Source: Phycisphaerae bacterium
GTDB taxonomy: Bacteria; Planctomycetota; Phycisphaerae; SM23-33
Assembly: GCA_016782885.1 (NCBI GenBank)
Contig: JADHXQ010000008.1
Span: 1-64,000, forward strand
Length of the DNA stretch: 64,000 nt
Direction of reading: 5' to 3'
The position numbers were made by a program, and so were the translations under genes. Below the pieces are notes generated by a model, which was not told the origin of the DNA, ran no database searches, and saw only the letters and a list, made by a program, of their open reading frames with translations. This document shows, one piece after another, positions 1-64,000 of the stretch. How positions within the stretch are numbered: position 1 is the first letter of the stretch; each line of letters starts with the position of its first letter.

Positions 1-448
1 CTGGTTCTGCGACCGCTTGGGCGGCGTCTTCAAGACCCCCATCAACAAGCTGCTGTTTTACGCCGATTTCCTGAACTTCAAGACAGCCACCGTTTCACTA
101 ACTGGAGTGGCGTACAGAAAGGCTCCCCTGGGCCTGGTGCCTACTGACTATGGCAAGTTGCTTGGCTGGATGGAGGATGATGGGATCCTGGTTTGTCAGG
201 AGGTAGAGTTCCCAAACGGGGGTATGGGTTATCGCTATGCTTCGGGCCCACAAGCCGATTTGGTGAAGACGGCTTTTTCCGAGCATGAGGAAAAGGTGCT
301 GGAATGTGTGGCCGACGAACTTGGAAAGCTGACGGCAAAAGCGATCTCCGAGAGATCGCATCAAGAGTCCGCATGGAAGGACGCCAAAGACGGGCAAGTT
401 GTCTCATATCAGGTGGCGCAAGAACTGTCGCTTTCGTTACCGCAGTAA
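1..448 (+). CDS. Panacea/SocA-like antitoxin domain protein, 3' part
   Basis: The reading frame is open from base 2 and has no start codon in the window, so the 5' end lies outside; the TTG at 17 in the ORF track is internal. The visible part begins WFCDRLGGVFKTP and continues with the K-x-x-x-N-K-L-L-F-Y-A-D-F signature of the Panacea (DUF4065, SocA-like) domain. In this family the domain is an antitoxin module, often fused to an N-terminal zinc-finger/HTH region. The last ~60 residues are charged and have no motif I recognise. The toxin partner is normally the adjacent gene; nothing downstream on this strand looks like one, so it would have to lie upstream. The family call is good; antitoxin function is inferred. 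Confidence 0.75.
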   Translation, partial: WFCDRLGGVFKTPINKLLFYADFLNFKTATVSLTGVAYRKAPLGLVPTDYGKLLGWMEDDGILVCQEVEFPNGGMGYRYASGPQADLVKTAFSEHEEKVLECVADELGKLTAKAISERSHQESAWKDAKDGQVVSYQVAQELSLSLPQ

Positions 449-458
449 CCCAGGAAAC

Positions 459-478
459 GTACGTTATATCCAACGTAC
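459..478. repeat. Short inverted repeat after the antitoxin gene
   Basis: GTACGTT and AACGTAC form perfect 7-bp arms around a 6-nt spacer, starting 11 nt after the stop codon. It could be an operator or weak hairpin. There is no T-tract, so it is not a convincing terminator. The remaining ~140 nt up to the leader of the next gene show nothing else. Confidence 0.3.
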
Positions 479-642
479 ATGATGCTTGCCCGGTATCACC
501 CCTTAGAATATCGATTTAGGATTGTCGGACAGATCACGCTGCGCGAGACAGTTGAAATGATAGAGGATAGCTATCAGTCCTCAGCTACACACTTGGCTCA
601 ATGTGAAGGCAGTCTGTCCCGTTTTTGAATTCCCTGCGCAGG

Positions 643-696
643 ATGAAGTGGAATGCTGCGTATCCGTTTGCAGGAAACCCTGCCTTGAAGGGATGA
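643..696 (+). CDS. 17-codon leader ORF upstream of PEP-CTERM gene (leader copy 1)
   Basis: ATG at 643 opens a 17-codon frame (MKWNAAYPFAGNPALKG) closed by TGA at 694-696, four nt before the ATG at 701. Its last codons, AAG-GGA-TGA, are also the Shine-Dalgarno of the PEP-CTERM gene, so its translation would end on that ribosome site. The same arrangement, with the same 17-codon length and a Leu-Lys-Gly ending, occurs upstream of the genes starting at 59600 and 60014 on the minus strand. Similarity extends upstream to a T-run around 622-626. The conservation is what supports it; there is no obvious ribosome site for the ATG itself. It could instead be an untranslated RNA element or a regulatory DNA repeat. 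Confidence 0.4.
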   Translation: MKWNAAYPFAGNPALKG

Positions 697-700
697 CAAG

Positions 701-1291
701 ATGAACAATGTAATTCGGATGATATGTCTGGCGGGGTTGGCGGTGATGGTTGGTGCGGGGCAGGTATGGGGCGGTATCATCCTCCAGGACGAGGGGAGCA
801 GTTATTCTCAGATTCTGGCCGCCCAAGCGGCCGGTCAAACCTTCACGGCGGAAGACGCCGGTATCTCGTCGATCGGATTTGATCTGGCCGTCATGAACAG
901 CGGGCACCCCAACGCCCCTATCTCTGTCTCACTCTACACGGGAGTTGGAAACGGAGGGTCGCTTCTTCATACGGCAACAGGCACACTGGAACCGGGATAT
1001 GAGGGCTTCTTCGATTTCGACTTCACGATGGTGACGTTGGTTCCGGGTAACGTCTACTCGGCGATGGTTGGAACAACCAGCGCCCGGTGGGCAGTTGCTT
1101 ATAGTCAGCATTCCTTCCCTTCCGGCGCCCCTATTTCCTCCAGGACTGATTACGTTGGTGGTGATGCAATTCTATACGGGAATGTCCGTACCATAGATGA
1201 CCTTAACTTTCGGGTCATCCCCGAACCCGCCACGTTATCGCTCCTGGCCCTTGGCGGCCTGGCCGTATTGTGCAGACGCCGGAAGCTGTAG
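701..1291 (+). CDS. PEP-CTERM sorting domain protein
   Basis: This is a 196-aa secreted protein. Residues 1-25 are a signal peptide (MNN-V-I-R-M then a hydrophobic run ending GQVWG). The C-terminus has the full PEP-CTERM signal: IPEPAT, a hydrophobic segment (LSLLALGGLAVL), then a CRRRKL basic tail. That signal is recognised by exosortase (EpsH-type) in the envelope; no exosortase gene is in the window. The middle is a beta-rich region (QTFTAEDAGISSIGFDLAV), resembling the extracellular beta-sandwich domains common in these proteins; no enzyme motif is seen. The ATG follows AAGGGA with 7-nt spacing. It is preceded by leader copy 1. Probable exopolysaccharide-associated or surface protein. Confidence 0.85.
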   Translation: MNNVIRMICLAGLAVMVGAGQVWGGIILQDEGSSYSQILAAQAAGQTFTAEDAGISSIGFDLAVMNSGHPNAPISVSLYTGVGNGGSLLHTATGTLEPGYEGFFDFDFTMVTLVPGNVYSAMVGTTSARWAVAYSQHSFPSGAPISSRTDYVGGDAILYGNVRTIDDLNFRVIPEPATLSLLALGGLAVLCRRRKL

Positions 1292-1435
1292 CACCCAACA
1301 GACACTCACGAAACCGCAAGGCGAAGACGCTTGCACTCCAGCCTTGAACCTAAGACCTAAAACCAACCGCTGAGTTGTCGCCCGAACCCGATTGGATTAC
1401 AATTATCGCAGACCTGTCAGCAATCAGGAGTTTAT

Positions 1436-1813
1436 GTGAAATTTATTAGTACAGCGGCGCGGGCGGTGGTTTTGGTTTGTTTTGCCTGCTCCGGCGCGGG
1501 GGCGGAAAATGCGGCGGGTAAAGGCGGCGGGTCGCAGTTTGACATGCCCGGGATTCTCGACCCATCGACTTTAGGGGTCAAGGTGCTGGAAGACTGGCAC
1601 GATGTCAAGGGCGAGCCTCCGACGCGTCAGAAATTGATAACGATCCGCGTGGGCGAGCTTTGGGACGGGCAGGACTATCGCATACCCGTGCGAATGATCG
1701 TGCCCGCCGACAGGAAAGCCAAAGGCTTCCATCTCACCGGCGGGCATAGACTCGAATCGATAAAGAGAGACGCCCGGCCGCGAGGCGCGGACGCTGAATT
1801 GCTCAAGGGCTGA
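1436..1813 (+). CDS. Secreted hypothetical protein, probably truncated
   Basis: This 125-aa ORF starts with GTG at 1436 (an ATG at 1434 is out of frame and hits TGA at once), preceded by AGGAG. Residues 1-23 form a signal peptide ending GAGA. The body (LITIRVGELWDGQDYRIPVRMIVP) reads like the start of a secreted hydrolase, then ends in an arginine-rich tail without any fold or motif. It stops 23 nt before the esterase-family gene. I do not recognise the family. The abrupt loss of regular sequence after about residue 100, together with the broken gene at 3298, suggests a 3' deletion rather than a complete small gene. Confidence 0.5.
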   Translation: MKFISTAARAVVLVCFACSGAGAENAAGKGGGSQFDMPGILDPSTLGVKVLEDWHDVKGEPPTRQKLITIRVGELWDGQDYRIPVRMIVPADRKAKGFHLTGGHRLESIKRDARPRGADAELLKG

Positions 1814-1836
1814 CGGCCCGGTAAGAGGAAAGCAGT

Positions 1837-3273
1837 ATGAGACGTATTAGAAACGGATTCTCTAAACTGCTGTCCGCCGCGTGTGTGGCCGCGTGGGCGT
1901 CGGCGGCGCCGGCTGAGGTTAAAGTGCCTGATATCTTCAGCAGCGAGATGGTCCTGCAGCGCGAATTGCCCGCTGCCGTGTGGGGCGCCGCGGCGCCCGG
2001 CGAGAAGATTTCGGTATCCTTCGACGGTCAGTATCTGGCGACGGCGGCTGACGCGGAGGGCAAGTGGATGGTTAAGCTGAAGCCCCTGAAGACATCGAAA
2101 ACAGGCAAGACGATGACCATCAAAGGCTCGAACACCATCACGTTTTCGGGCGTTCTGGTCGGCGAGGTCTGGCTGTGCAGCGGTCAATCGAACATGGCTG
2201 GAAAATTCGTCAAATCAAAAGGCCGTTCAATAGACCCCAAGGCGTTCGAGCAGGATCTCTCCAGGTTCCGGTTCACCACCAGAATGGGTTGGACTGCTCT
2301 AACTCCAAAGTCGCAGCACATGCTTTCTTGCGTGGCGTATTACTTCGGGATCGAGCTTTACAGGGAATTGAAAATCCCCATCGGCCTGATTCTTCGATAC
2401 CACTCCGGGACGCCCATCCAGGCCTGGATGCCGAAAGACGCCGCCGAGGTGATACGCAAGAAGCTGAACATACCGAAAGACTGGAACGATAATGCAACTA
2501 TTCGCAACCCGGGCGTTCAGTTTGACGACAAGATTGCCCCCATCGTGCCGGTCGCGTTTCGCGGCGTCATCTGGTATCAGGGCGAACGGAACGCCAAAGC
2601 CCGAACCGGATGGGAGTACCGCCGCCTCCTTCCCTTTCATATCAAGACCTGGCGGGAATTGTGGGCCAAACGCGCCGGGGTCGAACCGCGCAGGTTCCCG
2701 TTCTACTACGTGCAGGTTCCCACGCAGATGAGTCCGGTTGACGGGGAGTGGCCTTGGTTGCGGGACGCGATGCGAAGGGCGCTGGACACCACCGAGAATA
2801 CGGGCATGGCGGTTTACTACGATTATGGCCCGAGCCTTCATCCGGCCAACAAACAGCCCGCCGGAAAGCGCCTGTCGCTCTGGGCGCTGGCGAAAGATTA
2901 CGGGCGCGAGGGTCTCGTTCATTGCGGACCGCTGCTTGACAAAGTTCAGATAACCGGCGGAAAGGCGGTTTTGACTTTCAAGCATGTCGGCGGCGGTTTG
3001 AAGAACGTTTCGGGCACCAAGCGGCTCAAGTTTTTTGAGATCGCCGGGAAGGACGGGAAGTACGTCCCAGCCGGCGCGCGGATTGAAGGAGATACCGTTG
3101 TTGTCCAAAGCCCGAAAATGTCGGAACCTGTTTACGTTCGATATCTTTTCAGGAAACCGGAGCCAAACGCGGAAGTCAGCCTCATCAACGCCGAGGGGCT
3201 ACCGGCATCATCGTTCATGACCGACGATTTCAAACCGCCAAGAGGCGCCGCGAGCCCCGGGGCGCTGCGATAG
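1837..3273 (+). CDS. Sialate O-acetylesterase family (SASA) carbohydrate esterase
   Basis: This 478-aa secreted protein has a signal peptide at 1-26 (ending AAPAE) and the SASA/SGNH esterase architecture. An N-terminal beta domain (DIFSSEMVLQR, AVWG) is followed by the nucleophile block VWLCSGQSNM with catalytic Ser118, the GVIWYQGE block, and the LHPANKQPAGKRL block that carries the family's catalytic His (usually D-x-x-H-P). Known members remove O-acetyl groups from sialic acids; many environmental homologues act on acetylated plant or algal glycans. The ATG follows AGAGGAAAG. It lies between a truncated gene and a broken beta-helix gene and looks intact. The exact substrate cannot be told from sequence. 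Confidence 0.88.
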   Translation: MRRIRNGFSKLLSAACVAAWASAAPAEVKVPDIFSSEMVLQRELPAAVWGAAAPGEKISVSFDGQYLATAADAEGKWMVKLKPLKTSKTGKTMTIKGSNTITFSGVLVGEVWLCSGQSNMAGKFVKSKGRSIDPKAFEQDLSRFRFTTRMGWTALTPKSQHMLSCVAYYFGIELYRELKIPIGLILRYHSGTPIQAWMPKDAAEVIRKKLNIPKDWNDNATIRNPGVQFDDKIAPIVPVAFRGVIWYQGERNAKARTGWEYRRLLPFHIKTWRELWAKRAGVEPRRFPFYYVQVPTQMSPVDGEWPWLRDAMRRALDTTENTGMAVYYDYGPSLHPANKQPAGKRLSLWALAKDYGREGLVHCGPLLDKVQITGGKAVLTFKHVGGGLKNVSGTKRLKFFEIAGKDGKYVPAGARIEGDTVVVQSPKMSEPVYVRYLFRKPEPNAEVSLINAEGLPASSFMTDDFKPPRGAASPGALR

Positions 3274-3297
3274 GGATTCAGGCGAAAGGACAGCACT

Positions 3298-4255
3298 ATG
3301 CGTAATATGGCTGGAAGGTGGTGTTTGCTTCTGGTGATGCTCCTGGCGGCCCGAAGCGCCCGGGCGGGGGCAAACGCCGGCCAGCAGTTCCAGAAAATCT
3401 GGACACACGCGGCGCCGCACTCGGCGGTGATCTACTGGCGGATGAAAGATATCGCCGAAGAGTCCGCCAGCTACGTCGAGTACGGGGCGACGAGCAAATA
3501 TGGGCGCAAGACGCCGACCGCAAGGGCGCCCCGCTGGGCGCATTTTCATCGCCTGATGGGCCTGAAACCGGGCGAGAAGGTCCACTACCGCCCCGTGCTG
3601 GCGAGCAAGGGCGAGACAACGTTCGGCCCGAACGGGACGCTCACCACGCCGACCGGCGAGGGATGGACACCCGTGCCGGGCAAGCTCACCGGACCACCAT
3701 ACGTGCTCGACAAGGGCGGAAAGTACATTCTCACAAAGGATATCGTCGCGCCCGGAACGGCGGTAACGATCGATGCGGCGGACGTCGTGCTGGATCTGGA
3801 CGGGCATACCGTTCGGTTCGGCGCGGGCGCCGGCAGGCAGGCGGCGGGTATTCAGATCAGAGCAAAGGGCCACGCCGCTGAATATCGCATGCTACAGTCC
3901 CGCGGCGATGAATGAGATCTACAACAATGATATCGTCGCGCTAACGTACTACCGCACCGAGCGGATCGGCGGATACGGCGACTCGGGGCAGTGGGCCTCG
4001 GCGATCCACCTGGTGGGCATGAAGAACGGAAAGGCTCCGCGCGGGAAATACAGCGCCTACATACACGATAACCGGTTCGTGACGAATCACCTGTTTGTCT
4101 CGTCGTCGCACCCGGTCACCCAGACCGTGCGCATAGAGAACAACCGCTTCACCCTGGCCAGGAACCCCCCGCCCGTACCGGCGAAAACCCGCTTCCGAAA
4201 GACAGGTCCGCTGCAGCGGCTTATAGAAGCGGGAGGCAATACCTTCCCTCGTTGA
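3298..4255 (+). pseudogene. Right-handed beta-helix secreted protein, frameshifted
   Basis: Frame 1 (3298-3915) encodes a signal peptide, a fibronectin-like region (SAVIYWRMKD, YVEYGATSKYG) and the first rungs of a beta-helix (YILTKDI, DVVLDLDGHTV). It then ends in a nonsense tail. Frame 2 resumes the helix at about 3907 (MNEIYNNDIVALTYYRTE, IHDNRFVTNH, VRIENNRF) and runs to 4255. Rungs on both sides belong to the same fold (pectate-lyase-like / parallel beta-helix), so this is one gene broken by a +1 frame change near 3880-3905, possibly with loss of several rungs. Even joined it gives only ~318 residues. A sequencing or assembly error is the alternative. GAAAGGA precedes the ATG. Confidence 0.7.
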
Positions 4256-4276
4256 GCCGCCGCTCTTTCAACCGTG

Positions 4277-5245
4277 CTAGACCACTTCGATGCACGAAGG
4301 CGGTTTCGGCGCGATGTTGTACGTGACGCTCACCACGCCGGGGACCTCGGCGATAATCCGGTCGGCGATCCGGCGAAGCTGGTCGAACGGGAGGTCGGTG
4401 GGCGTGGCTGTCACGGCGTCGGCGCTATCCCAGCAGCGCACCTCGATCTGCAGCCCGAAGTCCCGCTTCCCGTCGCGTATGCCCGTTACGCGGTCCTCGT
4501 GAAGAATAGCCATGTACTGGAACGCCCCGGAGTCGCAAAGCTCGCCCTCGACGATCGTGGTGGCCGCTCGCACCAGGGCGATCCGCTCGGGCGTCACCGC
4601 GCCAACCACTCGCGTCGCCAGCGCCGGTCCGGGGAACGGCGGGCGGGCGAAGAGCTCTTCCGGCAGGCCGAGTGCCTTTCCGACGGCGCGCACGGCGGGC
4701 TTGCGGAGCTGGATGACCGGTTCGACGACCTTGTACCCGTAGGCCTCCTCGGTATCGATGCCCAACTGTGAGAGGATGTTGTGCTGTCGTTTTATTCCGG
4801 CGACCGTTTCCTCGACGTCGGTGTAAATCGTTCCCTGGAGCAGGGTCTTGGCGCCGCAGTCCCTGACGAGTCCGGCGAAGACATCCTTGTAGAACACTTC
4901 CGTTATGCCCTTGTCGCGTTTGACTTCGGGGTCGGTCACGCCGGCCAGCGCGGCGAAGAACTTGTCCTTTGCGTCGACGATCTCGACGTGGACGCCGAGT
5001 TCCTGAAATATCTCGGCGACTCGCTGCGGTTCGCCGGCCCGCATCAGCCCGTTCTCGACGAAGTAGGTTTTGAGGCGGTCTCCCAGCGCGCGGTGCCCCA
5101 GCAGCGTGACGACGGACGAATCGACGCCGCCGGACAGTGCGTTGACGGCCAGCGAGTCCCCGACCGCCTCGCTAATCGCCTTGACCTGCTCGTCAATGAA
5201 TGCCTCTGTGCTGAGATCCTGCAGTGTGATTTCCTGTACGGCCAT
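4277..5245 (-). CDS. guaA: GMP synthetase ATP-pyrophosphatase subunit (GuaA C-terminal type)
   Basis: This 322-aa protein has the PP-loop SGGVDSS at 38-44, the RPPFPGPALATR block and the C-terminal GMPS dimerisation domain ending KPPSCIEVV (canonical KPP-x-x-I-E). GMP synthetase adenylates XMP and aminates it to GMP. The N-terminal glutamine amidotransferase domain of the usual ~520-aa bacterial enzyme is absent, as in two-subunit enzymes and ExsB-like relatives, so ammonia must come from a partner. It lies 52 nt downstream of a HisF-like gene in the same direction, likely one operon. No amidotransferase subunit is in the window. The fold assignment is firm; XMP as substrate is likely but not proven. 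Confidence 0.85.
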   Translation of the reverse strand: MAVQEITLQDLSTEAFIDEQVKAISEAVGDSLAVNALSGGVDSSVVTLLGHRALGDRLKTYFVENGLMRAGEPQRVAEIFQELGVHVEIVDAKDKFFAALAGVTDPEVKRDKGITEVFYKDVFAGLVRDCGAKTLLQGTIYTDVEETVAGIKRQHNILSQLGIDTEEAYGYKVVEPVIQLRKPAVRAVGKALGLPEELFARPPFPGPALATRVVGAVTPERIALVRAATTIVEGELCDSGAFQYMAILHEDRVTGIRDGKRDFGLQIEVRCWDSADAVTATPTDLPFDQLRRIADRIIAEVPGVVSVTYNIAPKPPSCIEVV

Positions 5246-5297
5246 GCTTTTCGTCTCCTTGTTATTGTTCGCTTTGATGCGGGGTTCGCGCGAGCGT

Positions 5298-6065
5298 TTA
5301 CTTTACGGAAACGCCCCGGTTGCGGAGGTAGTCCTTGACCTCTGATATCTGGATCATGTTGAAGTGGAACACCGAAGCGGCAAGGAGGACTGTCGCGCCG
5401 GCTTCGACGGCGTCGTAAAAATGCTCCAACTCGCCTGCGCCTCCGGAGGCGACGATCGTCGCGGAGACCACATCCTTCATCGCGCGGATCACCGGAAGGT
5501 CGTATCCGGTTTTGGCGCCGTCGCCGGCCTTGCTGGTCGGGAGGATCACCCCCGCGCCGAAACCGTCGACCTTTTTGGCCCATTCGATGGCGTCGGCGCC
5601 GGTTGCGGTCCTTCCGCCGTCGATATACACCTCGTATCCGGAAGCCATGGCGTCGTTCCGGTCGACGTCGATGGCGACAGTGACCTTGTCGGGCCCGAAC
5701 TCTTCGATCATCTCGGCGATAACTTCGGGCCTGCGGAACGCGGCGCTGCTGGTGGAGACCTTGTCGGCGCCCGCGGCGAGCACTGCCGCGGCGGAAGCCA
5801 CGTCGGATATTCCGCCACCGACGGTAAACGGGACGGTCGCTACCTCCGCGACGCGGGCGACCACGTCGAGCATTGTGCCCCGCCCTTCAACCGTGGCGAC
5901 GATGTCGAGCAGCGCCAGTTCGTCGGCCCCGGCCCGGCAGTATGCCTCGGCACACTGGACCGGGTCGCCGGCGTCCTTGATATCCACGAAGTGTACGCCC
6001 TTGACCACCCGACCGTCCCGCATGTCCATGCAGGGCATGATGCTGATGGGCTGATCCATGTTCAA
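5298..6065 (-). CDS. hisF: HisF-like imidazole glycerol phosphate synthase cyclase subunit
   Basis: This 255-aa (beta/alpha)8 barrel matches HisF over its full length: PCMDMRDGRVVKG, LDIVATVEGRGTMLD, TVGGGI, GADKVS, VAIDVDRN and ASGGAG. The two catalytic aspartates are kept (Asp14 and Asp133, equivalent to D11 and D130 of the T. maritima enzyme). Two conserved stretches differ. KVSINSAA has become KVSTSSAA, and the LLTS-x-DRDGT-K loop has become LPTSKAGDGAK, keeping only the second Asp. HisF makes IGP and AICAR from PRFAR with ammonia from HisH. No hisH or other his gene is nearby; the partner in the operon is guaA-like. It may be the histidine enzyme or a divergent paralogue. Confidence 0.82.
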   Translation of the reverse strand: MNMDQPISIMPCMDMRDGRVVKGVHFVDIKDAGDPVQCAEAYCRAGADELALLDIVATVEGRGTMLDVVARVAEVATVPFTVGGGISDVASAAAVLAAGADKVSTSSAAFRRPEVIAEMIEEFGPDKVTVAIDVDRNDAMASGYEVYIDGGRTATGADAIEWAKKVDGFGAGVILPTSKAGDGAKTGYDLPVIRAMKDVVSATIVASGGAGELEHFYDAVEAGATVLLAASVFHFNMIQISEVKDYLRNRGVSVK

Positions 6066-6396
6066 CCGCCTTTCTTCTTGTCTGTTGAATGTAACCGATT
6101 GGTATTTGAAATAACATTCGCGCGACAGTCAACCTTTTCGTCAGATTCGGCGCCGCGGCGTGCGGCGGCGGCGAAAAGACCAAGGGCGGGAAGACTGGAA
6201 CATCCAATGGGTGAAAGCGGCAAGATCGGTTTTACGGTGGAGGGGCTTGTAACTCGTTTCTGACTCAATTACACTAGTTTTCATGTCTACCTGGTACGGT
6301 GATCGTGCGTCTGGTTCGTTTCTTTTCTCGCACCAGGGTGAGCGATAATGTGGTGGTTGACAGCTCGTAAGTTCAACGCAAAGGAGAGATTCTCGC
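6066..6396. other. Divergent intergenic region hisF / SUMF1
   Basis: This is 331 nt of noncoding sequence between divergent genes. The hisF-side promoter is listed separately. On the SUMF1 side there is TTGACA at 6357-6362 without a good -10, a GATAAT at 6343-6348 without a good -35, and the strong ribosome site AAGGAG at 6380-6385. No repeat or RNA structure stands out. Confidence 0.5.
6104..6132 (-). promoter_or_regulatory. Candidate sigma-70 promoter for hisF-guaA
   Basis: On the minus strand TTGACT (-35, 6127-6132) is followed after 17 nt by TCAAAT (-10, 6104-6109), about 40 nt upstream of the hisF start. It matches 5/6 and 4/6 of the consensus. Predicted by eye only. Confidence 0.4.
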
Positions 6397-7446
6397 ATGC
6401 GAAAATCTATCGGCTTTCCGGCAATTGTGTTTGCCCTGGTGATCTGCTGCGCGGCTGTGACGGGGGGCAACTCCGCGGCAAGGAAGTCCGCCGCCAATGA
6501 TCCCGGCGCCATGAAAAAACTCGAGGCGTCCCAATGGACCGTGCCGGGGGTCGGTGTGGCGATGCGGCGGATTCCGGCCGGAGCGTTTACGATGGGCTCG
6601 CCGGCAGGCGAACTGGGGCGCAAGGCCGACGAACCGCGGCACAAGGTGACGATCTCCAAGCCGTTCTACATGGCGATCTATGAAACTCGCCAGTGTGAAT
6701 ACTACCCGCTGATGATCCGTAAGGATTTCGACCTGGAGGCATGGGGCTATCAGCGGGGCCCGCTGCACGAAGGCGCGGCGTGGACGTATCGCTCGCTGAT
6801 GGACGGTCGGCGCATCAGCGGCGGATCGGCGTATCCGAAAATCGCACGCACGGATCTCAATCCCATGGAGTGCGTTACCTGGGACAAAGCGATGGGCTAC
6901 TGTCAAAAAATCACCGCCGCCGAACGAGCGGCCGGGCGCTTGCCGGAGGGCTATGTCTATCGCCTGCCGACCGAAGCCGAATGGGAGTACGCCTGCCGCG
7001 CGGGGACGGCCACCGCGTACAGTTTCAAAGGCGATTACAGCAACATCGGCGTTTTGAGCGCCTACATGTGCCTCAGCAAAGACGGCGGGTACAAGGCTTT
7101 CGCCACATCGCCGACGCCCGACAACCGGCAGCCCAACGCGTGGGGCCTCTACGATATGCACGGTAATGTCTTCGAATGGTGCCTGGACTGGTACGGACCG
7201 TACACCACCGCGGCGGCGAAGGATCCTGTCGGACCGAAAACCGGTACGGAACGAGTCGCTCGCGGCGGCGGCGCCCTGCCGTTTCCGCCCGGGTCCGGCT
7301 CGCTGGAGAAACTCGTCCACCCGCATTTCCGCAGCGCTGGGCGGTACCGTTTTCCGGCGCGGACGGCACACCAGATCAACCTCGGTTTCCGCATCGTACT
7401 TGCTCCCGAGATCGAGATACCCGGCGCCAAAAAGCCGAACAAATAG
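6397..7446 (+). CDS. SUMF1/FGE-fold secreted protein
   Basis: This 349-aa protein has a signal peptide and one SUMF1 (formylglycine-generating enzyme, FGE) domain. Visible signature blocks are MRRIPAGAFTMGSP, EPRHKVTISKPFYM, YRLPTEAEWEYACRAGT, NAWGLYDMHGNVFEWCLDWYG and LGFRIV. In true FGE the stretch after RGGS carries two catalytic/copper-binding cysteines; here it is RGGGALPFPP without them, so sulfatase-activating chemistry is unlikely. The fold is then more probably a binding or structural module. An extra loop (LEAWGYQRGPLHEGAAW) is shared with the SUMF1 gene at 25332. The gene is 18 nt from the giant HExxH gene downstream, forming an operon that ends with GH95. Confidence 0.85.
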   Translation: MRKSIGFPAIVFALVICCAAVTGGNSAARKSAANDPGAMKKLEASQWTVPGVGVAMRRIPAGAFTMGSPAGELGRKADEPRHKVTISKPFYMAIYETRQCEYYPLMIRKDFDLEAWGYQRGPLHEGAAWTYRSLMDGRRISGGSAYPKIARTDLNPMECVTWDKAMGYCQKITAAERAAGRLPEGYVYRLPTEAEWEYACRAGTATAYSFKGDYSNIGVLSAYMCLSKDGGYKAFATSPTPDNRQPNAWGLYDMHGNVFEWCLDWYGPYTTAAAKDPVGPKTGTERVARGGGALPFPPGSGSLEKLVHPHFRSAGRYRFPARTAHQINLGFRIVLAPEIEIPGAKKPNK

Positions 7447-7464
7447 AACCAAAAGGTTTTTATC

Positions 7465-10400
7465 ATGATCATGCGTTCTAAGCGATTTGCGATCCTCGCG
7501 TTGTTTGCGGTTGTGGCGATGGGCTATTGGACGTCAAGCCCTCACCCAACCCAATGCCGCGCCGCGGAGCCCAAAAAGACGCAAGCCCAGGGCTATGATT
7601 TCTTTGAGCTTTCCCGATACCCCCTCGAAGGCAAACTGCGCCCGTGGGTCGAGCTTCGCAAAGTCACCCTCGAAGGCGACGGCGATCCGAAAAAATACAA
7701 CCGCCGCACAGTACAATGGTGGCCGCGAAAAGGCGTCGACTTCACCGAACTGCGCAACGGTATGATCGAGCGCGAGTGGACCCTTGCCGCCAGCGCCATG
7801 GATCCCAAACCCGCCGCCGGCGTCACCGGCGACAAGCAGATCAAAGAGATGGACTCGCTAAGCCTCGAACCGAACGCCGGCAGCGGTTTTATCCGGCGCG
7901 TTCGGGGCTTTATCACACCGAGTGAATCGGGACTCTACACGTTCAAGATCGCCGCCGACGACGAGGGATACGTCTACCTCAGCAGCGACCAGACCCCCGC
8001 AGCCGCCAGGGCGGTCTGCTACCAGAAGCTCAAAGTCTATCCCGGGCTGTGGACAACGTTTCCGACGCAGATATCCTCGCCGCAAAAGCTCGAAAAGGGC
8101 AAGAAATACTATTACGAAATCGTTCATGTCGATCACAAATGGCGGGATCACTGCGACGTGGTCTGGTCCAGCAAAACCCGCCCCGAAGGCCCGCTCAAGG
8201 GCGACGAATTTTCCACGCTCGACGGCAGGAAGGGCAAGTTCGTCGTCGAGAAATGGAATTTCAAATCGGGCGACAGCGATCCTCGTCCCCTGGGCGCCCC
8301 TCGCAAGTTCCAGGCGCACCTGGTGGGCTTCATGGGGCTGGGCAACGAACTGGGCGAACCGTATGCCGGCGAAGAGTTTGTCGCGCCCGGCGTGGTATTG
8401 CGGTTTCCCAACGGGCGAAAGCGAGTCCTGCATCGCTGGCTTCTGAGCAAGAAAGACCAGCGATTCGCCATGGACCTGTACGTCAAGGAAATGAAGAGGA
8501 TCCGGTCGACGCTCGATCAAACCAGGTTCACCGGGGGAGAAGGACCGGCGCCGCTGGGCAGAGAACTGTACACATCGCCTCACTTCGTCTTCAGCTATGA
8601 GGCCGGTCCCGCCGGAGAAGATCCCAAGGCCAAGTCCCTGCGCGACCGCTTTAATCGCTCCGCGCTCGCCGGCGCCGAGTACTGGTACGCCTACCTGGAA
8701 CACGGCGGGCACTTGATGCAATACTGGGACCGCAAGGAAAAACGCAAACACCGCGTCCACGTTGGCGGCGGAAACGGCGGGGGATACGGCGGATGCAGCG
8801 TTGGGGGCGTAAGCGCCCTTCCGATCGCGCTGTTCCACGAGTACAGCCACGGTTTCAACCTCTGGTGGTTCGGTCATCCCGAGATATTCTGCGACTTCGG
8901 GCAGGTTCTGGGCACTGGCGGCGCCAGGATAGAAAAGGCCTGGAACAACGTGCGGTGCCCGTATCGCAGCGCGCTTCACGGGTCGTACCCGACGTGCCTG
9001 TTCCTGGCGGCTTTGGGCGAGGATCCCAACTGGGGTTACTGCGCGCCGGTGGCGATGCCCAAGTCCGACGCCGAACAGAACTTCTTCCAGACGCTGGCCC
9101 GTATCACCGAGCAGCGAGGCATGTGCGAGAAGGGCATCGGCGGCGCCGGCGACATCGTCGGAGACTACGGCGCACGCCTGGCGGAGTTCGACTTCCACAA
9201 CCACAACCTGCTGAAGTCAACGTACTTAGCGGTGGCCCGCGACTACCTCGAAGCGATGGACGTCAAGAAAAACCAATACCGCATCGTGTGGGACAAGGCG
9301 CCCGAATCGTATGGCACGAACGTCATCCGCCTGGTGGCCGATCCGAAATCCACGGAGATCACGGTCGACTTCCAGGGATATCACGATCCGACGACCTACA
9401 GCGACTGGCGGGCGTGCATTGTAGCGGTAAACAAGGACGGTCTGACGCGCTACAGCGACATGTGGAACAAGGGCGTCATGTCCATATCGCGGCAGGAAGG
9501 CGACCGGAGGTACTGGTTGACGGTGACCGCGGCGCCTACGGGCATCCTGAACATCCGCAGCCCGCTGCGGGTCTGCAGCGGAAACTGGTGTCCCCGGTAT
9601 CCCTGGCGTGTGACGCTGAAAGGCGCCCGCCCGGGCACTCCGCATCGCGTGCGATTCGATTCCGACGACTACTACGCCGGTTACGGCTCGTCGCAGACGC
9701 TCAGCAGCATTGTCCCCACTCCGCCGAACACGCCCGAGCGAAAGTTGTTTGTCGAGAAGATCCGAAAGGCCCGCCAGGCGGCGCTCGCGAAGATCCCAAT
9801 CGCCGGGGACCCCTACCTGCGCCATCGACTGATGGCGACTGTCAGCAGGATGGACAACGCCCTGCTGGTCGCCGATGGCGCGCCGCATCCCAACGGCGGC
9901 GGCTGGGTGGTGTCCACCGCTAAGGTCGATCCGACCGCGTATGTCGCTCCGGGCGCGATGGTGCTCGGCAACGCCAGAGTACTCGATAACGCCAGCGTCG
10001 AGGAGTACGCCATCGTGAAAGACAATGCGCACCTCTCGGGCGGCGCTCGTGTTGGCGGGCAGGTATTTGTCGGCGGTTCGACCCGCCTGTCCGGACACCA
10101 GCGAGAATGGCTCCCCGGTGCGACGATCGACCACGCCCTGTGGCAGAACTACGCGCTGGACGAAGAGTCGGTCATGATGCTCGAAGACCGCTATCGCAGC
10201 CACGGCGTGAGGAACGGTTACGTCTGCGGCGCGCCGAAGCTGGTCGTCGACGGAGAGCGTCGAGGATTCCGGTTCGACGGGAAGACGCAGTATCTCGAGT
10301 TGAACGCCCGGGCGGGCGATGTGGGGCAGATCACGGTCGACATCGCCGTGAAACCCGAAGGCCGACGCGCCCAGACGATCTTCGACTTCGGTTCCGATGC

Positions 10401-12219
10401 GGATAACTGCATGACGCTGAAAACCGCGCGAAACGGCGAGCCGGAGTTCGCGGCGAAGGTGGGCGGTAAGACGGTTGCCGCGCTGACTGGAAAAAAGGCG
10501 CTGGCGAAAGACGATTGGACCCGCCTGCGCGTGGAGATTGACGGTAAACAGATCGCCCTTTGGGTGAACGATCGGTTGTCGACCAGCAAGGCTTCGACAT
10601 TCCGACCGGCGGATGTGTTTCCATCCGGTCTGGCGAAACGCAACTTTGTCGCCGCCTCGCGCGACGGTAAAGGGCACTTCGCCGGAGCGATTGATTATGT
10701 CGTGATCTATCATCGCGTTCACGGTAAGGCGTTCGCTGAGCTGCCGCCGCCGGTGATCGACGCCAGCCGTCGTCCCACGCGGCGCTTTGCGACCGAACTG
10801 GTCAAGGATCGCGCCGCCCGCAGGCGTTACGCCATAGAAAACAAACGCGCCGTCGGCGAAGCCATGGTCTATTACAGTAAGCTCGCCGCGGACATTGTCA
10901 TCCGGCTGCACGAGCTGCGCAACCGCGATCCCAATTGGCAAAAGGCTCTCGCCAAGGCCAAAGAGGATCTTGCCCATATTGGGAAACCTGTAAAGAAACC
11001 CGGGAAGTCCGGAACAAAAAAAGAAATCGCCCCGCCGCCGCAGTTGACAAAGCTCTACGAGCAAAAAAAGGCTCTGCAGGAAAAGTTGGCAAGCTACGCC
11101 GAAAAGGAAAAAACTCTTCGCCGTGGCGAGGCCCAATGGATCAAGACCATCAAGGATCCGAAGTATCTGCAGCTAAAGGGCGAGCAGCAGGCAAGCCAGG
11201 AAAAACTCGATAAGCTCGCCAAGGCCGTCGAGGCGAGTTTCGAGACCATGCCCGAAGAAGTGGCGACGAAAAAGAAAATCGCCGAGCTATCCGCCGAGCG
11301 AGCCAAGCTCGACGGCGTGGTCAAGCAGGTAAGCGAGGCAGTCGCCCAGGCCGTCGCCAAAATGCCCGTTTATTGGGACAGCAAGAAGATCCAGGCGGAA
11401 AACAGATTCCTGGCGCAACTCCGCGTCCAGTACGAGGGCGAGCACGGCAGCGGCGACGGTAAAGCCATTCAGAGCTATCGCTCGCAGCAGGAGCGTCGCA
11501 AGCACATGGCGAAGAATCCCGGATATAAAAAGGCTGTCGAGATCGACCGCGAGCTGGAAGTGCTCAAAGCCCTCTCGCCCATACACCGCGAGATGCACCT
11601 CGCCGGCGCCGGGGAGTACAACGCTCTTGCCGGTAAGCTGAAGGGCAAGGAGTCGGCAGGTCAACGGGCAAATGAAATCATGGCACGCCTCAAAGAGGAG
11701 CGGCGACAAAGAATCCTCGGGCCCGAGTATGACAAGTTGCGAAAGCAGCGCGAGGCGTTGGATCGTGAAATTCGCGACGTCCAGCGCCAACACGACCGGA
11801 ATCGCCGCCAGCGAAACGACATCGCTCGCCGCCAACAGGAAGTGCGTCGTGAAGAGATCAAAAAGGAGCTGCTGGCGGCCTATAACAAGGCGGTCGAACC
11901 GTACTACTCGGAGTATCACGCCGGCGTGTCGTATCTCCGCAGTGCGATGCGCGGGTTTTACAATACGCCGTACTCGTCTCACCTGCAGGCGCAGGGGTTG
12001 GTGAAAAAGACGTATCGCTACCGCGACGAACCGGGCGGAACAATGCAGACAGCCATCGAAGCGTACCGGCCGCAGAACTGGAAAACCGACGTTAGAGCAT
12101 GGGACTGGCGCACCCGCTGGGAGCGTGACGGCACGATTTCCCAGTACCCGATGACCAGGCAATGGATCAAGCGAGTTCGCGGCGACGGGCCGATCAATGT
12201 TGTAAAGGAAACACCATGA
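7465..12219 (+). CDS. Giant secreted protein: PA14, HExxH metallopeptidase-like core, hexapeptide repeats, LamG, coiled coil
   Basis: This 1584-aa secreted protein has an N-terminal signal (1-33). A PA14-like region follows at ~135-245 (GFIRRVRGFITPSESGLYTF). A zinc-peptidase-like core contains HEYSH at 458-462, embedded in glycine-rich YGGCSVGG upstream. A left-handed beta-helix segment lies at ~815-880 (VDPTAYVAPGAMVLGNARV), then a LamG-type beta-sandwich at ~930-1090 (FDFGSDADNCMTLKT). A long Lys/Glu/Gln-rich coiled coil runs ~1100-1480, and the conserved end contains WDWRTRWERDG. A paralogue (21681) shares the core, LamG, coiled coil and tail but lacks PA14 and the hexapeptide repeat. PA14 and LamG usually bind carbohydrate. 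Function is unknown; a surface-anchored metallopeptidase or glycoprotein-binding protein is an inference. Confidence 0.72.
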   Translation: MIMRSKRFAILALFAVVAMGYWTSSPHPTQCRAAEPKKTQAQGYDFFELSRYPLEGKLRPWVELRKVTLEGDGDPKKYNRRTVQWWPRKGVDFTELRNGMIEREWTLAASAMDPKPAAGVTGDKQIKEMDSLSLEPNAGSGFIRRVRGFITPSESGLYTFKIAADDEGYVYLSSDQTPAAARAVCYQKLKVYPGLWTTFPTQISSPQKLEKGKKYYYEIVHVDHKWRDHCDVVWSSKTRPEGPLKGDEFSTLDGRKGKFVVEKWNFKSGDSDPRPLGAPRKFQAHLVGFMGLGNELGEPYAGEEFVAPGVVLRFPNGRKRVLHRWLLSKKDQRFAMDLYVKEMKRIRSTLDQTRFTGGEGPAPLGRELYTSPHFVFSYEAGPAGEDPKAKSLRDRFNRSALAGAEYWYAYLEHGGHLMQYWDRKEKRKHRVHVGGGNGGGYGGCSVGGVSALPIALFHEYSHGFNLWWFGHPEIFCDFGQVLGTGGARIEKAWNNVRCPYRSALHGSYPTCLFLAALGEDPNWGYCAPVAMPKSDAEQNFFQTLARITEQRGMCEKGIGGAGDIVGDYGARLAEFDFHNHNLLKSTYLAVARDYLEAMDVKKNQYRIVWDKAPESYGTNVIRLVADPKSTEITVDFQGYHDPTTYSDWRACIVAVNKDGLTRYSDMWNKGVMSISRQEGDRRYWLTVTAAPTGILNIRSPLRVCSGNWCPRYPWRVTLKGARPGTPHRVRFDSDDYYAGYGSSQTLSSIVPTPPNTPERKLFVEKIRKARQAALAKIPIAGDPYLRHRLMATVSRMDNALLVADGAPHPNGGGWVVSTAKVDPTAYVAPGAMVLGNARVLDNASVEEYAIVKDNAHLSGGARVGGQVFVGGSTRLSGHQREWLPGATIDHALWQNYALDEESVMMLEDRYRSHGVRNGYVCGAPKLVVDGERRGFRFDGKTQYLELNARAGDVGQITVDIAVKPEGRRAQTIFDFGSDADNCMTLKTARNGEPEFAAKVGGKTVAALTGKKALAKDDWTRLRVEIDGKQIALWVNDRLSTSKASTFRPADVFPSGLAKRNFVAASRDGKGHFAGAIDYVVIYHRVHGKAFAELPPPVIDASRRPTRRFATELVKDRAARRRYAIENKRAVGEAMVYYSKLAADIVIRLHELRNRDPNWQKALAKAKEDLAHIGKPVKKPGKSGTKKEIAPPPQLTKLYEQKKALQEKLASYAEKEKTLRRGEAQWIKTIKDPKYLQLKGEQQASQEKLDKLAKAVEASFETMPEEVATKKKIAELSAERAKLDGVVKQVSEAVAQAVAKMPVYWDSKKIQAENRFLAQLRVQYEGEHGSGDGKAIQSYRSQQERRKHMAKNPGYKKAVEIDRELEVLKALSPIHREMHLAGAGEYNALAGKLKGKESAGQRANEIMARLKEERRQRILGPEYDKLRKQREALDREIRDVQRQHDRNRRQRNDIARRQQEVRREEIKKELLAAYNKAVEPYYSEYHAGVSYLRSAMRGFYNTPYSSHLQAQGLVKKTYRYRDEPGGTMQTAIEAYRPQNWKTDVRAWDWRTRWERDGTISQYPMTRQWIKRVRGDGPINVVKETP

Positions 12220-14663
12220 ACTCAAGCCGCGACATCTTTGAACGGGAAAGGCGGCAGGTTGCAGCGTCCGGGGCGTTGGGAAGAGTCAGCAACCGCTGGA
12301 CGGCGGGTGTTCTGTGCCTGGGGGTAATCTTCGGGGTCCTGCAGGCTTGCTCCGCCGCCGCGGGCGGGGCGGGCGCGACGGTAATGTGGTACGACCGCCC
12401 GGCGGCGAACTGGTTTGCGGCGCTTCCAATCGGTTCGGGGCGCCTCGGGGCGATGGTGTTCGGCGCGACCGAGAACGAGCGAATCCAGTTCAACGAGCAG
12501 ACCCTCTGGTCGGGCGGGCCTCACGACTACAACAATCCCGAGGCGATCAAGCACCTCGGCGAGGCGCGCCGCCTGATCTTCGCCGGGAAGAACAAACAGG
12601 CCGATGACCTGCTCCACAAAATGATGGGCACGCCCGCCAGGCAGCAGGCGTATCAACCGCTGGGCGACCTGAAGCTGCACTTTCCCGGGCACGGTCAGGC
12701 CACCGGTTACCGGCGGAGCCTCGACCTGGCGCGGGCGGTCGCAAGCGTGTCGTACAAGCTTGACGGCGTCCGGTACGCGCGCGAGGCCTTCGCATCGTAT
12801 CCGGCGCAAGTTATCGCCGTCCGCCTGACGGCAGACAAACCGGGACGGATTTCGTTCGACCTGTCGCTGACCAGCAAGCAGCCCGGCGCGACGGTGCGGG
12901 CCGACGGGGATAAGGCGATCGTGCTGTCCGGCCGGTTGGGCAAGCGCACCAAGCCGTCCGGGATCGGGTCCGGGAAATGGACGGGCGACTGGAACGGGAA
13001 GGGACTGGCGTTTGAAGCCCGCGCGGCGGTCGGAGTCGATGGCGGGAGCGTCGCGGCCGGTGGCGGCGGGCTGAAAGTCCGCGGCGCCAACAGCGCGACG
13101 ATTCTTCTTGCGGCAGCGACAAGCTTCAAGACGTACCGGGACATCACGGGCGACCCGTCGGCGAGAGTGGCGAAGGTTCTGACCGCCGCGGCCGGCAAGC
13201 CGTACGGCAAGTTGCTGGCGGCGCACGTGGCGGACCACAGCAGGCTGCAGGGGCGGGTGAAGCTGGACCTGCCGCCAGGGCCAGCTTCAGGTAAACCCAC
13301 GGACCAGCGGATCAAGGGCTTCGAGCCCGGGGCCGACGAGCAACTGGCGGCGCTGCTGTTTCAATACGGGCGATACCTGTTGATCGCCTCGAGCCGCCCC
13401 GGCGGGCAGCCGGCGAACCTCCAGGGCATCTGGAACGACGATCTCTGGCCCCCGTGGTCCAGCAAATGGACGATCAACATCAACACGCAGATGAACTATT
13501 GGCCCGCGGAGGTATGCAACCTCTCGGAGTGCCACCAACCGCTGCTGGACCTGGTGACGGGCCTGGCGGAGTCAGGACGGCGGACTGCCCGAGCGCACTA
13601 CGGCGCCCGCGGGTGGGTCTGCCACCACAACGCGGACATCTGGTTGGGGACGGCGCCGGTGGACCTTCCGTTTTACGGTATGTGGCCCACCGGCGGGGCG
13701 TGGTTGAGCCTGCACATGTGGGAGCATTACCTGTTCACCGGCAACAAGGAGTTCCTGAAGAAGCGCGCCTATCCGGTTCTGAAGTCCGCCGCTGAGTTCT
13801 TCCTCGATACGCTGGTGGAAGAGCCCGCCGGAAAGTACCTCGTGACTTGCCCGTCGATGTCGCCGGAGCACGGCCCGAGCGGGCGGACCAGCATCTGCGC
13901 CGGACCGTCGATGGACTCTTCCATCCTCCGCGACCTGTTCGACGCGTGCATACGAAGCTCGAAGATACTCGGCGTGGACGAACCCTTCGGCGCCAAGCTT
14001 GCCGCGGCCCGCAAGCGGCTGGCGCCGCTGAAAGTCGGCAAGAGCGGGCAACTCCAGGAATGGCTCGAAGACCTCGACAACCCCAAGGACACCCACGGGC
14101 ACGTCTCGCACCTCTACGCCCTGTATCCCAGCCAACAGATCACGCGCGATACGCCCGGGCTCCAGGCGGCCGCCAGGACCACGCTGAGGCAGCGCGGGAT
14201 CAAGTCCGGCGGGTGGCCCGGCGCGTGGCGGATAAACCTGCTGGCACGCCTCGGCGACGGGCAGGCCGCCCATACCGTGCTGAACCACTACATCGCCCGC
14301 AGCGTGCTGCCCAACGGTTTCAACGGGGGGCGACTGTTCCAGATCGACGCGAACTTCGGCGTCACCGCCGCCGTCGCCGAGATGCTCCTCCAAAGCCGCA
14401 TACTGCCGGACCGGACCGGCGAGGTAGTCGAGATCCACCTCCTGCCGGCCCTTCCGAAGGCCTGGCGCGCGGGGCGCGTCACGGGCCTCCGCGCCCGCGG
14501 CGGGTTTGAAGTGGACATTGCCTGGTCGGGCGGCAGGCTGACCGCCGCGACCGTCCGCTCGGAACTCGGACGCCCCTGCACGCTCCGCGGCGCCGGGAAG
14601 AGAGTAAACCTAAAGACTGACCCCGGAAAGACCTACCGCCTCGATGCGGCTCTACAACGTTGA
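12216..14663 (+). CDS. GH95 family alpha-L-fucosidase
   Basis: This 815-aa protein has the GH95 layout: an N-terminal beta domain (WYDRPAANWFAALPIGSGRLG, QFNEQTLWSGGPHDY), a linker, an (alpha/alpha)6 barrel and a C-terminal beta domain. Active-site blocks are visible: NINTQMNYWPAEVCN near residue 420 (the paired Asn), MWEHYLFTG near 500 (general-acid Glu region) and FQIDANFG near 708 (Asp). GH95 enzymes hydrolyse alpha-1,2-fucosides (some act on alpha-L-galactosides) by inversion. The ORF track starts at 12162, but ATG 12216 overlaps the upstream stop as ATGA and follows AAGGAA, so translation is probably coupled to the giant HExxH gene. A hydrophobic segment at ~29-47 and a C-S-A-A-A motif suggest export or lipoprotein anchoring. 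Confidence 0.9.
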   Translation: MNSSRDIFERERRQVAASGALGRVSNRWTAGVLCLGVIFGVLQACSAAAGGAGATVMWYDRPAANWFAALPIGSGRLGAMVFGATENERIQFNEQTLWSGGPHDYNNPEAIKHLGEARRLIFAGKNKQADDLLHKMMGTPARQQAYQPLGDLKLHFPGHGQATGYRRSLDLARAVASVSYKLDGVRYAREAFASYPAQVIAVRLTADKPGRISFDLSLTSKQPGATVRADGDKAIVLSGRLGKRTKPSGIGSGKWTGDWNGKGLAFEARAAVGVDGGSVAAGGGGLKVRGANSATILLAAATSFKTYRDITGDPSARVAKVLTAAAGKPYGKLLAAHVADHSRLQGRVKLDLPPGPASGKPTDQRIKGFEPGADEQLAALLFQYGRYLLIASSRPGGQPANLQGIWNDDLWPPWSSKWTININTQMNYWPAEVCNLSECHQPLLDLVTGLAESGRRTARAHYGARGWVCHHNADIWLGTAPVDLPFYGMWPTGGAWLSLHMWEHYLFTGNKEFLKKRAYPVLKSAAEFFLDTLVEEPAGKYLVTCPSMSPEHGPSGRTSICAGPSMDSSILRDLFDACIRSSKILGVDEPFGAKLAAARKRLAPLKVGKSGQLQEWLEDLDNPKDTHGHVSHLYALYPSQQITRDTPGLQAAARTTLRQRGIKSGGWPGAWRINLLARLGDGQAAHTVLNHYIARSVLPNGFNGGRLFQIDANFGVTAAVAEMLLQSRILPDRTGEVVEIHLLPALPKAWRAGRVTGLRARGGFEVDIAWSGGRLTAATVRSELGRPCTLRGAGKRVNLKTDPGKTYRLDAALQR

Positions 14664-14883
14664 AATATCCCCTTATGGCAGTGTTATATCTGCACTGATA
14701 AACGGAGAATTGTCAATTCAGGCCGCGCGTAAAATTTCGAGATAAATCCGGGAATTTCCTTGGTGATGGATGGGTTCCGTGGTAGTATAGAGGGAGTTGA
14801 TTGGGAGTTGTGCTTGCCCAGTCATGTGCTTATTGCTTATTGCTCGACCTGACTCAAATTTACAAGGAATGTTGGAGGTTCAT

Positions 14884-15528
14884 ATGAGACCATCTAGGAT
14901 TCTCGGAAGCGGTTGTCTCTGTTGCGCGCTGACGCTGGTTCTTGTGCTGACCCTTACCGTCGGGACCGCTCAGGGGACTATGATTAACGGCTCGATCGCC
15001 ATTAGCGCCAACTGGGCCACGCAGGACCAGGCAACTCTCGCTTCGAGCACCATATTTACCCCTTATGCCATCACGGGCTTTACAACTGGATTGACTTTTG
15101 GTCCTAACGCCTTGACCATGATCGGAGCCGGGGGCGGAGGAAGCGGCGATTTTGCGGCATTGCCTTTCACCCTCATCAGCACCGCACCGGCACCATCACC
15201 ACCAGGCGTCCCAGCCCCACTAGACATCAACAACGGTACGGCGTGGGCATTTACCAGCGCCAATGGGGACTGGACGACCAGTACGTTCCTGAATATCGAC
15301 CCCGCCGCCACCAATGGGTACCTCGATTTCCTGCTGACTGGTACGTTCACCCCTAAAGGTGCGCTGGCCGGCTTTGACCCAACACCGGCCGAAATGCGCA
15401 TCTCGTTGAACCAGACCGGTTCGACCGTGAACTGGACCAGCACGATGAATATGATCCCCGAGCCGATGACCGCGTCGCTTCTGGCCATCGGCGGTTTTGC
15501 GCTGCTCCGCCGACGTCGTCGGAAATAA
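14884..15528 (+). CDS. PEP-CTERM sorting domain protein
   Basis: I start this at ATG 14884, six nt after GGAGG, rather than at the track's 14797; that gives 214 aa with a clean signal peptide (MRPSRILG then LTLVLVLTLTVG). The C-terminus reads IPEPMTASLLAIGGFALLRRRRRK, a full PEP-CTERM signal with PEP, transmembrane stretch and basic tail. The middle is Thr/Pro/Gly-rich beta sequence without enzyme motifs. It is a single-gene unit closed by a strong terminator. The 220-nt region before it holds a palindrome (GAATTG-T-CAATTC, 14707-14719) and a weak promoter-like pair (TTGGTG-17-TAGTAT). It has no convincing copy of the leader found upstream of the other two PEP-CTERM genes. Confidence 0.85.
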   Translation: MRPSRILGSGCLCCALTLVLVLTLTVGTAQGTMINGSIAISANWATQDQATLASSTIFTPYAITGFTTGLTFGPNALTMIGAGGGGSGDFAALPFTLISTAPAPSPPGVPAPLDINNGTAWAFTSANGDWTTSTFLNIDPAATNGYLDFLLTGTFTPKGALAGFDPTPAEMRISLNQTGSTVNWTSTMNMIPEPMTASLLAIGGFALLRRRRRK

Positions 15529-15552
15529 CACCCCTCCACCACGAACTTCAAA

Positions 15553-15582
15553 CCCCGTCGCCTTCCGGCGGCGGGGTTTTTC
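15553..15582 (+). terminator. Intrinsic terminator after PEP-CTERM gene
   Basis: CCCCGTCGCC pairs with GGCGGCGGGG (one G-T wobble) around a TTCC tetraloop, followed directly by a T-run. It lies 24 nt after the stop codon. Confidence 0.85.
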
Positions 15583-15765
15583 CATGTACACACGGGACCA
15601 CCCGGACTTCCGCCATGGTCGCGAAGGACTAATCCACAATACCGGGGCTCCCGACGCGTTATTACTACGACACAGAGTCTCCGAGGCTCCGCGTCGACAG
15701 ACCGCCCCATCTGCACCATACTGCAGCGCGGGCGGATTACTCGTCTAATTCGAAAGAAAACAAGC

Positions 15766-16704
15766 ATGAACAAGATCAGCCTTACGGTATTCTGTTGCCT
15801 CGTCGGGTGTCTCGCCGCCGAGCGCAAGGCAAAGGTCGCGGCGACCGCTATTAAACCCGCCGCAGTCGGCTTGCAACCGGCGAGCCTTTCGTGGGCGAAA
15901 GTTTCCAAAGAGCAAATCGCCGCGGCGAAGAAGTTGGGCGTTCCCGTCGCGTTTGAAAACGCTGTCGGCGTCAAGTTCGTGCTGGTCCCGGCCGGTGAAT
16001 TTATGATGGGAAGCCCCGGCGACGAAGAGGGCAGATACGAGGTCGAGGGCCCGCAGCACAAAGTGAAGATCGCCAAGGCGTTCTATGTTGCGATCCACCA
16101 GGTTACGCAGGGACAGTGGAAATCTGTTATGGGCTCCAGGCCGTGGAAGGGCAAGAGCGGCGCGAAAGATGATCCCGCCAACGTGGTTAACTGGGTCAAT
16201 TGGAACGATGCCACGAATTTCTGCGCCGCCCTTAAGAAGCAAGACGGCCGGTCTTACCGGCTCCCGTCAGAAGCCCAGTGGGAATACTTCTGCCGTGCGG
16301 GCTCTGCGACACGATATTTCTATGGCGATGATCTCAAGTTGGAGAAGCTCGGTGATTATGGGTGGTGGGGCAAAAAAGGATGGTGGGACCGCTCCGATAA
16401 ATACGTGCGCCCGCCAGGTTTGAAGAAGCCCAACGCGTGGGGCATCTATGATGTGATCGGCAGCGTGTGGGAGATGTGCATGGATGTCATGCACCCCAAC
16501 TACGAGGGCGCGCCTGCCGATGGCAGCGCGTGGATGACCGGCGCCCCCGGCGACAAGGAACCGGGGCACCCGCTGCGCGGCGGCGGATCTCACAGCGACC
16601 ACAGGCGTGTGCGCTCGGCCAGTCGGCACAGCTATCGCCAGTCAGCCAAAAGCCATTACGTCGGCTTTCGTGTCGTCTGTTCGAGCCCCGCGAAAGCCAA
16701 ATAG
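15766..16704 (+). CDS. SUMF1/FGE-fold secreted protein
   Basis: This 312-aa protein has an N-terminal hydrophobic signal (ISLTVFCCLVGCLAAE, possibly a lipobox). The SUMF1 blocks are FVLVPAGEFMMGSPGDEEG, GPQHKVKIAKAFYVA, YRLPSEAQWEYFCRAG, NAWGIYDVIGSVWEMCMD and VGFRVV. The catalytic-cysteine segment of true FGE is replaced by LRGGGSHSDHRRVRS with no Cys, so formylglycine generation is not expected. Its domain is closer to the standard SUMF1 length than those at 6397 and 25332 and lacks their extra loop. It stands alone between a terminator and the HzsA-related gene. Role unknown; perhaps a surface binding module. Confidence 0.83.
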   Translation: MNKISLTVFCCLVGCLAAERKAKVAATAIKPAAVGLQPASLSWAKVSKEQIAAAKKLGVPVAFENAVGVKFVLVPAGEFMMGSPGDEEGRYEVEGPQHKVKIAKAFYVAIHQVTQGQWKSVMGSRPWKGKSGAKDDPANVVNWVNWNDATNFCAALKKQDGRSYRLPSEAQWEYFCRAGSATRYFYGDDLKLEKLGDYGWWGKKGWWDRSDKYVRPPGLKKPNAWGIYDVIGSVWEMCMDVMHPNYEGAPADGSAWMTGAPGDKEPGHPLRGGGSHSDHRRVRSASRHSYRQSAKSHYVGFRVVCSSPAKAK

Positions 16705-16767
16705 CAATCCGCCCGACCGCGATGAAGGATAGGCGAACAAATCCTTCTCGCAATTCCGATATGAATC

Positions 16768-16773
16768 TATAAT
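16768..16773 (+). promoter_or_regulatory. -10 element upstream of HzsA-related gene
   Basis: A perfect TATAAT lies 52 nt before the start codon. The hexamer 17 nt upstream (TTCTCG) is a poor -35, so this is a tentative promoter. Confidence 0.35.
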
Positions 16774-16825
16774 GGTGTTCGACATCAGAAAAGAATAGTT
16801 ACCTTCCGTTTTGAGGAGACTTACG

Positions 16826-19800
16826 ATGCAGATCAAATTGCACTTGCCGTTGCGATTTTACCGACTGGCGATGATAGTGCTCGCCGTTTGGAGCGTCGCG
16901 TTTTCGGCATCCCAGGCTCAGGCCGGATCGTTGACGATTCCCGCCTGGTCGTATGCTCGGGGCAATGTGCAGATTAACACCGATCCCAGCGAACTTGCCG
17001 ACGCCGGACCGATTGTCGTCGGCGGGGCGAAGAAGCCCTGGGGCTGGACGGTCGAATACGACGTCGACATCCCCGTCGACGGACAATACACGCTTCATAT
17101 ACTTTACGCCTCGACCGAGGCGCGTCCGCTGGAAGTATTCTTCGACGCCAGGAATGAGACCAAGAGTTGCCTCGGAGTGACCTTCGGACCGGCGTCTTCG
17201 GACCGCGCGGGCAAACTCAGCGCTGCCAGCAGCGCTGCGCGTTGGGAAAAGGTTTCGAGGAAATCGGGGCCCGTGATTTTGAAGACCACCAAGGGCGTCA
17301 AGACGATAAAACTCACCCGTCGCGGACCGCTGCCCAACCTGGTTGCACTGCGCCTGGACACGAATGAAGCATTCCCCGATACCTGGAGCCCGCCAAAATA
17401 TAAGGTGCGGGATATCGACAACATCCCAGCCAAGTTCCACAAGGCCTTTGCGGCGCCGAAGAATATTGACGTTGCGGCGATGAGGGCTCCGGTCGAACTC
17501 CCGCCCAGACGCAAACCCGTGCCGGCCGGATCGTTGACGATCAACGCATGCACATTCGATCGCGGAAACGCCCTGATCTACGCAAGCCCGGACGAGTACG
17601 CCGATTACGGCCCGCTCGCCGGCGGCGGATCGACTGGGGCGGACAAGGTGTTCATCGAATACGACATCAACGTTCCCCTCAGCGGCGAGTATACGCTTCA
17701 CGTCAAGTACTCCGCCGCCGCGGCCCGCCCGATGGACGTATTCCTGGACAATAAAAACCTCGGCAAATGCTGCATGGGCATAACGTTCGGTTCGGCGCCG
17801 TTCGAGAATCCGATCCTGACGACATGGTCCAGCAGATATTCCAGATGGGCCTCGCCTCTCAAGATGTCGATCGCCAAGGGCAAGCATACGTTAAGATTCG
17901 CCCGCAGCGGACCGCTTCCCAATCTGGCTGAACTTCGCCTCGACACGTCCGTGAAGTTTCCCGACCAGTGGAATCCGCCGCTGCGCAGGGTGGATCTCAG
18001 CAGGGTTCCGCCCCGTTTCCGCAACGTCTTCCTGCCGCCGGGCGCCGTCAATACCGCGACGCTGCGGACGGCTATTGCCGATACGACCCAAACCTTCGGT
18101 TCGCGATATCCCGACGGCGGGCAGTACCTCAAGCAACTCGCCGAACTTGAGCGCAAGCAGAAGAAAATCGACGCCGAAGGCGGGCCTGAAGAGTTGCAGG
18201 AGATGCACGACGCGCTTACGGGGCTGCGCCGCGAGGCAATGCTGTCTCATCCGGCGTTGAAATTCGACAAGCTCCTGTTCCTCAAGCGCCCCGATACAAA
18301 TCACTACGGGCACACCTATAACGATCAGTCCGCCAAGGAAATGGGCGGGGCGATATGCGTTTTGTCACCGGTAAGCACAGGCGGCACGGTCACCAGCCTC
18401 GTGCCCGAACTTGAAGGCGGGCTGTTCGACCGGTTCGACCTGTCGTTCGACGCAAGGAAATTGATCTTCGCTTACAGGAAGGATTCCGCCGACGCCTTCC
18501 GCCTGTACGAGATCAAGCTTGACCCCGTCGCGGGCAAGATGGTCCCCGGTTCTCTGCGCCAACTCACTTTCGCCAGCGCCGCCGAAGCCGAGGGGATGCG
18601 GTGCGATGTGATACGAAGAGGAAACCGCTTCTTTGACGATATGGACCCGTGCTATATGCCCAACAGCAAGATCATGTTTACTTCGACGCGCGCGATGCAG
18701 AACGTTTTCTGTGCCGCCGGATCCGGAGTTTCGAATCTGTACGTCATGGACGCCGATGGAAAAAACGTTCGCCGCCTGTCGAAAAGCCCGGTAAACGAGA
18801 CCTCCCCTTCTATCCTGTCCGACGGGCGGGTGCTCTACACGCGTTGGGAGTACGTCGACAAGGGTCTGGGCAACGGCGCCGGTCTCTGGGCGATTCATCC
18901 CGACGGCGTCGGCACTGAACACATATACAAGAACAACACGGTCTGGCCGGCGGGGATGAGCGGAGCCCGCGAGATCCCCGGAACCCGGCGCATCGTGACC
19001 ATCGGAGGCGGGCACCATTACAACGCCGTGGGCTCGGTTGTGCTGGTCGACGCCCGCCGCAACCGACGCACAACAGAGGCGATGAACTGCATCACCCCGG
19101 CGGTCGGATATCCGCATTCGATGGGATACCCCAACAGCAGGCATGGCGTGTTCATGGACCCGTTCCCGTTTTCCGAGAAGTTCTTCCTGGTGTCTCATAT
19201 GCTCGGCAGGAGAACGGGGCGTTACGGGCTCTACGTGCTGGATTCGTGGGGCAATCGGGCGCTGCTTTACTGCGACCCGGAGTTCCACTGCTTCCAGCCC
19301 ACCCCGCTCCGCCCGCGCATCAAGCCCGGACAGATCGCGACCGTCGAGACCAATGACAAAACGCCCCGGGACACCGGCACGATATTCATCCAGGACATTT
19401 ATGAGGGGCTTACCGGAATCGAGCGCGGAAGGGTAAAGTACGTGCGCGTGATGGGGGCTCTGGCCTGGCCATGGACTGGCAGGAACAGTGTCAAGGGCAT
19501 GAATGTCGATGTCCATCGCAAGAGGGTCTACGGCGTGGCGAAGATCGACCAGGACGGATCGGCGTATTTCACCGCACCGGCGAAGAAGAACATCTTCTTC
19601 CAGGCGCTTGATGAAAACTTCATGGCGCTGCAGCACATGCCCACGTTCATAAACATCATGCCCGGCGAGCACAGGTCCTGCATCGGGTGCCACGAACTGC
19701 GCAGGAAGGCTCCGAGTATTCGGACCCGACCGACGGCGATAACCCATAAGCCCCAACCCCTCGCTCCGCAACCGGGTGACAAGGGTGTTCGCATGGTCCA

Positions 19801-20206
19801 CTACGCCACGGACATCCAGCCGATCCTGGACAAGAAATGCGTCGCCTGCCACAGCGGTCCGAAACCCAAAGGCCGTCTCGACCTTGGCGGGCAGTTGACC
19901 AGACGATTCAACCGCTCCTACGAGAATATCATCGGCAAGGGCCTGGTCAATTACCGCGACGGTCGCTACGGACAGGCCGGTTTCCTGTCCGTACCGCCGC
20001 TTACGCACGGTTCGCACCGCAGCAGCCTCGTCGGGCAAATTCACAAGGACCCATGCAAAGCCAAACTCACCCGCGCCGAGTTCATTAGAATTGTCACATG
20101 GATTGACTCCAACGTGCCGTACTACGGCACCCACAATGGCTACACGGACCCCAAGGACAAAGACCACCCGAACTTCCGGATGGCGCCGCTGGCCAGGAGT
20201 CAGTGA
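16826..20206 (+). CDS. HzsA-related propeller protein with two c-type heme motifs
   Basis: The ATG at 16826 is chosen because GAGGAG lies 7 nt upstream and a signal peptide (to AQA, ~33) follows; length 1126 aa. Two tandem copies of a carbohydrate-binding-like module occur near 35-185 and 240-390, each ending in a block LPNL-x-x-LRLDT. A PD40-type beta-propeller resembling the middle domain of hydrazine synthase alpha (LRQLTFASA, VRRLSKSPVNETSPSIL, GRVLYTRWEYVD) fills ~480-940. Heme-binding motifs follow: CIGCH at 952 and CVACH at 1005, the second in DIQPILDKKCVACH, a Planctomycete-type cytochrome motif. This is not evidence for anammox, since such proteins are widespread in planctomycetes. 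Probably periplasmic or extracellular; substrate unknown. Confidence 0.75.
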   Translation: MQIKLHLPLRFYRLAMIVLAVWSVAFSASQAQAGSLTIPAWSYARGNVQINTDPSELADAGPIVVGGAKKPWGWTVEYDVDIPVDGQYTLHILYASTEARPLEVFFDARNETKSCLGVTFGPASSDRAGKLSAASSAARWEKVSRKSGPVILKTTKGVKTIKLTRRGPLPNLVALRLDTNEAFPDTWSPPKYKVRDIDNIPAKFHKAFAAPKNIDVAAMRAPVELPPRRKPVPAGSLTINACTFDRGNALIYASPDEYADYGPLAGGGSTGADKVFIEYDINVPLSGEYTLHVKYSAAAARPMDVFLDNKNLGKCCMGITFGSAPFENPILTTWSSRYSRWASPLKMSIAKGKHTLRFARSGPLPNLAELRLDTSVKFPDQWNPPLRRVDLSRVPPRFRNVFLPPGAVNTATLRTAIADTTQTFGSRYPDGGQYLKQLAELERKQKKIDAEGGPEELQEMHDALTGLRREAMLSHPALKFDKLLFLKRPDTNHYGHTYNDQSAKEMGGAICVLSPVSTGGTVTSLVPELEGGLFDRFDLSFDARKLIFAYRKDSADAFRLYEIKLDPVAGKMVPGSLRQLTFASAAEAEGMRCDVIRRGNRFFDDMDPCYMPNSKIMFTSTRAMQNVFCAAGSGVSNLYVMDADGKNVRRLSKSPVNETSPSILSDGRVLYTRWEYVDKGLGNGAGLWAIHPDGVGTEHIYKNNTVWPAGMSGAREIPGTRRIVTIGGGHHYNAVGSVVLVDARRNRRTTEAMNCITPAVGYPHSMGYPNSRHGVFMDPFPFSEKFFLVSHMLGRRTGRYGLYVLDSWGNRALLYCDPEFHCFQPTPLRPRIKPGQIATVETNDKTPRDTGTIFIQDIYEGLTGIERGRVKYVRVMGALAWPWTGRNSVKGMNVDVHRKRVYGVAKIDQDGSAYFTAPAKKNIFFQALDENFMALQHMPTFINIMPGEHRSCIGCHELRRKAPSIRTRPTAITHKPQPLAPQPGDKGVRMVHYATDIQPILDKKCVACHSGPKPKGRLDLGGQLTRRFNRSYENIIGKGLVNYRDGRYGQAGFLSVPPLTHGSHRSSLVGQIHKDPCKAKLTRAEFIRIVTWIDSNVPYYGTHNGYTDPKDKDHPNFRMAPLARSQ

Positions 20207-20228
20207 CCAGTGATCACCGGTCACTGAC
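20199..20228. terminator. Inverted repeat spanning the stop codons of two convergent genes
   Basis: GTCAGTGACC and GGTCACTGAC form perfect 10-bp arms around a 10-nt loop that itself contains the palindrome GTGATCAC. The arms contain the TGA of the plus-strand gene and the TCA (stop) of the minus-strand gene. No T-run follows. A bidirectional terminator is the likely role. Confidence 0.5.
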
Positions 20229-21549
20229 GACTCTTCACGTCGAAGCAGTAGAGGTTGTCGTCGTAACGCAGGTAAAGCCTTCCGCCGAAGACCACGGGGT
20301 GCGCCCAGCTCTGATTGGTTCCGGCTACGCTTACGCTTCCCTTTATCTCGAGCCCCTTGGGCGAGCAGGTCGCCAGGGCGGTCTGACCGTCCTTTTCAGC
20401 GTACAGGTACAGCATACCGTCGGCCCAGCAGATCGACCCCTTGCCGCCCACGCCTTCGCTTTCGGTTTTCCACATCGTCTTTCCGGTCTTCAACTCCAGG
20501 CACGAATACCCTTTCTTGTGATTACCGTAAATGTAACCGTCATGGATTATGTGTCCGCCGACGATGCAGTCCATGTCGTCGGACCGCCAGGCCTCTTTGG
20601 CTTTGACTTTCTGACCGGAGGCCGACATCTTCATGCAAATCCCGCCCTTACCGTAACCGACCGCCCAGTAGACGTATCCGCCGACGAAGCAGGGAGTCGA
20701 CACGCGGCCCCGGGCGCCCTCGGCGAACTTCCGGACCCACTGGATTTTCCCGGTCTTTGCGTGGATGCAGACCAGACCCATGTGGGCTCCGTTGATGATA
20801 ATCGGAACGCCTTTGTACACGACGTAAATCGGCGAGGAGTGTGCGGCTGCGGATATCCTGGGCGACTTCCAGACCGTCTTTCCGGTCTTCTTGTCCAGCG
20901 CGACCATGAAGGCGTCTTCGCCTCCGGGGGTTGCTATTAACATCTCGCCGATGATCAGCACCGACTCGCTGCGCCCGAACGTGTGTCCTTCGGGAGTGAT
21001 TCCCTTGAAATCCTTGTGTATGTCCCGCGTCCATTTCGTTTTTCCGCTCTGCGCGTCGCAGCACAAGATTTCGCCCACGCCGGTCTCAACGTAAATGTTC
21101 CCGTTGTCGTAAGTGACGGTTCCGCGCGTGCCCTTGTAAAAGCCCAGATAGGCCCTGGTCAGGTCGCGGGCCCACTTGAACTTGCCCTGCATGTCGATGG
21201 CGAATACGTAAAAACGCTCGCCCGGGCGCTTGTATACGTGAGGAGCTTCGGGCAGCCTGGCGGGGTTGCCTTTCTCCTTTCGCCCGGTGACGTAGATCAG
21301 CCCGCCGCCGAACGACACGCTGGAGAACCCCTGTCCGATTCCCGACAGCTTCCACAACTGCTTCGGTCCGCCTTCGGGCCAACTCTTCAGCAGACCCGTG
21401 TCGGGCGACTTTCCGTCGCGATTGGGCCCGCGCCATTGGAACCATTGATCGGATGTCTTGTCCGCCGGCTTGTCGGCAGCCGGGCATGCCATAAAGGAAA
21501 CAAGCGTGATACCGATGCACGCTGCAATAGGCGTTAGTTTCAAATCCAT
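20221..21549 (-). CDS. PQQ-like (BamB-type) beta-propeller secreted protein
   Basis: This 442-aa protein has a signal sequence (to ~25, ending FMACPAA, possible lipobox). Repeated propeller blades each carry a K-T-x-W type strand: GKTKWTRDI, GKTVWKSP, GKIQWVRKF and GKTMWKTE. The N-terminal WFQWRGPNRDGKSPDTGLL is the usual opening of planctomycete PQQ-like proteins. These proteins fold as eight-bladed propellers and rarely bind PQQ; most are thought to be scaffolds. It is monocistronic, convergent with the HzsA-related gene and divergent from the giant gene at 21681. No catalytic residues are recognised. Confidence 0.85.
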   Translation of the reverse strand: MDLKLTPIAACIGITLVSFMACPAADKPADKTSDQWFQWRGPNRDGKSPDTGLLKSWPEGGPKQLWKLSGIGQGFSSVSFGGGLIYVTGRKEKGNPARLPEAPHVYKRPGERFYVFAIDMQGKFKWARDLTRAYLGFYKGTRGTVTYDNGNIYVETGVGEILCCDAQSGKTKWTRDIHKDFKGITPEGHTFGRSESVLIIGEMLIATPGGEDAFMVALDKKTGKTVWKSPRISAAAHSSPIYVVYKGVPIIINGAHMGLVCIHAKTGKIQWVRKFAEGARGRVSTPCFVGGYVYWAVGYGKGGICMKMSASGQKVKAKEAWRSDDMDCIVGGHIIHDGYIYGNHKKGYSCLELKTGKTMWKTESEGVGGKGSICWADGMLYLYAEKDGQTALATCSPKGLEIKGSVSVAGTNQSWAHPVVFGGRLYLRYDDNLYCFDVKSRQ

Positions 21550-21680
21550 GCCGATTCTCCTCTTACGATTAACGGCAAATACGGTGTTTATTGCCGGCTT
21601 GCTGGAATAGGACCATCCGACACGCGTTAAACGAAGGAGTTGTCAATTCGCGTTCTACAGAGAACGGGTACAGGAATATT

Positions 21681-24600
21681 ATGAAAACCAAACTGATTTC
21701 GGCGATAGGGTTTGTGGGGCTGATTTGTGCGACTGCGGCGGCGGCGGATTACGATTTCTACGCCGCGACACAGTATCCGGGCGCAAAACTGCGCGATGGT
21801 GTGGACATCTACAAGGTCCGCCAGGCGGACAAAGGCGAGGCGAAAGCCTGCGAGCGGCGCGATGTGAACTGGTGGCCCCGCAAGGGCGTGGACGTTATCG
21901 ACGTTCGGCCCGGAATGATTCTGCGCACATGGACGCCGAAGCGCCCGCACGTTTCGGTCGGCGACAAACCGTTCAAGGCGCACCTGATCGCCTTCCGCGG
22001 TATGGGCAATACGATGAGCAGCAAGTTCAACGGAGATGGCGGTCCGTGGGAACCGGGCGCCGTGCTGCGCCTGCCCGACGGAAGGAAGCGATGCTTCGTG
22101 CGAGGAAGCTTCGGCGGCGAAGACAAAAAGTTCATCATGGACCTGTACGTAAAGGAAATGGCCCGCGTCGCCGCGGGGCTCGACAAAACCGTATACGTCA
22201 AGTCGCCGGGCCTGGACACAAGCTACCCCAACAACGCCAAGCCGGGCAAACCGGGCACCATGCAAATCGAGTCCGAACATTTCATCTGGGTCTCCGGAAG
22301 CCAGGCCGGAAGCGAGGGCGACCCGTGGGTCAACGCCAAGGCGCCCGACAAGGCCCAGTGGTACCGCGACGGTTCGATCAAGTGCGCCGAGTACTGGTGG
22401 GACCTGAACGAATACGCCGGCAACCTTATGGAGTATTGGGACAGGAAAACCAAATTCAAGCATGCCATCACCGTCGCAGGCACGAAGCGCGACGGGCATC
22501 AGTTCATCGGCGGTTACGCCGGCGGCGGATACGGCGCGTGCATTCTAAAGGGCGCCGGCGGCGGACCGTGGGCGCCGGGCCTGTGGCACGAATGGGGACA
22601 CGGAACCCTGCCCAACGGCGTGCCGTTCGGCGGTGGAGAGGCCCAGGCCGACATGCACCAGTGCATGGCCGACCCGAGCATGCTCAAGATCAACCGTCAC
22701 CTAAGCACGCCCTGGCGGAATATTTTCAACGGCGAGGCCGGCTACGGGTACACGATGTTCTACAACATCACCGGCGACGATCCGAACTGGGGATACGCCT
22801 GGTTCACGTGCTTGCCCCACGGCATCGATGAGTTCAGCATGTTGCATACAGTCGCACGGGTCGGTGAGCAGCGCGGGCTGTTCAAAAACGCCATTCGCGG
22901 GCTTGGCGATATGGTCGGCGAATACGGCGCCCGCCTGGCGACGTTCGATTGCGAGCTTGAGAATCTCTTTCGCGACCACTACAAGGCCCCGCCCCAAAAC
23001 CAGCTCGAAACCGTCGATCGGAAAGCAGGCGTTTATCGCATTCCGATGGAAGAGGCGCCCGAACCGTTCGGCGTGAATATCGTACGGCTGGTTGTCGAGA
23101 AAGGCGCCGGGGAATTCACCGTCGATTTCAAGGGAGTGCACGATCCGGATTTCTACAGCGATTGGCGTGCGGTCATAGTGGCCGTCGGAGCCGATGGCGT
23201 GCGACGTTATTCGCCGATGTGGAACAAGGGCCCGATGACGATGAGGTCTCGAGCGGACGATAAGTCGCATTGGCTTACGGTTACCGCCACGCCGACGGCG
23301 TTGTTTACCGACCGGCAACTGGCGCGGAATCATTACAGCGGGCGCCATGCCCCGCGTTATCCCTGGTCGGTCAAGCTGACCGGCGCAAGTCCCGGTGCGC
23401 TGCGGCCGCGCAACGCTAAAGGCGGCGGGCTCCCCAAGCGCCTGGGCGAAGAGACGCTGCACAAGTTCGGGCTCTGGGCGAACTACGCTATGGACCGCCG
23501 CGAAAACACGCTGCTGGAGGATTGGTACAGGTTCCCCAGCGGCGCCGACAGGCGATACGGAAAGCGCATGGGCGTGAACCTTGACGGATACCTGCAGGCT
23601 CGACCCCAGTTCGTTGTCGACGGCGAGCATATGGGCTTCCGCTTCGACGGGGCAACGCAGTACGGCGAACTGTGTCCGCGAGCGGCGGACCTGGGTGCGA
23701 TTACCGTGGACCTCGCGGTAAAACCGGAAGGGGCGCCCTCGCAGACGATCTTCGATTTCGGGAGCGATGCGGACAACTGTTTCGTGCTGAAAACCGCACA
23801 AAACGGAACGCCTGAATTTCTCGCCAAGGTTGGCGGTAAGACAGTTGTTTCGCTGGCGGGCGCCAAACCGCTGGCGAAAGACAAGTGGGCGACTCTGCGT
23901 GTCGAAATCGACGGAGCCAACGCCGCTCTCTGGCGAGATGGGAAAAAAGTCGCCGAAAAGGCCTCGACCTTCCGCCCGCGCGACGCATTCGGCGACGGGA
24001 AGAACAATCGAAACTTCGTGGCGACCTCGCGCGACGCATCGGGGCGGTTCAAGGGCGTTATCGATCGCGTGGTTATCTACCACACGGTGCATGAAGATTT
24101 CAGCAAGCTGCCCGCCCCCACGCGAGATGCGCCCAGGCGCCCGACGGCGGAAGTAGTCAAGAGACTCGCCGCGGCCCGCGGGAACGTTGACGAGCTTAAC
24201 CGAAAAGTCTCCGAGATGAGCCGTAAACTGTCCGAACCTTATAGTAAATTCAAGACAGAGCAGGACGCGCGGGCAAAAGAGCTGGAGAAACGATCGCCCC
24301 TCCTGGCCGCGGCGAGGGCAAAACTCAAGGCCGTCGAAGACGCGATGTCCAAAAGCAAAAGCGATCTGGGCGATCGGTTCGACAAGCGCGGCGAATCGGT
24401 CAAGACAAAGACCGAAATCGACGCGCTGCGCAAGCAGTCGTCCGAGATTCAGACGCAGTTGCGAAAGCTGCTCAGCGAGCGGATCAAAACCGACAAGGAA
24501 TTGGCGGGAATTAACGCGGAGCGGAAAACCACCGAGGAAAAACTCCGGGCGCTGGACAAGAAACTTCGCGACCAATTCGAGAAGCGCCCCGACGTGATCG

Positions 24601-25301
24601 CCGAGCGAAAGGCAATCTCCGCTCAGAGAAAGCTCAAGGATAAGGATGCCCGCAAGAAGGCTTCCGATCTCGACCGGGCGCTGAATAAGCGATGGTCGGA
24701 TTATCGCAACGGTAACGCCGAGTATGCCGCGATTAACCGGCTTCCGCGGGAACTTCAGGACAAATATCGCAAACGCGAGAGGTACCTGTCGGATGAACTG
24801 AGCAAGGCCAATCCCAAGCTTGTCGACAAGCAGCGCAAACTCAGCAAGCTCGCCGGCGAAAAGGATCGTGAGATGCGAGATAAGCGCGGCGCGTACGTTT
24901 TGAAGGGGACCGCCGAGATGGTCCTCAAGGTCGCAGCCGCAAAAACCGCATTGTCAAAAGCGCACGGCAAGGCGATGGCGCCGTATACGCCCGAGAAGCT
25001 CTGGATGGACAGCTTCAACTACCAGGTCTATCGAGGCTACTACAACACGAATTACAGCAGATACATCAGCCAGCACGTCAAGGCCCAACTCGGCGGCGCG
25101 ACGCAGCGGGAAGATATCGCCCTGGCCGAGCGTTTGCACAAGTGCGAGGCCTCCGGCGGCGGATGGTCCACCAGCATCGACTGGGACTGGCGGATGAGGC
25201 AGGAGGTAAGCGGCGAAATCAAGGACCTGCCGCTCATGCAGAAGTGGATCAAACGTGCCCGCGGTCCGGTGGTTACGAAGAAACCGTCTTCGGTCAAATG
25301 A
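21681..25301 (+). CDS. Giant secreted HExxH protein with LamG and coiled coil (paralogue of 7465)
   Basis: I start this at ATG 21681 (CAGGAA upstream, clean signal peptide to ~22) instead of the track's TTG 21591; 1206 aa. The metallopeptidase-like core has HEWGH at 303-307 followed by a Gly/His-rich stretch (GEAQADMHQC). The LamG-type sandwich (FDFGSDADNCFVLKTAQNG) is nearly identical to that of 7465. It is followed by a long coiled coil rich in Lys/Glu/Arg and a conserved tail (DWDWRMRQEVSGEI, MQKWIKRARG). Compared with 7465 the PA14 and hexapeptide-repeat segments are missing, so the two differ by domain gain or loss. It is followed by a SUMF1 gene, mirroring the other locus where SUMF1 comes first. 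Confidence 0.72.
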   Translation: MKTKLISAIGFVGLICATAAAADYDFYAATQYPGAKLRDGVDIYKVRQADKGEAKACERRDVNWWPRKGVDVIDVRPGMILRTWTPKRPHVSVGDKPFKAHLIAFRGMGNTMSSKFNGDGGPWEPGAVLRLPDGRKRCFVRGSFGGEDKKFIMDLYVKEMARVAAGLDKTVYVKSPGLDTSYPNNAKPGKPGTMQIESEHFIWVSGSQAGSEGDPWVNAKAPDKAQWYRDGSIKCAEYWWDLNEYAGNLMEYWDRKTKFKHAITVAGTKRDGHQFIGGYAGGGYGACILKGAGGGPWAPGLWHEWGHGTLPNGVPFGGGEAQADMHQCMADPSMLKINRHLSTPWRNIFNGEAGYGYTMFYNITGDDPNWGYAWFTCLPHGIDEFSMLHTVARVGEQRGLFKNAIRGLGDMVGEYGARLATFDCELENLFRDHYKAPPQNQLETVDRKAGVYRIPMEEAPEPFGVNIVRLVVEKGAGEFTVDFKGVHDPDFYSDWRAVIVAVGADGVRRYSPMWNKGPMTMRSRADDKSHWLTVTATPTALFTDRQLARNHYSGRHAPRYPWSVKLTGASPGALRPRNAKGGGLPKRLGEETLHKFGLWANYAMDRRENTLLEDWYRFPSGADRRYGKRMGVNLDGYLQARPQFVVDGEHMGFRFDGATQYGELCPRAADLGAITVDLAVKPEGAPSQTIFDFGSDADNCFVLKTAQNGTPEFLAKVGGKTVVSLAGAKPLAKDKWATLRVEIDGANAALWRDGKKVAEKASTFRPRDAFGDGKNNRNFVATSRDASGRFKGVIDRVVIYHTVHEDFSKLPAPTRDAPRRPTAEVVKRLAAARGNVDELNRKVSEMSRKLSEPYSKFKTEQDARAKELEKRSPLLAAARAKLKAVEDAMSKSKSDLGDRFDKRGESVKTKTEIDALRKQSSEIQTQLRKLLSERIKTDKELAGINAERKTTEEKLRALDKKLRDQFEKRPDVIAERKAISAQRKLKDKDARKKASDLDRALNKRWSDYRNGNAEYAAINRLPRELQDKYRKRERYLSDELSKANPKLVDKQRKLSKLAGEKDREMRDKRGAYVLKGTAEMVLKVAAAKTALSKAHGKAMAPYTPEKLWMDSFNYQVYRGYYNTNYSRYISQHVKAQLGGATQREDIALAERLHKCEASGGGWSTSIDWDWRMRQEVSGEIKDLPLMQKWIKRARGPVVTKKPSSVK

Positions 25302-25331
25302 CCGGCGATGAGAGCAGATAAAGGGAAACCC

Positions 25332-26321
25332 ATGAAGATAAAGATGATCAATATCGTGCTGGTTGCGGGATTGTGCGGGATTAGCGCCGCCCGGGACACC
25401 GCTTCGGTCAAGATGCTCCAGGACAAGGACTATACCGTTGCGGGCATCGAGATGAAGATGAAACTCATCCCGGCCGGTTCGTTCACTATGGGAAGTGCGA
25501 GCAACGAAGCTTGTCGGCGCGCCGATGAGGTCCCCCACAAGGTCACGATCTCCAAACCGTTTTACATGGGCGTATACGAAGTAACGCAGCGCGAGTTCTA
25601 CAAGCTGATGATGCCGCCGGACTACAACTACGAGGCCTGGCGGTTCAAGCGCGGACCGATCCACGACGGGGCGGCGTTCTGCTGGCGCTACCCCACGGGC
25701 GGCGGGCTTATCAACGGGGCGGGCGCCGTCGGCGGCGAGAGGACGGACCTGAACCCGATGGAGTGCGTAACCTGGGCCCGCGCCCGCGAGTTCTGCAAGA
25801 AGCTTACGGAGATCGAACGCAAGGCCGGGCGCCTGCCGAAGGGTTACGTCTACCGCCTGCCAACCGAAGCCGAGTGGGAATACGCATGCCGCGCCGGGAC
25901 AACAACGCCCTACAACGTCGAGTGCGATCCCGGCGATCTGAACTCGATCAGGAAATTCGCTCACGTCGCCTCGTTCAGCAATACCTCGTTCGGAACCCGC
26001 AAGGTCGGACAGCGCAAACCCAACGCCTGGGGACTCTACGACATGCACGGTAACGTCTACGAATGGTGCCTGGACTGGTACGGACCGTACGACAAGTCCG
26101 TGGCGAAAGATCCGACCGGTCCGGCGAAGGGAACCGAAAAAGTCGTACGCGGGGGCTGCTTCTCCGGCGTTCACAAGGGCGACAAGAAGCGACACGACCA
26201 GAAAGACCTCGACGAGCAGGTGCATCCGTTCCTGCGTTCCGCGGCGCGCTACAGCGTCCCGCCCGAGATTTCCTCCTACGCCATCCTGGGCTTTCGAGTA
26301 GTGCTTGGGGCGGAGAGATGA
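25332..26321 (+). CDS. SUMF1/FGE-fold secreted protein (paralogue of 6397)
   Basis: ATG 25332 (GGGAAACCC upstream, followed by a short signal peptide MKIKMINIVLVAGLCG) is preferred to 25308; 329 aa. The SUMF1 blocks are LIPAGSFTMGSASNEA, VPHKVTISKPFYMG, YRLPTEAEWEYACRAGT, NAWGLYDMHGNVYEWCLDWYG and LGFRVV. The extra loop YEAWRFKRGPIHDGAAF matches that of the gene at 6397, so the two are close paralogues. The active-site segment is VRGGCFSGVHKGD, with one Cys shifted from the FGE positions, so canonical FGE activity is doubtful. It lies 30 nt after the giant HExxH gene, likely co-transcribed. Confidence 0.85.
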   Translation: MKIKMINIVLVAGLCGISAARDTASVKMLQDKDYTVAGIEMKMKLIPAGSFTMGSASNEACRRADEVPHKVTISKPFYMGVYEVTQREFYKLMMPPDYNYEAWRFKRGPIHDGAAFCWRYPTGGGLINGAGAVGGERTDLNPMECVTWARAREFCKKLTEIERKAGRLPKGYVYRLPTEAEWEYACRAGTTTPYNVECDPGDLNSIRKFAHVASFSNTSFGTRKVGQRKPNAWGLYDMHGNVYEWCLDWYGPYDKSVAKDPTGPAKGTEKVVRGGCFSGVHKGDKKRHDQKDLDEQVHPFLRSAARYSVPPEISSYAILGFRVVLGAER

Positions 26322-26448
26322 AAGCGAAGCGATAGAAGCAAGCCCAAGGCGCCAAGCCTTAATATTGCCCGACAAACAGGGTGACGTTACCATGTGAGCA
26401 AGAGATATATCGAATCTCTAACCGTTAATGCAAATGACAGGAGACACC

Positions 26449-28563
26449 ATGAAGGATATGTGCATGAAGTTTCAGACAATGGCGGCGGCGACCCTTGTAG
26501 CGACAATGGTCTTTGTAATGTGCGGTGCGGCGCAAGCGGCGAGTACGGATAAGACTCTGGTATCCTGGGTGACGCTGACGGACAAGAACGTCCGGGCCGG
26601 GTCGGTGCTCACCGTTCAAGTGGGAGTTGAATTCGACGGCATCGTATTCGCCGAGCGGGCCGCAGGCAAATGGATGGCCGGCAGCCACGCCTTTCAACGC
26701 ACGGGGACAAACCCGAATGCGTATGCGGCTGAAACCGCCGATAAAAAAACGCTGATCCAGATGGCGATCGTCTACAAGGGCGACCGGATCTCGATCTACC
26801 GCGACGGCAAGGAATATGCATCGTACAAGACGCGAAACATCGATCTGCTGAGCAACAAGAACAACATCGCCGTATTCGGTTTGCGGCATATTGGCGGCAG
26901 CGGAAGCATTGGCGGGTCGATTGAAGACGCCCGCATTTACAGCAGGGCGCTAACCGCCGACGAACTGAAATCTCTGGCCCCGAACAAAGAATCATCGATC
27001 AAACCATACGCATGGTGGGATTTCCAGGGCGATAAAGTTGTCGATCGCGCCAAGCGATATCCTCACCACAAACTGGCGGGCGGAGCAAAGCTTTCCGGCG
27101 GCAAGCTGGTGCTCGGTAACGGTTCGGTGCTCGTGTGCGCAGCGACCAAAGCCGCCACCAGCATCTCTCGCCGCGGCGGGCCCGTGTTCACCGGTCCGTA
27201 CGTGCCGGAGACCCCGGCCTTCCCGAAAGACCCGCCGAAGAACTGGCTGACGTTCCACCTGGTGCATCCGGGTCCCGGCAGGGCTATGCCCGGCGATCCT
27301 AATCCGGCGTTCTACTACAAGGGGCGATATCACATGCACTACATCTACCGGAATCGCACCGGCTTTGTTTTCGCACACGTATCCAGCACGGACATGGTGC
27401 ACTGGCAATGGCATCCGACGGTGCTTGCCCCGCCGACAACCGGCCACGGTATGTTCAGCGGTACGGGCTTCTTCACGAAAGAAGGCAAGGCGGTGATGAT
27501 CTATCACGGTCAGGGTTCGGGCAGGAACTGGCTGGCGTATGCGCAAGATGACAACATGGATAAATGGTCCACGCCCGAATCGCTGGAACCGCAGACGGCG
27601 GACGGTAAGGCTCCCAGGATCCGCCACTGGGACCCTGACTGCTGGTTAAACGGGAAAACTTATTACGCGCTTTCGGGCGGCGGCGATCCGGAGTTTATGA
27701 AGTCCGACGACCTGAAGAACTGGACATACCTGGGAAAGCTTCTGCACAAGGACTATCCGGCGAAGTTCCCGATCACTCGCAAAGAAGACATCTCCTGCGC
27801 CAATATGTTCAAGATCGGCAACAAGTGGATGCTGCTGTGCATAAGTCACCGTCTGGGCTGCCGTTACTATCTCGGCGACTTCAAGGATGAGAAGTATCTG
27901 CCCGAATTTCACTCGATGATGAGCTGGAATGGCAACCAGTTCTTCGCGCCCGAATCGATGCTGACCAAGGACGGGCGGCGCGTCATGTGGGCGTGGCTGC
28001 TCAGGGTGCCTGTCGCTCCGGACGGGATCCAGTCGCTCCCGCGCGAACTGGAACTCCCCAAAGACGGCGTGTTGCGAATCAGACCGCTGCGCGAACTGGA
28101 GAAGCTCCGCTACGAAGAAAAGAGCGAAAAGGACATCACCGTCGCCGCCGGCGCATCACGCAAGCTCAAGAACGTCGCCGGCGACGCGATTGAAATGAAG
28201 CTGGAGTTCAAGGCTCCGAAAGCCAAACAGTTCGGCTTGGACGTGCTGTGCGACAAGGACGGCAAGAGCGGTTTGAGGATAGTCGTGAACCCCGAAGCCA
28301 AGACGCTGAAGGTCGGCCCGGTAACGGCTCCGTTTATACTGGCCGACGGCGAGAACCTGACCCTGCGGGTGTTCATCGACAAGAACCTGGTCGAAGTCTT
28401 CGCCAACGATCGCCAGGCCGTAATGAATGCGCCCAGGCTGATTTCTCTGGATAACACGGGCGCCAGGCTCTTCAGCGAAGGCGGCGAAGTGAAGGTCGAG
28501 ACCGCCACCTCGTGGAAGATGAAGTCGGTCTATGAAGGCTCGCTGGTTTTCAAAAAGGAATAA
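26449..28563 (+). CDS. LamG + GH32-family glycosidase
   Basis: ATG 26449 has AGGAG five nt upstream, so it is preferred to 26428; 704 aa. After the signal peptide comes a LamG-type module (TLVSWVTLTDKN to RIYSRALTADELKSL), then a five-bladed GH32 propeller and a C-terminal beta-sandwich (TLRVFIDKNLVEVFANDRQ is typical of GH32). The nucleophile Asp is in MPGDPNPAFYYKG (canonical NDPNG) and the transition-state Asp in HWDPDCW (canonical RDP). The acid/base motif ECPDLF reads SCANMF, with the only nearby acids in KEDIS just before it. GH32 enzymes hydrolyse fructans such as levan, inulin or sucrose. It is the first of a tandem pair, 14 nt before the next gene. Confidence 0.82.
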   Translation: MKDMCMKFQTMAAATLVATMVFVMCGAAQAASTDKTLVSWVTLTDKNVRAGSVLTVQVGVEFDGIVFAERAAGKWMAGSHAFQRTGTNPNAYAAETADKKTLIQMAIVYKGDRISIYRDGKEYASYKTRNIDLLSNKNNIAVFGLRHIGGSGSIGGSIEDARIYSRALTADELKSLAPNKESSIKPYAWWDFQGDKVVDRAKRYPHHKLAGGAKLSGGKLVLGNGSVLVCAATKAATSISRRGGPVFTGPYVPETPAFPKDPPKNWLTFHLVHPGPGRAMPGDPNPAFYYKGRYHMHYIYRNRTGFVFAHVSSTDMVHWQWHPTVLAPPTTGHGMFSGTGFFTKEGKAVMIYHGQGSGRNWLAYAQDDNMDKWSTPESLEPQTADGKAPRIRHWDPDCWLNGKTYYALSGGGDPEFMKSDDLKNWTYLGKLLHKDYPAKFPITRKEDISCANMFKIGNKWMLLCISHRLGCRYYLGDFKDEKYLPEFHSMMSWNGNQFFAPESMLTKDGRRVMWAWLLRVPVAPDGIQSLPRELELPKDGVLRIRPLRELEKLRYEEKSEKDITVAAGASRKLKNVAGDAIEMKLEFKAPKAKQFGLDVLCDKDGKSGLRIVVNPEAKTLKVGPVTAPFILADGENLTLRVFIDKNLVEVFANDRQAVMNAPRLISLDNTGARLFSEGGEVKVETATSWKMKSVYEGSLVFKKE

Positions 28564-28577
28564 CCTGGAGAATCGTA

Positions 28578-31500
28578 ATGAAGCGAATACCTGTCGCTGT
28601 ATTGTTGCTGATCGCCGGCGCCGCCCACGCCGCCAATACGGATAAGACACTGGTGTCATGGGTGACGCTGACGGACAAGAACGTCCGGGCCGGATCGGTT
28701 CTCACCGTGCAGGCGGGAGCAGCATTTGACGGGATCATCTTTGCAGAACGTGCCGCGGGCAAATGGATGGCCGGCAGCGACACCTTCAAGCGTTCCGGCG
28801 GTAATCCCAATGCATTCCCGCCAGAAACCGCCGACAAGAAGACGCGGGTCCAGATGGCAATCGTCTACAAGGGCGATCAGATCTCGATCTACCGCGACGG
28901 TAAACTCTACGCCTCGTACAAGACGACGAACATCGATTTGCTGAGCAACAAGGGCAACATCGCCGTATTCGGACTGAGGCATATCGGGGGCGGCGGAAGC
29001 ATTGGCGGGTCGATTGACGATGCGCGTATTTACAGCAAGGCCCTGACCGCCGACGAACTCAAATCTCTGGCGCCGAACAAGGCGTCGTCGATCAAGCCGT
29101 ACGCCTGGTGGGATTTTAACGGCGACAAGATCGTAGACCGCGCCGGACGATATCCGCACAGCAAACTATCCGGCGGAGCGAAACTCGCCGGTGGAAAACT
29201 GGTGCTCGGAAACAATGCGGTGCTCGTGTGCGCCGCGACCAAAGGCGCCGCCAACGCCTCGCGCCGCTCACCAGACCCCCGACCCAAGGGCCCGCACGTG
29301 CTGTTCACCCCGTCGATACCCGAGGACCATCCGAAGACCTGGCTGACATACCACCTGGCGCATACCGGCCCGGATCGGGCGATCCCCGGCGATCCGAACT
29401 GCGCGATCTACTACAAGGGCAAGTACCACCTGCACTACATTTTCCAGAACCACGGGCACTCGTTCGCCCACGTCACCAGCAGCGACATGGTCCATTGGAA
29501 GTGGCGCCCGACCGTGCTCACGCCGCCCAGAACCGGCCACGGCATGTTCAGCGGCACAGCGTTTATGACCAAAGAAGGCAAGCCCGCGATCATCTACCAC
29601 GGAGCGGGCTCGCGCAGGAACCAGATCGCATTCGCACTGGACGACAACCTAGACAAGTGGACCAAAACCACGCCCGTAGAGCCCAAAACCGCCGATAGTA
29701 AGCCGGCGAAGATGCGTCACTGGGACCCGGACTGTTGGATCAGAGGCGATACCTACTACGCCCTGGGCGGAGGGGGAAATCCGACGATCGCAAAATCCAA
29801 AGATCTCAAGGAATGGGAGTTCATCGGCGAGCTTTTGCATCCCGACTTCCCGAAAGATCTCGGCGTCCGCAAGGCCGAAGATATCTCGTGCGCCAACATG
29901 TTCAAGATCGGCGACAAGTGGATGCTGCTATGCATCAGCCATGCACTCGGAGCACGCTACTACCTCGGCGATTTCAAGGGCGATCAGTATCTCCCGCATC
30001 ATCACGCCATGTTAAACTGGGCCAGGTGGGATTTCTTCGCACCCGAATCGCTGCTGACGCCAGACGGGCGGCGAGTGATGTGGGCCTGGTGTACGCCGTG
30101 GGTTAACGGTATGCAGAGAGTCGGGAGGAAGAAGAATTTCGACGCGCTATTCAAAAGCAAACTCCAACCGGGCATCCAATCGCTTCCGCGCGAACTGAGC
30201 CTGCCCAAAGACGGAGTGCTGCGCATAAAACCCCTGCGCGAGCTGGAAAAACTGCGTTACGATCAGAAGCAGGAGAAGAATGTCACCATCAAGAGCGATA
30301 CGGCGCGCACTCTCGAGGGAATCCCCGGCGACACGATGGAACTGGAAATAACCTTCGAGGCGCCGAAGGCCAAAGAATTCGGGATCAAGGTGCTGTGCGC
30401 CAAGGATGGAACCGGCGGTTTTACGATCTCCCACGGCAAGGCAAGCAAGACGCTGACGGTCGAATATATCAATCCGCCTTTCGAGCTGAAAAAAGGCGAG
30501 GACCTGACACTGCGGGTGTTCATCGACAAGAGCATGATCGAAGTCTTCGCCAACAACCGCCAGGCGGCCGTGGCGTGGCACGAATACAGGCCGGGCGAGA
30601 TTTACGCTCAACTGTTCACCAAGGGCGGCGACCTGAAGGTCAAGAGCATCACCGCGTGGAAAATGAAGTCGATCTATCCAAAGCCTTACTCCGACCCGAT
30701 CCATTTCAAACCGAAGCTGCCCACGAAGAAAACCGTCGGCGACGTAATGCCCTTCTACTGGAAAGGTGAATATCATGTTTTCTACCTTACCAATCCCATG
30801 GGCAACAATGATGTAAACTGGGAGCACTGTTCGTCAACCGATCTGGTGAACTGGAAAGAATACCCGCCCGCACTGAAACCCGACAAGAACGATCCCAACG
30901 GGCCCGAAGGCGGGTGCATGTTCACCGGGTGCATCGTCGAGAAGGATGGGACCTTCCACGCATGGTATACAAGTTGGAATCCCAGGAACCCCAAAGGCAG
31001 GGAGTTTCTCTCCCACGCGACCAGTAAGGATCTGATCACCTGGAAAAAGCATCCCGAACACATGATCGCGCCCGATGGAATCCACTACGCCAACCATCGC
31101 ATGCGGGACTTCCGCGATCCGCAAATCTTCTGGAACGAGGAGAAGAAGGAATACTGGATGCACCTTCTGGCCAATGAGGCCAAGCCCCAGCGCGGCCGGG
31201 GGCGCAGGTTCGGACTGCTGACTTCCAAAGACCTGATCAAGTGGACCCAGCAACCGTCGGTGCAACTCGCTGACGGGGTCGGCGGCGACGAGTGCCCCGA
31301 CTACTTCAGGATAGGCGATACGCATTACATACACAGCTGCCGCCTGTATTACTATTCGGACAACATCAACGGGCCGTACAAGCACCCGAAACTGATGCGC
31401 GATCTGGACCGCCCCGGAATCAATGCCGCCAAGCGCGTGTGGGATGGTAAGAGGCACGTATGGTTCGGCGGATGGAGCAGCGGGATAATGCCCGTTCCGC

Positions 31501-31967
31501 GCGAGGTCTACGCAGGCCCCGATGGTCTCCTGTACATGAAGCCCGTTAAAGAGGCGTTGGCGGTCTACAAGAATACGGTGCTGGACCTCTCGGGTAAACC
31601 GCTGCCCAAAGGCGAAGTGGAAGTTCCCGAGCATTACCTGTTGGACGCGATGGTCAAACTCGCGCCAAAGAGCAGTTTCACGCTCGTTCTCGGCGGACAA
31701 TACCGGATGACGCTCGCCCCTGCCGACGGAACGATGTCGCTGATCGGACCGGGTTTCAATCGAACTCGCCCCTGCCCGATCGACACCTCAAAACCGGTGA
31801 AAATTCAGGTATTCACAGAAGGGAAACTCATCGAGTGCTTCATAAACGACCAATTCGCCCAGAGCTGCGTTATCAAGAGCCCCATGAGCGGACAACTCGG
31901 GATCAATGCAGCCGGCGGCGAGGTGGAAATAATCAAAATGGTGATCGCAGAAGGACACCGCCGGTAG
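28578..31967 (+). CDS. LamG + two GH32-type modules in one protein
   Basis: This 1129-aa secreted protein. Residues 1-~690 are a close duplicate of the preceding gene: LamG, then a GH32 module with GDPN (Asp272), HWDPD (Asp383) and the unusual EDISCANMF (434-442). A second, divergent GH32 module follows from ~700: VGDVMPFYWKGEYHVFY (Asp kept), FRDPQIF near 847 and a canonical DECPDYF near 904, closed by another beta-sandwich. The C-terminal module thus has the normal acid/base Glu that the N-terminal one lacks. GGAG precedes the ATG. Gene duplication followed by fusion is the simplest history. The substrate is probably a fructan or fructosylated glycan, by family only. Confidence 0.82.
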   Translation: MKRIPVAVLLLIAGAAHAANTDKTLVSWVTLTDKNVRAGSVLTVQAGAAFDGIIFAERAAGKWMAGSDTFKRSGGNPNAFPPETADKKTRVQMAIVYKGDQISIYRDGKLYASYKTTNIDLLSNKGNIAVFGLRHIGGGGSIGGSIDDARIYSKALTADELKSLAPNKASSIKPYAWWDFNGDKIVDRAGRYPHSKLSGGAKLAGGKLVLGNNAVLVCAATKGAANASRRSPDPRPKGPHVLFTPSIPEDHPKTWLTYHLAHTGPDRAIPGDPNCAIYYKGKYHLHYIFQNHGHSFAHVTSSDMVHWKWRPTVLTPPRTGHGMFSGTAFMTKEGKPAIIYHGAGSRRNQIAFALDDNLDKWTKTTPVEPKTADSKPAKMRHWDPDCWIRGDTYYALGGGGNPTIAKSKDLKEWEFIGELLHPDFPKDLGVRKAEDISCANMFKIGDKWMLLCISHALGARYYLGDFKGDQYLPHHHAMLNWARWDFFAPESLLTPDGRRVMWAWCTPWVNGMQRVGRKKNFDALFKSKLQPGIQSLPRELSLPKDGVLRIKPLRELEKLRYDQKQEKNVTIKSDTARTLEGIPGDTMELEITFEAPKAKEFGIKVLCAKDGTGGFTISHGKASKTLTVEYINPPFELKKGEDLTLRVFIDKSMIEVFANNRQAAVAWHEYRPGEIYAQLFTKGGDLKVKSITAWKMKSIYPKPYSDPIHFKPKLPTKKTVGDVMPFYWKGEYHVFYLTNPMGNNDVNWEHCSSTDLVNWKEYPPALKPDKNDPNGPEGGCMFTGCIVEKDGTFHAWYTSWNPRNPKGREFLSHATSKDLITWKKHPEHMIAPDGIHYANHRMRDFRDPQIFWNEEKKEYWMHLLANEAKPQRGRGRRFGLLTSKDLIKWTQQPSVQLADGVGGDECPDYFRIGDTHYIHSCRLYYYSDNINGPYKHPKLMRDLDRPGINAAKRVWDGKRHVWFGGWSSGIMPVPREVYAGPDGLLYMKPVKEALAVYKNTVLDLSGKPLPKGEVEVPEHYLLDAMVKLAPKSSFTLVLGGQYRMTLAPADGTMSLIGPGFNRTRPCPIDTSKPVKIQVFTEGKLIECFINDQFAQSCVIKSPMSGQLGINAAGGEVEIIKMVIAEGHRR

Positions 31968-31998
31968 CATAACGCAAACAATAAGGAAAGAGAAAATA

Positions 31999-32907
31999 AT
32001 GAAGAGCATTACGTCTGCAATCCTGGCCACTGGAGTTTTGTTGTCGCTTGCCGTGTGGTCATACGCCGCCCAGGCGAAAAAGGAACCCGCCCAGGCGGTG
32101 CGCCATGCTTATATTTTCAGCGATATCGGAGCCAAGCGCGTCTTCAAGATGTCAGCCGACGGGAAAATCGAGTGGGAATATCCCGCCGACCAGTGTACGG
32201 ACATCTGGATGCAGAAAAACGGTAATATCCTGATGAGCTTCACCGGCAAGAAACGCGGAGTCCGCGAGGTCTCGCCCGATAAGAAGGTCGTCTGGGAGTA
32301 TCTCACTACCAGCGAGGTCTGGGCCTGTCAGCGTCTTGCCAATGGCAATACGATGATCGGCGAGGGCTCAGCCAGGCGGATCATCGAAGTGAACCCCGCC
32401 GGCAAGATCGTAAAGACTGTTGCGATCCCCTCCGGCGGGAATAAGCACATGGGAATGCGCCACGCGCGGAAGACAGCGGCGGGGACTTATCTGGTCGGGC
32501 TCCTTGCCGACAAGGCCGTTCGCGAGTACGACGCATCCGGCAAGATGATACGCGAGATCAAGGTACCTAACATGGCGTACAGCATGATCCGCCTGAAAAA
32601 CGGGAACACCGTAATCGGATACCGCGATGGGGTAATCGAGGTCGACCCGAAGGATAAAGTCGTCTGGCATCTGACGCAAAAAGACGTGCCGAACATCAAG
32701 CTCTACTGGATATGCTGCATCCAGCGGCTGCCTAATGGGAACACGATCGTCAATAACTGGTTCATGCACAAACGCCGGGCTGGCGGCGTTCCGTTCTTCG
32801 AGGTGACGCCCGACAAGAGGGTGGTTTGGCGGGCGAAAATGCACGAGCGGATGTTCGACCCGACCGCCATCCAGATACTGGATGTAAAAGACACCTCACT
32901 TCGCTGA
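31999..32907 (+). CDS. Secreted beta-propeller protein (PQQ/arylsulfotransferase-like repeats)
   Basis: This 302-aa protein has a signal peptide (to ~26). Repeated ~45-residue units carry the patterns GKIEWEYP, KKVVWEYL, DKVVWHLT and KRVVWRAK alternating with NGN-x-L/T strands (KNGNILMSF, ANGNTMIGE, KNGNTVIGY, PNGNTIVNN). This is the propeller type seen in PQQ-like and arylsulfotransferase-like proteins. No catalytic His of arylsulfate sulfotransferase can be pointed to. It lies 31 nt after the double-GH32 gene (AAGGAAAG ribosome site), so it is probably the last gene of that operon. Its 3' end overlaps the convergent GH10 gene by 12 nt. Confidence 0.75.
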   Translation: MKSITSAILATGVLLSLAVWSYAAQAKKEPAQAVRHAYIFSDIGAKRVFKMSADGKIEWEYPADQCTDIWMQKNGNILMSFTGKKRGVREVSPDKKVVWEYLTTSEVWACQRLANGNTMIGEGSARRIIEVNPAGKIVKTVAIPSGGNKHMGMRHARKTAAGTYLVGLLADKAVREYDASGKMIREIKVPNMAYSMIRLKNGNTVIGYRDGVIEVDPKDKVVWHLTQKDVPNIKLYWICCIQRLPNGNTIVNNWFMHKRRAGGVPFFEVTPDKRVVWRAKMHERMFDPTAIQILDVKDTSLR

Positions 32908-34626
32908 TGTGTAGTCGGTCGTGCCTTTGGTCAGCGTAAACTCTCGGCGCTGTTGGCGAAAGGTAATTTCATAGTCGCCATAGAAACCGACAAAGTTAAC
33001 GCGCCCGTGCGAGTCAGTGGTCAGAGAAACGTCGGTGGTCCACATCGGCAGGTTGACAAGAACCCGATTTCGCACGCCGGTCAACTGCTGCCACACCATA
33101 CCGCAAGGGGTGACTTTCCATTCGGCGTCCACCAGCGCACCAGCGGGAGCCACGGACCACATGCGCGGCGACCAGAAGCCCCAATTGATAAACGTGGTCA
33201 TCTTCTCGTGGCCGAAACAGAGGCGCAAGGTCTCGGCGAGAATGTCCGCCGCACGCTGCGGCGTCGGGGCGCCGCTGCGCTGCACGCCGAATTCAGTCAT
33301 CGAAAGCGGGAGATCGGCGGTGGCGAGGTTGTGCAGAACCTGCGCGATCCGCGAGGGGCTGTGTGGGACGCGCAGTTTGGGCGGGGCGCCGTCCACCGCG
33401 TAATACTGGATACCAATCCCGTCGACCGCGCCGCCGGCGTTGCGGAGCGCTTCGATGTGTTTCCGATACCAATTGGCGTAGGGATCTTTGATCGAGCGAG
33501 ACCCCTGAAGAACGTCGTATTCATTCGGAACGATACGCGGCGAAGCCCCGGCGGCGATTGCGGCGGCTTTGACCTCGTTGTAAATGCCCGCCACGCCCTT
33601 GAGGCCGTAAATCCGACGATACATCGGGCGGTGTGCGCCCTCGTTGATGACGTCCAATTCGTAATATCGCCGGGCGCGATCCCGGACGAGATATCCAATG
33701 CGCTCACTGATCTCGGCGCGCAGATCAGCTTTGGCGGCGTCGCGCAGGGCCTGGCTGGTTCCGTTGATGGTCCGGTTTTGAAGAGCATCGACCCAGCCGG
33801 GCTCAAAAACATCCCACAACACGCCGTGCATTCGTACACGCTTGCCGTTGAGTTCGGCGAACTTCATGATGCTGTCGAGGTCATCGAGCGTGACCCGGTC
33901 GCGCACACGTTCGTTGGGGGTCCACTTGCCCGCATTCTCGGGTACAACCGTGTTGAAGTTTTCGATGACAAAGTTACGGTAGTGGATGTCATTTGTATCC
34001 GGTCCGGTAACCCATGAGGATGTGGACAGACAGGTGCCAAAGTTAAACGCGTGGCGTTTCAGGCGAATGCGCACTGGCGTGTTGGCGATGGGTCGCTTGT
34101 CGACCGTAAGCGTCAGGCAAGCCGGGCCCCTGCGAAAGTGATCTATGTAAGTGTCCGCCGCAGCGAGAGCGTTGGCGCTGGGATCCGTGTTCAGCACAGC
34201 AGCTCCGGCGATTGTAAGGTCGCGGACATCGATCGCCAGTGGCCGGCGATTGACGTTTTCCACACGAATGCAGTACGTGCCGGCCGGCAGCGTCCAGGTC
34301 TGCGTATGCGAACTGTAGTTGCCGCCGACCGCGTTTACCAGCCAACTCGCCGCGAAATCGGCGACGCGGAGCACCAGCTTGGGCGCGGGAGCCTCCGGGC
34401 TGGTTTTCGAGGCGCGGATGGTAAACGAGACCTCGCCAGCGGCAGCAAGATGGATATAGGCGCCGACAAACCCATTCTCGTTGAGGCGCCATGCATTGTC
34501 CTCGCACGGAGTACCCGTCGAACGATAGGGCAACGAGTTCCCATCAAGCGTCGTTTGGAGCCCTGCCGGAGAAACGCACGAAACGCACAACAATGCAACG
34601 CCGAGGAGCATGATAAAACTTCGCAT
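32896..34626 (-). CDS. GH10-type glycosidase with N-terminal carbohydrate-binding module
   Basis: This 576-aa protein has a signal sequence or lipoprotein leader (LLCVSC at 13-17). A beta-sandwich CBM-like domain covers ~40-140. Then comes a GH10 (beta/alpha)8 barrel: VVPENAGKW at 228-235 (canonical ENAMKW), ELDVINEG with the presumed acid/base Glu329 (canonical DVVNE) and LSMTEFGVQ with the presumed nucleophile Glu445. A short C-terminal beta domain ends the protein. GH10 enzymes are mainly endo-1,4-beta-xylanases; the altered motifs (NEG, TEFG) put it in a divergent branch. It is monocistronic and convergent with the propeller gene. Confidence 0.83.
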   Translation of the reverse strand: MRSFIMLLGVALLCVSCVSPAGLQTTLDGNSLPYRSTGTPCEDNAWRLNENGFVGAYIHLAAAGEVSFTIRASKTSPEAPAPKLVLRVADFAASWLVNAVGGNYSSHTQTWTLPAGTYCIRVENVNRRPLAIDVRDLTIAGAAVLNTDPSANALAAADTYIDHFRRGPACLTLTVDKRPIANTPVRIRLKRHAFNFGTCLSTSSWVTGPDTNDIHYRNFVIENFNTVVPENAGKWTPNERVRDRVTLDDLDSIMKFAELNGKRVRMHGVLWDVFEPGWVDALQNRTINGTSQALRDAAKADLRAEISERIGYLVRDRARRYYELDVINEGAHRPMYRRIYGLKGVAGIYNEVKAAAIAAGASPRIVPNEYDVLQGSRSIKDPYANWYRKHIEALRNAGGAVDGIGIQYYAVDGAPPKLRVPHSPSRIAQVLHNLATADLPLSMTEFGVQRSGAPTPQRAADILAETLRLCFGHEKMTTFINWGFWSPRMWSVAPAGALVDAEWKVTPCGMVWQQLTGVRNRVLVNLPMWTTDVSLTTDSHGRVNFVGFYGDYEITFRQQRREFTLTKGTTDYTSAK

Positions 34627-34676
34627 AACTAACCGTTACAGACTTTCTTGCATAATGATATCGCCTGAATACCGCC

Positions 34677-36107
34677 CTATTTTTTCGCCGGGGCGGGGAT
34701 TGTTGTTTTGCTTCGGTCTACGGAGATGCCGAGGGATTGGAACCATTTGAAGAGGTCTCTTCCAGCCGCGATGCTCAGGACGGCTACGGAGTCGTGGGCA
34801 GTGTAGCGTTTTAGTTGTTTTGTATCGGCGAGCTTTCGTTTGGCCCGGAAGTAGCGGGCCAGGATGTCAGGGGTTTCCTTGCGGAGCTGCTCCCATATCC
34901 ACATGGGCTTGGCCATGACCACCGAGTGGGGGATGTTCTTTCCGGCGGCGAGGTCGTACTTCTTCATGTCCGGGTCGTGGCGGCGGGCACCTTTGATCCA
35001 ACCGGCAAGCGTCTTTTCGGCCTCGGTCTTGTAGCCCAGTTCTCGCCCGAGTTGAATGCCCACGTACGTCGCGATGCCCTCGTTCCAGAGCGGCTCGGTG
35101 AACGGGTGGACCCACGAGTGAGTCGCCTCGTGCCCGATCAGTTCGACCATACCGTACCGCTTCCTGGGGAAGCCGCCCCACCACGTGCCCAGGCCGATCG
35201 CCCTCCCGCTGGAAAAACCACCACCACCGGTTGGAAGGAGGATCAGGGTTGCGAGCATACCTTTGGACGGCGGCACACCCAGGATACGCTCCTGCACGGG
35301 AAGGCACTTACGGTAGATCTTGAATATCTCGTCGGCCATCGGCTGCATGTACTCGCTGCAGCGGATCTCGAGCCCACCGTGTTTGACAATCATCTCGGCG
35401 CGGTGATGCCTGGGGCGGCGCTTCGGGTCAACCGTCTTACCACCCGCCAGATCGGCAAGAAGCGGTGATAGCCATTCGGCGTTGATGGGGTCCTTGGCGT
35501 TGGGCTGCCTGCCGGATATCCCACGAGTGGAGAGCAACAGCTTGCCCTTGCCGACTTTCGTGCGGGCCATTACGGGGCGCCCGGCCGCGTCCTGGATCAG
35601 CACATCCCAGGTCCTGGCGCCGGCCATGCTGATCGTTTTACCGCCGTAGCTCTTGATCGCTTTGCCCTTCAATTCACCGAGACCGACAACGGGGCTCTTG
35701 GCGCCCTAGTTTACGAACCGGGCTCCGAACACCTTGGCAAGTGCGTTCAGCGTGTAGGTTTTCTCGTCGCGGAACAGTGCGTAGTCGCCCAGCACGATCA
35801 CGCCGCCGCCGGAGTCAAGAAACGCCTTGATCGCGGCGATATCCTTCGGCGTGTACTTGCACGACGATGCGCCGGACTGCAGGACCACCAGGTTCACGCT
35901 GTCGAAGTCGAACTTGTGCAGCGTGCCCCAGTTCTGCACGCTCGCGTTGCCCTTGCCGGCGAGGTAATTCCGCGCGAATCGCCCGTCGAAGTAAAACGAA
36001 AACTCATGCGAAATATCGACCACGGAATAGATCGGACCGGCCGAAACGGTCGCGGTGGCCGCAAACGAAACGATTATCGCACAAATCACGAGACGGTTAC
36101 TGTTCAT
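34677..36107 (-). pseudogene. Secreted HExxH peptidase-like gene interrupted by an in-frame TAG
   Basis: Two track ORFs (36107-35706 and 35672-34677) are in the same frame; between them lie one TAG (35706-35708) and 11 sense codons (GAKSPVVGLGE). Joined, they make a 475-residue protein plus the stop. The signal peptide is at 1-23. An amidotransferase-like/DUF4350-type domain follows (NLVVLQSGASS, GGGVIVLGDYALF), then, after the TAG, continuation of that domain (GKGKLLLSTRG). A gluzincin-type peptidase follows with IGHEATHSW and WNEGIA. Both halves keep normal codon use and motifs, so the break is recent, a sequencing error, or a readthrough site. CAG to TAG is a one-step change. AGGAG precedes the ATG. 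Confidence 0.75.
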
Positions 36108-36158
36108 GCGAATCTCCTGGATGAGAGTTGTAAGCCGGGCTTTCCCGGATCGGACCCG

Positions 36159-36800
36159 TCAGTCGGTGTCGGCGATAACGACCGTCTTTGCCTCGAAGGT
36201 GACGGTTGTCTTCTCGTCATACTGGCCTTTTGCTGTCCCGGCCAGAGTGAGTTGTCCGCCGGTCTGGAGGCCGTCGAGTTTCAGAGTCTTGACGGTCGAT
36301 TCAAGCGGCACACCGTTTGTGCTGCCGGCGGCGGCCCAGTTGCGGATGAGCAAGCTGCACCGCTCGATATCTTCGGTCGTGTGTGACTGGCTGTCCTCCT
36401 TGAACCGGATCCTCAGGCCAAAGGTTGGTTTGTGCGGCCAGTTCTGGGGATCGTGCCCTTTGGCCCCTGAATTCACCGATCCGGGGGACTCGCCTTTCAG
36501 GAGGGCGGCCTTCTGTTCCTTCGTGAGTTTATACGGGTAGAAATGGACCTCCATCAGTTTCGCACCTGGCCTCAATATGCCGACGGCACTGCAGAACTCA
36601 AGCGTCTTGCCCTTGAATGTCAGTGTGGCTTTACCGTCTTCGGTAAAAGTGGGAAGATCCTTTGGAGGCTGTTGAGCTTCCTGGTCGTCGCCCTGCTCGT
36701 CCGGTTGATCTGATGAACACCCCGGGAACATAACTACTGCCGACAGGAAACAACCGGCCACCAGGAACTTCGCTAACGCCAAGTCACGTTTCTTCATCAT
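36159..36800 (-). CDS. Hypothetical lipoprotein
   Basis: This 213-aa protein has a lipoprotein signal: basic N-terminus, hydrophobic run and lipobox MFPGC with Cys28. It is followed by an acidic/Gln-rich linker (DEQGDDQEAQQPP). The mature part is beta-rich (LTFKGKTLEFCSAVG, GQLTLAGTAKG) with no motif I recognise. GAGGTGA lies just upstream of the two adjacent ATGs. It sits between the interrupted peptidase gene (51 nt away) and the 861-aa gene, all in the same direction, and might be co-transcribed. Confidence 0.7.
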   Translation of the reverse strand: MMKKRDLALAKFLVAGCFLSAVVMFPGCSSDQPDEQGDDQEAQQPPKDLPTFTEDGKATLTFKGKTLEFCSAVGILRPGAKLMEVHFYPYKLTKEQKAALLKGESPGSVNSGAKGHDPQNWPHKPTFGLRIRFKEDSQSHTTEDIERCSLLIRNWAAAGSTNGVPLESTVKTLKLDGLQTGGQLTLAGTAKGQYDEKTTVTFEAKTVVIADTD

Positions 36801-36818
36801 GTCACCTCATGAGGTTGT

Positions 36819-36838
36819 GTCGGGATCATTTTCCCGAC
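36819..36838. terminator. Hairpin between minus-strand genes
   Basis: GTCGGGA and TCCCGAC form 7-bp arms around 6 nt, in the 154-nt gap below the 861-aa gene. On the minus strand no T-run follows; on the plus strand GTTTTC does. It is a weak terminator candidate. Confidence 0.3.
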
Positions 36839-36954
36839 GTTTTCTGGATCGCCTCTCTCACCGTCCCGACGCACATCGAGATCGCAGGGCATTCAACGTG
36901 ATTGTATCCAATGCGGCACACCGGGCAAACTGAATCTGAGGTCTGTTCGACAGA

Positions 36955-39540
36955 TTACCATTCTATCAGGATGATGTCGGTGAGACCAAGGTCCACCGTG
37001 AACGTAACCTTGTGGGGATACTGCGGGAGCGACAAAACTGCGGCCGGCGCGGTGGAGGTGAACTTCAACTGACCCGAAGTTACCGATTTGACTCTCTTCG
37101 GCGGGCGAGGATTCGGTATCCTCAGCGTCACCTTGAGGTTCTTGATCGGCTGGTAGGTGAAGTTCGCCAGCACCAGTGCGGTCCCCGCCTTTGCGTCGTA
37201 GAGCCCGGTCTCGACTACCGGATGGGACAGTTCGATAAGTCTCGGCGCCTTGGCGAGCGTAGCCTGGCGGTTGATAAACTCGCGCTGCGCAGCGGGCCAC
37301 TTCTCTTTGAGTTCGGCGGGAACGAATTTCGCGTCCTTGGCGTACGAGATCGCCGGGCACGTTGCGGTATAGACGCTCGCCCCCTTCCCAAAGTACGTCC
37401 TCACGACGGCCGGTGAACCGTCGGTGAACTCGCCCTCGATCTTTACCGTCGGAGCCGGTTCGATCGGCGTCTTGATCCCGATGGCGCCGAAGGAAGCCTT
37501 GGGCTTCATCCGCACCTTGTCGATGAACTTCATCCCGTTCAGCGCACCGCGGATGTGATACCGACCGGGCTGGACGACTACCTCGCCTTTCGGGCGAATA
37601 CCGAAAACCTTTTCGAGTCCAACAACCGGTTCATCGAATTCATTTCGGCTGCCGGCGGCGCACGATCCGTATATGTGTCCGCCGCGAATGACCCACTCTA
37701 CTATCTTCGACACAGCCCGTCCGCTGATGCACGGGTCGGTCACGTAAAGCACCTGGTACTCGCCAAGCCGCCCGGCTGCCACGTCCTCCTCGGTGACCAT
37801 ATCCACAAGGAACTGCCCGTGGGTCAGCGAAAGGTACGTCAGGCGCCGTTCGAGCATGTGTATGTATCCAAACGGCTGCCACAGGTCCGACGAGATGCTG
37901 TAGAGCAGCGCGACTTTCGTGCGCCTCTGCGCCCCCGACGCGATGATATGCTCGGCGGCCGCAAGCTGGCGCGCAACGCTCGCCACGCCGTCGTAGGCGC
38001 TCCGCAGATCCGACCAGTAGTTCTCAGTGCTGGTGGCCGTCGGGCCGTAGGTCCAGTAGAAAAAATGTTTGGCGCCCTGGCAGAGCGCCGAAGCGGTCTT
38101 GAGGCGGAGGTTCGTCTCGTCGCTCGGCGTGATCCACGCGATGGTGGGGATCGGTTCGTGTCGGCCTCTACTTCCGCTGCGGAAGATCGCCGCCTGGAAC
38201 CCCATGAGTTGGAAACCCTCCCACGTCGCGTTCGGCCCGTACATGTACTGCAGGCCCATCCAGTCTTCGATTCCGATCAGATCGACCGCGCCGCTGCGGG
38301 CGATGTCGAACCAGTCAGCCGCCAGCGGCGAACCGCCCCACGCAGGATTGGGCGTCATGCCCATGCCCAGACCCGAGCCGGCGAAATACGGGTGGTCAGC
38401 CACCAGCGTCGAGGTCAGCAACTCCTTTCCAAAGTACTTATGCACCGCCTCGCTATTCCATTGCAATCGTTCGGTAATCGCATGCTGCCGGAATCGGGAA
38501 GTGTAGTAAAACATGCGGCGCGCGGCGCGGTCGTTTATCTTGCGCGCGGCCGTGAGAGCCTTTGGGGTCTCAATTGGAATAACGTCGCTGAGCTTGCTTA
38601 CGCCCAACTCGCCCGGCCGGATCTTCGTAACCTCCAGCCATTTGTGGAAGTTCGCCAACGCTTGCTTGTCGCTTCCGATCGGCGGGCGACAGATGATCTC
38701 GTCGGAGAATCCGAACGGAACGCCGGGTGAGTATTTCTCCTTGCTCCGCTGGGCCTGTGTCTTCATCGATTCGTTGATTTTCTCACGAGTGGCGGCCGGG
38801 CCGAACATGACCCGATGCGTATGGGCGGGCTTTCGCAGGGCGAATTTCTCGCTCATTTCCGGGCGCTGGTTGCCCACTACGTTGAAGCCCAGCAGCCAGA
38901 GGACCTCTGCCTCTTTGAGATTCAGCTCGGGCCTCTGGGGCGACCAGAAGCTGGTCTGGATGATGAGGTTTTTGGGCGAAACTCGTTTTCCTCCGGTGGC
39001 CTTTTTCGCCCATGCCAGGCGGCGTGCGGTCATTTGCGAAGCCGTCTCGTAGCTCGCCGCATCGGCTTTCGGGTCCGGCGAGATAAGGAAACTCGTCAGC
39101 GATCCGGTGTACGATTCTTTCAGCCGCTTGACTACCGCATCGGCCGACGGTCTGGTCGCAATCTCGATCACGACGCTCCGTTTGTCGGACGGCATGTCGG
39201 TTAGAAAATCGGCTGTGACGTTGGGGAACTCCGCCACGCCGCCGGCGCGGTTCATCCGTCCGTGAAACCGCTTGCCCGCGTGGGCGGCGAAGTCCATCCA
39301 TTCGGTAAACTCACCGGCTGCGGCGCGGGCGGACTTGTTCTTGTCCGCCCCGGCCGGCCAGACGCCTTTGGGCAGATACCACGGGCTCTTGTGGATGTAT
39401 CCGCCCAGGCGGACGAACCAGGCGGTCTTCGCGGGTGAGAGGAGCTTGAAGCGGACGTACACTCCGTCCGCGGACTTAATCGCCTGGCCCGAAGCTATCG
39501 AAGCCGACAGGAACACGAGTAAAATGGCTGACTTTCGCAT
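36955..39540 (-). CDS. Large secreted protein, putative glycoside hydrolase of unknown family
   Basis: This 861-aa protein has a signal peptide (MRKSAILLVFLSASIASG). I do not recognise the family with confidence. The central part looks like a TIM barrel (ALCQGAKHFFYWTYGPTA, LIGIEDWMGLQYMYG, TIAWITPSD). It is followed by a Rossmann-like region (LYVTDPCISGRAVSKIVEWVIRGG), like the trimerisation domain of GH42-type enzymes, and a C-terminal beta-sandwich (FTYQPIKNLKVTLRIPNP). That order fits a GH42/GH-A clan relative, but catalytic Glu residues cannot be assigned. GGGAGATC precedes the ATG. It lies just downstream of the tRNA-Thr gene, in the same direction. Confidence 0.6.
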   Translation of the reverse strand: MRKSAILLVFLSASIASGQAIKSADGVYVRFKLLSPAKTAWFVRLGGYIHKSPWYLPKGVWPAGADKNKSARAAAGEFTEWMDFAAHAGKRFHGRMNRAGGVAEFPNVTADFLTDMPSDKRSVVIEIATRPSADAVVKRLKESYTGSLTSFLISPDPKADAASYETASQMTARRLAWAKKATGGKRVSPKNLIIQTSFWSPQRPELNLKEAEVLWLLGFNVVGNQRPEMSEKFALRKPAHTHRVMFGPAATREKINESMKTQAQRSKEKYSPGVPFGFSDEIICRPPIGSDKQALANFHKWLEVTKIRPGELGVSKLSDVIPIETPKALTAARKINDRAARRMFYYTSRFRQHAITERLQWNSEAVHKYFGKELLTSTLVADHPYFAGSGLGMGMTPNPAWGGSPLAADWFDIARSGAVDLIGIEDWMGLQYMYGPNATWEGFQLMGFQAAIFRSGSRGRHEPIPTIAWITPSDETNLRLKTASALCQGAKHFFYWTYGPTATSTENYWSDLRSAYDGVASVARQLAAAEHIIASGAQRRTKVALLYSISSDLWQPFGYIHMLERRLTYLSLTHGQFLVDMVTEEDVAAGRLGEYQVLYVTDPCISGRAVSKIVEWVIRGGHIYGSCAAGSRNEFDEPVVGLEKVFGIRPKGEVVVQPGRYHIRGALNGMKFIDKVRMKPKASFGAIGIKTPIEPAPTVKIEGEFTDGSPAVVRTYFGKGASVYTATCPAISYAKDAKFVPAELKEKWPAAQREFINRQATLAKAPRLIELSHPVVETGLYDAKAGTALVLANFTYQPIKNLKVTLRIPNPRPPKRVKSVTSGQLKFTSTAPAAVLSLPQYPHKVTFTVDLGLTDIILIEW

Positions 39541-39571
39541 TTGATCTCCCGGTGACTCGGCGCATAAAAAG

Positions 39572-39643
39572 GGCCGACGGTGGGAATCGAACCCACAACC
39601 TCAGCTTTACGAAAGCTGTGCTCTACCGTTGAGCTACGTCGGC
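39572..39643 (-). tRNA. tRNA-Thr (anticodon CGU)
   Basis: The reverse complement folds into a full cloverleaf of 72 nt: acceptor GCCGACG/CGTCGGC, D stem GCTC/GAGC, anticodon stem CAGCT/AGCTG with loop TTCGTAA (anticodon CGT, reading ACG), variable loop AGGTT, T stem GTGGG/CCCAC with TTCGATT. CCA is not encoded. The base after the acceptor stem is C, where A or U is usual for threonine. A T-run (39566-39570) follows directly. Confidence 0.93.
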
Positions 39644-39688
39644 GGTTCACCAGTGCCTGTAGGTTACTATCGGGCATTCGAGTGACAA

Positions 39689-39717
39689 AGTTTATCGGCG
39701 TTGGACCGTCAAGTCAA
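39689..39717 (-). promoter_or_regulatory. Candidate promoter for tRNA-Thr
   Basis: On the minus strand TTGACT (39712-39717), 17 nt and TAAACT (39689-39694) precede the tRNA by about 45 nt. A 6-bp hairpin (ACCGCC/GGCGGT, 39719-39736) separates it from the divergent promoter at 39739. Confidence 0.55.
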
Positions 39718-39738
39718 GACCGCCTCAGCGGGCGGTTG

Positions 39739-39768
39739 TTGACACCCTCAGCTCGGGAGCGCTATACT
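39739..39768 (+). promoter_or_regulatory. Strong sigma-70 promoter for the fusion-protein gene
   Basis: TTGACA (39739-39744), 18 nt and TATACT (39763-39768) match 6/6 and 5/6 of the consensus. The start codon is 52 nt downstream. The same boxes, spacing and flank (GTTGACACC) recur at 44318. Confidence 0.75.
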
Positions 39769-39820
39769 CAAGGGACGCTAGTGGCAGCACCGCCGTACCT
39801 TGCCGGTCAGGAGCAACACT

Positions 39821-42800
39821 GTGAAGAAAACAATTCTCACCGCGCTGATCGTTTCAGTATGCGCGACGGTTTCGTCGCCCGGAGCGGCGGGAAGTCTCGA
39901 TGTCCGGACCCGGCATCGCGACAAGAACGGACCGAAGGTGTCGCCGGCGAAATGGGAAGTCGCGAAAACGGCGATTGTCGTCTGCGACATGTGGGACAAG
40001 CACTGGTGCAAAGGGGCTACGCGCCGGGTGGCGGAGATGGCCGGGCACATGAACCGCACGATATCGGCCGCACGAAAACGCGGCGTGCTGATTATCCATG
40101 CCCCGAGCGGTTGCATGGACGCCTACAAAAACCATCCGGCGCGCAAACGCGCACAATCGGCCCCCAAGGCCGCCAAGATTCCGCCCTGGATCGCCGGATG
40201 GGCCGGCAAACTCGCCGGCGAAAAAGGAGCGGTCTGGCCGATCGACCAGTCCGACGGCGGTTGTGACTGCGAGCCAAAGTGCAGGTCCGCTCGTGCCTGG
40301 AAGCGCCAGATCGCCACGATCGAAATCGCCGACAGCGACGCGATAACCGATTCCGGCGTAGAAACGTGGAACCTGCTGAGCGCCCGCGGTATCGACAACG
40401 TGATCGTCATGGGCGTCCACACGAACATGTGCGTCATCGGGCGCCCGTTCGGCCTGAGGAACCTCAAGCGGGCCGGCAAGAACGTCGTGCTGATGCGCGA
40501 TCTCACCGACACGATGTACAACTCGCGCCGCAAGCCTTACGTCTCGCACTTCAAAGGCACCGAATTAATTGTCAATTACATAGAAACCTATGTCTGCGGG
40601 ACTATCACGTCGTCGGACATCACGGGCAAGGCGCCGTTTGCCTTCAAAATAACGCCCGGCCCTTCGACCCGCCCCGCGAAAATACCGGCCGCGGTGAAAC
40701 TGACCGCCAATGTGATCGGTGTGGACATCGGCGGCGCCGGAGGCCCGATCGAGCCCGGTTGGGTCGCATGGACGCAAACCCGCGCGGTGCGACTTGGTGC
40801 GGGATTCGACAAGGACTTTATCGCCGAGTTGAACGCGGGACTCGACTGGCGCGACCGCGGCGACAAGAGCGGGGCGCCGCGATTTGAACGCGTGGTTCGC
40901 GACGGGTATAAGACAAGCGTCGATAACATCCGCCTGACTTTCAAGGGCCTGACCGCCGGCGGCTACCGCCTGGTGCTCTACAGTTGCGACCTGCTGTTGA
41001 ATGAGTCACGAAACAAGGGCGAGTTCGACGTTATGGTGAATGGCAAGACGGTCCTTCGCAAACAGGGCAGCGTCCCGCGCGGGCGCGCCGACCATGCGGC
41101 CATGGCCCCGATAGCGCTGAAATCCGACGGCAAGGATATCGTCATCGAGTTCAGGCGCATCTCGGGAGAGATATGGATCAACGGTTTCGTGCTCGCCGGC
41201 GGCGGGGCGGGGGCTATGCCCATGCCCAAAGGCGGCGCCAGGGCCCGCGCGGTTACCCCGTCCCCCAACACCACAAAGCCCCAAGCCAATGTCGCGGCGC
41301 TTCGTCGCGCGATAACAGATCTGAGCGAGACGTTCGCCGCGCGGTATCCCAAAGGCGCCGAGTACCTCAAGCGTCTCGACGCCATCGTCGACGCCGCGGG
41401 CGAAGGGCGCAAGGCATTCGATGCGCTGCAGCGCGAGGCGCTATTGGCCAATCCTCTGCTGGACTTCGACAAACTGCTGGTCGTCAAGCGGCGACCGCAT
41501 AAGAATGGCAGGCCCGGTAACCCCGACCTCGCCCGCGGATGGGATATAGGCTTCCCGCGAAGTTCCTTCGGTAAGAGCAGCCTCAGGCGCGGCGCGTTCG
41601 ACAGCGAAATCGCGGTCCTCTCGCCGGTGGCTCCCGACGGTAAACTAAGCACGCTGTACCGCCCGGACAAACCCCTGTTCGTCGGCGATGTCGATCTCCA
41701 TTTCGATGGCAGTCGCATGCTCTTCACCAAACGCGACGACAGGGAAAACTTCCAGATTTACGAGATCGGCGCCAAAGGCGGCGCCCCGCGCCAGGTCAGC
41801 CGCGGCGAACAGGCCGACGTACACAACCACGACGCGGTCTACCTGCCCAACGACGATATCATCTTCGCGTCGACCGCATGCTTCCAGGGCGTGCCCTGCA
41901 ACAAGTCCAAAGTCGCGCTCCTGTACCGCATGAACGCGATGGGGCAAGGCGTACGACAGCTATGCTTCGACCAGGACCACAACTTCCATCCAGCCGTCCG
42001 GGAAGACGGGCGGGTGATGTACCTCCGGTGGGAATACTCCGACCTGCCCCACACCTTCAGCCGCATCATGTTCCAGATGAATCCCGACGGCACCAGGCAG
42101 ATGGCGCTCTACGGGGGCAGCTCGTACTGGCCTAACGGAATCTACAGCGCCCGAGGGATCCCGGGCAGGCCGACAATGTTCGCGGGAATCGTCGCCGGAC
42201 ACCACGACTGCTATCGCTCCGGGGAACTGGTGCTCTTCGACGTCTCGCTAGGCCGCCGGGAAGCCGACGGCGTCGTCCAGCGAATCGGGGGATACGGACG
42301 GAAGGTCGAACCGCTCATCCAGGACAAGTTGACCTCGCGCACCTGGCCGAAATTCGCACATCCATACCCGCTCAGCGACAAGTATTTCCTGGCGACCTGC
42401 AAGCTCAACAGAACTTCGCCCTGGGACATCTACCTTGTCGATGTATTCGACAACATGCTCCGCCTGCACCACGCCGAGGGTTGGGGCCTGTTCGAACCGA
42501 TCCCATTTCGAAAGACGCGCCGCCCCACGGTGATCCCCGACAAGGTTGATCTCAAACGCACCGACGCGACAGTGATGCTGGCGAATGTCTACATCGGACC
42601 GGGCCTGGCGGGAGTGCCCCGAGGCGCCATCAAACGCCTGCGCCTGGTCACGCTGCACTACTGCTACCAGGGACTCGGCGGGCAGTACGACCGCGTCGGA
42701 CTCGACGGACCATGGGACGTCAAGCAGGTGCTCGGGACCGTACCGGTGGAAAGCGACGGATCGGCCGGTTTCCGCATACCGGCGAACGTGCCCATTTCCC

Positions 42801-44305
42801 TGCAACCGCTGGACGCCGAAGGCAAGGCCGTGCAACTCATGCGAAGTTGGCTCGTTGGGATGCCCGGCGAGGTGGTAAGTTGCGTCGGATGCCACGAACC
42901 GCCCAACACGGTTTCGCCCGCACGGGCGACGCTGGCGTCTCGCCGCAAACCATCGGAAATCACGCCGTTCTACGGACCGCGGCGGGGCTTTGACTTCGAC
43001 CGCGAAATTCAGCCCGTGCTAGATGAGTACTGCCTGGCCTGTCACAACGGTCAGAAGCGGCGAGACGGAAAGACGATCCCCGACCTTCGCCTGGCCAGAG
43101 AGAGCAAGCATCGCGCGGGCCATTTCACGCCGTCTTACATGGCTCTCCGCCGCCTGGTCCGAACCCCCACGATGGAACCGGACATGCACATGCTCGCAAC
43201 CGGCGATTTCCACGCCGACACCACCGAACTGGTCCAGATGCTCCGCCAGGGACACCACAACGTCAAACTCGACGGCGAAGCGTGGGATCGACTGATAACC
43301 TGGATAGACATCCAGGCGCCCGCACACGGAACGTGGCGGGAAATCGCCGGCGACAAACGCGTCCTGCACCAGGCCCACCGGCGCCGCAAACTGCTCAAAC
43401 TCTACACCGGGCGCGACGACGACCCCGAGCCCGTCGCGAAGATACCCGCTCGCAATATCAAACCAATCGTCCCGGAAGACGAAGACGACTCGCCGCCGAA
43501 AAAAGTGATCTGTACGGTGAGACAAAAGGCGCCGGGTAAACCGCAGCGGTCGATCGATCTGGGCAAGGATCTGAAACTCGAACTGGTCGGCATACCGAGC
43601 GGCGAACTTGCGATCGGCGAGACGCGCATGACGATCGCAAAACCGTTCTGGATCGGTAAATTCGAGGTCACAAACAAACAATACGCCGCTTTCGACGCAT
43701 CGCACGACAGCCGCATGGAACCGGGCGACGCGCTGCACTTCGAGGCGCCGGCGCGCGGTTTCGCCCTGAACTCGCCCAAACAACCGGTAGCGCGGGTATC
43801 GTGGAACCGAGCGGTTGCGTTCTGCAAGTGGCTGTCGAAGAAGAGCGGGCAAAAAGTCTCCCTGCCAACCGAAGCCCAGTGGGAATGGGCCTGCCGCGCC
43901 GGGACCGACACGCCGATGTGGTTCGGACGGTGCGACAACGACTTCGCCCCACACGCCAATCTCGCCGACGCCACGTTCAGGCGCATCGTGAATTACGGCG
44001 GATTCGACAAGGCCGCCAACGTCGTGCCCCCCTGGCGACCGGCCGATGACAAGGTCGACGACAAGTTCCGCGTCTCGTCTCCGGTGGGGCGGTTCAAGCC
44101 CAATCCCTGGGGCCTGCACGACATGCACGGCAACGTCGCAGAGTGGACCAGCAACCTCTACAAACCAGACGCCCCCGAACGTCGCGTAGTCCGCGGCGGA
44201 TCCTGGTACGATCGGCCCAAACGCGCCACATCGGCCTTCCGCCTGGCGTACAAGCCGTGGCTCGGAGTCTACAACGTAGGTTTCCGCGTGGTGGTGGGAA
44301 ACTAA
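39821..44305 (+). CDS. Four-domain fusion: isochorismatase-like, CBM-like, HzsA-like diheme propeller, SUMF1
   Basis: GTG 39821 is chosen because AGGAG lies 7 nt upstream and a signal peptide (to ~24) follows; 1494 aa. Residues ~45-260 are an isochorismatase-like cysteine hydrolase with Asp56 (VVCDMWD) and the nucleophile in VHTNMCVIG (Cys204). Residues ~295-465 are a beta-sandwich with YRLVLYSCDLLLNE. From ~490 to ~1010 runs an HzsA-type propeller (DGSRMLFTKRDD, DGRVMYLRWEYSD), closed by heme motifs CVGCH (1021) and CLACH (1071). Residues ~1235-1494 are a SUMF1 domain (LPTEAQWEWACRAGT, NPWGLHDMHGNVAEWTSN, VRGGSWYDRP) lacking the FGE cysteines. All domains appear intact and the frame is continuous. 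Function unknown. Confidence 0.82.
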   Translation: MKKTILTALIVSVCATVSSPGAAGSLDVRTRHRDKNGPKVSPAKWEVAKTAIVVCDMWDKHWCKGATRRVAEMAGHMNRTISAARKRGVLIIHAPSGCMDAYKNHPARKRAQSAPKAAKIPPWIAGWAGKLAGEKGAVWPIDQSDGGCDCEPKCRSARAWKRQIATIEIADSDAITDSGVETWNLLSARGIDNVIVMGVHTNMCVIGRPFGLRNLKRAGKNVVLMRDLTDTMYNSRRKPYVSHFKGTELIVNYIETYVCGTITSSDITGKAPFAFKITPGPSTRPAKIPAAVKLTANVIGVDIGGAGGPIEPGWVAWTQTRAVRLGAGFDKDFIAELNAGLDWRDRGDKSGAPRFERVVRDGYKTSVDNIRLTFKGLTAGGYRLVLYSCDLLLNESRNKGEFDVMVNGKTVLRKQGSVPRGRADHAAMAPIALKSDGKDIVIEFRRISGEIWINGFVLAGGGAGAMPMPKGGARARAVTPSPNTTKPQANVAALRRAITDLSETFAARYPKGAEYLKRLDAIVDAAGEGRKAFDALQREALLANPLLDFDKLLVVKRRPHKNGRPGNPDLARGWDIGFPRSSFGKSSLRRGAFDSEIAVLSPVAPDGKLSTLYRPDKPLFVGDVDLHFDGSRMLFTKRDDRENFQIYEIGAKGGAPRQVSRGEQADVHNHDAVYLPNDDIIFASTACFQGVPCNKSKVALLYRMNAMGQGVRQLCFDQDHNFHPAVREDGRVMYLRWEYSDLPHTFSRIMFQMNPDGTRQMALYGGSSYWPNGIYSARGIPGRPTMFAGIVAGHHDCYRSGELVLFDVSLGRREADGVVQRIGGYGRKVEPLIQDKLTSRTWPKFAHPYPLSDKYFLATCKLNRTSPWDIYLVDVFDNMLRLHHAEGWGLFEPIPFRKTRRPTVIPDKVDLKRTDATVMLANVYIGPGLAGVPRGAIKRLRLVTLHYCYQGLGGQYDRVGLDGPWDVKQVLGTVPVESDGSAGFRIPANVPISLQPLDAEGKAVQLMRSWLVGMPGEVVSCVGCHEPPNTVSPARATLASRRKPSEITPFYGPRRGFDFDREIQPVLDEYCLACHNGQKRRDGKTIPDLRLARESKHRAGHFTPSYMALRRLVRTPTMEPDMHMLATGDFHADTTELVQMLRQGHHNVKLDGEAWDRLITWIDIQAPAHGTWREIAGDKRVLHQAHRRRKLLKLYTGRDDDPEPVAKIPARNIKPIVPEDEDDSPPKKVICTVRQKAPGKPQRSIDLGKDLKLELVGIPSGELAIGETRMTIAKPFWIGKFEVTNKQYAAFDASHDSRMEPGDALHFEAPARGFALNSPKQPVARVSWNRAVAFCKWLSKKSGQKVSLPTEAQWEWACRAGTDTPMWFGRCDNDFAPHANLADATFRRIVNYGGFDKAANVVPPWRPADDKVDDKFRVSSPVGRFKPNPWGLHDMHGNVAEWTSNLYKPDAPERRVVRGGSWYDRPKRATSAFRLAYKPWLGVYNVGFRVVVGN

Positions 44306-44317
44306 CGCATCCAAGCG

Positions 44318-44347
44318 TTGACACCGGTCGCAACGGGGCTCTATACT
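44318..44347 (+). promoter_or_regulatory. Strong sigma-70 promoter for the lipoprotein gene
   Basis: TTGACA (44318-44323), 18 nt and TATACT (44342-44347), 65 nt before the start codon. It starts 12 nt after the upstream stop codon and has the same layout as the promoter at 39739. Confidence 0.75.
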
Positions 44348-44412
44348 TGAGCGTCATTTTTCGGGGCGCCCAGGGTGGGTGCGCCGCAACCGGCTCATTA
44401 AGGAGAAACATT

Positions 44413-46413
44413 ATGAACAAGTCATTACTCACGGCGCTTATTGGATCGTTATTCCTGGCGTTTACTTTGGCGGGATGCGGTGGGGAATCCGACACGCCGC
44501 CCGACAAACCGGACAACACGCAGAAGGGTGCGGCGGACGTCAAGCCCGCTGCGATACTGGCCCAGATACCGGCGGGGGCAAGCTACGTCATGACCGCAAG
44601 CGTCGACAAGACCATCGGCTCGGCGGAGATGTTCCTGATCGACATCGGCGTGGGACAGATGATGGGCATCGGCGTAAGCCGCCCCGGCGACGGACGCGGG
44701 CCCCGAAGCGAACTGCTGGACATGATCAAGAAGCAACTCAAGCTCGGCGAAGGTTTCGACTCCAAGGGCGGTGCGGCATTCGTCGTCCTCGACCCGAAGA
44801 CTGTGGGACTTGATCTGGTCAAACTCATGGACCTGAGCCAAACCAAGAGCGCCGAACCCGCCGGCCCGCCCCCCGCGTCGAACCCCGAGGACATGATCGC
44901 CATAATCGCCCCCGGCAGGGTCGAGACGCTCTTTGCGGATGCCAAACCGACCAAAGAAGGCGACCTGACCGTCCTGAAACCGAACCGTAAAAAAATATAC
45001 GCCGCCCAGAAGGGCACGTACGCGGTAATCAGCCCCAGCAGCGCCGCCGTCAAGGCGATCGTTGCGGCCGGGACCGGGAAAAACGCCGCGTCGGAACTCT
45101 CCAAAGACGAACTGGTGATGATCAACAGCAGCGATATCGCGATGCACGTTAACGTCGCGCCGTATCGACCGGTGGTCAAAAAACTGCTGGACGGGTTCAA
45201 AGAGCAACTCAAGACGCAGTTCGATCCGGCCACCGCGATGGGGTTCAATGTCTACCTGATGATGGGCGAAGCCCTGGTCGATCAGCTCGACGCGACTACT
45301 CTCGGCGTGAAAATGGGGCAAAACGGGCTTAATATCGACTCGATCTGCACCGCCAAATCCGGCAGCACGATGGCCAAAGTATTCGCCGCTGAATCCGACT
45401 CCGCCGGTGGCACCAAGCTGTTCGATTCGATTCCGTCGCTGCCATACGTCTTGGCGATGGGCATTGACGGGTGGATGGACAACGCTGCGATGCAGGCGGC
45501 GTCGATGGATTTCTCGAAGGCGTTCATGGGCGCGGGCTCGCCGTTCAAGCTGGACGAGAAAGACCTCGCCGCGATGGAGGCCATGCAGGCGAAAGTCGCC
45601 GACCAGATCACCAGCGCGCAGATGTCGATCGGCGCCGCTCCGGCGGGTAAGGGCATGGTGTCGCTGGCGTACGTAATCCACTGCAAGGATTCAGCCAAAT
45701 ACCGCGCAATCTTCCCCGAGAGCATCACCCTGACCAACAAGATGATGTCCGCAGCCCAAACGCAACCCAACGCCCCGAAGATATCTATGACCTACGCCAA
45801 GGACGCCGAGAAAGTCGGCGACCTGTCGGTCGACGCGCTCACCATCTCGCTAACCGGCATGCCTGGCGCGAAACCCGATGAACTGTCGGGTATCTTCAAA
45901 ATGATCTTCGGTGAAGAGACTATCCGAATGCTGGTCGCCACGCCCGACGCCAAAACACTGGTGATGACGCTGGGCGGAACGACCGAAACCCTCAAGGAAA
46001 CGCTCAAGGTCGCCGCCGGCAAGGGTCCGATCCCCGCAATGCCCGGAACCGTCCAGGCGATGCGGAACCTGCCGAAGAACTCCTCGATCGTAATGCTGTT
46101 TAACACCGCCAACCTGATGGACGTGATACGTACTGGCATGAAGAAAGCCGGCGCCACGCCCGAAGATATCGAAATAATACCGACTCTCAAATGCAAGACC
46201 CCCATCGCATTCGGAGCGAAGGCTAAAGGGGCGGCTCTGCATACAGGCTTCTTCGCGGCCAAAGCGATGATCGCCGAAGCCGTCCAGGCCGGGATGAAAG
46301 CGTACGCCAGCGCCAGGCAGGGCGCCATGGAAAACAGGCAGCGGGCCCTCGAAAGACAGCGCGAAATCGAGAGGCAGATGAAAGAGGCCGAAGGCGCCAA
46401 GAGCAAACCTTAA
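44413..46413 (+). CDS. Large hypothetical lipoprotein
   Basis: ATG 44413 follows AAGGAG by 7 nt; the track start at 44143 lies inside the previous gene. The protein has 666 aa. The lipobox is TLAGC with Cys22, then an acidic/Pro-rich linker. The mature protein has repeated alpha/beta stretches (ILAQIPAGASYVMTASVD, MRNLPKNSSIVMLFNTANL) and a charged C-terminal helix (RQRALERQREIERQMKEAE). The ILAQIPAGA and LPKNSS blocks look like an internal duplication of one fold. It resembles conserved planctomycete lipoproteins of unknown role. It is convergent with aroF, 14 nt away. Confidence 0.75.
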   Translation: MNKSLLTALIGSLFLAFTLAGCGGESDTPPDKPDNTQKGAADVKPAAILAQIPAGASYVMTASVDKTIGSAEMFLIDIGVGQMMGIGVSRPGDGRGPRSELLDMIKKQLKLGEGFDSKGGAAFVVLDPKTVGLDLVKLMDLSQTKSAEPAGPPPASNPEDMIAIIAPGRVETLFADAKPTKEGDLTVLKPNRKKIYAAQKGTYAVISPSSAAVKAIVAAGTGKNAASELSKDELVMINSSDIAMHVNVAPYRPVVKKLLDGFKEQLKTQFDPATAMGFNVYLMMGEALVDQLDATTLGVKMGQNGLNIDSICTAKSGSTMAKVFAAESDSAGGTKLFDSIPSLPYVLAMGIDGWMDNAAMQAASMDFSKAFMGAGSPFKLDEKDLAAMEAMQAKVADQITSAQMSIGAAPAGKGMVSLAYVIHCKDSAKYRAIFPESITLTNKMMSAAQTQPNAPKISMTYAKDAEKVGDLSVDALTISLTGMPGAKPDELSGIFKMIFGEETIRMLVATPDAKTLVMTLGGTTETLKETLKVAAGKGPIPAMPGTVQAMRNLPKNSSIVMLFNTANLMDVIRTGMKKAGATPEDIEIIPTLKCKTPIAFGAKAKGAALHTGFFAAKAMIAEAVQAGMKAYASARQGAMENRQRALERQREIERQMKEAEGAKSKP

Positions 46414-46427
46414 GGGGTCTGCTACCG

Positions 46428-47447
46428 CTAGAGTTCCCTGCCGATGGCCTGGGCGATGCGTTTCAGAGAACCTGTCAGCTTCGACAGGACCGCCGGGGTG
46501 AGGCATTGCGCTCCGTCGGACAGAGCGTGCTCGGGATCGGCGTGACATTCGATTATCAGGGCGTCGGCGCCGGCGGCGATCGCGGCGCGGCACATCGCGG
46601 GGACCAGGTGGGCGTGACCGGTGCCGTGGGACGGGTCGACAACCACCGGGAGGTGGCTTCGCTCGTTGAGTTCGGGCACTGCGGCCAGCGCAAGGGTGTT
46701 GCGGACGTATTTTTCGTAGGTGCGAATTCCCCGCTCGCACAGGATAACCTGCTCGTTGCCCGCGTTGATGATGTATTCGGCGGCGAGTAGAAACTCCTCC
46801 AACTGGGCCGATAGTCCGCGTTTCAGCAGAACCGGTTTTCCGACCTTGCCAACGGCCTCTAGCAGCGGGTAGTGCTGCATGTTACGAGCGCCTATTTGCA
46901 GCACATCAGCATGCTCAGCCACCACGTCAACGGTCTCCACGCCGACGACTTCCGTGACGATCGCCAGACCGGTGTTTCGCCCGGCTTCGGCGAGAATCTC
47001 GAGCCCCTCTTCCTGCATTCCCTGGAAGCTGTAAGGCGATGTTCTGGGCTTGTACGCCCCGCCGCGGAGGCCTATGGCGCCGGCGTCTTTTACGGCGTCG
47101 GCGATACGGAGGAGCTGGTCTCGGCTTTCCACGGCGCAAGGTCCGGCGATCAGGCCTACCTTGTTACCCCCCACCGGGAACTTCTCGGGACCGATCTCGA
47201 TAGTCGTGCGAGTCTGCTTGACCTCGGTTGAGGCCATTTTGTACGGTGCGAGGATCGGCACGACGCGTTCAACCATCGGCGCGGTTTCGATCGCGCCCTT
47301 GTCGACGGCGCGCTTGTCGCCGATGCACGCGATGACCGTGCGGTCAGTACCGTATATGGGATGGTCCTTCAGACCGAATTCGCGCACCAGGTCGATAACG
47401 TGCTGTATCTGTTCATCGCTGGCGCCGGGTTTCATTACTATGACCAT
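46428..47447 (-). CDS. aroF: 3-deoxy-7-phosphoheptulonate (DAHP) synthase
   Basis: This 339-aa enzyme joins phosphoenolpyruvate and erythrose 4-phosphate in the first step of the shikimate pathway. Residues 1-~75 form the ferredoxin-like (ACT-like) regulatory domain of the Thermotoga/Bacillus-type enzymes ([17 protein letters not shown]). The barrel follows with [40 protein letters not shown] and [11 protein letters not shown], which supply PEP, metal and phosphate ligands. Length is normal for this type, and the N-terminal domain implies feedback control by an aromatic amino acid. GAGGTG precedes the ATG. It lies 118 nt downstream of serS on the same strand. Confidence 0.93.
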
Positions 47448-47565
47448 TGTGTTCGCACCTCAAGTGAGTTCGTTGACTTTGTTCATTTCGGCAAAAAGGG
47501 AGTGTCTCTACAGGAACTCGGCGCCAGGACCATACCGCCGAATCGCCGTTTGCGCGCCCGGGGAA

Positions 47566-48840
47566 CTATTGCCTGGCCTGGATCTTCTCCAGACCGCCCA
47601 TGTAGGGCCTCAGCGCCTCCGGAATGTTTATCGAACCGTCGGCGTTCTGGTTGAGTTCGAGCAGCGGGATCATGACGCGCGGGGATGCGATTACCGTGTT
47701 GTTGAGCGTGTGGCAGAATTGCACCTTGCCCTCTTCGTCACGGTAACGGATGTTCAGGCGGCGGGCCTGGAACTCGTGGAACCGGCTGGCTGAATGCGTC
47801 TCGCCGTAGCTGTCGCGGCTTGGCATCCACGTCTCGATGTCGAATTTCTGAACCTGCCCCTGCCCGAGGTCTCCGGTGCAGACGTTGACCACGCGATAGG
47901 GCAACTCCAGGGCCCGCATCACGTCCTCGGCGTTGGCGAGTATTTCCTGGTGATACTCGATCGACTGCTGCCGGTCGTTTGGGGCGATGATTACCTGCTC
48001 GACCTTGTCGAACGTGTGAATCCGGTACAGGCCCCGCGTGTCTTTGCCCGCCGCCCCCGCCTCTCGGCGGAAACACGTGCTGACCGCGATGTACTTCCTG
48101 GGCAGATCGACCGCATCGAGTATCTCGCCGCTGTGATACGCCGTCAGCGGAACTTCCGCCGTTCCCACCAGGCTCTTGGCGTCGCGCTCTGCGAGATACG
48201 CCTGGTCCCTGCCGAGGGGAAAATACCCCGTACCGTACATAACCTCCTCGTTGACCAGAACCGGAACGGTCATCAGTTGGTATCCCCTGGCGATCATCTG
48301 ATCGATAGCCAGCCTCAACACCGCCTGGTGCATCAGCGCACCGGCGCCCTTGAGGATGAAGTTTCGCGTGCCGGCGAGTTTCACGCCGCGAGGAATGTCG
48401 ATTATGTCCAGCTCTTCACCGAGTTGAACGTGGTCTTTGGGCTCGAAGTCAAACGAACGTATCTCGCCAACCTTGCGAATCTCGACGTTTTCGGTATCGT
48501 CCATACCTGTGGGCACGTCGTCGGCCGCCGGTTGGGCAACCAGCAGCATCAGCTCGTTGAGCCTGGGCTCGATCTGCTCGATCTGCTCATCGAGTTCGGC
48601 GATGGTCGTCTTGAGAGATTTGACGGACATTATAGCATCGACCTTGTCCTGCCCGGTCAACTCGGCAATCTGCTTTCCGGCTGCGTTCTGTTCGGTCCGT
48701 GCGTCCTGAAGTTGCTGGTTAAGACTCAGCAGTTCGCTGTCGGCCTGCAGGAGCGCGGGAATGTCGGCGGAGATGTTCTTGTCCCGGGCGGCCTTTATGT
48801 ACTTGTCCGGGTCGGCGCGAATGAGTTTTATATCTATCAT
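47566..48840 (-). CDS. serS: Seryl-tRNA synthetase
   Basis: This 424-aa class II synthetase charges tRNA-Ser. The N-terminal antiparallel coiled coil (LNQQLQDARTEQNAAGKQI, ~30-100) binds the long variable arm. The catalytic core has motif 2 (CFRREAGAAGKDTRGLYRIHTFDKVE) and motif 3 near the end (CHTLNNTVIASPRVMIPLLE), plus the serine-binding TAEVPL block. Length and order are standard. A candidate promoter lies about 50 nt upstream. It may be co-transcribed with aroF. Confidence 0.96.
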   Translation of the reverse strand: MIDIKLIRADPDKYIKAARDKNISADIPALLQADSELLSLNQQLQDARTEQNAAGKQIAELTGQDKVDAIMSVKSLKTTIAELDEQIEQIEPRLNELMLLVAQPAADDVPTGMDDTENVEIRKVGEIRSFDFEPKDHVQLGEELDIIDIPRGVKLAGTRNFILKGAGALMHQAVLRLAIDQMIARGYQLMTVPVLVNEEVMYGTGYFPLGRDQAYLAERDAKSLVGTAEVPLTAYHSGEILDAVDLPRKYIAVSTCFRREAGAAGKDTRGLYRIHTFDKVEQVIIAPNDRQQSIEYHQEILANAEDVMRALELPYRVVNVCTGDLGQGQVQKFDIETWMPSRDSYGETHSASRFHEFQARRLNIRYRDEEGKVQFCHTLNNTVIASPRVMIPLLELNQNADGSINIPEALRPYMGGLEKIQARQ

Positions 48841-48889
48841 TGCAAGTTCCGATAGTTAAGACGAAATCGATAGCGTAGCCGAAACCAAG

Positions 48890-48918
48890 AGGATACAAAA
48901 AGACTTGGCCGTTGCCAA
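48890..48918 (-). promoter_or_regulatory. Candidate serS promoter
   Basis: On the minus strand TTGGCA (48913-48918), 17 nt and TATCCT (48890-48895) lie about 50 nt upstream of the serS start. Confidence 0.45.
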
Positions 48919-48942
48919 TTACCAACTTACAAGTCTTTAATC

Positions 48943-48971
48943 TTGACAGCGACCGGTCTGTCGGCGACATT
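48943..48971 (+). promoter_or_regulatory. Weak promoter candidate for the membrane-protein pair
   Basis: TTGACA (48943-48948), 17 nt and GACATT (48966-48971), 26 nt before the ATG at 48998. The -35 is perfect and the -10 poor. Confidence 0.3.
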
Positions 48972-48997
48972 GCACCTACTTATTGCATAGCGATCCA

Positions 48998-49714
48998 ATG
49001 AACTCCAAAGACAACAGACCGTTTAACAAGTTCATCAGGGCAATCCTGGGGCTCCTGCTGGCGTGGATAGTACCCGGCGCGGGGCACGCCTTTGTCGGGC
49101 GCCCGGGGCGTGGAATCATCATATTTATCGTCATCGGCGCCACATTCTGGTCCGGAATAGCCATCGGCGGTGTAATGACCGTAGACCACCAGGGACAAAA
49201 ATGGTGGTTCGCCGCAGAAATGCTTACCGGCATCCACGGTCTGATCGGATGGCAGAGAGAAAGCAAGAAACTGCAAACGCTCAAGCACGAGATTCAGGTG
49301 GGCATGGCGGTGGAAAGGAACCAGCGCGAAATAAGAATCAGGGAAAAGCAGGACGAACATGCCAAATGCGAAAAAGAAATCGCCGAACTCGATCGCAGGA
49401 TCAGGGCTGCAACGACAGGCGAGGAAAGAAAAGCACTGGAAAAAAGCCGTAAAGACAGCATCGACGCAATGAACGAGATCCGAGAAGCCTTGATCGGACA
49501 GCACTCACAACTGAACTCTCTTCACAGTGCTCATATCGAGAAAGTACTTGCCGAGAAAAAACTTGCGCTTGTTGCGCCAACGGCGACTGTGGCGCGAGTC
49601 TACGCGGGCGTCGCCGGACTGCTGAACCTCATGTGCATATTTGATGTGGTCATGCTCGCACTGATCGGGACCGTCGCGACCACTCCACCGTCAAACACAA
49701 AAGAGGACCGGTAA
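48998..49714 (+). CDS. DUF6677-like membrane protein with central coiled coil
   Basis: ATG 48998 is preferred to the track's TTG 48983; 238 aa. Two N-terminal hydrophobic segments (AILGLLLAWIVPGAGHAFVG and IIIFIVIGATFWSGIAIGG) carry the PGAGHAFVGRPGRG motif. I associate that motif with planctomycete DUF6677 proteins (TM2-like). A charged helix of ~90 residues follows (IREKQDEHAKCEKEIAEL), predicted coiled coil. A last hydrophobic segment (VYAGVAGLLNLMCIFDVVML) re-enters the membrane. The family name is from memory. Its stop overlaps the next start (TAATG), so the two are translationally coupled. Confidence 0.7.
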   Translation: MNSKDNRPFNKFIRAILGLLLAWIVPGAGHAFVGRPGRGIIIFIVIGATFWSGIAIGGVMTVDHQGQKWWFAAEMLTGIHGLIGWQRESKKLQTLKHEIQVGMAVERNQREIRIREKQDEHAKCEKEIAELDRRIRAATTGEERKALEKSRKDSIDAMNEIREALIGQHSQLNSLHSAHIEKVLAEKKLALVAPTATVARVYAGVAGLLNLMCIFDVVMLALIGTVATTPPSNTKEDR

Positions 49715-49935
49715 TGATTGGTCAACTCTTCGTCAATCCTCAAATACTATCGTTCGACACGATCCCGTGGCTACTTCTACCGTTATGTGCTTCAGTAGCA
49801 GTGATTTACAAGACCATTCGAGTCCGCAGTCTCCGCCAGTTGCCCGCTCAGGCGGGCATACTGATTCTCTTTATGCTTGGTGGGCTTTTCGCGCTGGGCG
49901 CCGGACTGTGGGCAACCCATGAATACTGGCCATAA
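49714..49935 (+). CDS. Small two-helix membrane protein
   Basis: This 73-aa protein shares one base with the upstream stop (TAATG), which argues that it is a real coupled gene. It has two hydrophobic segments (PWLLLPLCASVAVIY and ILILFMLGGLFALGAGLW) flanking a basic loop (KTIRVRSLRQ). No family is recognised. It probably functions with the coiled-coil membrane protein before it. Confidence 0.65.
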   Translation: MIGQLFVNPQILSFDTIPWLLLPLCASVAVIYKTIRVRSLRQLPAQAGILILFMLGGLFALGAGLWATHEYWP

Positions 49936-50100
49936 ACCCCAACATAACCACTTCTGATTTAAGCGCTTACACATCACCCACAAAAAGATGTTTTCGGACT
50001 GTTTTTTTACCCTGCGCAGAGGAATTGTCGCATATAATTGAAGTAGACATGAGGGCCTTGCCTGTGTGCGTTTCCGATGCACCCCGGCCGGGAGGATTAT

Positions 50101-50769
50101 ATGGGTTACGAACGTATATTGCTGGATATGGAGATCCAGAAAGATTTCTTTTGCCGCTCGGGGAGGTTCTACAGTAAGACCAACTCCCAGGTGCTCAAAC
50201 ACGTCAAGGAATTGCTCAAATGGGCAAAGATCCAAAGCGTCCCGGTGATCAGCACGCTGCTCCGCGCGTCTCGCACTCCACCGAGCCATGAACACCCGCC
50301 CTACTGCATCGAGGGCACCGAAGGTGAATTAAGGGTCCCGCGAACAGTCCTGCCAAATCACGTCGCCTTCGGCACCAGAATGACTACCGACCTGCCGGAG
50401 TGTATTCTCGACCACTACCAGCAAGTCATCTTCGAGAAACGGAGCCTCGACATCCTGAGCAATCTTCGCGTCGAGCGACTCCTGACCCAGTTAAGCAAAA
50501 ACACAACGTTCATACTCTGCGGGGCGGGTATCGCCGGAGGAATTGGTCAGGCGGCAATCACACTGCGAAGCCGGAAATTCGGCGTGATCCTCGCCGCCGA
50601 CGCCGCCGCCGACCTCGGCGACCCCGGCACAGAGATGGCAAAGCGGAGAATGGCCGCCAAAGGGGTGATCTTCTGCCCAACGGCCGCCATTGTCGCCCCA
50701 CCGGTCACCCCGAAGCGTAAAGGTTGTTTCCGCACCTCTCGCCGAACCACAACAGCACGCCGAAGATGA
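50101..50769 (+). CDS. Isochorismatase-fold protein lacking the catalytic cysteine
   Basis: ATG 50101 follows GGAGG by 5 nt and is preferred to 50077; 222 aa. The fold is that of cysteine hydrolases: LLDMEIQKDFF with the first catalytic Asp, VIFEKRS with the Lys and LILCGAG-type strand. At the cysteine position the usual GVSTDGCVLATA pattern reads GAGIAGGIGQAA, so the nucleophile is Gly. The C-terminus is a basic tail (KRKGCFRTSRRTTTARRR). It is either inactive or has another role. A TATAAT lies at 50033-50038. The PrmC gene follows 65 nt later. Confidence 0.75.
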   Translation: MGYERILLDMEIQKDFFCRSGRFYSKTNSQVLKHVKELLKWAKIQSVPVISTLLRASRTPPSHEHPPYCIEGTEGELRVPRTVLPNHVAFGTRMTTDLPECILDHYQQVIFEKRSLDILSNLRVERLLTQLSKNTTFILCGAGIAGGIGQAAITLRSRKFGVILAADAAADLGDPGTEMAKRRMAAKGVIFCPTAAIVAPPVTPKRKGCFRTSRRTTTARRR

Positions 50770-50834
50770 TTGTATTTAACGCTTGGTGGAGACTTCCTCT
50801 TGCCACTAACTCCCTATTGTGATACCTCCATGGT

Positions 50835-51719
50835 ATGAGCAATGAATCTACCGGCCCCTGGACGGTGCTTAAACTGCTGGACTGGACCAAAAAGTACTTC
50901 GCCGAGGCGGGCGTCGACGAGCCCCGCTTGTGTGCCGAAGTACTGCTCGCACACGTCCTGGGATGCCGGAGGATCGAACTCTACACGCGGTTTGACTACA
51001 CGCCCGACCCGGAGCAGTTGGCAGCCTACAGGCAGCTCGTCAAGCGGGCGGCCGATCACGAGCCAACGGCATACCTGGTCGGTTCGCGGGAATTCTACTC
51101 GCTGAAGTTCAAGGTGACTCCCGACGTGCTGATACCACGCCCCGAGACCGAACAACTCGTCGCCGAAGCCGAAGCACACCTCAAGACGCTGAAGCGCCCG
51201 GGTCTGATGTGGGACATCTGCACCGGCAGCGGGTGCGTGGCGATAGCAACAGCGGTCCAAGTAGACGATCTCCACGTCCTGGCCACCGATATATGCCCCC
51301 GGGCGGTCGCACTGGCCCAAGCCAACGCCGAGGCACATAACGTGGCCTCGCGCCTCCGCTGCGGCGCGAGCGACCTGGCCGAGCTCCCCGACAATTGCAG
51401 CGACTTGACCGATCGGAAGTTCGATGTGATAACCGCCAATCCGCCCTACGTAGCCGACGGAGACACTGTGGGCGAATCAGTCGAACACGAACCCCGCGCC
51501 GCGCTTTACGCCGGCGCCGACGGTCTGGACTGCATCAGAAAACTCCTGCCGCAAGTCCCGCCGCTCCTGCAGGGCGGCGGTATCTTCGTCATGGAATTCG
51601 GCCTGGGGCAGCAAGACGCAATCGCCGCCCTCATCGCGGAAATCGACCAGTTTGACCAGCCGCGAATCCTCAAAGACCACCATGGAATCCAGCGAACCGC
51701 AGTCGCGGCGCACCGCTGA
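50835..51719 (+). CDS. prmC: Peptide chain release factor N5-glutamine methyltransferase
   Basis: This 294-aa enzyme methylates the Gln of the GGQ motif in release factors RF1 and RF2, using S-adenosylmethionine. The N-terminal helical domain (LLDWTKKYFAEAGVDEPRLCAEVLLAHVLG) recognises the release factor. The Rossmann domain has YLVGSREFYSLKFKV, VLIPRPETE, DICTGSGCVAIA (SAM loop) and the catalytic ITANPPYV. Length and order are normal. No prfA is adjacent, though prfA-prmC is the common arrangement. Confidence 0.93.
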   Translation: MSNESTGPWTVLKLLDWTKKYFAEAGVDEPRLCAEVLLAHVLGCRRIELYTRFDYTPDPEQLAAYRQLVKRAADHEPTAYLVGSREFYSLKFKVTPDVLIPRPETEQLVAEAEAHLKTLKRPGLMWDICTGSGCVAIATAVQVDDLHVLATDICPRAVALAQANAEAHNVASRLRCGASDLAELPDNCSDLTDRKFDVITANPPYVADGDTVGESVEHEPRAALYAGADGLDCIRKLLPQVPPLLQGGGIFVMEFGLGQQDAIAALIAEIDQFDQPRILKDHHGIQRTAVAAHR

Positions 51720-51928
51720 CCGCCATCGAGCCAATTGCCAATCCGCCGCTACCAGGCCTATGTGGCCAGGCCACTTACATGCGATTTCCCGGCTAAGGAT
51801 ACGGATGCTCGTTGACAATCGATAGCTCAGATCGTATGACTGTGAATAATGGTTGTTCCGGGGCGCCTGTTATGCAGAAATACAGGCAGGATATCCCCAA
51901 GTTGGCAGTAGGGAGAGACTGACACATT

Positions 51929-54900
51929 ATGGACTTCTTAAAACACTTCACAGAGAAACTCAAGGAGGCCTTTGACGCGTTCAGGAAAGATCCGATCCAA
52001 TCTTTTCGCGTCAAGCTGCGGCGAGTCCGGGCGGAACAGATTCGTAACCTCCTATCCGATCCGGACGCCATGGACCTGGCTGTCTTCAACCGGGATATCT
52101 GGCCGGCCGAAAGCGAAACGTTGCACAGGACAGAATCTGTCACGGGTCTGAGTTTCAAAGACACACTTGCTCCCGACCGTGCAGCCCAGTTGGAACAGTG
52201 GTTGGATGCCGGCGAACTCGAATTCCATGGGAACTATGTCTGGGGTTCAGGGGCAAGTGTGTTCGGAGCAAAGTCGAAAGACACAGAGGAAGAGAAAACG
52301 AATCTCATCCGGCAAGCCGTGCGTGTACTGAACGATTCGACGCTCACACCGAGCCAAAAAGTAGAGGGGATTCTCAAAATCCCTGGCTTTGGTCCGAATA
52401 TAGGCACCGGTCTGGTTATGCTGTTCCATCCCGATGAGTTCGCCATATACAATAAGCAGTCGAAGGGCGCACTGAGTCTTCTCGGCCACAGGACTGAACC
52501 GCTAGGTGAGTTTCAGAAGTCCGTTCGCAGCCTCCGGGACAGACTGGGGGCGACGGACTACTTGGAGTTGGACTGGTTCTTGTACCTAGTCAACCAGGAG
52601 CAGATCAAGATTGGCCGTCCCCCAAAGTTCTGGTGGGTCAACCAGGGGCAACGGTATGAGATTGAGCGAAATGAAGGCTCGATCTCAGCACCAACCCAGG
52701 CAAAGGACGGCAAGGTTCTCTACCACTGGGAGAATGTCTCCCGCATCTGCAAGGGAGATATCGTTCTTAGCTACTTCAATCGCAGAGTTGTCGCCGTATC
52801 CAAGGCGGTATCGCAACCGACGATAGAACGGCCTGCGGCCGGCGACAGCAGAGATGCCAGGAAACTGCATCGAGTAGGATTAAGCTTCCGCGATGTTTCT
52901 GATCCCGTTGCATTGGATATGATTCCCAAGGAACTGCGTATTGCCGAGGGCGGTCCCTTTAACAAGAACGGCGGCGTCAAACAGGGGTACTTGTTTGAAC
53001 TCTCGAACGAATTCATCAAAGCATTGGCCGAGGCCGCTCCGGATCTCTACGCTCTGGTCAGATCCGTGCTGCAGGGCGATCATCCGAATAGCACTACCAA
53101 CAAGATCCTCAGCACGTTTCTAACCCTTCTGGCCTCCGCCAAGGGCCTTGACGATCAGCAAGCAGCCGCGAATTGGCTTATGCAGCACGAGTGGGGAGAA
53201 ATCCTGGTTTCGAGAATGGATTTCTATACGGGGTTGGGCGCCATACTCCGCAAAGATCCGGGGGATGTCAAAGGTTTTACCGATTGCCTGGCGGGCGACA
53301 ATAGCACAGTCCTCAGCGGTAGCGTCATACTTCGAATTTGCATCAGGAGTTTCCTGGAGAATCCCCAGGCCCCCGGAATGCTTCGGGACTTCCTGGGGGA
53401 TTGTTCCTCCCCGCCGACCGCGGAGGACGTGACGCAGTTCATCGACCGACTCGTGGAGTGCGCGTTCAAGAAAAAGGACGGTGGGGCGGTCACCGCAGAT
53501 GCGGCTCTGTTCTGCAGCGCCATCCTCTCCGCGGTGTTCCCGAAGCATTTCGTCGATTACCGGCAAGGACGCTGGAAGGACTTTGCGGAAATGCTCGAAC
53601 TGGGAGCATTCCCGAAGGCGAGTCCATACGGAGAGCAGTTGATCTGGGCTGGAAAAGCCGCCGGCAACCTGACCGCCACTGAAACGTTCAAGATGTACTT
53701 CACCGACGTCGAGCCGTATTGGATAGCAGCAGGTCTGGCTTACCTGTTAACTAAAGACGAGGAGCTCAAGGCTATGGTTCAACAAGCACGTAACGGTGAT
53801 CCCAAACCACCGCAGCTTCCCAAAGTTGCCAAGAACCTGATTCTCTACGGGCCACCTGGAACGGGCAAGACGTATATCTCGATCCAGAAAGCAGTTGAAA
53901 TATGCGACGGGACAGCTCCGAACGACAGGAAGGCCCTGGTCCAACGCTTCGGCAAACTGCAGGATGACGGCCGAATCGCTTTTGTGACATTCCACCAATC
54001 CTATGGCTACGAGGAATTCGTCGAGGGAATACAACCCGTGCTCTCAGAGGATGCGGGGGCTGACCTGGGATCTACTCAAGCAGGCGTGGTATATGAGTGT
54101 CGAGATGGTGTATTCAAGAGGATATGCTCCCTGGCCAAGGGCATTGTCTCAACAGCCAAAGGGGGTTCTGATCTCGACATCGAGGGTGTCCGAGTATGGA
54201 AAATGTCGTTGGGCAATACTCGTGACCCGAGCCAGGCATACATCTACGACGATTGCATCGAGAATAGCTACATCCTGTTGGGATATGGAGATGGTCTGGA
54301 CTTCACAGGGTGCGATGACCGTGAAGCGGTAAAGGCCAAACTGCGGTCCGAATCTCCGGATATCAAGAACACTGACTACAACATCACTTCCGTAAATGCC
54401 TTCAAGAACGAAATGGCCGTGGGCGACCTCGTCATCGTCTCGGATGGCAACGCCAAATTCCGCGCCATCGGTCGTGTCACGGGGGAATATGAATTCTATA
54501 GATCAGAAGAATACGGTCAGAAGAGAGCTGTCGAGTGGCTTCTGGTATGCGATGAGAGCCTGCCGAGAGAGAAAATCATAACCAAAGCGTTCTCCCAGAT
54601 GACGCTGTACGAACCCCGTCCGAGTGCATTGAAGATGGATGCCTTGAGGGAATTGCTTTCTGGGCAGGAGCAGGCATCTCCGGCCAATCACGTCCTGATC
54701 GTCGACGAGATCAATCGCGGAAACATATCCAAGATACTGGGCGAACTGATCACACTGCTTGAACCTGACAAGCGACTCGGCGGAGAAAATGAACTCAAAG
54801 TGACTTTGCCGTACTCGCGCGACGTATTCGGCGTTCCGTCCAATCTCTACATCATAGGGACAATGAACACGGCCGACCGTTCGATTGCATTCATGGATAC

Positions 54901-55429
54901 CGCATTGCGGCGGCGTTTCGAGTTCCAGGAAATGATGCCGGATTTGAGCGTAATCCGAAACAACGTTGGAGAAGGCGGCAGTATCGCGGGCGTCAATGTC
55001 GCCGCACTGCTGGACAAAATCAACAAGCGAATCGAGCTCCTGTACGATCGTGACCACCAGATTGGACATTCCTACTTGATGAAGGCGGATTCCCTGAAAG
55101 ACCTTCGGGACACATTCCTGGCTAACGTCATTCCGCTTCTCCAGGAATACTTTTACGGCGACTGGGAGAAGCGCTGTATCGTCCTGGGCTGCCCATACTC
55201 GCCCGAGACCGGAAGACCGATCACAGTGAATCAGCACCCAATCATAACGGCCGAACGATTGAATGCCGCCGAGTTGCCGGGGGTGAATGACGACTACGAG
55301 AATAGCCTCCGCTATGTCGTCAATCCAAGCTTCGTGAACGCCGGCGAAGATGCACTGGCGCCATTTTTCTCTGGGATAACGGCGAGCGGTAAGCAGAATC
55401 CCGAGCCCGTCGAGGAATCGCAGGAGTGA
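51929..55429 (+). CDS. mcrB: McrB-like GTPase of a type IV restriction system, with two EVE-like modules
   Basis: This 1166-aa protein. The motor domain has Walker A GPPGTGKT (641-648), THQSYGYEEFVEGIQP-type block, Walker B LIVDEINRG (~923) and the McrB signature MNTADRSIAFMDTALRRRFEF (~985). Upstream, at ~232-330, lies an EVE/PUA-like module (KFWWVNQGQRYEIERNEG, VLYHWENVSRICKGDIVLSY). A second, similar module of ~140 residues (VRVWKMSLGNTR, VGDLVIVSDGNAKFRAIGRV) is inserted in the motor domain before Walker B. Such modules read modified bases, so this system probably restricts modified foreign DNA. The N-terminal ~200 residues include a HhH-like KIPGFGPNIGTGL. The ribosome site is GGGAGAG. 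The mcrC gene overlaps. Confidence 0.85.
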   Translation: MDFLKHFTEKLKEAFDAFRKDPIQSFRVKLRRVRAEQIRNLLSDPDAMDLAVFNRDIWPAESETLHRTESVTGLSFKDTLAPDRAAQLEQWLDAGELEFHGNYVWGSGASVFGAKSKDTEEEKTNLIRQAVRVLNDSTLTPSQKVEGILKIPGFGPNIGTGLVMLFHPDEFAIYNKQSKGALSLLGHRTEPLGEFQKSVRSLRDRLGATDYLELDWFLYLVNQEQIKIGRPPKFWWVNQGQRYEIERNEGSISAPTQAKDGKVLYHWENVSRICKGDIVLSYFNRRVVAVSKAVSQPTIERPAAGDSRDARKLHRVGLSFRDVSDPVALDMIPKELRIAEGGPFNKNGGVKQGYLFELSNEFIKALAEAAPDLYALVRSVLQGDHPNSTTNKILSTFLTLLASAKGLDDQQAAANWLMQHEWGEILVSRMDFYTGLGAILRKDPGDVKGFTDCLAGDNSTVLSGSVILRICIRSFLENPQAPGMLRDFLGDCSSPPTAEDVTQFIDRLVECAFKKKDGGAVTADAALFCSAILSAVFPKHFVDYRQGRWKDFAEMLELGAFPKASPYGEQLIWAGKAAGNLTATETFKMYFTDVEPYWIAAGLAYLLTKDEELKAMVQQARNGDPKPPQLPKVAKNLILYGPPGTGKTYISIQKAVEICDGTAPNDRKALVQRFGKLQDDGRIAFVTFHQSYGYEEFVEGIQPVLSEDAGADLGSTQAGVVYECRDGVFKRICSLAKGIVSTAKGGSDLDIEGVRVWKMSLGNTRDPSQAYIYDDCIENSYILLGYGDGLDFTGCDDREAVKAKLRSESPDIKNTDYNITSVNAFKNEMAVGDLVIVSDGNAKFRAIGRVTGEYEFYRSEEYGQKRAVEWLLVCDESLPREKIITKAFSQMTLYEPRPSALKMDALRELLSGQEQASPANHVLIVDEINRGNISKILGELITLLEPDKRLGGENELKVTLPYSRDVFGVPSNLYIIGTMNTADRSIAFMDTALRRRFEFQEMMPDLSVIRNNVGEGGSIAGVNVAALLDKINKRIELLYDRDHQIGHSYLMKADSLKDLRDTFLANVIPLLQEYFYGDWEKRCIVLGCPYSPETGRPITVNQHPIITAERLNAAELPGVNDDYENSLRYVVNPSFVNAGEDALAPFFSGITASGKQNPEPVEESQE

Positions 55430-56745
55430 AGCGTATCTCCATACCGGAATTCGGCCGGATACCCCGGGCACAGCTCGGTGCGAAACTCCTCCAGCGATTG
55501 CAGGCGTTTGATGAGAAACATGCGCGAACCGATCAGGAGTGCGTTTTCGACTGGACCCACGTCAAGTACATACGGGCATTGAACTACGTTGGCGTGGTCC
55601 AGGTTCCGGGCCTGGTCATCGAAGTCCTCCCGAAGATTGACGATTCGCCGGAGGAAGAGTCGGGACCATTCCTCCGGGATGACGAACAGGCTCTCCGCGC
55701 CCAACACAATCTGCTCTACATGCTCTCTTTCACCCGAAAGATCCCGATTCGCGACAGGGACCTGGCCGGCCTGCGTCTTCAACGCCTGCCTTTACTCGAA
55801 GCCCTGATAATGATCTTCGCGGAACAACTGCTGGGCGAACTCGGCAAAGGACTGGATCGTTCATATGTCCACAGGGAGGAGAACGCCAGGTTCCTGAAAG
55901 GAAAATTGCTCCTTGCCAAGCATATTCGTTACAACTCCGCTCACAAAGAGCGTGTGTTCATCGGCTACGATGAGTTCATCCCGGACACGTGGTTGAACCG
56001 GATTCTCAAAGCCGCCTGTTACTATCTGCTGGGGACCGCCAGGTCCGCACGTACACAACGGCGCCTGCGTGAAGCGATGCTCTACTTTGCGGATGTTTCG
56101 GACCATCGGATCCGCGAGCACCACTTCGCGAAAGTGCATCTCAACAGGAACACGGAGCGGTTTTCATCTCTTTTGGGTTTTTGCAGGATCGTGTTGACAC
56201 AATCCGCCCCCACACCGAGTTATGGCAAGACAAGGACATTCAGTCTGCTATTCCCGATGGAGACGCTCTTCGAGGAGTTCGTCGCGGAGTTCATCAGACG
56301 ATACAGCGAGGATTTTGGCCTGCATCGCAGCATGCTGCACATCCAGGCCACCCGCAGAATAGAGTATTTGCTGCGAAATGACCAGGGGGCCAAGAAGTTC
56401 CAGTTGAAACCGGACATTATCATCGACTCTGCTCCGCGGCATACGAAGGTGATCATCGATACCAAGTGGAAACGGTTGAAGAGCGACAGGGAAGACGCCA
56501 GGAACGGAGTTTCACAGGCCGATCTTTATCAACTCTACGCATACGCCCACCGATATGATTCTCCGGACAATGTGCTGTTGTATCCCAAGGTGCGCGGCGT
56601 AACCGCCAAGGCATATAGCCTGGTCGGCGAGGATGAAAAACGCATCCGCATTGAATTTGTTGATCTGAATCGTGATCTACGCCGGGAGAAGAAGGTCTTT
56701 GGGGATGATTTGCGAAGAGTGATACATGGTTCGGGGAGTGCGTAG
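55426..56745 (+). CDS. mcrC: McrC-like nuclease subunit
   Basis: The GTG start overlaps the mcrB stop as GTGA, a typical mcrBC coupling; 439 aa. The N-terminal beta domain (VPGLVIEVLPKID) contacts McrB. The C-terminal half has the PD-(D/E)xK nuclease: an acidic residue in LKPDIII (~328) and DTKWK (~345), followed by QADLYQLYAYA. In McrBC, McrB translocates DNA and stimulates GTP hydrolysis, while McrC cuts. Length is somewhat above the E. coli subunit (about 350 aa). The pair is not flanked by visible mobile elements. Confidence 0.88.
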   Translation: MKRISIPEFGRIPRAQLGAKLLQRLQAFDEKHARTDQECVFDWTHVKYIRALNYVGVVQVPGLVIEVLPKIDDSPEEESGPFLRDDEQALRAQHNLLYMLSFTRKIPIRDRDLAGLRLQRLPLLEALIMIFAEQLLGELGKGLDRSYVHREENARFLKGKLLLAKHIRYNSAHKERVFIGYDEFIPDTWLNRILKAACYYLLGTARSARTQRRLREAMLYFADVSDHRIREHHFAKVHLNRNTERFSSLLGFCRIVLTQSAPTPSYGKTRTFSLLFPMETLFEEFVAEFIRRYSEDFGLHRSMLHIQATRRIEYLLRNDQGAKKFQLKPDIIIDSAPRHTKVIIDTKWKRLKSDREDARNGVSQADLYQLYAYAHRYDSPDNVLLYPKVRGVTAKAYSLVGEDEKRIRIEFVDLNRDLRREKKVFGDDLRRVIHGSGSA

Positions 56746-56771
56746 TCCTCGACAAGGGGAACCACGTCACC

Positions 56772-56798
56772 ATGTCACAATCCGCACGGCTGTGACAT
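56772..56798. repeat. Inverted repeat ATGTCACA / TGTGACAT
   Basis: Perfect 8-bp arms separated by 11 nt, 27 nt after the mcrC stop. It resembles a dimeric operator, or transposon-end sequence. Confidence 0.5.
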
Positions 56799-56855
56799 AG
56801 GCGCACGCAGTCAAAGATATATCTACTATATCTCATGTGTCAATCCCGAGCGATT

Positions 56856-56885
56856 GCATACCAGCCGCTTAGGCGGTGTCTATGC
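56856..56885. terminator. Hairpin below mcrBC
   Basis: Outer arms GCATA/TATGC and inner arms CCGC/GCGG around TTAG form a two-step hairpin about 110 nt after mcrC. No T-run follows, so termination is only possible. Confidence 0.3.
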
Positions 56886-56930
56886 ACACGCTCATTGGCG
56901 AGTCTATCTGTCATGGGTCAGGGCGAACTT

Positions 56931-56960
56931 GTTGAAAACTGTGTACCAAATGTGACAGCG
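56931..56960 (+). repeat. Degenerate repeat, copy A (CTGTGTACCAAATGTGACA core)
   Basis: The core aligns with the minus-strand sequence at 58288-58316 (GTGTATACCAATTGTGACA) and in part with 58463-58480 (AAGACTGTGTACC). Confidence 0.45.
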
Positions 56961-57054
56961 TGATGTGCTGATATGGGTAATCCGGTTGGCGGGTAATGAC
57001 GCAAACCGAGTTTGGGACTATCCTGGGGTGTTGGTTTGTGGTATCCTGTGGGAC

Positions 57055-57083
57055 TTGTCGGATTACGAAACAGTCAGAATACT
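57055..57083 (+). promoter_or_regulatory. Candidate leuB promoter
   Basis: TTGTCG (57055-57060), 17 nt and AATACT (57078-57083), 19 nt before the ATG. Both boxes are imperfect. AAAGGA at 57090-57095 is the ribosome site. Confidence 0.35.
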
Positions 57084-57102
57084 ACGCTGAAAGGACATAA
57101 TC

Positions 57103-58203
57103 ATGAAGATTGCTGTAATTGGTGGCGACGGGACAGGCCCGGAAGTTGTGGCTGAGGGGCTCAAGGTGCTCAAGATCGTTGCCGAAAAGGTCGGCTTTGA
57201 ATATACCACCCAGGACTTTAACGTCAGCGGGGATCGTTACCTTGCGGCTGGGGGCGACCCCAACGCCGCGTCGATTCCGGTGATCTCGGATGAAGAGATC
57301 GCCGAGTTGGCGACGTTCGACGCGATTTACCTCGGAGCGGTCGGCCATCCGGACGTCGCCCCGGGCATTCTGGAAAAGGGACTGCTGCTCAAGGCGCGTT
57401 TCGAGTTGGATCAGTACATTAACCTCCGCCCGGTCACGCTTTATCCGGGCGTCGAAACGCCGCTTGCGGGCAAAACATCCGACGACATCGATTTTGTGGT
57501 GGTCCGCGAGAACACCGAAGGGCTTTACACGGGCATGGGCGGCGTGCAGTACAAGGGCACGCCCAACGAGGTGGCCACCCAGATCATGTGCAACACGCGC
57601 CAGGGCGTCGAGCGCGCGATCCGCTACGCGATGGACCTCTGCATGCGCCGCGACGACAAGAAGCAGATCACCCTGGTGGGCAAGACCAACGTGCTGACCT
57701 ACGCCCACGACCTGTGGTTCCGCGCGTTCATGGAAATCGGCGAGGAATATCCCGAATTAACCAAGGACTACAACCACGTAGACGCATGCTGCATGTGGTT
57801 CGTCAAGAACCCCGAGTACTACGACACGATCGTGGTCTGCAACATGTTCGGCGACATCATCACCGACCTCGGCGCGATGATCCAGGGCGGTATGGGCGTC
57901 GCCGCCGGCGGAAATATCAATCCCAGCGGCGTGAGCATGTTCGAGCCCATCGGCGGATCGGCGCCTAAGTATACCGGGCAGAATGTTATCAATCCGATCG
58001 CGGCGATCGCGTCGCTGGCGATGCTGCTCCGCGAGACGGGCAATAACACCGGCGACGCCAAGCTCGTAGACGCGGGCAATCGCGTCGAGCAGGCGATCCG
58101 GTCGGTCACACCACAAATGAAAAGCCAGTCGGCCGGTCGGATGGGATTCTCGACCAGCGAAGTCGGCGACTTGATCGCCAAGACCGTCGCCGACGCCGAA
58201 TAA
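57103..58203 (+). CDS. leuB: 3-isopropylmalate dehydrogenase
   Basis: This 366-aa enzyme of the isocitrate/isopropylmalate dehydrogenase family oxidises 3-isopropylmalate with NAD in leucine synthesis. Seen: GGDGTGPEVV near the N-terminus, FELDQYINLRPVTLYPG, the substrate loop VVRENTEGLYTGMGG, KTNVLTYAHDLW, the metal ligands in NMFGDIITDLGA and EPIGGSAPKYTGQ. The pattern (GILEKGLLLKARFELD, GTPNEVAT) is that of the actinobacterial LeuB type rather than E. coli. The NTEG in the substrate loop leaves some room for a related beta-decarboxylating dehydrogenase. It is monocistronic, with a terminator 32 nt downstream. Confidence 0.85.
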   Translation: MKIAVIGGDGTGPEVVAEGLKVLKIVAEKVGFEYTTQDFNVSGDRYLAAGGDPNAASIPVISDEEIAELATFDAIYLGAVGHPDVAPGILEKGLLLKARFELDQYINLRPVTLYPGVETPLAGKTSDDIDFVVVRENTEGLYTGMGGVQYKGTPNEVATQIMCNTRQGVERAIRYAMDLCMRRDDKKQITLVGKTNVLTYAHDLWFRAFMEIGEEYPELTKDYNHVDACCMWFVKNPEYYDTIVVCNMFGDIITDLGAMIQGGMGVAAGGNINPSGVSMFEPIGGSAPKYTGQNVINPIAAIASLAMLLRETGNNTGDAKLVDAGNRVEQAIRSVTPQMKSQSAGRMGFSTSEVGDLIAKTVADAE

Positions 58204-58234
58204 GCCCCCGCCGCACAATACAAAACGCATCCCA

Positions 58235-58260
58235 AGAGACGCCCCGCCGCGGGCGTCTCT
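58235..58260 (+). terminator. Terminator after leuB
   Basis: AGAGACGCCC and GGGCGTCTCT are perfect 10-bp arms around a 6-nt loop, followed by TTCATTT. It lies 32 nt after the stop codon. Confidence 0.7.
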
Positions 58261-58287
58261 TCATTTGCGCGGAGTCAAAGGGAATTT

Positions 58288-58316
58288 CGCTGACATGTCA
58301 CAATTGGTATACACGC
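58288..58316 (-). repeat. Degenerate repeat, copy B
   Basis: On the minus strand the core is GTGTATACCAATTGTGACA, matching copy A except for one inserted base and one change; both copies end close to a GCG triplet. Confidence 0.45.
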
Positions 58317-58462
58317 TCCACCAGCGCCCCTTGAGCGTTGACCAACCAGTTCCGCTGCGCTGCCCGATGGCCCAATCGGGCTATCGGTCTGTCGCTGCCG
58401 CATTTACAACACACAACCTCCCGCCGATCCGACGCGGTCCAACCCGCGCGAGGCCCGCCGAC

Positions 58463-58480
58463 GTGTCAAGACTGTGTACC
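58463..58480 (+). repeat. Degenerate repeat, copy C (partial)
   Basis: GTGTCAAGACTGTGTACC shares AA-x-ACTGTGTACC with copy A but not the TGTGACA part. Confidence 0.35.
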
Positions 58481-58582
58481 TTCCGCCCGAGCTATGAACT
58501 GTGAATATCCACCATGGATTTCACCGTAAAACCTTGAATTACAAATGGTTAGAAGGATCTAATCCGCCCCGAAACATTTTTA

Positions 58583-58618
58583 CATTGTCACTTGACACCG
58601 CGTGATATGTCACAGCAC
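58583..58618 (+). repeat. Degenerate repeat, copy D
   Basis: Contains ATTGTCAC and ATATGTCACAG around GACACCGCGTGAT; the latter resembles GACAGCGTGAT just after copy A. It is the least certain copy. Confidence 0.3.
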
Positions 58619-58807
58619 CTTAACTCCCGCCGTATCAGATGGTTACATCGCCAACATGGAGAGATGCGAGAAAATCTTGCGTTGTTGACGCAGCGGTGTG
58701 CCCCCCGAACTGCGAGCATTTGCGCTGCCTGACCCACCCCCGGCGCGGGTCACTTCAGTGGCCATGGAACAAAACACCCGGAACTCGGAACTCCATACAG
58801 ACAGATA

Positions 58808-58842
58808 CGCGGCGGGGCCGGATCTCATCCAGCCCCGCCGCG
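58808..58842 (-). terminator. Long hairpin below the PEP-CTERM gene
   Basis: Arms CGCGGCGGGGC and GCCCCGCCGCG (11 bp, perfect) extend inward by GGAT/ATCC after one mismatch. It lies 24 nt below the stop codon of the minus-strand gene. There is no T-run, but the stem is very stable. Confidence 0.6.
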
Positions 58843-58865
58843 CGATGATGAGTGTCAGTTTGCTA

Positions 58866-59600
58866 CTACCTCCGGCGTCTGCGAAGAGCGGCCAGACCGC
58901 CAAGGGCCAGCAGGCTCATCGTCGCCGGTTCGGGTATAACTTCTACGTTCGTCTCGAATGCGTCAAATCCGATGAAGGTTGGCTCGTCACCGACCCATGC
59001 TCCCCATGATTCAATATTGTAAGAGCCGGGATCTCCAGAGTTGACGGGCATGTACATGACCTTTCCGCTCACATTGATCCGGGACAATACATCCCGCTTC
59101 GTATCCCAATCCGACCTCAGGTCAAACGGAATGGTCTGCGTGTCCCATGATTCGCCGGCCGGGAGCGTGAAGCTTATTCCAAACAGATGACCGGCATCGC
59201 TATATGCATTGATTCCGAAACTTCCCTCCCAGTCGTAAAGGTATTCTGTGTCTGTTTCCGCATCGTATCCCCAGCGCTGCCCGGTCTGATACCGGTAAGC
59301 CGTTGTCACTTCAACATTGAGAATTCTGCCCGTAAAAGCCGACATGTCCACGTCCTGGTTGAAACTGACTCCATTGTTTGCGCTGCGAGAGGCCTGGCTG
59401 AAGAAATAGTGATCCCCTTCGTACGCCGCACTCGGGTCCTGGACTGCAATGAAGCGGTTGTCGTAAGTGTCCCAGCCTGTCAAATCGCCGGTTTCCGCCC
59501 CGGGATTCGTCATGGGGACGGATGTCCACCCAGCCGACGCGGCCGAACCCAAAACTGCAACAATTGCCGCCACACATACGATCTCAAATGTTTTCTTCAT
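58866..59600 (-). CDS. PEP-CTERM sorting domain protein
   Basis: This 244-aa secreted protein has a signal peptide to ~23 (ending ASA). Its beta-sandwich body opens with MTNPGAETGDLTGWDTYD, the usual start of PEP-CTERM choice-of-anchor or CBM-like domains, followed by Trp/Tyr-rich strands. The C-terminal signal is IPEPATMSLLALGGLAALRRRRR. The ATG follows AAAGGATGA, which also ends leader copy 2. It lies 96 nt after the STAS gene on the same strand and ends at a strong hairpin. Probably exported to the surface through an exosortase encoded elsewhere. Confidence 0.88.
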   Translation of the reverse strand: MKKTFEIVCVAAIVAVLGSAASAGWTSVPMTNPGAETGDLTGWDTYDNRFIAVQDPSAAYEGDHYFFSQASRSANNGVSFNQDVDMSAFTGRILNVEVTTAYRYQTGQRWGYDAETDTEYLYDWEGSFGINAYSDAGHLFGISFTLPAGESWDTQTIPFDLRSDWDTKRDVLSRINVSGKVMYMPVNSGDPGSYNIESWGAWVGDEPTFIGFDAFETNVEVIPEPATMSLLALGGLAALRRRRR

Positions 59601-59604
59601 CGTC

Positions 59605-59658
59605 TCATCCTTTCAAAGTCAGGTTTCGTTCAGCGAGATTTCCGATAACTCGCTCCAT
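59605..59658 (-). CDS. 17-codon leader ORF upstream of PEP-CTERM gene (leader copy 2)
   Basis: ATG at 59658 opens a frame MERVIGNLAERNLTLKG closed by TGA (59605-59607), four nt before the ATG of the PEP-CTERM gene. It has the same length, Leu-Lys-Gly-stop ending, overlap with the Shine-Dalgarno (AAAGGATGA) and 4-nt spacing as copy 1 at 643-696. Upstream in frame, VFAYLSN parallels FFAHLRK of copy 3. A small hairpin (CGA-GTTA-TCG) sits at the same place as GCGG-GTTA-CCGC in copy 3. Confidence 0.4.
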   Translation of the reverse strand: MERVIGNLAERNLTLKG

Positions 59659-59696
59659 GTTGGATAAATACGCAAAAACCGTATACAAAGCACTAT

Positions 59697-60014
59697 TCAG
59701 AGTGTCTGGGCCTGCCGGTTACCGCCGCGGCGATACCGCGGCAGGAAGGTTTCCATCCTGTTGAACTCGTAGAGGTCTTCGGCCTGCCCCGCCAGACCGT
59801 CTATCTGCATATCGCGGCCGGAATTGCTCAAACTTCTCCGCAGGACGATCAATCGGGCCAGGGCGGGGGTCGTTGTCCCGACAACGCGCAAGAGATTGAT
59901 GCGGACCGAACCAATACCACTGAGAGTTGCCGCCTCCCTGGCGATTTCGCATGCCCCTTCGTATGACAGGTAGTCGTAATCGCAGGTGATCAATGATGTT
60001 TCGCTTGCTACCAT
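59697..60014 (-). CDS. STAS-domain-like protein
   Basis: This 105-aa protein has the length and pattern of a STAS domain (anti-sigma-factor antagonist type): an early strand (SLITCDYDYLSYEGA), a central strand (SVRINLLRVVG), a helix ALARLIVLRRSLSNSGRDMQIDGLAGQ, then the final helix DLYEFNRMETFLP. STAS proteins of this kind bind anti-sigma factors or act in signalling. A phosphorylatable Ser is not obvious. No anti-sigma kinase is in the window. AAAGGA lies 7 nt before the ATG, within leader copy 3. It is downstream of the ECF sigma gene on the same strand. Confidence 0.6.
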   Translation of the reverse strand: MVASETSLITCDYDYLSYEGACEIAREAATLSGIGSVRINLLRVVGTTTPALARLIVLRRSLSNSGRDMQIDGLAGQAEDLYEFNRMETFLPRYRRGGNRQAQTL

Positions 60015-60021
60015 GTTTCTG

Positions 60022-60072
60022 TCCTTTCAAAACAGGGTCTTCTACAAGCGAATATGCGGTAACCCGCCCCAT
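60022..60072 (-). promoter_or_regulatory. Leader copy 3 upstream of STAS gene; frame without the terminal stop
   Basis: ATG at 60072 opens MGRVTAYSLVEDPVLKG, the third copy of the 17-codon leader. Codon 18, TGA in the other copies, is CAG here (60019-60021), so the frame reads on past the STAS start in another frame (134-aa track ORF). Position relative to the STAS ATG (4 nt after codon 18) is unchanged. A TTGCGCA/TGCGCAA hairpin lies directly upstream of the ATG. The loss of the stop argues either that the peptide is not the point and the nucleotide sequence is, or that this copy has decayed. Confidence 0.4.
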
Positions 60073-60163
60073 CTTGCGCAGGTGCGCAAAAAAACTTGGA
60101 TAAAGGACGCTGAATGGCGCCACCCCTGGCGCACTTATCGTGGAAATGGGCGGAAAGCGCCTA

Positions 60164-60637
60164 CTATTTGCCCTTATCGGCGCAGATCTTGCGGGCTCGG
60201 GCGAGCAGATCGGCGATGTCCCAGGCCACCCAGTCGGCCTCGATCAGCCTGGTGAACGCCGCATCGAGTTCCCCATACGAAAAGTTTGCAATCTTGCTGT
60301 CGTGATGCACGAGGGCGGCGGCGATCGCGGCGTAGTAAACGGTAATCGCGACCTCGCGCGACAGTTCGGGTCCGTCCTGTTTGGACAGATCCTTTGCGTA
60401 CTGTTTAAGCGAAGTCAGTTCGGCAAGGTCAGTATCGGGATGCAGCAGCAGATCGCCTATCGCACGCCCCTGAATGTCAGGATGCGGTGCGCCCGCGTCG
60501 CCGGGGAGTGACGGACCGAGACCATCTGCCGACACGCCGGGCAATACCTCGCCCTCACCGGCGCCGGCGTCTGCGCCAATGGCCAGAATCTCCGCCAACT
60601 GCTCCGAACTGCCGCTTAATTCATGCTGATCGTCCAC
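60164..60637 (-). CDS. Hypothetical protein downstream of the sigma factor
   Basis: This 157-aa protein starts with GTG 60637 after AAGGAAG. The first ~55 residues are acidic and Gly/Pro-rich, without regular structure. The remaining ~100 are helical (AIGDLLLHPDTDLAELTSLKQYAKDL, VAITVYYAAIAAALVHH, LIEADWVAWDIADLLARARKI). No family is recognised. It starts 36 nt after the sigma factor stop, so it is probably in the same operon and may act on it. Confidence 0.65.
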   Translation of the reverse strand: MDDQHELSGSSEQLAEILAIGADAGAGEGEVLPGVSADGLGPSLPGDAGAPHPDIQGRAIGDLLLHPDTDLAELTSLKQYAKDLSKQDGPELSREVAITVYYAAIAAALVHHDSKIANFSYGELDAAFTRLIEADWVAWDIADLLARARKICADKGK

Positions 60638-60673
60638 ACTCGTGCTTCCTTCAATATCAATATGCCCAAAGAG

Positions 60674-61447
60674 TCACGATCTTGCGCCACTGCCGCCCAG
60701 AATCCTCATCAATTCCGCAATTTCAAGATCCACTTCCTCATCGCTGTCCACAAATCGCCGGACGTTCCGCCTGAGAATCGTCTGGAAGGTCCGCTTTACC
60801 GTGACGATCATGTTCGAGGCCGTGGACTCAGAGGCCACTCCCAACTCCGCACACAATTCACCCAGCGATCTGGGCGTAGTATTGTCCATAATCGGCGCCA
60901 AAACGCGCATGCGGAACATCTCCCAGTGGACCGCCCGCCCGCCGTCGCGACAATGCTGCTCGACTTCCCCCAGCACCTCGCCCAGCAGCGCCAACGCCCA
61001 CTCGTGATCGAACGATTCGCCAGGCGTCCGCCCGTCGGATTGCAGTGAAGCCCGCATCGGATCGATCTCATCGAGCGGCGCCACTCCGCCGGCGGGACAG
61101 CGCTTCCGGGCTGATGCTTTTCGATGAACGCCCGCCACATAATTCTCCAGTGAGGTCACTATGAACGAGCGGAATCGCCCTTTGGTCTGGTCGGCCCGGT
61201 CGATGAGCTGCCTCCCGAGGACGACTTCCAGGAAGAACCCCTGGGTCAGGTCCTTTGCCTCCTGGTCGCCGCGTCCTTTGCGGCGGAGATAGCAATAGAC
61301 CGGGCGCCAGTACCGCCCGAGCAATTTCCCCGTAAGCATCCGCCTGCGTTCCTCGTCGCCGGCCTGCACGCCGAATACAACGCTCCACTGCGTAGTGCAG
61401 AACCGCGAAGGACCCTCTCCCATATTTGTCCTGCCGCCTGATGGCAT
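60674..61447 (-). CDS. ECF-type RNA polymerase sigma factor
   Basis: This 257-aa protein fits the sigma-70 ECF class seen in planctomycetes. Region 2 contains LLGRYWRPVYCYLRRKGRGDQEAKDLTQGFFLEVVL, with the core-binding D-L-T-Q-G-F pattern. Region 4 is the later HTH (SLGELCAELGVASESTASNMIVTVKRTF). The C-terminal tail is acidic (VDSDEEVDLEIAELM). The ATG has TTGACA about 30 nt upstream (61477-61482, minus strand) without a good -10. Its downstream neighbours are a hypothetical protein and the leader-bearing STAS and PEP-CTERM genes, which are plausible targets. Confidence 0.82.
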   Translation of the reverse strand: MPSGGRTNMGEGPSRFCTTQWSVVFGVQAGDEERRRMLTGKLLGRYWRPVYCYLRRKGRGDQEAKDLTQGFFLEVVLGRQLIDRADQTKGRFRSFIVTSLENYVAGVHRKASARKRCPAGGVAPLDEIDPMRASLQSDGRTPGESFDHEWALALLGEVLGEVEQHCRDGGRAVHWEMFRMRVLAPIMDNTTPRSLGELCAELGVASESTASNMIVTVKRTFQTILRRNVRRFVDSDEEVDLEIAELMRILGGSGARS

Positions 61448-61526
61448 GGGTACTAACTTACGCGATAGTGGGGAATTGTCAATCGCTTTACGGGAAAACG
61501 GTGCGCGGGGAGTAACTTCTTCTTGC

Positions 61527-64000
61527 TCACCGCCCGGACGGTTTTGTGGTCGCGGGCTTTGTTGTCGGACGTGCTATCGGCTTGGCTCCTGGGGCGGCGG
61601 ACACCTTGGCGGGGTCGTTTTTCCATCCGTATTTCGTTGCGAACTGAGACGGTGTGAGCATCTCCTGGCCGGCGCCGGTTACTACGACGTACAGCAGTTC
61701 TTTCTCCACGTCGACACCTTCTGAGACTGCGTAATGCCCGTCGGCGCTGATCGCCATACATCCGGTCGCGGGCAGCGGCATGTAAGTTCTCATCGGAAGA
61801 CCCTCGGCGACATCCCAGATACGCAGCATCCTGTCGCAATGAGTCGCCAGCATTGATCCGTCAATCGAGAACGATACCGGCCGTACGTGCGTCGGATGAC
61901 CAAAGAGTGTTCTGAGCCCGGACGATGGGGTATCCCACAGGTGGATGTAGCCTGTGCCCAGGGTGAAAGCAGATCCACCACCGCCACGTCTATCCCCCGC
62001 GGCCAGGAGGGCTCCATCGCGGGAAAGCACTGCAGAAGGATTGCCATTGATAAAGCTGATGGGGATATTGCGAGTCATCGCTCCTGATTCGATATCCCAC
62101 AGTTCGGCGTTATCCCCTCGATTGCTCAAGACAGCAAGCACCTTGCCATCACCGGAACATGCGAAACCGGAGATGCCTTTTTCAGACGATGCTAACTCCT
62201 TGATGAGGCTACCCGATCGAGCGTCCCATATTCCCATGATGCTTTTGGGATCTTTCTTCATCAGCGAGATAATCCTGCGGCTGTCGGGCATCCATATCCC
62301 CGGCATATGTTGGTCAGGCGGACCCCCTTGTCCTGGAATGCCGGCAACTGCCTGCCCGGTCTCGGCGTCCCATACGAGTAGAGAACCGTGCATGTTCCTC
62401 ACGCACACCAGCCGCCCGTCAGGCGATAAGGAAAGGCTGATTGCTCCTTCATCTTTCTTGCCATTGGGATAAGATTTCCAATCGCGCAGCGAACGGGTAT
62501 CAAGAATGTGGAGCATCGGTTCGCTTCCCCACATAGCGGTATCGGCGAACGCAAGCAACTTCCCGTCAGGACTGTACGCCGCGCATAGGACCGTTTTTCG
62601 TCCGGGCTTGAATTCGCGGGAAAACTGAGGCGCCTCGCTGTGCCACAACCACATCGTCCCTGCTTTTTCGACCCTGCATCCAACAAGTGTGGCGCCCTTC
62701 ATTTCCGGCGATGCAGCGCCTTGGGAAAGATAAGGTATTGGCTGGCTGATTTCCCAGATCGTCCGACCGGTCGCAGAGTCAATGAGTCCAACACCCACGT
62801 TCGAGTTCTTCCTGTTGCCCATTAGACCGCACCATCGCACAGCCAACGCCTTACCGTCCGGTGACCATATGTAAACATCGTTTTGGTCTTTGTAGGTCAG
62901 CCCGGGCTTGCCTACCGCCTTCCAGGTTTCAGTATCCAGAATGGTCGCCACTTTGTCTTTGTCGCGGAAGAGCAAACGCATTCCGTCCGGCGACCAGGCA
63001 AGCAACGCCTTAGTATAAATGTCGCTGCAGCAATCGATCTTGCGAATCATCTCCCATGATTCGGTGTTCAATATGGCGATAGCCGCCGCCGGGTTTTTTC
63101 CACCAGCCTCACCTCGGACAGCAAACATCTTTCCATCAGGCGACCAGGCAACAAGTTTTCTGTTGTCGCCCAGACGAGTCTCGAAGGACTTGAGGGTCTG
63201 ACCCGAATGGATATTCCAAACGTAAGCGTTGTAACTTCCTCGCCTCCCCGCCGTGGCGAGCATTTTCCCATCGGGCGACCATTTCAGCAATCCAGCACCA
63301 TTGTCACGATAGATAAGAAACCGGATGAATCGCCCGGATCGGACATCCCAGAGACCCACGCTGCGACCGGCCGTTGCAAGAGTCTTGCCGTCCGGCGAGA
63401 ACGCCACTCCCATGACGGGTACTTCATGCCCGACAAGCGTGTGCAGGCGACGCCCCGATGAGAAATCCCAGATAATAGACGTCCCGTCCTTGCTTGCCGA
63501 TGCCAGGAGACGGCTGTCCTTGGAAAATGACAGGTCGAACACCGTCCCGCGATGACCCACGAACATCCTGTCGAGCTTGCCCGTAGCAGCATCAAGTATC
63601 CGTATGGTTCCGGCCTCGCCGGTAGTGGCGATCCATCGCCCGTCCGGGCTGAACGCCATCGCCGTCTGCCTGCCGCGAAGTCGGCGGGTTTCCAGCGCCC
63701 AGAACTTAACGCCCTCGATCTTCGCCGGCCGGGGCGCCAGTGCGGTGAGATTCTCGCCGACATCCCAAGGCTCAAGCGGAACGCCGAGAGGCAGGCGAAC
63801 CTGAAGATCCGAGACTGTATAGCAGGAATCCTCGGTTGCAAGCGCTATGCGTCCCGGCACAATCCCCACCTTCTGCCAGTCATCGGGCGCGCGCAGCCTC
63901 CATTGCGGAGCGGAGAAGTTCAGGATCCTCTCCCCATCGAGATCAACCCTTACCCCCACCTGCCCGCGGCGGGTCCGAATAGACACGTCCAGCAGATATT
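61527..64000 (-). CDS. WD40-repeat protein, 5' end outside the window
   Basis: The frame stays open to the window edge (codons before the track's GTG 63986 read YLLD in frame), so the gene is 5' truncated here; at least 824 residues are visible. The first ~100 form a beta-sandwich-like part (GVRVDLDGERILNF). After that come many WD40 repeats: FSPDGRWIATTGEAGTIRILDAATGK, HRGTVFDLSFSKDSRLLASASKDG and WSPDGKMLATAGRRG, with the last near the C-terminus. In planctomycetes such proteins often follow Ser/Thr kinase domains or ECF sigma factors; a kinase domain would lie outside the window. It is 79 nt upstream of the sigma factor gene. Confidence 0.82.
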   Translation of the reverse strand, partial: YLLDVSIRTRRGQVGVRVDLDGERILNFSAPQWRLRAPDDWQKVGIVPGRIALATEDSCYTVSDLQVRLPLGVPLEPWDVGENLTALAPRPAKIEGVKFWALETRRLRGRQTAMAFSPDGRWIATTGEAGTIRILDAATGKLDRMFVGHRGTVFDLSFSKDSRLLASASKDGTSIIWDFSSGRRLHTLVGHEVPVMGVAFSPDGKTLATAGRSVGLWDVRSGRFIRFLIYRDNGAGLLKWSPDGKMLATAGRRGSYNAYVWNIHSGQTLKSFETRLGDNRKLVAWSPDGKMFAVRGEAGGKNPAAAIAILNTESWEMIRKIDCCSDIYTKALLAWSPDGMRLLFRDKDKVATILDTETWKAVGKPGLTYKDQNDVYIWSPDGKALAVRWCGLMGNRKNSNVGVGLIDSATGRTIWEISQPIPYLSQGAASPEMKGATLVGCRVEKAGTMWLWHSEAPQFSREFKPGRKTVLCAAYSPDGKLLAFADTAMWGSEPMLHILDTRSLRDWKSYPNGKKDEGAISLSLSPDGRLVCVRNMHGSLLVWDAETGQAVAGIPGQGGPPDQHMPGIWMPDSRRIISLMKKDPKSIMGIWDARSGSLIKELASSEKGISGFACSGDGKVLAVLSNRGDNAELWDIESGAMTRNIPISFINGNPSAVLSRDGALLAAGDRRGGGGSAFTLGTGYIHLWDTPSSGLRTLFGHPTHVRPVSFSIDGSMLATHCDRMLRIWDVAEGLPMRTYMPLPATGCMAISADGHYAVSEGVDVEKELLYVVVTGAGQEMLTPSQFATKYGWKNDPAKVSAAPGAKPIARPTTKPATTKPSGR

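Follow-up and report, generated by a model that had tools for sequence, protein, structure and literature searches.

The window, the whole stretch of 64,000 nucleotides that was analysed, contains three genes that are each preceded by a leader of approximately 80 nt. Two of the genes code for PEP-CTERM proteins and one for a STAS-like protein. Leader positions were obtained by sequence comparison and profile searches, and the Shine-Dalgarno sites were read from the sequence:

58866..59600, minus strand: PEP-CTERM protein, 244 aa, signal-peptide coding region in common with the copy 3 gene
59601..59683, minus strand: leader copy 1, 3' of the STAS-like gene and 5' of the first PEP-CTERM gene
59608..59614, minus strand: Shine-Dalgarno GAAAGGA of copy 1
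59697..60014, minus strand: STAS-like protein, 105 aa
60015..60097, minus strand: leader copy 2, 5' of the STAS-like gene
60022..60028, minus strand: Shine-Dalgarno GAAAGGA of copy 2
618..700, plus strand: leader copy 3, 5' of the second PEP-CTERM gene
687..693, plus strand: Shine-Dalgarno GAAGGGA of copy 3
701..1291, plus strand: PEP-CTERM protein, 196 aa, signal-peptide coding region in common with the copy 1 gene

An earlier note on this DNA had described the leader as common to the three genes, and every part that it named was present at its place. When the copies were compared without gaps from the start codon over 80 nt, the number of identities was 47, 43 and 51 for copies 1 and 2, 1 and 3, and 2 and 3, respectively. 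The background was 7,875 pairs drawn from 126 upstream regions anchored at the start codon, those of the PEP-CTERM genes of the genome and of window ORFs that have a ribosome site. We chose these starts ourselves, with start codons picked by a simple rule, and the pairs gave a mean of 21.3 identities per 80 nt (standard deviation 4.15). Unrelated background pairs reached at most 35 of 80; just four pairs were higher (49–74), which we attributed to tandem paralogs of this genome. When the last 20 nt containing the ribosome site were dropped, the copies still had 36, 29 and 39 of 60 identities, respectively, compared to a background mean of 15.5. These identities, far above the control pairs, therefore show that the leaders are truly homologous even without their last 20 nt, and that they are a non-chance element immediately 5' of start codons. 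The greatest similarity was between copies 2 and 3, even though copy 2 is a neighbor of copy 1. Transitions were the majority of the differences between copies 1 and 3 only narrowly (20 transitions, 17 transversions), less than the earlier wording implied, and dominated clearly between copies 2 and 3 (21 and 8, respectively).

The ribosome-site end carries no such information. The 18-nt identical stretch ending GAAAGGACAGAAACATG was also found elsewhere in the genome, at two genes that are unrelated; because it occurs there exactly, GAAAGGACAGAAACATG is a common ribosome-site form in this genome and alone no sign of kinship. These two sites (G000:C133:8577-8594 and G000:C115:42856-42873, loci L032 and L033) have an 18-nt ribosome-site context identical to copy 2, and the two genes resemble each other further upstream too. 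Likewise, the Leu-Lys-Gly that had been pointed out in the leaders is not a feature in its own right: TTG AAA/AAG GGA is the Shine-Dalgarno sequence, which also stands at unrelated genes. Apart from matches to the ribosome site, a BLAST-type search with copy 2 gave just a few short ones that looked like chance.

A sequence-only profile of the three copies found just these three in the 4.95-Mb genome. Among 198 genomes searched with stricter filters there was one clear outside match, a full leader copy in the genome of a sister species of the same genus (G002; copy 4), and a second profile that included it found four full copies (copy 4 at E=5.7e-17) and one partial copy in 38 genomes, the rest being noise. 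The partial copy (G002:C12:690-727) had a weak score (E about 0.1) and was accepted on three grounds: its position directly at a start codon, upstream sequence in common with copy 4, and a signal-peptide start in common with copies 1 and 3. From its sequence it appears to be this leader after loss of an internal segment. Both G002 copies stand directly 5' of PEP-CTERM genes. No copy was found in G001, the other genome of the genus. The leader is thus known from two species only and, of three genomes in the genus, two have it. The genomes analysed are metagenome-derived and incomplete (90.9% for the window's own genome), so that further copies may be missing. Model matches in distant genomes (approximately 12–18 bits, inspected in part) were rejected as chance matches that lie inside genes or cover the ribosome site only. 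The expectation of further copies before PEP-CTERM genes was therefore borne out in G002, but that of a family-wide enrichment was not (four full copies and one deleted remnant in 38 genomes). No earlier description of the leader was found in the sources searched, in agreement with the note.

The genes below the leaders had been considered unrelated at their starts. This was true for the genes below copies 1 and 2 and copies 2 and 3 (15/75 identities each), but not for those below copies 1 and 3, where positions +1 to +75 had 39/75 identities and encode similar signal peptides. The signal-peptide coding start of the G002 partial-copy gene matched the copy 1 and copy 3 genes at 53/75 and 44/75 positions, respectively. 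The remaining parts of these three PEP-CTERM proteins differ by eye. Copies 1 and 3 thus align upstream from the start codon and also into the coding sequence, with 54% identity in the leader and 52% in the adjoining coding sequence, and therefore no special constraint is visible on the leader. Other PEP-CTERM genes of the genome likewise have upstream and signal-peptide sequence in common, as duplication predicts. In the STAS-like gene the likeness is confined to the leader, stops at the start codon and excludes the coding sequence. The STAS label itself is plausible but weak: a Pfam scan of the protein gave no match, and a homolog in another genus (40% identical) matched STAS_2 at E=8e-4, which does not reach the curated cut-off. 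The protein is apparently intracellular. In G023, G008 and G025, the sequence upstream of its homologs resembled the leader in the ribosome site only. The SocA/Panacea-domain protein (E=1e-14) at 17-448 (plus strand) lies upstream of the copy 3 PEP-CTERM gene.

The upstream ATG of the leader is kept in all four full copies and opens the following frames in the window, all of which were judged not to be translated:

59605..59658, minus strand: 17-codon frame and TGA, copy 1
59719..60072, minus strand: 117-codon frame from the upstream ATG of copy 2, which overlaps the STAS-like gene
643..696, plus strand: 17-codon frame and TGA, copy 3

In copies 1 and 3 the TGA lies four bases ahead of the main ATG, an arrangement that would suit translational coupling, in which the 17-codon frame is translated and ribosomes re-initiate at the main start four bases on. 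The frame is broken, however, in two of the four full copies: it closes after 10 codons in copy 4, and in copy 2 it continues over the STAS-like gene in the wrong frame. No Shine-Dalgarno sequence was present ahead of the upstream ATG in any copy (copy 4 as read from the alignment), substitutions per codon position among the three window copies (6/9/3, 8/7/7 and 7/5/4) gave no third-position excess, and the Leu-Lys-Gly at its end follows from the Shine-Dalgarno sequence. Coupling, as the earlier note had proposed, is accordingly very improbable, and in the best reading the upstream ATG frame is incidental.

A conserved fold was the other role that had been proposed for the leader, which would then be a cis-regulatory structured RNA (riboswitch-like or protein-binding) of a small regulon. 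The consensus structure of the four copies had 89% standard pairs and three pairs changed on both sides, its small hairpin would cover the Shine-Dalgarno site, and copy 3 folded better than shuffled sequences (z=-2.43). In contrast, the other copies folded no better than chance (z=0.14, -1.04 and +1.25), the minimum-energy folds differed, the covariation score was reached by 29 of 500 shuffles (with four sequences, which give little power), and no relevant Rfam 15 match was obtained at E≤1. With such weak pair statistics a conserved structure is not supported, and a regulatory RNA of this kind appears improbable. With so few sequences, a weak hairpin at the ribosome site may nevertheless exist.

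The leader might instead be a shared promoter region through which the three genes are co-regulated, e.g., under the control of the sigma-factor-like product of the gene at 60674-61447, in a circuit that includes the STAS-like protein. The presence of the leader at the STAS-like gene with no accompanying coding sequence, the T-run that opens all three window copies and the adjoining ECF-like sigma gene are in line with such an arrangement. The T-run, however, is lost in copy 4, the invariant columns of the leader are scattered rather than grouped in -35/-10 blocks, and neither conserved promoter-like hexamers nor a sigma-70-like or consensus promoter was detected in the leaders. We consider a shared promoter unlikely. 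The gene at 60674-61447 (minus strand) codes for a divergent ECF-type sigma factor (Sigma70_r2 at E=7e-4, below the cut-off). Its neighbors are the STAS-like gene and the gene for a WD40-repeat protein (61530-63986).

A shared leader and signal-peptide start, differing protein bodies and equal divergence fit a 5' module that moves from one PEP-CTERM gene to another. We therefore favor, with a probability of approximately 0.7, the explanation that all three leaders derive, as paralogous copies, from a single 5' module with a plain UTR and ribosome-binding role, in which the upstream frame is incidental and no conserved fold is supported. The module would consist of approximately 60 nt of untranslated leader and a strong Shine-Dalgarno sequence and would probably have been copied between genes inside this genus. 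In the PEP-CTERM genes it would be carried together with the signal-peptide coding start; in the STAS-like gene just the part up to the start codon would have come along. Its role would most likely be that of a simple 5' UTR and ribosome-binding region, and its T-rich start may mark a promoter or the transcript start. Against this stand two observations, namely that copies 2 and 3 are the closest pair though copies 1 and 2 adjoin, and that the copy 2 gene product is not secreted; simple gene duplication is therefore insufficient. The leader alone would have moved onto an unrelated gene, which could mean that it carries regulation itself.

Upstream of both G002 leader copies, an unrelated conserved stretch of approximately 100 nt, here called E1, was found, with the leader sitting between E1 and the start codon. 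Examples, all outside the window, are:

L074:9808-9909
L075:512-620
L149:1501-1626 (G000)
L128:1501-1601

With a covariance model built on 12 seed sequences that we selected, E1 was found in 19 of 38 genomes at E≤0.1, with 24 copies in G002, 14 in G001 and 4 in the window's genome. At E≤1e-4 it was present in 20 of 198 genomes of the class, all of them from the window's own family or order. No E1 was found in the window, even with filters off around the three leaders. An alignment of the sequence upstream of copy 3 with a possible E1 remnant was marginal, its score equalling the best of 300 shuffles, and was not taken as evidence. E1 is predicted to consist of a 5' hairpin with a GGGA loop, a covarying middle hairpin and a GGCC/GGCC hairpin. 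In 71 distinct sequences there were 92.4% standard pairs and ten pairs changed on both sides, and the covariation score was reached by 0 of 500 shuffles, a comparison favored by the model-fitted alignment and made on related sequences. Constrained folding gave a mean z of -2.0 over 65 sequences. The GGGA loop is able to pair with a 3' UUCCC, and the predicted structure is likely a pseudoknot.

An ORF with a ribosome site was found within approximately 30–380 nt downstream of 58 of 64 E1 copies, and the spacer 3' of E1 varies among genes. A PEP-CTERM end was recognized in 38 of the 43 complete ORFs by a pattern of our choosing and in three more by eye, so that at least 41 of the 43 complete ORFs that follow E1 are PEP-CTERM genes. 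The enrichment before PEP-CTERM genes of relatives that had been predicted for the window leader was thus observed with E1, an element distinct from it. When 19 E1 loci were scanned against Rfam 15, no relevant match was obtained, and no E1-like element was described in the open-licence literature searched; E1 is apparently undescribed and is a more interesting discovery than the leader. Between E1 and the leader in G002:C71 and G002:C12 (L074 and L075) lies a second hairpin-like stretch with the loop YGAGCC. This stretch, GCAGRC-YGAGCC-RYYTGC, follows some E1 copies, occurs also at L099 and L102, and its stem changes are apparently compensating.

From the G002 arrangement, the leaders in the window may have descended from such a UTR and now be without E1; equally, E1 may have been gained in G002. 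It is conceivable, though we hold it tentatively and as rather unlikely, that the window leaders are the ribosome-site-proximal ends of UTRs whose upstream half in the sister species is E1, an undescribed pseudoknot-like RNA controlling many PEP-CTERM genes order-wide, and that, as derivatives without E1, they could keep part of the regulation. Haft et al. (2006) noted that further PEP-CTERM regulators and DNA motifs, within and outside Proteobacteria, are still to be found (PMC1569441). This question would become testable with a covarying RNA that precedes PEP-CTERM genes, up to dozens of them in one genome.

The proposed 5' module can be compared with three known systems. Like the window leaders, the proteobacterial motif of Haft et al. 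(2006) is a conserved sequence 5' of PEP-CTERM genes. It is a sigma-54 promoter with GG/GC spacing (a -24/-12 site) plus a PrsR site, reported in Proteobacteria only (PMC1569441). In contrast, the window leaders include a non-PEP-CTERM gene, and a -24 GG/-12 GC site was considered and none was seen in them by eye. With leader peptides and translational coupling the window leaders have in common a short frame that ends just before the start codon in two copies, but here the frame is not conserved and is not preceded by a ribosome site. The leader is a warning that a short upstream frame ending in a Shine-Dalgarno sequence should not readily be taken for a peptide. Paralogous 5' regions of tandem-duplicated genes, of which this genome has further PEP-CTERM examples, likewise share the sequence upstream and the start of the signal peptide; in the window, by contrast, the protein bodies differ and one copy stands before an unrelated gene. 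The leader would in this respect exemplify the movement of 5' modules from one PEP-CTERM surface-protein gene to another.
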